Virus record (IMG/VR): IMGVR_UViG_3300037070_003074
Coordinates: 1-24,710 of that record
DNA length: 24,710 bases
Direction: 5' to 3' (one strand)
Origin: a virus
The number at the start of each line of letters is the position of its first letter. Position 1 is the stretch's first letter. Both the position numbers and the translations under genes were made by a program. The notes beneath the pieces were generated by a model. It was not told the origin of the DNA, made no database searches, and was given only the letters and a program-made list of their open reading frames with translations. Positions 1-24,710 of this stretch are shown here, one piece after another.

Positions 1-64
1 GGGCTGTGCCGGTCTGGGGCCTCAAAAAACTGGGGGGGTTGGGGGTGTTGGACAGCGGTTCCAT
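1..64 (-). CDS. Partial gene at left edge, proline-rich N-terminus
   Basis: An ATG at 64-62 opens a frame that runs off the left end of the window after 21 codons (begins MEPLSNTPNPP). A GGGGA ribosome-binding-like stretch lies about 7 bases upstream, and the stop codon of the preceding gene (67-69) is only two bases away, as elsewhere in this operon. The visible peptide is rich in Pro, Ser and Thr, and no family can be assigned. It could be the last gene of the early operon or a chance frame in the G/C-run-rich end of the genome. Confidence 0.4.
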   Translation of the reverse strand, partial: MEPLSNTPNPPSFLRPQTGTA

Positions 65-66
65 TG

Positions 67-372
67 TCAGTCCCCATCGATCGGGCGGTGGTCGAGCATG
101 TGGCGTTGGGTGTTGCGGGCGGGGCGTGGAGCGTCGTCCCGTCCCATCGGGATGACCAGCAGCACGCACCGATGGCAGGCCCACGATGCGCCGCGCTCGT
201 TTGTCCGTACCATCGGATCCCCGCACGTTGGGCACGGCACCCGCTCCGGTCGTAGTTCGAGGACGTGCCCGCATTCCTCGGCGGTGTACGGCTTACCGAT
301 GTGGTCGACGATGAACGTCATCAACCGGTCGGCGTAGTCCCGGTCGGAGTCGTTCAGCGGGTCAATTCCCAT
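67..372 (-). CDS. Small zinc-ribbon protein, early operon
   Basis: 101 residues starting at ATG 372, with GGAG 7 bases upstream. The start lies inside the 3' end of the preceding HTH gene (11-base overlap). A CPTC pair (Cys47/Cys50) and a CHRC pair (Cys66/Cys69) form a plausible zinc ribbon (seen). The C-terminus is rich in Arg, His and Pro. Such small zinc proteins are common in early regions of actinophages, mostly with unknown roles; DNA or protein binding is inferred from the ribbon only. A longer in-frame extension to 573 exists but would run through the two upstream genes, so the internal ATG with its ribosome site is preferred. Confidence 0.75.
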   Translation of the reverse strand: MGIDPLNDSDRDYADRLMTFIVDHIGKPYTAEECGHVLELRPERVPCPTCGDPMVRTNERGASWACHRCVLLVIPMGRDDAPRPARNTQRHMLDHRPIDGD

Positions 373-595
373 CGGTGGACTCCAGCTCGATGGCGATCCA
401 GTCGAGTAGCTCCCGTTCCTCGATGACGAGGCGGCCGGCGAGTCGGTGAAACGGTGGGCCAAGTCCTCGAGAGCGGAGTTGGCGTAGTGCTTTCGGGCTG
501 CGGCGCAGGATTGGGGCGACCTCGTCGAGTGTGTAGAACCGTGGCAGGAGTGGGCTTGGCGGTGGTAGTCCACCGTTCACCGGGTCCATGCTCAC
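362..595 (-). CDS. Small helix-turn-helix (HTH_17/excisionase-like) DNA-binding protein
   Basis: 77 residues. The middle (about residues 20-66) fits the winged HTH_17 fold of excisionase-like proteins: FYTLDEVAPILRRSPKALRQ is helix-turn-helix, followed by a basic wing ending in RLVIEERELLDWI. The start is GTG 595, overlapping the stop of the upstream gene (GTGA); ATG 589 is an in-frame alternative with a GGGG stretch just before it. It is the second HTH_17 protein in this phage. The other, at 4029-4220, lies beside the repressor. Either could be the excisionase; this one is far from attP and may instead regulate early genes. Confidence 0.75.
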   Translation of the reverse strand: MSMDPVNGGLPPPSPLLPRFYTLDEVAPILRRSPKALRQLRSRGLGPPFHRLAGRLVIEERELLDWIAIELESTDGN

Positions 596-828
596 CCCAT
601 CCGCTCGAGGGTGGCGCGTACCGCGTTGAGGCGGGCGAGTGTCTCGTCGACGGTGAGCTCGGGTTCCGGGTCGAACAGTTCGTCATCCCACCAGATGTGG
701 GTGCATGGGGTGACGGTGGTGTACTCGACGGGTTGGCCTTGGGCGGTGGCGTGGATGGGTGGGCCTGGCTGCCAGCCGGTGCCGGCACACCGGGTGCAGG
801 CGGGTGGGTGGTTGGCTGGTGAGGTCAT
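592..828 (-). CDS. Small zinc-binding protein with CxxCxGxGW motif
   Basis: 78 residues from ATG 828; the ribosome site (GGAA) is weak. Near the N-terminus is CTRCAGTGW (about residues 11-19), a half of the DnaJ-type CxxCxGxG zinc knuckle, with a third Cys in TPCTHIWW further on. The C-terminal third is acidic and probably helical (ELTVDETLARLNAVRATLERM). No specific function can be assigned. It is the first gene after the iteron-containing gap at 829-966, so a promoter for it may lie there. Confidence 0.7.
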   Translation of the reverse strand: MTSPANHPPACTRCAGTGWQPGPPIHATAQGQPVEYTTVTPCTHIWWDDELFDPEPELTVDETLARLNAVRATLERMG

Positions 829-966
829 CGTGTTCCGGTTTTCGGAGCCGGTTCGCGTAACAACGTAAGAGTCTTAAGAATGTAAGTAGTTATCTCGTCT
901 CGTCTCGTCCCCGTGACTCCACCCGTGACATCGAGAAGTGTCACGGCGTGACTCCACCCGTGACAT
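829..966. other. Candidate replication origin / regulatory gap
   Basis: A 138-base non-coding gap in an otherwise gapless early operon. Bases 856-893 are AT-rich, unlike the surrounding sequence, and contain a CTTAAG palindrome and three GTAA words. They are followed by three tandem CTCGT units (about 894-909) and then GTGAC iterons (912-966). It lies directly downstream of the replisome-organiser-like gene. An AT-rich unwinding patch beside iterons is the classical layout of a theta origin; a promoter/operator for the gene at 592-828 is the alternative. This is inference from layout only. Confidence 0.45.
912..966. repeat. 20-bp direct repeat with GTGAC iterons
   Basis: CGTGACTCCACCCGTGACAT occurs perfectly at 912-931 and again at 947-966 (35-base period). 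Each copy contains two GTGAC words 12 bases apart. Between the copies, GTGACA and TGTCAC form a 7-bp inverted repeat with an 8-base spacer (CGTGACA at 924-930, TGTCACG at 939-945). This gives five GTGAC sites in 55 bases. They look like binding sites for a phage initiator or regulator. Confidence 0.75.
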
Positions 967-1326
967 TCATGGGTGCCGGTGCCTGGTCTGACGGTCCCGC
1001 CACGCCGCCCGCTCGGCCTCGACGGCGACCCTCATCGCCTGCGGGTTCATCAACTGGTAGTCGTGGATGTCCCATCCGTCGCCGTTCGGCACCCACAGCT
1101 GTCGGGTGACGAGCTCGGCAACCCGCGACCCCGTCGTCTTCCTCGATAATCCGGCCTGACCTGCGAGTTCTGGCAGCATGCGGGCAGGGATGTGACCGTC
1201 GGTGAGCTGGTCGGCGGTGTACAGGATCGACGCCAAATGCAACAGCCGGGCCCCCGACGTCACTGCTGTCACCTTCGGATTCCGCAGATAGGACGTGTCG
1301 ATCTTCACCCATCTCGAACCGGCCAT
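967..1326 (-). CDS. Replisome-organiser-like winged-helix protein
   Basis: 119 residues from ATG 1326, one base after the preceding stop. The N-terminus (WVKIDTSYLRNPKV, then a helical segment GARLLHLASILYTADQLTDGHI) resembles the N-terminal winged-helix domain of phage replisome organisers and of related actinophage HTH proteins. A second helical block (LAGQAGLSRKTTGSRVAELV) looks like a recognition helix. The C-terminus is basic and Arg-rich. The position, after the annealing protein and immediately before the iteron gap, fits a replication initiator or primosome loader. No helicase-loader or ATPase domain is present, so the exact role is inferred. Confidence 0.65.
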   Translation of the reverse strand: MAGSRWVKIDTSYLRNPKVTAVTSGARLLHLASILYTADQLTDGHIPARMLPELAGQAGLSRKTTGSRVAELVTRQLWVPNGDGWDIHDYQLMNPQAMRVAVEAERAAWRDRQTRHRHP

Positions 1327-1327
1327 C

Positions 1328-1516
1328 TCATCGGTGATCCTCTCTCCACTCGTCCCACTGGGCTTCGATCAACGGTTCCATTTCGTCGCCCGCCAGGCGC
1401 TCGAGGTCGAGCTCTGAGCGGCCCAGATCGTGGTCGTCAGGGACGCCGTCGAGCGCATCCTCGAGCGGTTCGACGATCCGCCACCAGGGCGGCAACGGGT
1501 AGACGCGCCTACCCAT
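1328..1516 (-). CDS. Small acidic protein, unknown function
   Basis: 62 residues from ATG 1516, with GGAGG 6 bases upstream; the start overlaps the end of the ERF gene by 8 bases. The N-terminus is basic and aromatic (MGRRVYPLPPWW) and the rest is strongly acidic (many Asp/Glu, pI clearly low). No known domain is recognised. The frame stays open upstream to 1783, but that part is a shadow of the ERF gene. Its place between annealing protein and replication protein suggests a role in recombination or replication (inference). Confidence 0.65.
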   Translation of the reverse strand: MGRRVYPLPPWWRIVEPLEDALDGVPDDHDLGRSELDLERLAGDEMEPLIEAQWDEWREDHR

Positions 1517-2183
1517 CACCGCCCTCCACGGTGGCGTCCGGAGTGGGGCTGATCTGCTCACCCACCCCGCTCGCATCTTCCCGCGCCTTCGCTGCCCGCG
1601 ACAGGGCATCGCGCAGGGCGGCGACCTCGGACACGTACACGTCGGCCGGATCCGTCGTCCTGCCCCCCGTGGCGGTCTCCACCACGTCCGCCACGACGAC
1701 ACCGGCATCGGTGGCGGCGGTGAGGAACCGTTCCACGTTCGCCTCCGACAGGGTCGCCGGCGGCCTAGACGCAGCGGTGGCACCGTCGTCGTCCTCGGTC
1801 GCCAGACCGAGGATCGACATCAGGCTGTACCGGCGCGCATACGTGGCGGCGCTACCCGTGTTCTGGGCCGTGTTCCCCGCCGGCAACCGGAACGGGGCAA
1901 ACAGGAGATGCGACCCGGATGTGTGCATGACGGTGGTGCGCACGGTGATGTCCCCCGCTTCGATCGTCGCCACCTGAAACACCGCCAAGTCATGCTTCGA
2001 GAGGACTTTGCGGGCATGGCTGGTGATGTCCCCCAGCTCGGCGTAGCTGTACGAGTAGGTGCCGGCGTTGGCGGTGCGGGAGCGGACGATCTCCTGCAAC
2101 TCACCCAACGCCGACACCCACGCCGGCGCCAACACCTCCAGATCACCCACGACCTGCCACGCCGACGACTCGACGGTGGTCAT
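1509..2183 (-). CDS. erf: ERF-family single-strand annealing protein
   Basis: 224 residues from ATG 2183 (ATGA overlap with the upstream nuclease). The core (about residues 25-135) carries ERF-superfamily signatures: SYSYAELGDITSHARKVLSK, then TVRTTVMHTSGSHLLFAPF, and ATYARRYSLMSILGLATEDD, where the GSAATYARRYSLMSILGL segment is the family hallmark. ERF proteins anneal complementary single strands during phage recombination and genome circularisation. The C-terminal 85 residues are Ala/Thr/Asp-rich and probably flexible. Translational coupling to the PD-(D/E)XK nuclease suggests an exonuclease-annealase pair like Red or RecET (inference). Confidence 0.9.
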   Translation of the reverse strand: MTTVESSAWQVVGDLEVLAPAWVSALGELQEIVRSRTANAGTYSYSYAELGDITSHARKVLSKHDLAVFQVATIEAGDITVRTTVMHTSGSHLLFAPFRLPAGNTAQNTGSAATYARRYSLMSILGLATEDDDGATAASRPPATLSEANVERFLTAATDAGVVVADVVETATGGRTTDPADVYVSEVAALRDALSRAAKAREDASGVGEQISPTPDATVEGGDG

Positions 2184-2578
2184 GGCGCACCGTTCCCATC
2201 AGGGTGCTGCGACGCCCCGATCACAAGCACGTCGTTGATCACCCCGGCCCGCCGGGCGCGACGGATCATGGCGCCGAGCAGACCTGTCTGAGGATGGGAC
2301 AGCACGAGCAGGAAGGGGCGTTCCTCGCCGGCCTCGTGCAGGTCGTAGGCGTCGGCGATTGCCTTTTTGACGGTGTCTCGGCCCGATGGCCCAGCGCCCC
2401 ACACCTTCACCTCGACCAACCACTCCTCTTCCCCCACCGCGGGGTTGATGGCGGAGAAGTCGGCTCGGTGACCGGACGCGGTGTTCACCTGTCGCCCGGT
2501 GATCTCCCAGCCTGAACGCACTAGCGACCATTCGGCGACGGCCTCGCCGACCACCCCGGCTGGCTTCGGGCGGCTCAT
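2180..2578 (-). CDS. PD-(D/E)XK-type nuclease
   Basis: 132 residues from ATG 2578, overlapping the methyltransferase stop (ATGA). Visible catalytic-type pattern: an early Glu-containing helix (GEAVAEWSLV, residues 11-20), Asp40 in GHRADFSAI, then Glu56-Val-Lys58 in WLVEVKVW, i.e. the D...ExK core of the restriction-endonuclease-like fold. It is short, with no accessory domain. Two roles fit the neighbours: exonuclease partner of the downstream ERF protein, or the cutting half of a restriction pair with the upstream methyltransferase. The frame extends upstream to 2824 but overlaps the methyltransferase, so the coupled ATG is used. Confidence 0.75.
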   Translation of the reverse strand: MSRPKPAGVVGEAVAEWSLVRSGWEITGRQVNTASGHRADFSAINPAVGEEEWLVEVKVWGAGPSGRDTVKKAIADAYDLHEAGEERPFLLVLSHPQTGLLGAMIRRARRAGVINDVLVIGASQHPDGNGAP

Positions 2579-3297
2579 TTCGTGAAGACGAGCAGCATCG
2601 ATGTCACCTCCCTGGCGTGCTTCTGCTCTCGCGGTGAGCCGTCGAGGTTGGTCTGCACCTGCGGCCCACCTCCGGTGTGATGGTGGAAGCGGTCGACCAG
2701 GCGCAGCTCGAGGTGCTCGGCCTCGTCGACGACGTGGAACGTGTTCCACACCTTGTGGCCCGACTCGACATAGTCCATGCACTTGACGAGCAGGTAGCCG
2801 CCGGGGGCGAGGATGCGGGTGCACTCAGCCAGGCCGGCGTCGATCAGTCGGCGGATCATCCGCCAACCCTTCAACTCCCCGAGACCGAAACGGTCGTACA
2901 GATCGTCGACCGACGACGTTTCCCGGCTGCCTGTCGAGATGTACGGCGGGTCGAAGCACACGACCTCGACCGAGTCGTCCGGCTCGGACAAGTCGCGGAA
3001 GTCGACCTCGTCGAGCGTGTAGAGATCGTGCGCGGCAAGGGCCGGCGGACGGTAGCGGGTCCACCATGACCCCTTCCCGTACGTGACATCGAGCACCGTC
3101 GAGGTCGGCCCCCCGAGGTAGCCGAGCCGGGCGACGGTGGCGATCAGCACCCCATTCGAGCCCCGAATGACCGACGAAACTGCGGAAGTTTTCTCCGCAG
3201 ATTTGCCCACTCTCCAACGGCATCGTGGCGAGCAGTAGAGCTTGTTCGGACGCCCGTCGATGACGGCTGTGCAGCCCGCGCAGCGACGCTTCACCAT
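2575..3297 (-). CDS. DNA methyltransferase with N-terminal zinc finger
   Basis: 240 residues from ATG 3297, overlapping the preceding gene by 7 bases. N-terminus: Cys6/Cys9 and Cys22/Cys26 form a small zinc finger (CAGC...YCSPRC). The catalytic part has the DPPY motif IV at residues 116-119 (CFDPPYI), typical of amino-methyltransferases (N6-adenine or N4-cytosine). LDVTYGKGSWW (69-79) looks like the SAM-binding or D-motif region, and LAPGGYLLVKCMD (163-175) is a typical later strand. Roles known for phage enzymes include protection from host restriction and regulation of packaging or repression. A nuclease gene follows with an ATGA overlap. Target sequence cannot be read from the sequence. 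Confidence 0.85.
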   Translation of the reverse strand: MVKRRCAGCTAVIDGRPNKLYCSPRCRWRVGKSAEKTSAVSSVIRGSNGVLIATVARLGYLGGPTSTVLDVTYGKGSWWTRYRPPALAAHDLYTLDEVDFRDLSEPDDSVEVVCFDPPYISTGSRETSSVDDLYDRFGLGELKGWRMIRRLIDAGLAECTRILAPGGYLLVKCMDYVESGHKVWNTFHVVDEAEHLELRLVDRFHHHTGGGPQVQTNLDGSPREQKHAREVTSMLLVFTK

Positions 3298-3518
3298 GAC
3301 GCCGGGTGACGGACCCTGCCGTCAGGACCGATGAGCCCGTCGTACGCCGCCCGCACGGTCCTGATGCAGGAGAGACACATTCCCGCCATGGCGTCGTGCT
3401 CGTCATCGTGGAGCACTAGGACGGCCTGTCCCATGGCGCAGAACGAGCACGTCGTGTTGACGTAGTCGTCGCCGAAGAACACGTTGATCTGTGTCGCTTG
3501 ACATCCGTTGCCGTTCAT
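3291..3518 (-). CDS. Small Cys-rich zinc protein
   Basis: 75 residues from ATG 3518 with AGGAGA 7 bases upstream, one of the best ribosome sites in the early operon. CSFC (Cys24/Cys27) and CLSC (Cys48/Cys51) form a likely zinc ribbon. The frame is open back to 3797, but the upstream part is low-complexity shadow sequence, and the strong ribosome site fixes the internal start. It overlaps the 49-residue membrane-protein gene upstream (ATGA) and the methyltransferase downstream. Function unknown. Confidence 0.75.
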   Translation of the reverse strand: MNGNGCQATQINVFFGDDYVNTTCSFCAMGQAVLVLHDDEHDAMAGMCLSCIRTVRAAYDGLIGPDGRVRHPASW

Positions 3519-3664
3519 GGGTGTCTCCTGATCTCCGCGAGTAGTCGGTGGTGTGAGGTGCGGGCGCGTTCGCGTTCGGCCCGGTCGTTGGCGCGGCGTT
3601 GCGTGTACTCGATCAACACGCCGAGGACGAGCCCGGCGCCGACGACGAGCAGCCAGCCGATCAC
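3515..3664 (-). CDS. Single-pass small membrane protein (49 residues)
   Basis: A short gene from GTG 3664 (GTGA overlap with the VRR-NUC stop) to TGA 3517-3515 (ATGA overlap with the next start). The N-terminal 19 residues (IGWLLVVGAGLVLGVLIEY) form one hydrophobic membrane segment. They are followed by a strongly charged tail with many Arg/Glu (RANDRAERERAR), predicted cytoplasmic and helical. Perfect stop-start coupling on both sides supports it as a real gene. Function unknown; early-expressed small membrane proteins of phages often act on the host envelope or in superinfection exclusion (inference). Confidence 0.7.
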   Translation of the reverse strand: MIGWLLVVGAGLVLGVLIEYTQRRANDRAERERARTSHHRLLAEIRRHP

Positions 3665-4032
3665 GCTCGGCTCGCCTTCGTGGCGAGCTCTTGGATGAAG
3701 GCGCCCATCTCGACCTGGCCGCGGACCATGCGCCAGGCCCCGCCGGCCCGGGTGAGGTCATGCCCCCACTGCTCCTGCTCCATCGTGAGCCGGCCACCGG
3801 CGGCCTTCACTTCGACGAACATGACGCCCGCCGTGTCGTGGACGAGGATGACGTCGGGCCAACCTTTGCCGTCACCCTCGACGGCGGTGCGCCACCCGTG
3901 CAGGGTGCGGGCCGGGCGGAAGTGAACGAACCGGTAGTGGAGCCAGCCGCACGCTTCTTTCAGGGTGCGGATCAGGTCGGCTTCTGCGGCGTCGTCGACG
4001 CTCACCACCGCGGTGGCCGGGGTGTCGGTCAC
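3661..4032 (-). CDS. VRR-NUC domain endonuclease
   Basis: 123 residues from GTG 4032 (GTGA overlap with the preceding HTH gene). The VRR-NUC pattern is clear: KGWPDVILV with Asp60, then MFVEVKAAGGRLTMEQEQW with Glu74-x-Lys76 and the Gln-containing helix. VRR-NUC proteins are PD-(D/E)XK nucleases, found as stand-alone phage proteins that cut branched DNA such as Holliday or flap structures. Here it probably resolves replication or recombination intermediates before packaging, in the same operon as the ERF annealing protein. Length is typical for stand-alone phage members. Confidence 0.9.
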   Translation of the reverse strand: MTDTPATAVVSVDDAAEADLIRTLKEACGWLHYRFVHFRPARTLHGWRTAVEGDGKGWPDVILVHDTAGVMFVEVKAAGGRLTMEQEQWGHDLTRAGGAWRMVRGQVEMGAFIQELATKASRA

Positions 4033-4220
4033 GACGCGAGGGTGTTGGCGTCGATGAACGCGGCGAGCTCGTCGTCGCGCACCAGTGTCCGCCGGCCGAT
4101 CTTGACCCGGGACAGGACACCGTCGGCGATCAGCTGCCAGACGAAGCGCTGCGACATGCCGCCGAGCAGGTCGGCGGCGACGGCGACGCTGTGGAGTCGC
4201 ACACTGGCGGCCGCTGGCAT
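4029..4220 (-). CDS. HTH_17 DNA-binding protein, probable excisionase or Cro-like
   Basis: 63 residues from ATG 4220, which has GGAG 6 bases upstream. Upstream in-frame starts at 4235 (ATG) and 4250 (TTG) lack a good ribosome site. The sequence fits HTH_17: SVAVAADLLGGMSQRFVWQLIADG, then basic KIGRRTLVRDDELAAFI. It is divergent from the repressor at 4421 across a 200-base control region and is the first gene of the early leftward operon. That place suits a Cro or Xis role: switching to lytic growth, or directing the integrase towards excision. Which of the two cannot be told from sequence. Confidence 0.75.
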   Translation of the reverse strand: MPAAASVRLHSVAVAADLLGGMSQRFVWQLIADGVLSRVKIGRRTLVRDDELAAFIDANTLAS

Positions 4221-4420
4221 CTCGCTCTCCGACATCCTGCTAACCCCCAACTATCTGGAGTGGCGCCCGCCTTGTGAGCAGGCAAGCAGGTGCAGCCCTG
4301 TGGATACAAGAGGGCGTTTCATGGGGATTAGTTGTTGAACCTGGGGATTGTGCAGGGCCGTTCACGGCCGTGCATGACTGTGCACAAACTCAGCCGGTCG
4401 GTACCGTCATCGGAAGATTC
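4221..4420. promoter_or_regulatory. Divergent control region (lysis-lysogeny switch)
   Basis: A 200-base gap between the leftward early operon and the rightward repressor. It contains TGGGGATT twice at exactly 20-base spacing (4322-4329, 4342-4349) and three GTGCA words (4350-4354, 4370-4374, 4380-4384). The outermost GTGCA words lie in TTGTGCA and TGTGCACAA, giving an imperfect inverted arrangement. These are good operator candidates for the HTH repressor or the HTH_17 protein. No promoter with convincing -35 and -10 boxes could be picked by eye. Confidence 0.5.
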
Positions 4421-4807
4421 ATGCCGACGAGTACCCGCAGAGCCGCGCACCGCGAGATCGCACTAGCAGTGACGGAGCGGCGCGCCTTCTACGGGCTGTC
4501 CCAGATCGAGGCGGCCGAATGGTGCGGGCTCGGAGTCGAGACGTACCGCTCGATCGAGGACCTCACCGGGCAGAGCAAGGCTCGCGTCGAGACGTTGCAC
4601 GGGATAGCCACCGGCCTCCACTTCGAGTTGCGCGAGCTCCTGGAGCTGCAGGCCGGCGAGCAGATCGAGTTGAGCCCACCGGAGCCGCTCACCGTCGAGG
4701 AGCTCGAGCTCGCTGAGCACATCCGGATACTCCGCGGACTCCCGGTCGAGCACCGCCGTCACATCTACCTGATCGCCCATGACATCCGCGAGGCACTGCC
4801 GGGCTAA
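4421..4807 (+). CDS. HTH (XRE-like) repressor, probable immunity repressor
   Basis: 128 residues from ATG 4421 (GGAAG 6 bases upstream); the frame is open back to 4274 but the extension has no HTH or good start. Residues about 10-75 form an XRE-like HTH (EIALAVTERRAFYGLSQIEA, then GLGVETYRSIEDLTGQ, and TLHGIATGLHFELREL). The C-terminus is acidic then helical and has no LexA-type peptidase, so induction by self-cleavage is unlikely. It is one of only two plus-strand genes, is divergent from the early operon, and its stop overlaps the integrase stop by 4 bases (convergent). This is the typical place of a phage repressor; antirepression or autoregulation via 4221-4420 is inferred. Confidence 0.75.
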   Translation: MPTSTRRAAHREIALAVTERRAFYGLSQIEAAEWCGLGVETYRSIEDLTGQSKARVETLHGIATGLHFELRELLELQAGEQIELSPPEPLTVEELELAEHIRILRGLPVEHRRHIYLIAHDIREALPG

Positions 4808-5973
4808 CGGTCGAAGATCGCCGCCTGCATCGCGTCGGCGGCCTCCAGGCGGGCCGGTTCCATGAGGTGCCCGTAGATGTCGGCGGTGACCCGGATCGAG
4901 GAGTGGCCGAGCATCTCCGAGACGACCTTGAGCGGGACGCCCTGGGCGATGAGGATGCTCGCCGCCGAGTGCCGCATGCCGTGCGGCGTCCAGTGTCCGA
5001 GCCCGGCTTCTGCCGCCAGTGTGGTGACGAGACGGGTCGTCTTGTCGGGATCTCGGGGGGTGCCGACCGACGTGGTGAACACCATGTCGTCGAAGGGCCA
5101 GTCACGCGCCCAGCCGGGGCCGTACGCGAGGCGTTCTTCTGCCTGGGTGCTGCGATGCCGGCGCAGGACGTCGGCGACGGCGCGGGGGAGGTGCACCGTA
5201 CGTTCGGAGTCGGCCTTGGCCTGCTCCCAGCACAACGCACCCCGGTCGGCCTTGGCGATGGCACCTGCGACGGTCAGGGTGGCGCGTGGGGCGTCGAGAC
5301 GGATGTCGCGCCACCGCAGGCCGAGCGCCTCACCGCGGCGCAGTCCGAGTCCGAGCAGCACGGTGATGAGCGCGCCGTGGCCTTGGGCCTCGGCGAGTGC
5401 GAGCAGTGAGCGGGCCTCGTCCGGGTCGAGGGTGCCCTTCTTCGGCCGTGGCACCCGGACGCCGTCGACGAGCGCCGCCACGTTGCGGGTGACCAGTCCA
5501 TCGATCTCTGCCGAGCGCAGTGCCCGGCGAAGCACCGAACGGGCGAGGCGCTGGGTGTTGGGGGACAGGCCCCGGCGGGACATCGACGAGAGCATGCGGC
5601 GGACATCGGCGGGGGACAGCGCGGCGACCTCGATGCGTCCGACGGTGGGGTCGATGTAGAGGCGCACGACGTTGGCGTAGTTGGTGGCGGTGCCGGTCCG
5701 CTTGTTCTCGGCCGGCAGGACGTCGGTCAGCCAGTAGGTCATGAACCGTGACACGGTGAGCCCGGCCGGCAGGTCCGGGCTCGCGTTGGCGGCGGTGCGG
5801 AGCTGCTCGAGGCGGTGCTCGACCTCTTCCTGTGTGCGGCCGAACACGGTGCGGCGCCGCCGTGTGCCGGACGTGTCGTAGACGGTGATCTGGCCGACGT
5901 AACGCTGCCGGTCCTCGTTCCACCACACCGAGCCGCGACCGTTGGCGTTGCGTCGCTGGTTGGTCTTCGACAT
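4804..5973 (-). CDS. int: Tyrosine site-specific integrase
   Basis: 389 residues from ATG 5973 with GGAGG 7 bases upstream; an ATG/NTG nine codons earlier (6000) lacks a ribosome site and overlaps an attP arm repeat. N-terminal arm-binding domain (GSVWWNEDRQRYVGQITV, residues 14-31), SAM-like core-binding domain (about 70-155), and C-terminal catalytic domain with Arg212 (GLRRGE), Lys253, His331-x-x-Arg334 (HGMRH), His357 (LGHSS) and nucleophile Tyr367 (IYGH). All catalytic residues are present, so it should be active. It acts on the attP just upstream; the arm repeats at 5991-6010 sit in its 5' leader, so integrase binding may repress its own gene. It converges with the repressor (4-base overlap). 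Confidence 0.97.
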   Translation of the reverse strand: MSKTNQRRNANGRGSVWWNEDRQRYVGQITVYDTSGTRRRRTVFGRTQEEVEHRLEQLRTAANASPDLPAGLTVSRFMTYWLTDVLPAENKRTGTATNYANVVRLYIDPTVGRIEVAALSPADVRRMLSSMSRRGLSPNTQRLARSVLRRALRSAEIDGLVTRNVAALVDGVRVPRPKKGTLDPDEARSLLALAEAQGHGALITVLLGLGLRRGEALGLRWRDIRLDAPRATLTVAGAIAKADRGALCWEQAKADSERTVHLPRAVADVLRRHRSTQAEERLAYGPGWARDWPFDDMVFTTSVGTPRDPDKTTRLVTTLAAEAGLGHWTPHGMRHSAASILIAQGVPLKVVSEMLGHSSIRVTADIYGHLMEPARLEAADAMQAAIFDR

Positions 5974-5990
5974 GTCGATCCTCCGCAGGG

Positions 5991-6010
5991 TGTTAGCCAA
6001 CTGTTAGCCA
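5991..6010 (+). repeat. Integrase arm-type sites, P arm (two TGTTAGCCA copies)
   Basis: TGTTAGCCA occurs at 5991-5999 and 6002-6010, 11 bases apart in the same orientation. The same nine bases recur as a pair on the other side of the tRNA-like core. Paired direct repeats flanking the core are the known layout of arm-binding sites for two-domain tyrosine integrases such as those of lambda and L5. They overlap the upstream region of int. Confidence 0.85.
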
Positions 6011-6046
6011 CGGGGGTCCGCAGGCGTGTTCACCAGTATGCACGCT

Positions 6047-6111
6047 GGTGCACTGAATAGTGGCCGCACCCTGGCAGTTTGTCTCTGCATGGACCGGCAC
6101 CACAGTGCACC
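6047..6111. repeat. 9-bp inverted repeat in the attP P arm
   Basis: GGTGCACTG (6047-6055) and CAGTGCACC (6103-6111) are perfect inverted copies between the P-arm sites and the core. CACCAG/CTGGTG at 6031-6036/6045-6050 forms a second small inverted repeat. The GTGCAC word also appears in the repressor control region (4380-4385). These may bind the excisionase/HTH_17 protein or a host bending factor; no direct evidence. Confidence 0.5.
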
Positions 6112-6119
6112 GGATTCCG

Positions 6120-6161
6120 CTGGGGGTCAAGAGGTCGGGAGTTCGAATCTCCCCAGCCCGA
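6120..6161 (+). other. attP core: 3' half of a tRNA-Pro(GGG) gene
   Basis: Reading + strand: CTGGGGG fits an anticodon loop (U33, anticodon GGG, G37), then TCAAG (3' anticodon stem), AGGTC (variable loop), GGGAG-TTCGAAT-CTCCC (perfect T-arm, 6137-6153), CAGCCCG (3' acceptor strand) and A73 at 6161. No CCA is encoded. The bases before 6120 do not pair with TCAAG, so the 5' half is missing. Phages that integrate in tRNA genes carry this 3' part to restore the gene, with identity usually starting in the anticodon loop. The predicted attB is a host tRNA-Pro(GGG) gene with acceptor 5' strand CGGGCTG. Confidence 0.9.
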
Positions 6162-6220
6162 CGAGAAAAGTCCTGCTAGATGGCAGTGACGACGAGGGTC
6201 GGCCCCCAGGTGGAGCCCAC

Positions 6221-6241
6221 TGTTAGCCACGGTGTTAGCCA
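6221..6241 (+). repeat. Integrase arm-type sites, P' arm (two TGTTAGCCA copies)
   Basis: TGTTAGCCA at 6221-6229 and 6233-6241, 12 bases apart, both followed by CGG, in the same orientation as the P-arm pair. They lie about 60-80 bases beyond the tRNA 3' end and 120 bases before the lipoprotein gene. Together with the pair at 5991-6010 they bracket the core almost symmetrically. Confidence 0.85.
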
Positions 6242-6295
6242 CGGGTTCGTCAATCTTGATGAAACCGCGTTCGGCTACCGGCCGGTAACGTCAGC

Positions 6296-6332
6296 GGTCC
6301 CCGACGCGGCGTCACGTGCCGCACCGGGGACC
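6296..6332 (+). terminator. Long GC-rich hairpin before the lipoprotein gene
   Basis: GGTCCCCG (6296-6303) pairs with CGGGGACC (6325-6332), and inside it GCGGC (6306-6310) pairs with GCCGC (6318-6322), with symmetric AC/AC internal loops and a 7-base loop. There is no T-run after it, but GC-rich hairpins without T-runs are usual actinobacterial terminators. It lies 30 bases upstream of the lipoprotein start. It may stop transcription arriving from the attP/tRNA side or be a leader structure of the lipoprotein mRNA. Confidence 0.55.
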
Positions 6333-6362
6333 TAGACCCACCGATCCAATAGGAGTGAATCG

Positions 6363-6926
6363 ATGAACCTGAAACTGACCATACCGATCGCCGCTGCGGC
6401 GCTGGGATTGCTCGCCGGCTGCGGCAACGCCGGTGAGGCTGCCGGCGTACGGGACCCGGACACGACCGGGTCTGCCACCACCGATGCCGTGTCCGTCGAC
6501 AGCCTCGAAGCCGCTCACGCGCAGTGCACCGGCGACAGCGCGAAGGCCGAGCTCGCCGCACGCCACGACGAAGTCGGCACCATCTTCCGCGACGTGTTGA
6601 AGATCACCGCTGACGGCGAGGGTCTGACTCGTGATCAGTTCATCGACCAGGTCATGGCGGAGATGTACAACGCCGACGAGCAGACGCTGACGATCTACGG
6701 CGCGTACGGCGCGGACAGCGACTACGGGATGACCGAGAGCGGGCTGCTGGCCGGCATCGTCTATGACTGCGCGCTCGACGCGTTGGCGATCCCGGAGCGA
6801 GTGCTCGACCACATCGGCACGACCCGGGCGCTGGACGGCCAGCAGGAGGACAGCTGGGATGACTATCAGGCCCGCTGGACGTATCACCCCGATCACGGGG
6901 TGAACCTGACGATCTGGACCGACTAG
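6363..6926 (+). CDS. Secreted lipoprotein, probable lysogenic-conversion gene
   Basis: 187 residues from ATG 6363 with AGGAG 7 bases upstream. Type II signal peptide: Lys near the N-terminus, hydrophobic run, lipobox LAGC with Cys20. The mature part has Cys55 and Cys136 (possible disulfide). Its C-terminal TTRALDGQQ...WTYHPDHGVNLTIW resembles small lipoproteins of actinobacteria (recalled family resemblance, no search). It is on the plus strand, against the late operon, and beside attP; that place is typical for genes expressed in the lysogen. Surface lipoproteins of prophages often block superinfection, so that role is a reasonable guess. It converges with the transglycosylase gene, 8 bases apart. 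Confidence 0.85.
   Translation: MNLKLTIPIAAAALGLLAGCGNAGEAAGVRDPDTTGSATTDAVSVDSLEAAHAQCTGDSAKAELAARHDEVGTIFRDVLKITADGEGLTRDQFIDQVMAEMYNADEQTLTIYGAYGADSDYGMTESGLLAGIVYDCALDALAIPERVLDHIGTTRALDGQQEDSWDDYQARWTYHPDHGVNLTIWTD
6884..6903 (-). terminator. Candidate late-operon terminator hairpin
   Basis: TCACCCCG (6884-6891) and CGGGGTGA (6896-6903) form a perfect 8-bp stem with loop ATCA. It lies inside the 3' end of the lipoprotein gene, but on the minus strand it is about 32 bases after the stop of the last late gene (6935), where a terminator is expected. No T-run is present. Confidence 0.45.
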
Positions 6927-6934
6927 CCCGCTCA

Positions 6935-7351
6935 TCAGTAAGTCGACCAGGCGCCCCAGCCTTGGACCCGGTAGACGTGGCGGCCACACCTGAGGTTGAA
7001 CCCGGGGTCGTACAAGTCGCCGGGTGAGCCGCCGCAGTCGTCGGCCCACATCGGCATGATCTGCAACAGGCCGGTAGCGCCGGACGGGTTGTGCGCACCC
7101 GGCTGACACCTGCTCTCCCGGTACATGATCCGGTCCAGGGTGGGCCACTGACTCGAGCTCCAGCCGGCGGCGAGTGCGTTGGCGGACCATTGGGCGCAGG
7201 CCCCGCCGAGACCCGACGGTCGGAGCTCGCGGGCGAAGCGTTCGGCGGCGGCCGGGTCCCGGCGATGCCACGCTAACCACGCCTGCACCTCCCGAGGGGT
7301 GCAACCCGCGGCGACGGCGACGGCCAGGAGCCCGTACAGGATTCGCCGCAC
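6935..7351 (-). CDS. Lipoprotein lytic transglycosylase (SLT domain)
   Basis: 138 residues from GTG 7351, with GGGAGG 8 bases upstream; the open frame reaches 7456 but that part lacks a start with a ribosome site. Signal peptide VRRILYGLLAVAVAAGC with lipobox AAGC, Cys17. The SLT/lysozyme-like fold follows: MYRES with likely catalytic Glu79, NPSGATGLLQIMP (88-100), and a final CGRHVYRVQGWGAWSTY. Lytic transglycosylases cleave the glycan backbone of peptidoglycan. It is the last gene of the late operon, directly after two holin-like genes, so it probably helps in lysis from outside the membrane. Six Cys include possible disulfide pairs. Confidence 0.85.
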   Translation of the reverse strand: MRRILYGLLAVAVAAGCTPREVQAWLAWHRRDPAAAERFARELRPSGLGGACAQWSANALAAGWSSSQWPTLDRIMYRESRCQPGAHNPSGATGLLQIMPMWADDCGGSPGDLYDPGFNLRCGRHVYRVQGWGAWSTY

Positions 7352-7352
7352 C

Positions 7353-7640
7353 CTAGACACCTCCCGGGTCGGTTTCGTCGCTCTCAGAGCCTTCTGGGGG
7401 CCTGTTCCGGCGTTGTCGTAGGGCGATCTGCCCGCCGATGTAGGCGGTGATCGCACCGGCGAGGACGCCGCCGATCGATGAGAGCAGGTCCTTGGTGGAG
7501 TCGGTGATCGGCGGGGTGCGCGGCGATGCCGACAGGACGATCGCTGTCGCCCAGCCTCCGCCGAGGCAGACGGCGAGGACGAGCACGGCGGCGCCGGGCC
7601 ATGACCACTCGAACCGGCGTCCTCTTACAGGAGCATCCAT
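7353..7640 (-). CDS. Holin-like membrane protein with two membrane segments
   Basis: 95 residues from ATG 7640. Two hydrophobic segments: PGAAVLVLAVCLGGGWATAI (about 15-34) and SIGGVLAGAITAYIGGQIAL (about 55-74), then a charged C-terminal tail (RQRRNRPPEGSESDE). This is the class II holin outline: two transmembrane segments and a hydrophilic tail. It overlaps the upstream 58-residue membrane gene by 16 bases and lies between endolysin and transglycosylase. Holins open the membrane at a set time so the endolysin reaches the wall. Family assignment rests on topology and context. Confidence 0.75.
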   Translation of the reverse strand: MDAPVRGRRFEWSWPGAAVLVLAVCLGGGWATAIVLSASPRTPPITDSTKDLLSSIGGVLAGAITAYIGGQIALRQRRNRPPEGSESDETDPGGV

Positions 7641-7801
7641 GCGAACGCGACGAGGGCCAGCCCGGCCGCGGGGAGGACGCCGCGGGTGACGGTGTCGCGG
7701 CCGAGGGCGAGCAGGATGAACTCGACGGCGAAGATGATGGTGGCGAGGAGGAACAGGACGTCGGCGGTGTCCCGTTCCCCGGATGCGATCTCAGCGAGCA
7801 T
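7625..7801 (-). CDS. Small membrane protein (58 residues), second holin or antiholin candidate
   Basis: From ATG 7801 with AGGAG 6 bases upstream, to TAA 7627-7625. Two hydrophobic segments: VLFLLATIIFAVEFILLAL (15-33) and VLPAAGLALVAFAWMLL (42-58), joined by a short charged turn GRDTVTR. It follows the endolysin by 12 bases and overlaps the next holin-like gene by 16. Pairs of adjacent small two-segment membrane proteins after a lysin are common in actinophages, where one is thought to be a holin and the other a modulator. Confidence 0.8.
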   Translation of the reverse strand: MLAEIASGERDTADVLFLLATIIFAVEFILLALGRDTVTRGVLPAAGLALVAFAWMLL

Positions 7802-7813
7802 GGTGGTCTCCTG

Positions 7814-8695
7814 TCAGTCGAGGGCGTCGTTGATCGACACGCCGAGGCGGGCACCCCACTTGGAGGCGGCGGTGACCTCGACCAGTGACGTCACCGGCTT
7901 GCCCGTCTTCAAGTCGACGATGGGGGTGCCGGCCCGGTTGCGGTCGTTGATCACCTGGCGCAGCTCGTCATGCCAGTTGGGGCCGTTCCATTCGCGGCGC
8001 CACAGTCCGTCGCCGGTGGCGTAGTTGTCCGAGTCGTCGGGGTCCTGGGCGATGAACATCGGCATGACGTCCTCCGGGGGCGGTTCTGGTTCGGGTTCGG
8101 GGATGATCGGGGCGACGGGGGCGATCAGGTCGCCACGGAAGGCGTGCATGTTCCAGGTGGCGGCGCCGGTCGCCCACCGGTCAGGGCCGGCCGGGTCGAC
8201 CTTGCGGGTCGGTGCGTACTCGGCGTGGGCGTGGACCCGGCCGACCGGGATGCCGTAGGCGACCCCGAGCGCCTCGACGAGGACGAGGTAGGCGTTCTCC
8301 TGGGCATCGGGCCACAGCTCACCGGTGCCGTTGTTGCCGGCTTCGATCCCGATCGCATGCGAGTTCATCGAGTCGTCCGGGGTGACACCGCACGGGTCCC
8401 GGCCGCTGCCGTTGGTGTTCGTCGCCCCCGCGGCGCACACCCAGACGATGCCGCCCCGGTTCAAGTACAGGTTGCACAGCGGGGCGTCTTCGTCGTGGTA
8501 GGTGCAGTAGTTGACGTCGGGCCACCCGTCCGCCGATGCCGGCGACGCGGTGTGGTGGATCATCACGTGGTTGGGGCGACCGGAGTCGTAACCACCGGAC
8601 CCGCGGGCCCGGGTCTGCCAGCCACTGACCTCGATCACTTCGAGTCCGGTGGCGCGGATCACCGCCGCCAGGTCCGTCAGGTAGCGGGAGCCCAC
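7814..8695 (-). CDS. Endolysin, N-acetylmuramoyl-L-alanine amidase
   Basis: 293 residues from GTG 8695. Residues about 38-175 are an Amidase_2/PGRP domain: MIHHTASP (first zinc His near 47-48), SHAIGIEAGNN, and HAHAEYAPTRKVDP with the later zinc His and the Lys/Asp end of the site. A Pro-Glu linker (199-209) leads to an 80-residue C-terminal domain (DDSDNYATGDGLWRREWNG...), probably wall-binding but not recognised. There is no signal peptide, so export needs the holins downstream. The amidase cuts the bond between MurNAc and the stem peptide. The ribosome site (GGAGAGG) is 10 bases away, rather far. Confidence 0.9.
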   Translation of the reverse strand: MGSRYLTDLAAVIRATGLEVIEVSGWQTRARGSGGYDSGRPNHVMIHHTASPASADGWPDVNYCTYHDEDAPLCNLYLNRGGIVWVCAAGATNTNGSGRDPCGVTPDDSMNSHAIGIEAGNNGTGELWPDAQENAYLVLVEALGVAYGIPVGRVHAHAEYAPTRKVDPAGPDRWATGAATWNMHAFRGDLIAPVAPIIPEPEPEPPPEDVMPMFIAQDPDDSDNYATGDGLWRREWNGPNWHDELRQVINDRNRAGTPIVDLKTGKPVTSLVEVTAASKWGARLGVSINDALD

Positions 8696-8696
8696 G

Positions 8697-8930
8697 TCAG
8701 GTCAACCTCTCCAGGGCGTAACGGATGTGGTCGAGACGGCCCCGGGGGACGTTGACGGCAATCAGCTTGTCGACGAGGCGCAGGGCGTCGAGGCGTCTCG
8801 CTTCGTGGCGGTCGACTGGGTCGGCGCGGGCGGCGAGCTCGCCGACGACCCGTTCGAGGATGGCGAGGCGGGCTTCGACGGGGTCGCCGTCGTCCCACAC
8901 GTCTTCGGGGTCCTTGTCGCCGATCCTCAT
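8697..8930 (-). CDS. Small helical protein of unknown function
   Basis: 77 residues from ATG 8930, whose ATGA overlaps the previous stop. An acidic start (DKDPEDVWDDGDP) is followed by amphipathic helices with heptad-like spacing (EARLAILERVVGELAARA, then RRLDALRLVDKLIAV). No signal peptide or membrane segment. It sits between the tail-repeat protein and the endolysin; a structural or chaperone-like role is possible but not shown. The frame is open further upstream to 9308, but only as a shadow of other genes. Confidence 0.65.
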   Translation of the reverse strand: MRIGDKDPEDVWDDGDPVEARLAILERVVGELAARADPVDRHEARRLDALRLVDKLIAVNVPRGRLDHIRYALERLT

Positions 8931-9214
8931 ACGAACGCGCTGCCGTTCCACGTCTTCACGGCGGTGGCGTCGGTGAACGCGGCGCCGTCCCAGGTCTTCA
9001 CTGGGGCGTCGATGTACGCGGCGCCGTCCCACACCTTGACGGCGGCACCGGTGGGGAGGATGGCGACGAGGGCGCGGAGGGCGATCTGGGCGAGTCGGGC
9101 GTCGGTGACTCCGAGCTTGGTGAGGGCCCGGGCGCTGATCTGGGCGAGGCGTGCGGCGGGGGTGCCCGCGGTCAGGGCACGGGTAGAGACACGGGCGAGC
9201 CGGGCGTCGGTCAC
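8927..9214 (-). CDS. Small tail-region protein made of two sets of triple repeats
   Basis: 95 residues from GTG 9214 (GTGA overlap). The N-terminal half has three copies of an ARLAxxxxRAL unit (DARLARVSTRAL, AARLAQISARAL, DARLAQIALRAL). The C-terminal half has three copies of a VKxWDGAAF unit (VKVWDGAAYIDAP, VKTWDGAAFTDAT, VKTWNGSAFV). The second motif is common in tail-fibre-associated actinophage proteins. It follows the LamG-like tail gene and probably belongs to the virion tail tip. Function otherwise unknown. Confidence 0.75.
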   Translation of the reverse strand: MTDARLARVSTRALTAGTPAARLAQISARALTKLGVTDARLAQIALRALVAILPTGAAVKVWDGAAYIDAPVKTWDGAAFTDATAVKTWNGSAFV

Positions 9215-10221
9215 GTCGACACCTCCATCCCCATGCGGAGCGCGTTGACGTCGGCGATGGTGAATTGGGAGCCGTCGCCTTTGCGTTCGAACACGGCGCG
9301 CAGCTCACCGAACGATGTGGGGAGGCCGAGGTCGGCGGATTGACGGACGGTCCCGCCGGATCCCTCTTTGACGCAGAGTTTCGCGGTGCGGGTGCCGGCG
9401 TCGGTCTTTTGGGCGACGGCGGCGACGACGACGCCGTACACCGGTGACGTGGTCGCCCTGGCCGACGCCGCGGGGGTGTAGAGGTCGCGTTGCCCGATGG
9501 TGGATGAGGCGACGTAGTCGGCGCCGTTGTAGGCGCCGGCCTCGTCGACGAGCGCCCAGTTGTCGGTGGAGTTGCCGTCGGAGCCGAGCCATTGGGCGGT
9601 GTCGTCGACGGCGGGGCGGAGGTGTTCGACGGTGAGCTCGCCGAGGAAGTTGTTGTTCACCGAGCCGGTGGTATCGGCGAGGTAGACGTCGTCCCAGGCG
9701 TTGGCAGTGACGCCGGCCGCTCCGCCGCCGACCCCGCCGCCGAGCACGACCAGGGCCGTGGTGGTAGCCGAGCCGTCCTTGGTGTCGAGACCGGACAGGT
9801 TCAACACCTCGACCCCGTTGACCCGGACGACGACTGTGCCGGTCGTGTCGTGGATCGTGATCTTCGCTTCGACGTACGACCAGGCGGCGGCGGGAAGAAC
9901 GTTGACGGCGGACGTGCCGAGAACGTTGGAGGTCGAGGTGCGGTAGGCGATGATCTCGCCGCTCGCCCCGCGGGTCAGTCCGACGTGGAGCCCTGCGCTC
10001 GACACTGTGGCGTGGAACTGGACGAACCCGCCGGCGCCGGCCGGTTTGAACGCGAACCCGACGATGATCGGGCCGGCCGTGGCGGTGAATCCGAGTTCGG
10101 CCCGGCCGGCGGCGGTGCCGGCGACCAGTCCGTTCCCGAACCGTCCGGTGCCGAGCGCCGAGTTCGACAGTGTCCAGGGCGTGGTGCCGTCCTCGAACCC
10201 GTCAGCGAACAGGAGTGCCAT
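9211..10221 (-). CDS. Minor tail protein with LamG/concanavalin-like domain
   Basis: 336 residues from ATG 10221 (TGATG overlap with the fibre gene). The start [16 protein letters not shown] is the typical opening of phage jelly-roll lectin-like domains. It is followed by alternating beta-rich segments (AAAWSYVEAKITIHDTTGTVVVRVNG..., NAWDDVYLADTTG) for about 170 residues, then a second beta-rich part to the end. Likely a carbohydrate-binding receptor protein at the tail tip (inference from fold and place). Open reading upstream to 10755 is a shadow of the collagen gene. Confidence 0.8.
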   Translation of the reverse strand: MALLFADGFEDGTTPWTLSNSALGTGRFGNGLVAGTAAGRAELGFTATAGPIIVGFAFKPAGAGGFVQFHATVSSAGLHVGLTRGASGEIIAYRTSTSNVLGTSAVNVLPAAAWSYVEAKITIHDTTGTVVVRVNGVEVLNLSGLDTKDGSATTTALVVLGGGVGGGAAGVTANAWDDVYLADTTGSVNNNFLGELTVEHLRPAVDDTAQWLGSDGNSTDNWALVDEAGAYNGADYVASSTIGQRDLYTPAASARATTSPVYGVVVAAVAQKTDAGTRTAKLCVKEGSGGTVRQSADLGLPTSFGELRAVFERKGDGSQFTIADVNALRMGMEVST

Positions 10222-11516
10222 CAGGCCTCGATCCAGATTGCGCCGACGGGGATGGTTGCCAGCCCGTAGTCGGCGGCAGTCGGCTGGGTGGCTTTGACGA
10301 CGATCGGTGTCAGGTCGGCGAGCAGGGCGTGGTTGGCGAGCGACGCCGGGGAAACAGCCAAGTTGAGGGCGGCGTGGGCGTCGGCGTCGGCGGTGGCGAC
10401 GGTGAGACGGACGACACCGGGGACCGAGTCGGTGGCGGTCGGGAGGGTCTGGAACGTGGCGGCGTAGTTGGTGGCCGACGTCTTCGTCAGGACCTGGCCG
10501 GTGGTGCCACCAGTGGGCAGCCCGACCGGTGTCGGCGACAGGATGCCGATCATCGTCCGGGCGCCCTTGGTGACCGACCCGGAGGTGACCGACACCGGGA
10601 TCGTGTAGTAGGTGCCGGAATCCACGGGGGCGCCGGTGATGAGCAGATCCATCGACGTGCCGTTGGCGGCCCGCACGAGGATCGTGTCGCCGGCTTCCGC
10701 GGTGGAGAGCCCACCGGCCCGGTTCATCCCGTCGGTGTCGACCTCGGCGACCCACAACGTGGTGATGCCGGCGTCGGATCTGATCTGCCCGTTCGACGGT
10801 GGCGCAGACGTGTTCGACGCGTACGTCCAGAACGCCGACAGCAGCGCCCCGCCGGGCTCACCGGGATCGCCCTGGGGCCCGGTGGCCCCGGTGGGGCCTT
10901 GGATGCCTTGGATCCCTTGGGCGCCGGTGACACCCTGGATCCCTTGGCTGCCGGTCGCCCCCGTCGAGCCTGTCGCCCCGGTCGGGCCTTGCGGGCCGAC
11001 GATCTGGCCGACGTCGAGCCATGCGCTGCCGGTCGACGTGTGCAGGTTGCCGTCGGCGGTGACGATGTACGAGTCACCGACCGCCACCGAGCCCGGCGCC
11101 GGCAACGCCCCGACGGTGGCGACCTCGCCGATGATGCGGGTGCTGGTCCCCGGGTTCCCTTGCACGCCTTGGCTGCCCGTTGCACCGGTCGCCCCGGTGG
11201 CACCGGTGACACCTTGGATGCCTTGGGGGCCTTGTTCGCCTTGGACGCCTTGCGGTCCTTCGGGTCCGGTGGGGCCGGGGATGCCTTGGGGGCCTTGGAC
11301 GTTGCCGGCGTTCGTCCATTCGTCACCGGTCCACACCCACAGGTCACCGCCGATGATGTAGCCGTCGCCCGGGTTGTTGCCGACCGGGGGCAGGTCGGCG
11401 GGGTCGGCGAGCTCACCCTTCAACGTGAGCCCGGCACCGGGTGGGCCTTGGACGGGGATGAATCCGTCGACGACCGACACCAGCTCGACCTCTTCGACGG
11501 TGACCAGGTCACTCAT
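10221..11516 (-). CDS. Collagen-like tail fibre
   Basis: 431 residues from ATG 11516 (ATGA overlap). Two collagen-like Gly-x-y blocks, about residues 74-123 and 174-223, with frequent GPQG, GATG and GIQG triplets. Each block is preceded by a similar 45-residue module: [11 protein letters not shown]...[18 protein letters not shown] (34-67) and [11 protein letters not shown]...[20 protein letters not shown] (130-166). The remaining 200 residues are beta-rich with a small C-terminal domain. Collagen blocks in phage fibres trimerise and hold the receptor-binding part away from the tail. The block-plus-module duplication probably arose by unequal crossing-over. Confidence 0.9.
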
Positions 11517-11935
11517 GACGCACCGTCCTCGACGGTGAAGATGCCGCGGATCAGGCAGCGGGTGACGGCGTCGGTGTTGGTGGCGACGATGTCCCAATTC
11601 CCCGACCGTTCCGCGATGCCGGTCCAGACGCCGTGGGGGAGGAACACGACGACCTGGCCGAGCAGGTAGCCGTCCAAGTCGATGAACCCGGCCGGATCCG
11701 CCGGGTCCGTCGAGTCGATGGTGTGACGCACCGGGTCCGGATCCGGCAACGGCTCACCGGTGTCAGGGTCGAACAAGGTGGGTTGCAGGTCGAACTCGAG
11801 GCTGCACACCGCGGAGACGACTTCGACCGGGGTGCCGTCGACCTTGACCCAGACGGCGCCGAACGTCTGGTCCGAGTTGGTGCGGAACGACAGGTCGCGG
11901 CGGGCCGGCATGTCGGTGACGTAGGGGCGCAGCAT
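11513..11935 (-). CDS. Tail-associated protein, possibly BppU-like baseplate domain
   Basis: 140 residues from ATG 11935 (TGATG overlap). The N-terminal segment ([30 protein letters not shown]) has the look of small Ig-like/BppU N-terminal domains that join fibres to the baseplate: a short basic run, then [14 protein letters not shown]. An acidic Pro/Asp-rich loop lies at about 75-105. It precedes the collagen fibre gene, so it may be the fibre's attachment protein. The assignment is tentative; only context and the short motif support it. Confidence 0.6.
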
Positions 11936-12456
11936 CAGCCGATCGCCCCTTGGAACGTGAGGAACACGGCGACGTCGGACTGGTTGTCGACGGCGAACCG
12001 GTCGGCGCCCCCGGTTCGCATCGCCTGGATCCACACCGACCGGTCACCTTCGATCGATGAGCAGGCGAGCCGGTCGATCCACATCGCTGGGAACCAGCCG
12101 AGCGGCAACGGGGACGACAGTCGGATCGACCGTCCGGCCTCCGGCCCGATCTTCAACCGGAGGATGTAGGTGTCGTTGGCGGCGCCGGTGTCGTGGATCC
12201 CGTTGATCCCGACGTGGGCGGTGACGTGGCCGGCCCAGTCGGGGACGGTGATCACCCCCGACGAGCCGCCGACCCGGAACCAGTTCGTCCACGTCGTCGT
12301 CGACGTCGTCGCCAAGTATTCGGTGTCGGGGGTCCACAGCAGCCGGTCGTCGGCCTGGTTCAAGTTGTTGAGTGACTGGGCGACCGAGTCACCCCATGAC
12401 TCTTCGATGATCTCGTCGAACGCGACGAGCGGGATCGGCCCGGTCGGTAACGCCAT
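11935..12456 (-). CDS. Minor tail protein, unknown function
   Basis: 173 residues from ATG 12456, with AGGA 8 bases upstream and a 13-base gap after the large tail protein gene. The N-terminus (PTGPIPLVAFDEIIEESWGDSVAQSLNNLN) resembles short virion proteins of actinophages. The rest is beta-rich with Trp and Gly, likely a jelly-roll or Ig-like fold. No catalytic motif is seen. Its place among tail-tip genes suggests a tail-tip component. Confidence 0.7.
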   Translation of the reverse strand: MALPTGPIPLVAFDEIIEESWGDSVAQSLNNLNQADDRLLWTPDTEYLATTSTTTWTNWFRVGGSSGVITVPDWAGHVTAHVGINGIHDTGAANDTYILRLKIGPEAGRSIRLSSPLPLGWFPAMWIDRLACSSIEGDRSVWIQAMRTGGADRFAVDNQSDVAVFLTFQGAIG

Positions 12457-12469
12457 CAGTGCTGTCCTT

Positions 12470-15226
12470 TCATCGGGTCCGTCCCCATGTGGCCTCCGGC
12501 CGGTTCCACCGGTCCCGTCCCCAGCGGGCGCCGTGAGCGACGAACGCCGACGCGATGTCGAGCTGCAACCGGCAGGTCCAACGGTGCGGGGCGATCTGAT
12601 GGCGGACACCGGTCACCAGGTACTGGCGGTTGAACACCCATTCGCCGTCGCGGCGCAGCTGACATTGGTAGCGGGACGGCGGCCGGTGGAACTGGGCGGT
12701 GGTCATGAGGTCCAACGCTTCGTCGGCGGTGGCGGCGTCCAACAGGACTGCTTCGACGCGGGGGAAGGTGCGGGGGCTGCGGAGGCGGAGGTGGCGGGAG
12801 GCGAGCTCGTCGACGCGTTCCCGGGTGACGCACAGGACGGTGCGTTGAGCGAGTTCGATCCCGTAGATCGCTTCGGCTTCCGCGGAGCGCCATTCGCGGA
12901 CGATCGGGTCGGCGTCGTCGGTGTCGGAGGTGACGGTCGAGAACCGGGCCCGGGTGTTCATGTCCTGGCGGCGTTGCGACATCTCCCACCCGACCGGGCA
13001 CACTCGGGGGCGGGGCTCTTCGTCGTCGGGACGGAAGTTGGTGATGAACGCCTGCGGCAGGGAGCCGGCGTCGAACGCCTGCCAGTCCTGCCCCCAGAAC
13101 ACGACTTCGCCGGTGTCGGGGTCGCCGTAGACGGCGCCACCGCAGGATTCGGCGACATGGGTGAGGGCGTCGACCGCTTTCCCGGACGAGGGTCGGGACA
13201 TGGCGGTGGCGTCGTCACCGATCCGGCACAGCTTGCGGGGGAAGCCGGACACGTTGAGGATCTGCCTGATCCGGGTGTGGGCCTCGGCGATCCGGTGCGG
13301 GATCGACGTGTCGAGGATCCGGGCCCGCCCGGCTTCCCCCAGGGCGTCGATGCATTCGATCCGCACCGCGTCCGGACGTTCCGGGATGTAGGTGGGGACC
13401 ATGCCGTCGACGAACCCGCGGAAGAACCACTGTTTCCCCAACGTCTGATGGTCGACCCCGATCCGCACCCAGGTGCCGAGCTCCTCGGTGCCCAACGGTT
13501 CCCGCAAACCGGCCGACACCCGCTCGAGGCGGGCCACCGTCGGCCGCGGGTTCCCGGCGACCGGTCCGCCGGCCTGCCAGTTGACGGAGATCCCGACCCG
13601 GCCCCCCGTCGGTGGGTCCGGGAACATCGCGGTGGCGATCAGGGTGCCGTCGAGGAACAGGCGGTTCTCACCGGTCAGGTCGGACTCGACCCGCCAACGT
13701 GCCGGTTCCGGGAACACCCCGTCGGTCGCCCCCAGGTTGATGTCGCCGAACACACCCGGGTCGTAGAACGAGTCCCCGGTGGATCCTGACTGGTAGAACC
13801 GCCAGGAGATCACCGTCTCCGACCCGGGCCCCCAGTCGGGGATGTAGTCGATGATGCAACGCACCGCGGCGACGTCGTGCCGGTTGGCGTGCAACAGGAC
13901 TTCGATGAACGTTTCGCACGGTCCGGCGAGACCGGTCGGCATCGACACGTCGGTGATGTCGAACTCGAAGTACTGGTCGCCGGTGAACTCGGCGTCGAAC
14001 TGGGCGACCCCCTTGGCCCGGTACACGCCGTCGAACTGGGCGGCGAACGTTTCGGGTGGGCGCATCGCCCCGCCGTCGACGATCATCGGGTCGACCGCGA
14101 AGGTCCGTTGGTACACCTTCGGCAGGTACCAGCCGGATCCGGTGGGGCGGGTCAGGTCGTCGTCGAAGTCGAACGTGGAGATGGCGGTGATCTCCGGGAC
14201 GACATGGGTGCCGGTGTGTTTGCCTTCGACGACCCGGCAGAACACCCCGATCCGGTTCCCGGCCGGCGCCGACGTGTCGACCCAGTTGTAGACGGCGGAC
14301 CCGTTGCGGCTCACCGACATGTAGGTGCCGGTCCCCAACGGTTGGGCGTCGAGGGTGAACACGGCGGCGGGGAACGCCCCGTTCGTGGCCCCCAGGTTCA
14401 CGGTTTGCGGTGTGCCGCCAGCGGCACGGGAACCGTCGGCGGCCATCCGGAACAGATCCAGGGTGATCGTGTTGTCCGCCCCGGCGAACCCGGGGGTGTA
14501 CGTGACCCGCAGGCATTGACACGCCTTGTTGGTCGTCGTCATCCGGGCGTAGAGCTCGTACACGACCGTCGGCGACCCAGCGGTGGGGGCGGCGGGCCAG
14601 GTGACCGGGTTGACGGTGACCGTCAACTGGCAGACGGCGGCGTAGACCCCGGTCCATTGGGCGGCGGCGGATCCTTCGAACCAGGTGCCGCCGGTCAACG
14701 CCGGATCCCGATACACCGGTGGCGCCCACACGTCCCCGATCAACTGTTTGAACGGGCCGCACGGGAACGTCCCCCCGGTCGCCCACGCCCCAGGGAAGAT
14801 CCAGCGGGGCGGGACCCGTTCGAAGTCGTCGCTAAACGACCAGCCGTTCGACACGATCGTCGCCGCGCCCGGGGCCTGCAACTCCTCTTCGTTCGCCACC
14901 GGGGGCTGCGGCACCAGCTGCAACTTCTCCGGCGGCGCCAGCTCGGGGAACACCAGCCCCGACAGGCCATGCATGTTGGAGGCGACGATCAGGGCGGTGC
15001 CCGGGATGAACCGGTCCGGTGCCGGACCGCGCCCGGTGTTGGTCGTGATCTCATGGATCTCACAGGTGGCGTCCGACCAGATCGGTTCCCAATCATCCGC
15101 CCCCCACCGGCCATGCCCCCAGCGGGAACGGGTCCACCGGTCGTTGCCCAACTGGCGGACCTCGGACCGGCCGAACTGGACGATCGGGGTGGCCCGGTCG
15201 GTGAACTCGAACGTGGGCGTCGGCAT
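12470..15226 (-). CDS. Large minor tail protein with duplicated domain
   Basis: 918 residues from ATG 15226 (TGATG overlap with the tape measure). It opens with a Trp/Arg-rich segment (RWTRSRWGHGRWGADDW, 30-46) and ends with a similar one (RWGRDRWNRPEATWGRTR). Two beta-rich lectin-like domains lie at about 130-350 and 352-580. Both contain the same signature, NLGATNGAFP at 277 and NLGATDGVFP at 497, exactly 220 residues apart. The C-terminal 330 residues (about 580-910) look like a baseplate-hub-type region. In siphoviruses the gene after the tape measure encodes the distal tail or hub protein; this role is inferred from order and size. Confidence 0.8.
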   Translation of the reverse strand: MPTPTFEFTDRATPIVQFGRSEVRQLGNDRWTRSRWGHGRWGADDWEPIWSDATCEIHEITTNTGRGPAPDRFIPGTALIVASNMHGLSGLVFPELAPPEKLQLVPQPPVANEEELQAPGAATIVSNGWSFSDDFERVPPRWIFPGAWATGGTFPCGPFKQLIGDVWAPPVYRDPALTGGTWFEGSAAAQWTGVYAAVCQLTVTVNPVTWPAAPTAGSPTVVYELYARMTTTNKACQCLRVTYTPGFAGADNTITLDLFRMAADGSRAAGGTPQTVNLGATNGAFPAAVFTLDAQPLGTGTYMSVSRNGSAVYNWVDTSAPAGNRIGVFCRVVEGKHTGTHVVPEITAISTFDFDDDLTRPTGSGWYLPKVYQRTFAVDPMIVDGGAMRPPETFAAQFDGVYRAKGVAQFDAEFTGDQYFEFDITDVSMPTGLAGPCETFIEVLLHANRHDVAAVRCIIDYIPDWGPGSETVISWRFYQSGSTGDSFYDPGVFGDINLGATDGVFPEPARWRVESDLTGENRLFLDGTLIATAMFPDPPTGGRVGISVNWQAGGPVAGNPRPTVARLERVSAGLREPLGTEELGTWVRIGVDHQTLGKQWFFRGFVDGMVPTYIPERPDAVRIECIDALGEAGRARILDTSIPHRIAEAHTRIRQILNVSGFPRKLCRIGDDATAMSRPSSGKAVDALTHVAESCGGAVYGDPDTGEVVFWGQDWQAFDAGSLPQAFITNFRPDDEEPRPRVCPVGWEMSQRRQDMNTRARFSTVTSDTDDADPIVREWRSAEAEAIYGIELAQRTVLCVTRERVDELASRHLRLRSPRTFPRVEAVLLDAATADEALDLMTTAQFHRPPSRYQCQLRRDGEWVFNRQYLVTGVRHQIAPHRWTCRLQLDIASAFVAHGARWGRDRWNRPEATWGRTR

Positions 15227-17820
15227 CAGGCGACCAGCGGGTTGAGTCGGTTGGCCCGGCGCACGCCGTCCTCGATGGCGGCGGACACGGCGAACGGGTC
15301 ACCGATCACCGCTGCCTGCACCGTGATGTACTGCGTCACCTGCTGCGTGGCGGCGCCACCGGCGTAGGCAACCGGGATCGTGACTGGTGCCAGCGACGGA
15401 CCGGCCATCGGTGTGACGGTTGCCCCCATCGCGGTCGGGCCGACGGCGAGGGTGCTCGGGACGGGGGAGGCGCCCGAGCTGCTGCTGCCGGGCCCTTGCG
15501 TGTGGGACCAGTCCAAGGTGACCGGGACACTGATCGGCGGCCACCCGCGGCCGCCGGGACCTTCGCCGATCACCGCCGCCGTCTCGTCGAGCCCGGTGGG
15601 GAGCGACTCGACGTTCAACACGATCGGTGGCCGCTGCTTGTTGCGGTGATCGGTGATCGTGTCCTCGGACTTGGTCGGGTCGGCGTCGAGCGGGATCACG
15701 ATCCCGTTCTCAGCGGCGAACGCCGCCGCCTCCCTCATCGCCGCCGCCGTGTCCGGAGTGTCCAGCTTCGACGGGATGAGCACACCCCGCCCCTTCAACG
15801 CGGCCTGGACGAGGATCTCGGCGGCCTGCGGGGTGATCGTCCCGGCGTCCAACGCCAACGCGATCGACGCCGTCCACGGGGTTTCCCCGGAGATCCCGGT
15901 GAGGATCTCCAACTGCTGTTTGACGTTCTCCAACGTCGTCTGCTCCAGGGCGACCTTGATGATCGCCTCGAGGTCGCCGAGCCCGAGCAAGGTTTCGACC
16001 TGGTCGTGGGTCAGCTTGCCGTGGAGCTCGTGGACGATGCTGTCGATGTAGGAGTCGGCGGTCGCTTTCGCCGCCTCCGGACCGCCGGCTTCGAACGCGG
16101 CGGTGATCTTCTCCTGGATCGGGCCGCGCAGACTGTCGATCTTGTCGAGGAACGGTCCGGCGTCGACATCATCAGGGTCGAAGATGTCGGGGACACCTTC
16201 GTCCCTGAGGAAGTGGCGCAGGTCGTCGATGCCGCCCTCGATGTCATGCATCGAGCCGAGCGCGTCGAGCGGGGCGTTGCCGAGCTCGAACAGGTTCGAC
16301 AACGTCTCCCCGCGGATCTTCATCTGCGAGAACGTGTTGGCGAGCCGGCCGATCGCCACCTGCGCCTGACGGACGGCGCCTTTCACGTCTTCCTGGTTGC
16401 GGATCGTGTCGAGCAGCCGATCGTTGTACGCCTCCTGCTCGGCCGCGGCGTCAGCGGTGGCGTCGGCGTTGTCCTGCATCACCTGGTCGAGGTGGGCGTT
16501 GGCGAGAGCGAGGATTTCGTCGGGGGTGCGGCCGAGGGCTTCGGCGAGAAAGTTGACGGCGTCGGCGGCCGCCTGGGTGTCGATGCGGCCGTCGGCCAGA
16601 TCGTCGAACAGTGTCTTCCACGTGTCGCCGTACTGCTCCAACGGGCGGTCCTTGGCGAGCATCTCGTCGAGCAGTTCGTTGGCAGCCCGCAGGTCGACGT
16701 TGAACGCCTGCTGTGCTTCGGCGTTCTCGTCGTTCGCCTTGGCGTACTTGAACCCGACGTCGAGCAACGCCTCGAGCTGCTCCTCGGTGATCTTGCCGGC
16801 GTCGAACGCCTCCTCGGCGCCCTGCGAGAACAGCTTCCAACCTTCGCTGCCGACGAGCCCGGCGCGGGCCAGGTCGTACATCGACAGGTTGGCGTCGTTG
16901 AGGATCTCGACGATGTCGGTGCCGTTGTCGGAGATCACACCGCCGATCAACGGCAGCCCGCGCAGGATGCTGGCGAAGTACTGGGAGGTGAGCCCGGAGA
17001 ACGTGGACGCCTGCACGTTCAGGTTGCGGAGGTCGGCGACGTTGCCCTTCAACGCATCGGACATCCCGACGGCGTCGACGGCGGTGGCATCCATCGCGTC
17101 ACCGACCGCTTTGGTGCGGGTCGCCGCGGCCTCGGACTCGGCGGCGATCTCGGCCATCACCCCGGAGATCGCCGACACGGCGGCGGTGATCGCGGCGATC
17201 GGGCCGACCACCAACGCCATCGACCTGAGTGCGGAGCCGAGCTTCTCGCCGCCGAGCGCAGCGTCGGCGGCGTACTCGGCCATCTGACCGATCGCCACCC
17301 CGGCCGATCCGGCGATCCCACCCAGCACACCGAGGTCCTGGGAGGCGTTGCCGATCATGTTCGCCAGGGCGCTGTTGGCGCCCCGGGCCGAGTCGGCCAT
17401 GTCGTCGGTGCCGGTCTTGACCTTGCCGAGCCCGGATTCGACGCCACGCACTTCGACCTTGTCGATGTCGCGGAGGGCGTCGGCCAACTTGTCGGCGTCG
17501 GCGGCGATCTCCTCGAACGACAGACCCATCCGGTTCAGGTCGCCGACGACGGCGCCGATGTCCATCCGCCCGGTGAGCTCCGGGCCGAGAGCGACACTCA
17601 ACTTCTCGGCTGCGGCGGCGGCCTCGGTGAGCTCGGCGTCGGCTGCGGCGGCGATCGCTTTGAGGGCGGCGGCAACCTTCTCACCGGCGCCGGCCGAGTC
17701 GTCGAAGCTGTCCTCGATGTTCTTCAGTTCACGGCTGACCGCCGTCGAGAACTGCTTCAGCCCTTGGATGCCTTGCGACGAATCAACGTCGATCTGGTAT
17801 TCGAGTTTCTTGCCGGCCAT
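15226..17820 (-). CDS. Tape measure protein
   Basis: 864 residues from ATG 17820 (TGATG overlap). The N-terminus is Ala/Glu/Lys/Asp-rich and helical (residues 1-170), then there are Gly/Ala-rich hydrophobic stretches (ANMIGNASQDLGVLGGIAGS and ALVVGPIAAITAAVSAISG, about 150-225), typical of the segments that reach the host membrane. A long helical middle follows, and the Pro/Gly-rich C-terminus contacts the tip. At about 1.5 angstrom per residue a tail of roughly 130 nm is expected (family rule, not measured). Largest helical gene, placed just before the tip genes, as in other siphoviruses. Confidence 0.95.
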   Translation of the reverse strand: MAGKKLEYQIDVDSSQGIQGLKQFSTAVSRELKNIEDSFDDSAGAGEKVAAALKAIAAAADAELTEAAAAAEKLSVALGPELTGRMDIGAVVGDLNRMGLSFEEIAADADKLADALRDIDKVEVRGVESGLGKVKTGTDDMADSARGANSALANMIGNASQDLGVLGGIAGSAGVAIGQMAEYAADAALGGEKLGSALRSMALVVGPIAAITAAVSAISGVMAEIAAESEAAATRTKAVGDAMDATAVDAVGMSDALKGNVADLRNLNVQASTFSGLTSQYFASILRGLPLIGGVISDNGTDIVEILNDANLSMYDLARAGLVGSEGWKLFSQGAEEAFDAGKITEEQLEALLDVGFKYAKANDENAEAQQAFNVDLRAANELLDEMLAKDRPLEQYGDTWKTLFDDLADGRIDTQAAADAVNFLAEALGRTPDEILALANAHLDQVMQDNADATADAAAEQEAYNDRLLDTIRNQEDVKGAVRQAQVAIGRLANTFSQMKIRGETLSNLFELGNAPLDALGSMHDIEGGIDDLRHFLRDEGVPDIFDPDDVDAGPFLDKIDSLRGPIQEKITAAFEAGGPEAAKATADSYIDSIVHELHGKLTHDQVETLLGLGDLEAIIKVALEQTTLENVKQQLEILTGISGETPWTASIALALDAGTITPQAAEILVQAALKGRGVLIPSKLDTPDTAAAMREAAAFAAENGIVIPLDADPTKSEDTITDHRNKQRPPIVLNVESLPTGLDETAAVIGEGPGGRGWPPISVPVTLDWSHTQGPGSSSSGASPVPSTLAVGPTAMGATVTPMAGPSLAPVTIPVAYAGGAATQQVTQYITVQAAVIGDPFAVSAAIEDGVRRANRLNPLVA

Positions 17821-18284
17821 CAGCTGAACGCCTCATCGAACGTGGAGGTGACGGCCTTCTCGATCTTGGAGTCCCCGCCCCCAGCGGTCGCGGCCTGCCA
17901 GATGTGCTCAGCCCTTGAGCCGCGGTGTTGGACGTGGGCGAACACCCCATACGGCTGAGCGGTCACAGCCTTCTTCGTCTTCGGGGCGATGAGGTGGGCG
18001 ACGGTGCCGTACTCGACGATCGCCCACGGCCCAGCCGGCTTCGCCGTCAACTTGACGACCGCCCGCGTCGGGGTGGCGGTGATCTTCGCTGACGCACCGA
18101 GCCGGGACACGTTCATCCCCGACATCCGCAAGGTGCCACGTTTCGCCTTGGCTTCGTCGAGGATGACGCGGCGGCCGACGCCGGCGACCGTGCGACCGAC
18201 GTCGCGCTGGGCCTTGGTGAACGCCTTGTTCAGGTTGGCAAGGGCGTCCTCGAGGCTGCCGGTCGGCGTGTACGTGACATCCAC
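17820..18284 (-). CDS. HK97-gp10-like neck/tail protein
   Basis: 154 residues from GTG 18284, two bases after the previous stop; the frame stays open to 18326 but only inside the tail-tube gene. N-terminal helix (LEDALANLNKAFTKAQRDVGRTVAGV), then VVKLTAKPAGPWAIVEYGTVAHLI and the HVQHRGSRAEHIWQAA end, which is characteristic of HK97 gp10-like proteins. These usually lie before the tail-tube gene as a head-tail joining or tail-completion component. Here the gene lies after the tail tube, between it and the tape measure, where the tail chaperones normally are. Strength of match is by eye only. Confidence 0.75.
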   Translation of the reverse strand: MDVTYTPTGSLEDALANLNKAFTKAQRDVGRTVAGVGRRVILDEAKAKRGTLRMSGMNVSRLGASAKITATPTRAVVKLTAKPAGPWAIVEYGTVAHLIAPKTKKAVTAQPYGVFAHVQHRGSRAEHIWQAATAGGGDSKIEKAVTSTFDEAFS

Positions 18285-18285
18285 A

Positions 18286-18828
18286 TCACGCCACTGCGGG
18301 GATCGGCACCGAGGTCGTGGCGTCACCGAACAGGATCTGCGGTTTGCCGGTGACGGGGAGGGCGAGGGTGGCGGTCAGGTTGGCGCGGGCGTCACCACCG
18401 AACGAACCGGCGATGACCCGGCACACCCCGATCGCCCGCGGCGCCATGCCCGACGCCAGCTCCAACATGAAGTACGCCGACTTGGTGTCGTGCTCGAACA
18501 GGAACCGGGACACACCGGTGGAGATGTGCGGGTCCTGCAGGATCGTGGCGTCCAGCGAGTATGCGGTCGAGGCGGGTTGGGGAACGTTCTCTTCGGGGGC
18601 GCAGAACGTCGCCGGGACCGTCACCGTGTTCACCGTCGACGACGCATTCAGGGCGGCGGACGACACCTGGCAGGACATGTCGACACCGGTCGAATAATCG
18701 GACGGGGTGACTTCGGTGACGTCGTCGCCGCCGGGGGCGAGCCAGTCGGTGTCGTAGCCGACAGCGGCCGTGTTGACCAACGTCAGGTACAGCTTGCCGT
18801 CTTCGATCTGGAAGATCTCTCGGGACAT
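18286..18828 (-). CDS. Major tail (tube) protein
   Basis: 180 residues from ATG 18828 with a strong GGAGA ribosome site 6 bases upstream, as expected for an abundant protein. It begins with a beta-rich tube-like pattern (KLYLTLVNTAAVGYDTDWLAPGG) and continues with alternating short strands (STVNTVTVPATFCAPEE, DATILQDPH, SAYFMLELASG, ARANLTATLALPVTGKPQIL). Small siphovirus tube proteins have such length and composition. Nine bases follow the terminator gene. No Ig-like C-terminal domain is present. Confidence 0.85.
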   Translation of the reverse strand: MSREIFQIEDGKLYLTLVNTAAVGYDTDWLAPGGDDVTEVTPSDYSTGVDMSCQVSSAALNASSTVNTVTVPATFCAPEENVPQPASTAYSLDATILQDPHISTGVSRFLFEHDTKSAYFMLELASGMAPRAIGVCRVIAGSFGGDARANLTATLALPVTGKPQILFGDATTSVPIPAVA

Positions 18829-18837
18829 GGTTTCTCC

Positions 18838-19221
18838 TCAGCAGGTCAGGTCTTCGGTGTCGACGGTGGCGACGTAGGCGGGGATCTCGACTCCGGCGAC
18901 CGTCGCCGTCGCCGGGTCGAGAGTCGTGCAACGCAGGTAGCGGCCGTCGACCTTGCGGTTCTTGGTGCCGCCCAACACCTTCAGGAGCTCGTCGCCCAAT
19001 GCGTCGAGCTGTTCCTGGGCGTCGTCGTCAACGACCCGCCGGCCGAGCAGTGTCACCCCGAGCTCGAGGGTGGAGACGCCGGGGGTGCCGGACTCGCGGA
19101 CGGCAGGCCGCCCGACGACCAGACACGGCAGATGTGCCGGGTCGTCGGGCAGCCACCCGTACACCGGGACCGACGCCGATCCGAGGGCGTCGAAAACTGC
19201 GCGTCGGAACTCGGTGAGCAT
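18838..19221 (-). CDS. Tail terminator-like protein
   Basis: 127 residues from ATG 19221 (TGATG overlap). The pattern LTEFRRAVFDALGSASVPVYGWLPDDPAHLPCLVVG, then LELGVTLLGRRVVDDDAQEQLDALGDELLKVL and a beta-rich end, fits tail terminators (DUF3168/gpU-type fold: helix, strands, long helix, strand). Such a protein caps the tail tube before head joining. Order supports this: it lies between the connector and the tail-tube gene. Frame extension to 19437 is a shadow of the connector gene. Confidence 0.75.
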   Translation of the reverse strand: MLTEFRRAVFDALGSASVPVYGWLPDDPAHLPCLVVGRPAVRESGTPGVSTLELGVTLLGRRVVDDDAQEQLDALGDELLKVLGGTKNRKVDGRYLRCTTLDPATATVAGVEIPAYVATVDTEDLTC

Positions 19222-19541
19222 CAGGCAACCCCGGCCTTGCACATGTCCAAGTGGTGCTCGAGGAGACGGTTGACGTCCGGATCCGAGGCGACGATCCGGA
19301 CCACACCGAGGTCGCCCCAGCCGGCCACCCCTTCCGGGGACTGACGCCGCTTGTAGAGCCGGGAGGCGAGCAGGATGATCGCCTCCTGCACTTCCGGGGT
19401 GTCGAACCCGGCGGCGGTGACCCGCTCCGCCGTCCACGCCGTCGCAACATCCAACGCTCGGCGCAGCAGGGTGTTCGCCTCGTTGGAGACGGTCCCGAGC
19501 GACGAACGGAGGGCGTCGAGGTCGGCGTTGACGGTCGCCAC
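19221..19541 (-). CDS. Head-tail connector (gp6-like)
   Basis: 106 residues from GTG 19541. Wholly helical: LDALRSSLGTVSNEANTLLRRALDVATAWTAERV, then TPEVQEAIILLASRLYKRRQSPEGVAGW, with the LASRLYKRRQSPEG segment being the typical HK97 gp6-like/head-tail adaptor signature, and a short DPDVNRLLEHH end. It binds under the portal and starts tail joining. The stop of the previous small gene is three bases away. Confidence 0.8.
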   Translation of the reverse strand: MATVNADLDALRSSLGTVSNEANTLLRRALDVATAWTAERVTAAGFDTPEVQEAIILLASRLYKRRQSPEGVAGWGDLGVVRIVASDPDVNRLLEHHLDMCKAGVA

Positions 19542-19544
19542 TGG

Positions 19545-19676
19545 CTAGTCGTCCTTGCCCTTGGACTTGGACGTCTTGGCGGGTTCCGGTTCGTCCTTCG
19601 TCTTCGTCGGACGGGCTGTGCCGGCGGCGGGTTCGGTGCCGACCGCCTGCTGGTTCGGGGCGTACCAGTCGGTCAT
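19545..19676 (-). CDS. Small Lys-rich disordered protein after capsid
   Basis: 43 residues from ATG 19676, overlapping the capsid stop (ATGA). N-terminus MTDWYAPNQQAVG is followed by Thr/Lys/Glu/Pro-rich sequence ending in KTSKSKGKDD, probably unstructured. Small genes of this type after the capsid are common in actinophages; their role is unknown. It could decorate the capsid or bridge to the connector. The frame is open to 19757, but only as a shadow of the capsid gene. Confidence 0.6.
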   Translation of the reverse strand: MTDWYAPNQQAVGTEPAAGTARPTKTKDEPEPAKTSKSKGKDD

Positions 19677-20881
19677 GCCGTGGTCACCCGGACGATGCCG
19701 GTGGGCTCGACGACGACCGTCTCGAAGTCGCCGGCGTAGCCGACCTGGACACCCCACACCGACGGCTCCACAACCTGCAGAGCCCCGTAGCGGGCTTCGA
19801 AGCAGCGCACCGCGGCGGTGGAGAACACGAGGATCGTGTCGGTCGCCAAACCGGCGGACATGATCACCGTCAACCCGGACAGGGCACCGACCTGACCTTG
19901 GGAGATGTCCGAGGCTTGGAACCCGCCGGAGTAGGCGTTGGTCGGGTTGATGCCGGGGAACACGGGCCCGATGGCGCCGAGCTGATCGGGTGACACGGCG
20001 ACGACGGTGCGGCCCTGCCCCTTGGTGGCGGCGAACACGGAGCCGGCGGCACCCCAGATGGCGGTGGCGATGTTGGCCCCCGTCGGTGTCGCCGGGATCA
20101 CGGGGCCGGCCTGGGCGGCCGCGGTCAGGTCCGTCGCCGCGGCGGCTTCGGTCTGGATCGAGTACTGGCCAGCGAGGTCGTTGATGACCATGTCGAGGAT
20201 CCCGGGGCTGGTCCTCGAAATGTCCTGACGGGACACGTTGACGTAGCCGCCGTAGGTGGGGGCCGACAGCGGCGTCTTGGTGATCGTCATCTTGCGGCTG
20301 GGGAGCTCGGTCTTCTCCGCCGACTGCACCCCGACCTGGGTGTGTTGCGTGACCCGGGCGTAGGCCCAGGTGCCGGTGCCGAGATCCTGCGGGCCGAGGG
20401 CGGCGACGAGCGGGCGGGCGGTGTCGACGAAGTTGACGAGCGGGCCGACGATGCTTTCGGGCAGCAGACCGGGGTTGTCCGCTGTCGTTTGATGCGCGGC
20501 GGCGCGGTGGAACATGTCCATCCGCCGGTACGAGTCGTCGTCGCCCATCGCCGCGTAGTACCGGTCGACGACGTAGGCGCCGACCGACCGGTACTCGACC
20601 GCGGAGGCGATCAGGTTCGGGTTGCGGGCGATCGCGAACGCCTCCTGCAGCTCGGCGCTGCGGCGGGACGAGTCGGCGGCGATCCGGGCCCCTTCGCGGA
20701 GCGGTTCCATCTGCCCCTCGAGGACCTTCATCCGGTCCCGGGCCCGGGAGTACAACTCCATCTCCTCGGACGACAGATCACGGCCCTTTTCTTGGGCGGC
20801 GTCGATCAGCCCGTCCATGAACGTCTTACGTTCCTCGAGCTCCGCTTGGAGGCGGGCGAGCATCGCATCAGTCGCACTCAC
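19673..20881 (-). CDS. Major capsid protein, HK97 fold with N-terminal scaffold domain
   Basis: 402 residues from GTG 20881 with AGGGG 7 bases upstream; an ATG at 20911 lacks such a site and lies in the hairpin leader. The first 100 residues form a coiled-coil delta domain (MLARLQAELEERKTFMDGL, then ELYSRARDRMKVLEGQMEPL), removed in HK97 by the protease. The HK97 shell part follows: LLPESIVGPLVNFVDTARPL, TQHTQVGVQSAEKTELPSRK, ISRTSPGILDMVINDLAGQY, and VEPTGIVRVTTA at the end. The prohead protease is encoded just upstream. The 108-base leader with a hairpin may raise its expression separately from the operon. Confidence 0.95.
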   Translation of the reverse strand: MSATDAMLARLQAELEERKTFMDGLIDAAQEKGRDLSSEEMELYSRARDRMKVLEGQMEPLREGARIAADSSRRSAELQEAFAIARNPNLIASAVEYRSVGAYVVDRYYAAMGDDDSYRRMDMFHRAAAHQTTADNPGLLPESIVGPLVNFVDTARPLVAALGPQDLGTGTWAYARVTQHTQVGVQSAEKTELPSRKMTITKTPLSAPTYGGYVNVSRQDISRTSPGILDMVINDLAGQYSIQTEAAAATDLTAAAQAGPVIPATPTGANIATAIWGAAGSVFAATKGQGRTVVAVSPDQLGAIGPVFPGINPTNAYSGGFQASDISQGQVGALSGLTVIMSAGLATDTILVFSTAAVRCFEARYGALQVVEPSVWGVQVGYAGDFETVVVEPTGIVRVTTA

Positions 20882-20885
20882 TGGG

Positions 20886-20930
20886 CGACCCCTTTCACAC
20901 GAAAACAGCATTAATGGGTTTCGTGTAAGC
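20886..20930 (-). promoter_or_regulatory. Hairpin leader of the capsid gene
   Basis: On the minus strand, ACACGAAA pairs with TTTCGTGT (about 10 bp including a G-U pair) around an AT-rich 14-base loop; the stem ends just before the capsid ribosome site. The 108-base gap 20882-20989 is the only sizeable space in the late operon. The hairpin could be a stabilising 5' leader, a processing site or a weak terminator. No convincing promoter boxes were found. Confidence 0.5.
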
Positions 20931-20989
20931 GGCTCACCCGTTTCACCGGCCGGCGTCTAGCCGTTACCTCGTCCGGTGGCGATGCGTCC

Positions 20990-21577
20990 TTACGTCAGAA
21001 CAGCACGATAACCGTCGGCGGCGAGCTCCGCCAGCACCCGATCCAAATTCGGGGTCGCCGATGCCGGCAACTCGACGATCGTCGGACTGTGACGTACCTC
21101 GAGCACTTCGGCGCCGAGGTAGGCGGGGCTGGCAGTCAACGCGATGTGATCGAGGAACGCTTTCAGGATCCGCCGTCGGCTCGAGGTCTCCCAGCGTTGA
21201 TGATCGGGTGACACTGCCATCCCGACGGAGGCGCCGAGCATCCCGTCGGCGGCGTCGTTCAACGCCTGGTCCCCTTCGGGGGTGCGACGGATCTTCAACT
21301 TGGCGCGTAGACCAGCGGGGTCGGTGGGGCGCAGTTCGACGACACTGCCCAACCAGCGGTCCGGGTCGTGTTCGAAGTTGACGACGAACTTGCGGGCCCG
21401 GTTGACGACGGCCCCGAACGCGCCGGGGGCGATCGACTCCTCCACGATCCGGCCTTTGTGTTCGACGGCGGTCCATTCGTCGTACGGGGCGGCGATCAGT
21501 TCGATGGTGCGGTCGGGGTAGCCGACGTCGGTGATGGTGGCCGAGCGGATCTCGATCGGGCCGTGTTCGTCGTTCAC
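20990..21577 (-). CDS. Prohead (HK97-family) serine protease
   Basis: 195 residues from GTG 21577 (GTGA overlap with portal). The HK97 protease pattern is clear: GRTIELIAAPYDEW-like start (here RTIELIAAPYDEWTAV), ESIAPGAFGAVV, VVNFEHDPDRWLGSV with catalytic His70, then GMLGASVGMAVSP with catalytic Ser117, and ILKAFLDHIALTASPAYLGAEV. It processes the capsid N-terminal domain during maturation and then itself. It is between portal and capsid as in HK97. Confidence 0.95.
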   Translation of the reverse strand: MNDEHGPIEIRSATITDVGYPDRTIELIAAPYDEWTAVEHKGRIVEESIAPGAFGAVVNRARKFVVNFEHDPDRWLGSVVELRPTDPAGLRAKLKIRRTPEGDQALNDAADGMLGASVGMAVSPDHQRWETSSRRRILKAFLDHIALTASPAYLGAEVLEVRHSPTIVELPASATPNLDRVLAELAADGYRAVLT

Positions 21578-22830
21578 TGGAGCACTCCCGATGTGAGGGT
21601 TTGGGTTGGGGCCGCCTTCGAGAACCGTTCCAGCTCCCGCACCTCGTCGGCGGAGAGGACGTTGTTCTGGATGTAGATCTGCTCGGTTTGGGCCCGTTCG
21701 AACGGTGCCGCTTTCACGTATTCGTCGCGGTTCAACTCGATCGCTGTGCCCCTGGGGAGCAACCAGCCGGACAGGGCGGACATCACGGCGTCGGCGATCG
21801 TCGACAACTGGGCCCGCCAGTGGTAATCGAATAGCGATTCCACGTTGGAGTAGGTCATCGAATCACCACCGGACGGCAGGCCCATCAGGAATGGTGGGAC
21901 GCCGAGCAAGACGGCGATGCGGGATTCGTTGAACTGGGCGAGCTCGATCAACGCCATGTCCTGCGGTGACAGGGACACCGTCTTGAAGTCGATCCCACCC
22001 GACAACACGGCCGGTAGCCCCATCGACGACATGCGGGCAGTCACCCACGCCGACTGCAGCTCGGCGGCCTGGGCGGCGTTCAAGTTCCCGGGGTGGACGA
22101 GCACGGCGTTGGGGATGCCTCCGCCGGCGGCCAGGTTCGACGCGTACCGGGCGAGGGCGTTGGCGGCGACCAGCCGATAGCTGCCGGCGTCGAGCGGGCC
22201 ATGTCCGCGGGCTTCGCCGGAACAGATCTCGTACCAGATGTGGAGGATGTCGCCGGTGACGTCGATGTTCCCGATCGCATAGGAGCGGAGACCGTCGGGG
22301 TCGATCTCGACGTTGACCATCCACGGCGGCACCACATGGAACCGGGCCGGGTAGTCGTTCGAGTATCGGGCGGTCGCCAACACGAACGCCTCGCCCATCA
22401 GGAAGTCCCACACCAGCCGTTTCGCGAACGCGTGCCACGACGGGTACTGGTCGGGGTCGGGGTTGTTGATCCAGTCCGCCGGCAGGCTGGGTGATGCCCC
22501 GACGAGATAAGGCGGCATCGTCGCGAGAACACGGGAGTTCAAGTCGAGGCACGCCCACGCGGTGTCGGTGAGCTGTTCGACGCGTCCCCACCAGTTCGGG
22601 GTCTGCCATTCCGTCGGCCAACCCGACCACGGCTGGGCCCGTGGCAATCCGCTACGGGGAGCGGCCGGTCCTTCGTCGATGAACAGGACGCCGTTCGGGT
22701 CACCCGGGTTGTACACGTTCGGCCCTACCGACGCCGGTGGTACTGATGCCGGCGGGTTGCTGTTCGGAGTGTCCCTGGGGAACGCGGCCCGATGTTCGAC
22801 CAGCAGCCCGGACGCGGTGTGCGACTCCAT
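21574..22830 (-). CDS. Portal protein, HK97 family
   Basis: 418 residues from ATG 22830; the ribosome site (GCAGGG) is unusually close, so the start is less certain, and TTG codons upstream are possible. Typical portal segments: DTAWACLDLNSRVLATMPPYLVG, FAKRLVWDFLMGEAFVLATA, ILHIWYEICSGEARGHGPLDAGS, FKTVSLSPQDMALIELAQFNESRIAVLLGVPPFLMG, and NVESLFDYHWRAQLSTIADA. It forms the dodecameric ring for DNA entry. A 47-base gap with a palindrome separates it from terminase. Confidence 0.92.
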   Translation of the reverse strand: MESHTASGLLVEHRAAFPRDTPNSNPPASVPPASVGPNVYNPGDPNGVLFIDEGPAAPRSGLPRAQPWSGWPTEWQTPNWWGRVEQLTDTAWACLDLNSRVLATMPPYLVGASPSLPADWINNPDPDQYPSWHAFAKRLVWDFLMGEAFVLATARYSNDYPARFHVVPPWMVNVEIDPDGLRSYAIGNIDVTGDILHIWYEICSGEARGHGPLDAGSYRLVAANALARYASNLAAGGGIPNAVLVHPGNLNAAQAAELQSAWVTARMSSMGLPAVLSGGIDFKTVSLSPQDMALIELAQFNESRIAVLLGVPPFLMGLPSGGDSMTYSNVESLFDYHWRAQLSTIADAVMSALSGWLLPRGTAIELNRDEYVKAAPFERAQTEQIYIQNNVLSADEVRELERFSKAAPTQTLTSGVLQ

Positions 22831-22851
22831 CCCTGCAGTCAACGTACACGG

Positions 22852-22869
22852 TCGTTGCAAATGCAACGA
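22852..22869. promoter_or_regulatory. 18-bp palindrome between terminase and portal
   Basis: TCGTTGCAAATGCAACGA: two perfect 8-bp arms around a central AA. The loop is too short for a stable RNA hairpin, so a protein-binding palindrome is more likely. It lies in the short gap after the terminase stop (22878) and before the portal start (22830). Operator-like sites in late genes are known from actinophage repressors (stoperators), but no second copy was found by eye. Confidence 0.45.
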
Positions 22870-22877
22870 GGACTGTG

Positions 22878-24614
22878 CTAGGCGACGTGGATCTGTGGGG
22901 CGATCACCGGATCCCGGTCCGCCCGCTGCAACGCCCACGCGGTAGCACGCAACAGATCCGAGCGGGCACCGGTAACGAGTGACAGGGCGCCGCCATTGCC
23001 GACCGTGACCCGCACCGACAGAGCCTGCCGCTCCAAATCCGGTGACCCGTCCTGCACCAGCTGCCCGGTGCCCAACAGGTCCCGCAACGTGGCGAGCGCG
23101 GACGGGGTTTCCCCGCGCCCGGCGCGATGCACCGGGGCACCGAGTTCGCCGAGCGCAGGGTCCCCCGACAGCGAGGCTCCGACCACCAGCTGGGAACCGT
23201 CACGGGCCTCGACGGCCTGGGATGCCAACAGGTAGGCGGCGGCCCGGTTTTCGCACACCTCGCCACCGACCACGAACCGGCCGTCAGGGATCTGCCCGCA
23301 GAACGCCACCGCCGCCCCCTGCCCGGCGTTGTCCTCGACGCCGACGACCAGGGCGCCGATCGTGTCGTCGAGGCATTGGGCGGCGAACCAGCGGTCGGCG
23401 ACGATCAACGGCTCCCCCTTCAACGCCGGGGTCGCCTTCGGCGGCCACCAGCAGAACCACTGGGCAGCGACGGCCTCGAGCCCTTCGCCCTTCGCTTCGG
23501 CGTCACGCAGCTTGCGCTCGATCAGCCGCTCGCGGCGGTCGGTCCAGTACGGCGACGCCTGACGCCACGCCTTGCGGTCCCAGATGTCCATGCTGCGGGG
23601 CGAGGACCATTCGATGATCAGATCCGACGCCGGCTCCCCCAGGGTGGCCAGGGCGGCCATGCGCCGGTTCGGGATCAGATCCTTCGGATGCGAATGCGCC
23701 GTGGAGACGAGCAGCAGCTGGGAGTCTTCGATCGCCGCCGTCGTCGGTTCCAGGCCCTCAGTGACGACAACCTCGTCGACGTCGAACGCCTCGTCGCAGA
23801 TCGCCAGGGCAGCCGAATACCCGACCAGGCTCCGGTTGGCACGCACGATCCAGCGGGCCCCATCGGCGTTGCGGTAGATCTCCAACTCGCCGTTCGTGAA
23901 CCGCACCTTGTACTCGCCGTCCTGCAACTGGGCCCAACGTTGCGCCGGGGCGATCACCTCCCGGGCGATCGACAACGAGCTCGCGGTGTGCAGGACGAGC
24001 TGCGGTTCGCCGCCGAACAGGTGCCCGTGATGCATCCGCCACAGAGCAAGCAGGCGCAACAGATACGACTTGCCGACCTGACGGGCCATCGACACGATGA
24101 TCTGCTCCCACACCAGATGCCCATCCCGGTCGTACTCGAGCATGCGGTAGGCGATCAGCTTCTGGAACCAGCGCAGCTTCTTGCCGGTCCACGCCTCACC
24201 CCACTTCACGAACTGCGCCCCGTGCGACCCGACCGCCCGCGGATGCGGAGCCGTCATCAGACGCGGCCACGTCGCATCCTTCGGGATTCGCCGCAACCCG
24301 CGCAGCCACGGCGCCTGATCCCAGATCTCATCACGGGGTCCAAACCCGTCCGGCTCGACAACCTCCACCTCGATCCGGCGGGACGCCCCCAAGGCGAGAG
24401 CCCGACTGATCGCACCGCCCTGCTCCACCGAACACTTCGCACACGACGGCACCAGCACACAACACCCCGACCCGTCGACGTGATCATGCAACGACAACGG
24501 AGGCTGATGATCAGCGATCGACGACGGCCGGCCGCACCCGTGGACGCACGGCTGCCCCAACAACACGGCCCGCCCCTGGCGGTACCCCTTACGGCCATAC
24601 GGCGCTTTCGGCAC
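22878..24614 (-). CDS. terL: Large terminase subunit with N-terminal HNH-like zinc domain
   Basis: 578 residues from GTG 24614, with GGGAGGGG 6 bases upstream; a TTG at 24650 has no such site. N-terminal domain (residues about 20-70): CVHGC (Cys23/Cys27), ADHQPPLS (Asp35-His36) and CAKC (Cys58/Cys61), i.e. the treble-clef HNH pattern, but the final His is replaced. ATPase: Walker A SMARQVGKS (175-183), Walker B LAICDEAFD (Asp274, Glu275), coupling motif STA (304-306). Nuclease: GVEDN (Glu427/Asp428) and ARSDLL (Asp553). It packages DNA through the portal and cuts concatemers. No small terminase is seen; it may be beyond the window edge. Confidence 0.93.
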   Translation of the reverse strand: MPKAPYGRKGYRQGRAVLLGQPCVHGCGRPSSIADHQPPLSLHDHVDGSGCCVLVPSCAKCSVEQGGAISRALALGASRRIEVEVVEPDGFGPRDEIWDQAPWLRGLRRIPKDATWPRLMTAPHPRAVGSHGAQFVKWGEAWTGKKLRWFQKLIAYRMLEYDRDGHLVWEQIIVSMARQVGKSYLLRLLALWRMHHGHLFGGEPQLVLHTASSLSIAREVIAPAQRWAQLQDGEYKVRFTNGELEIYRNADGARWIVRANRSLVGYSAALAICDEAFDVDEVVVTEGLEPTTAAIEDSQLLLVSTAHSHPKDLIPNRRMAALATLGEPASDLIIEWSSPRSMDIWDRKAWRQASPYWTDRRERLIERKLRDAEAKGEGLEAVAAQWFCWWPPKATPALKGEPLIVADRWFAAQCLDDTIGALVVGVEDNAGQGAAVAFCGQIPDGRFVVGGEVCENRAAAYLLASQAVEARDGSQLVVGASLSGDPALGELGAPVHRAGRGETPSALATLRDLLGTGQLVQDGSPDLERQALSVRVTVGNGGALSLVTGARSDLLRATAWALQRADRDPVIAPQIHVA

Positions 24615-24710
24615 GATCAACCCCTCCCGCGCCCCATCTACACCGAACAACGGCCAACGTCAACGAACACGACGGATCGAGGGGGGAGAACACGGCACTG
24701 GGGGGCTTCT
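24615..24710. other. Right-end leader with G-runs, possible cos/pac region
   Basis: Bases after the terminase start contain GAGGGGGGAG (24680-24688) and ACTGGGGGG (24697-24705). The other end of the window holds ACTGGGGGG (29-37) and CTGGGG (15-20). A cleavage or packaging site is normally upstream of the terminase genes. No gene start is seen here. Apart from the G-runs nothing else stands out. Confidence 0.35.

Follow-up and report, generated by a model that had tools for sequence, protein, structure and literature searches.

Directly upstream of a tyrosine integrase gene, the window (the whole stretch of DNA analysed here, an entire IMG/VR virus record of 24,710 bp) carries the 3′ half of a tRNA-Pro gene between pairs of short repeats. 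The question raised by this locus is whether it is an intact phage attachment site (attP) and, if so, which bacterial gene the phage would enter. Sequence comparison makes it very probable, in our judgment, that a temperate actinophage with a lambda-type integrase has its intact attP here, with a tRNA-Pro(GGG) target and two pairs of putative arm-type sites.

The record is a linear contig in which terminal repeats are absent. Along the minus strand, the gene order is terminase-like, portal, prohead protease, capsid, tail, lysis, att region, integrase (5973-4804), a small HTH protein, and then recombination/replication genes (VRR-NUC, methyltransferase, and Erf-like). One protein of the tail region (10221-11597, minus strand) contains collagen-like Gly-X-Y repeats (PF01391, 6e-15). 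A host gene was recognised nowhere in the 24,710-bp window. We considered a prophage end (attL or attR) and rejected it because phage genes flank the site on both sides. The original prediction had assigned the attP to a free or circular genome; the flanking phage genes agree with this, but the free or circular state is read only from gene order on a partial contig, and a linear record without a terminal repeat does not demonstrate a “circular” genome. The features on which the argument draws are the following.

4029..4250, minus strand: candidate excisionase, 73 aa (HTH_17, 3.7e-7; excise TIGR01764, 2.8e-5, below the curated cut-off)
4274..4807, plus strand: candidate repressor with HTH (phrog_5823 transcriptional regulator, 3.6e-5)
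4804..5973, minus strand: tyrosine integrase, 389 aa (Phage_integrase, 4.6e-26; PHROG 1, 1.7e-61; alignment; model and PDB matches)
5991..5999, plus strand: putative arm-type site P1 (TGTTAGCCA), an exact repeat starting 11 bp before P2
6002..6013, plus strand: putative arm-type site P2 (TGTTAGCCACGG), an exact repeat; 109 bp from the end of its 9-bp unit to the core
6120..6162, plus strand: attP core, tRNA-Pro(GGG) from nt 32 through its 3′ end and one further C; identity to host tRNA-Pro(ggg) genes extends over 43-45 bp
6120..6126, plus strand: presumed 7-bp overlap (crossover) region, the anticodon loop CTGGGGG with anticodon GGG
6221..6232, plus strand: putative arm-type site P′1 (TGTTAGCCACGG), an exact repeat; a second pair is also confirmed in the element of genome G028
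6233..6244, plus strand: putative arm-type site P′2 (TGTTAGCCACGG), an exact repeat
6363..6926, plus strand: lipoprotein-like gene (signal peptide and LLAGC lipobox, both read from the sequence)

In the window as a whole, ARAGORN finds no complete tRNA gene, so the tRNA-Pro sequence at 6120-6162 is a fragment. Positions 6120-6161 begin in the anticodon loop, as originally predicted; they equal tRNA-Pro(GGG) from nt 32, where that loop starts, up to the discriminator base, and the match to host genes is usually 1 bp longer, reaching 6162. The left edge of the attP/attB identity falls at 6120 in almost all host copies. By analogy with lambda-type integrases, from which the length of 7 bp is taken, the overlap would coincide with CTGGGGG. 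A scan of the att region for sigma-70 promoters gave no match.

The integrase gene starts with an ATG at 5973 and has a GGAGG ribosome-binding site directly upstream. All of its catalytic residues are conserved in the alignment (R212, K252, an HxxR motif ending at R334, H357, and Y367), and an intact integrase adjoining the tRNA fragment is the arrangement of a tRNA-targeting attP. In the AlphaFold model (mean pLDDT 87), residues 15-63 form a three-stranded sheet and a helix, followed by core-binding and catalytic domains, and this modelled N-terminal domain is predicted to be of the arm-binding type. The closest solved structures are those of lambda Int, matched as the full-length protein, and Tn1549 Int. 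The candidate repressor gene (4274..4807) is transcribed away from the xis-like gene and toward int.

The target was sought by comparing the 38-base core stretch 6124-6161 with one genome per species in GTDB (84,980 species). Thirty-seven stretches of genome DNA contain it without a mismatch, and all those named below phylum belong to Acidimicrobiia (Acidimicrobiales, Ilumatobacteraceae, Microthrixaceae, and Acidimicrobiaceae), the few remaining ones being titled just Actinomycetota, actinobacterium, or bacterium. In nearly all 37 stretches the match starts at 6120 and covers 43-45 bp, and most of these loci yield an ARAGORN call of tRNA-Pro(ggg). Of the core copies, roughly three quarters are intact tRNA-Pro(GGG) genes and the rest are displaced 3′ fragments. 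The predicted target is thereby confirmed in bacterial genomes, and the prediction survives the danger, named when it was made, that no plausible host would have a matching tRNA-Pro. The exact 42-mer occurs in 10 of 395 sampled Acidimicrobiia genomes and hence marks a subset of the class. An actinobacterial host had been proposed, which is consistent with these results and can be narrowed to Acidimicrobiia, a little-studied and mostly uncultured actinobacterial class; this putative host assignment is based on the attachment core together with the integrase.

Relatives of the integrase in Acidimicrobiia reach 46-47% identity. Among the best matches listed, isolate-phage integrases are at most 31% identical over most of the protein, and an even sample of the phylum, beyond the genomes already seen, gives matches of at most 40%. 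A pattern search of IMG/VR returned no relatives of the integrase, an exact search of IMG/VR with the core returned no other viral contig, and BLAST of the core against isolate phages gave only short or 81-85% tRNA-like matches. Virion genes give no independent pointer to Acidimicrobiia: the portal, tried as a host marker, was uninformative, its best relative being 39% identical in the 395 Acidimicrobiia genomes versus 51% in mycobacteriophage MooMoo (one portal search was too strict and uncalibrated), and the portal comparison found no prophage close to this phage among those 395 sampled genomes. Our search of the open-licence literature found no paper on Acidimicrobiia prophage attachment sites.

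Nine exact copies of the core are without the tRNA 5′ half (L005, L006, L015, L016, L018, L022, L024, and L033 twice). Seven of the nine depart from the tRNA sequence at the first anticodon-loop base or one base earlier, and in the other two (L022 and L024) the lesion lies inside the anticodon loop; judged by sequence, integrated elements left all nine behind as displaced 3′ fragments. A rebuilt tRNA together with a displaced fragment is seen for other elements at tRNA-Pro(GGG), 17.7 kb apart in G002 and 13.4 kb apart in G203 with islands between, and both islands have repeats on both arms, ATGTATG-type in G002 and CGTGCCACG-type in G203. Integrated elements are therefore present at the very gene where the original prediction proposed looking for prophages, and these comparisons are evidence for tRNA-Pro(GGG) as a putative repeatedly used integration gene. 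In the CAMYLA MAG (Acidimicrobiaceae; L017, L006, and L033), a single tRNA-Pro(GGG) gene is accompanied by three displaced fragments, of which two are separated by 2 kb; this suggests repeated integration at one gene.

The two pairs of repeats reported around the core (5991/6002 and 6221/6233) are confirmed as exact copies of TGTTAGCCA, and the rest of the window holds one copy only, with 1 mismatch. Three of the four copies extend to TGTTAGCCACGG. This is the sole 9-mer of the whole window with four copies inside 260 bp, and dinucleotide shuffling of the 251-bp segment, repeated 20,000 times, yielded no four-copy 9-mer. Measured from the int ATG, P1/P2 lie 18-37 bp upstream, bordering the ribosome-binding site of int, and candidate arm sites are repeated on both sides of the core, the arrangement of a lambda-type bivalent integrase.

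The closest integrase relatives (G069 and G028; about 46% identity) have a tRNA-Pro(GGG) fragment from position 32 upstream of int, as in the window. Directly upstream of int they have repeat pairs of their own with 12-bp spacing, AGGGGGGCAAC in L051 and GGGGGACCTA in L052, and the gap between pair and core is 103 bp and 106 bp, respectively, versus 109 bp in the window; a pair analogous to P1/P2 occupies the same place in L051, L052, L041, and L054. If these are true arm sites, then a second pair should stand at the element's other end, and this prediction was tested. In G028, a 4-Mb genome, the pattern GGGGACCTN{2,5}GGGGACCT has just two occurrences, C99:1386-1405 and C99:5997-6016, and these pairs sit directly inside the cores at 1235 and 6087, i.e., at both ends of one element. 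In G069 one pair was found, and the contig is cut there. Ten of the 14 distal cores other than the window's have an upstream repeat pair, versus 4% of random stretches, where a pair is an exact repeat of at least 8 bp with 10-13 bp spacing, 40-180 bp upstream, and the loci are not all independent. In relatives, then, the repeats appear to behave as arm-type sites, which lends comparative support to the arm-site reading first proposed for the window.

Repeat pairs are frequent, not universal, in the integrase family: pairs of at least 9 bp lie directly upstream of int for 11 of 27 integrases (the window's included), 14 of the 27 show no repeat run of 7 or more, and several relatives have int on the opposite side of the core. 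The relatives in Acidimicrobiia adjoin tRNA-Pro, Lys, Val, Arg, Leu, and Met genes, and those beside tRNAs other than Pro (L053, L055, L057, L066, and L072) indicate that target choice switches within the family.

One locus, L096 (G028:C99, 1235-6128), is an element of 4.85 kb bounded by two tRNA-Pro cores. It encodes an integrase that shares 45% identity with that of the window, and it also has an HTH gene and a replication-like gene, virion genes not being evident; from its gene content it is possibly a phage satellite. The repeat pair of a second element (GAGGTGACCAAC) lies directly before the outer core of L096, which suggests a tandem array. Such tandem use of tRNA-Pro among relatives, and the linearity of a contig without terminal repeats, would also fit a window derived from two prophages in tandem, or from a concatemer replicating within a host chromosome, in which case the attP would be intact and the genome not free or circular. 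We consider this improbable, given that phage genes stand on both sides and that no host gene is recognised in the window.

The TGTTAGCCA repeats might instead be operators, serving a repressor or Int autoregulation, and not recombination arms, a reading to which we give even less chance. P1/P2 adjoin the int ribosome-binding site, so bound Int could repress int, but the other pair is on the far side of the core, and the pairs seen in relatives stand at both att ends of integrated elements; operator and arm roles are in any case compatible and can coexist. It is hardly credible that the tRNA fragment was left over from some earlier integration and that the working attP is elsewhere, for although tyrosine recombinase islands often leave displaced fragments, this core shows no damage along its 43 bp, neighbours an intact int, has symmetric paired repeats, and belongs to a layout kept in independent relatives.

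For the preferred reading, an intact attP of the lambda type, a mechanism can be proposed from what is observed: the attP sequence itself, the precise target gene found in genomes, displaced 3′ fragments, and the way repeat pairs are spaced in relatives. Int would bind P1/P2 and P′1/P′2 through its N-terminal domain and the surroundings of CTGGGGG through its core-binding and catalytic domains, and its bridging of arm and core sites would bring attP to the host tRNA-Pro(GGG) gene. If the site is active, as we infer, strand exchange within the 7-bp anticodon loop, whose exact cleavage points would follow the lambda-type pattern only presumptively, would insert the phage. The 42 nt carried by the phage would restore the tRNA on the P′ side, and the 3′ part native to the host would be displaced beyond int. 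On the prophage map, the tRNA would be followed by the P′ arm and the lipoprotein gene (6363-6926), with int and the P arm at the distal fragment. The small HTH protein (4029-4250) next to int is probably the excisionase, and Int bound at P1/P2 may also lower int expression because these sites border the int ribosome-binding site. The lipoprotein-like gene is the lone plus-strand gene beside attP; its protein has no Pfam or NCBIfam match, and no informative relatives were found. Given its place after the rebuilt tRNA in the prophage, it may be a lysogenic-conversion gene.

It is conceivable, though we lean toward doubting it, that tRNA-Pro(GGG) is a class-wide docking gene of Acidimicrobiia for phages, islands, and small satellites. 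These elements would have in common the core and the geometry (pair spacing 11-12 bp, about 105 bp from the core), and the element-specific arm sequence would be a private code letting tandem neighbours excise independently. The 43-bp exact target ties a metagenomic phage to the class Acidimicrobiia, and int with attP is a candidate cassette with a defined target for bacteria poor in genetic tools. Integrases with a common core but differing arm sequences also provide a set for decoding arm recognition.

Set beside known systems, the window shares paired direct arm sites and a tRNA target with L5, which differs in having additional arm sites and a different tRNA, tRNA-Gly. Direct paired arm sites surround the core of the L5 attP, two pairs of 11-bp arm-type sites surround that of CrimD (Cluster K1) on the 5′ side of int, and the putative arm sites of Giles come in direct-orientation pairs (PMC3203893). 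CrimD thus resembles the window in its two flanking arm-site pairs and an attP 5′ of int, but its core is the 3′ end of tmRNA and its right-hand pair is inverted, whereas the window has tRNA-Pro and four direct sites. Giles has a tyrosine integrase about 29% identical to the window's and a core that is likewise a tRNA-Pro(GGG) 3′ fragment, containing GACTGGGGGTCAAG; its core, however, lies downstream of int where the window's lies upstream, and the host class differs. Anticodon-loop sites were found in 2083 of 3919 mapped Islander-type tRNA islands (PMC4383910), which are like the window in having the crossover in the anticodon loop and unlike it in being integrated islands, where the window has an attP flanked on either side by phage genes. 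This attP is an ordinary lambda-type one of the anticodon-loop kind, as in Giles, L5, and CrimD, and what is added here is the host class, the tested arm-site prediction, and the evidence for a repeatedly used tRNA.
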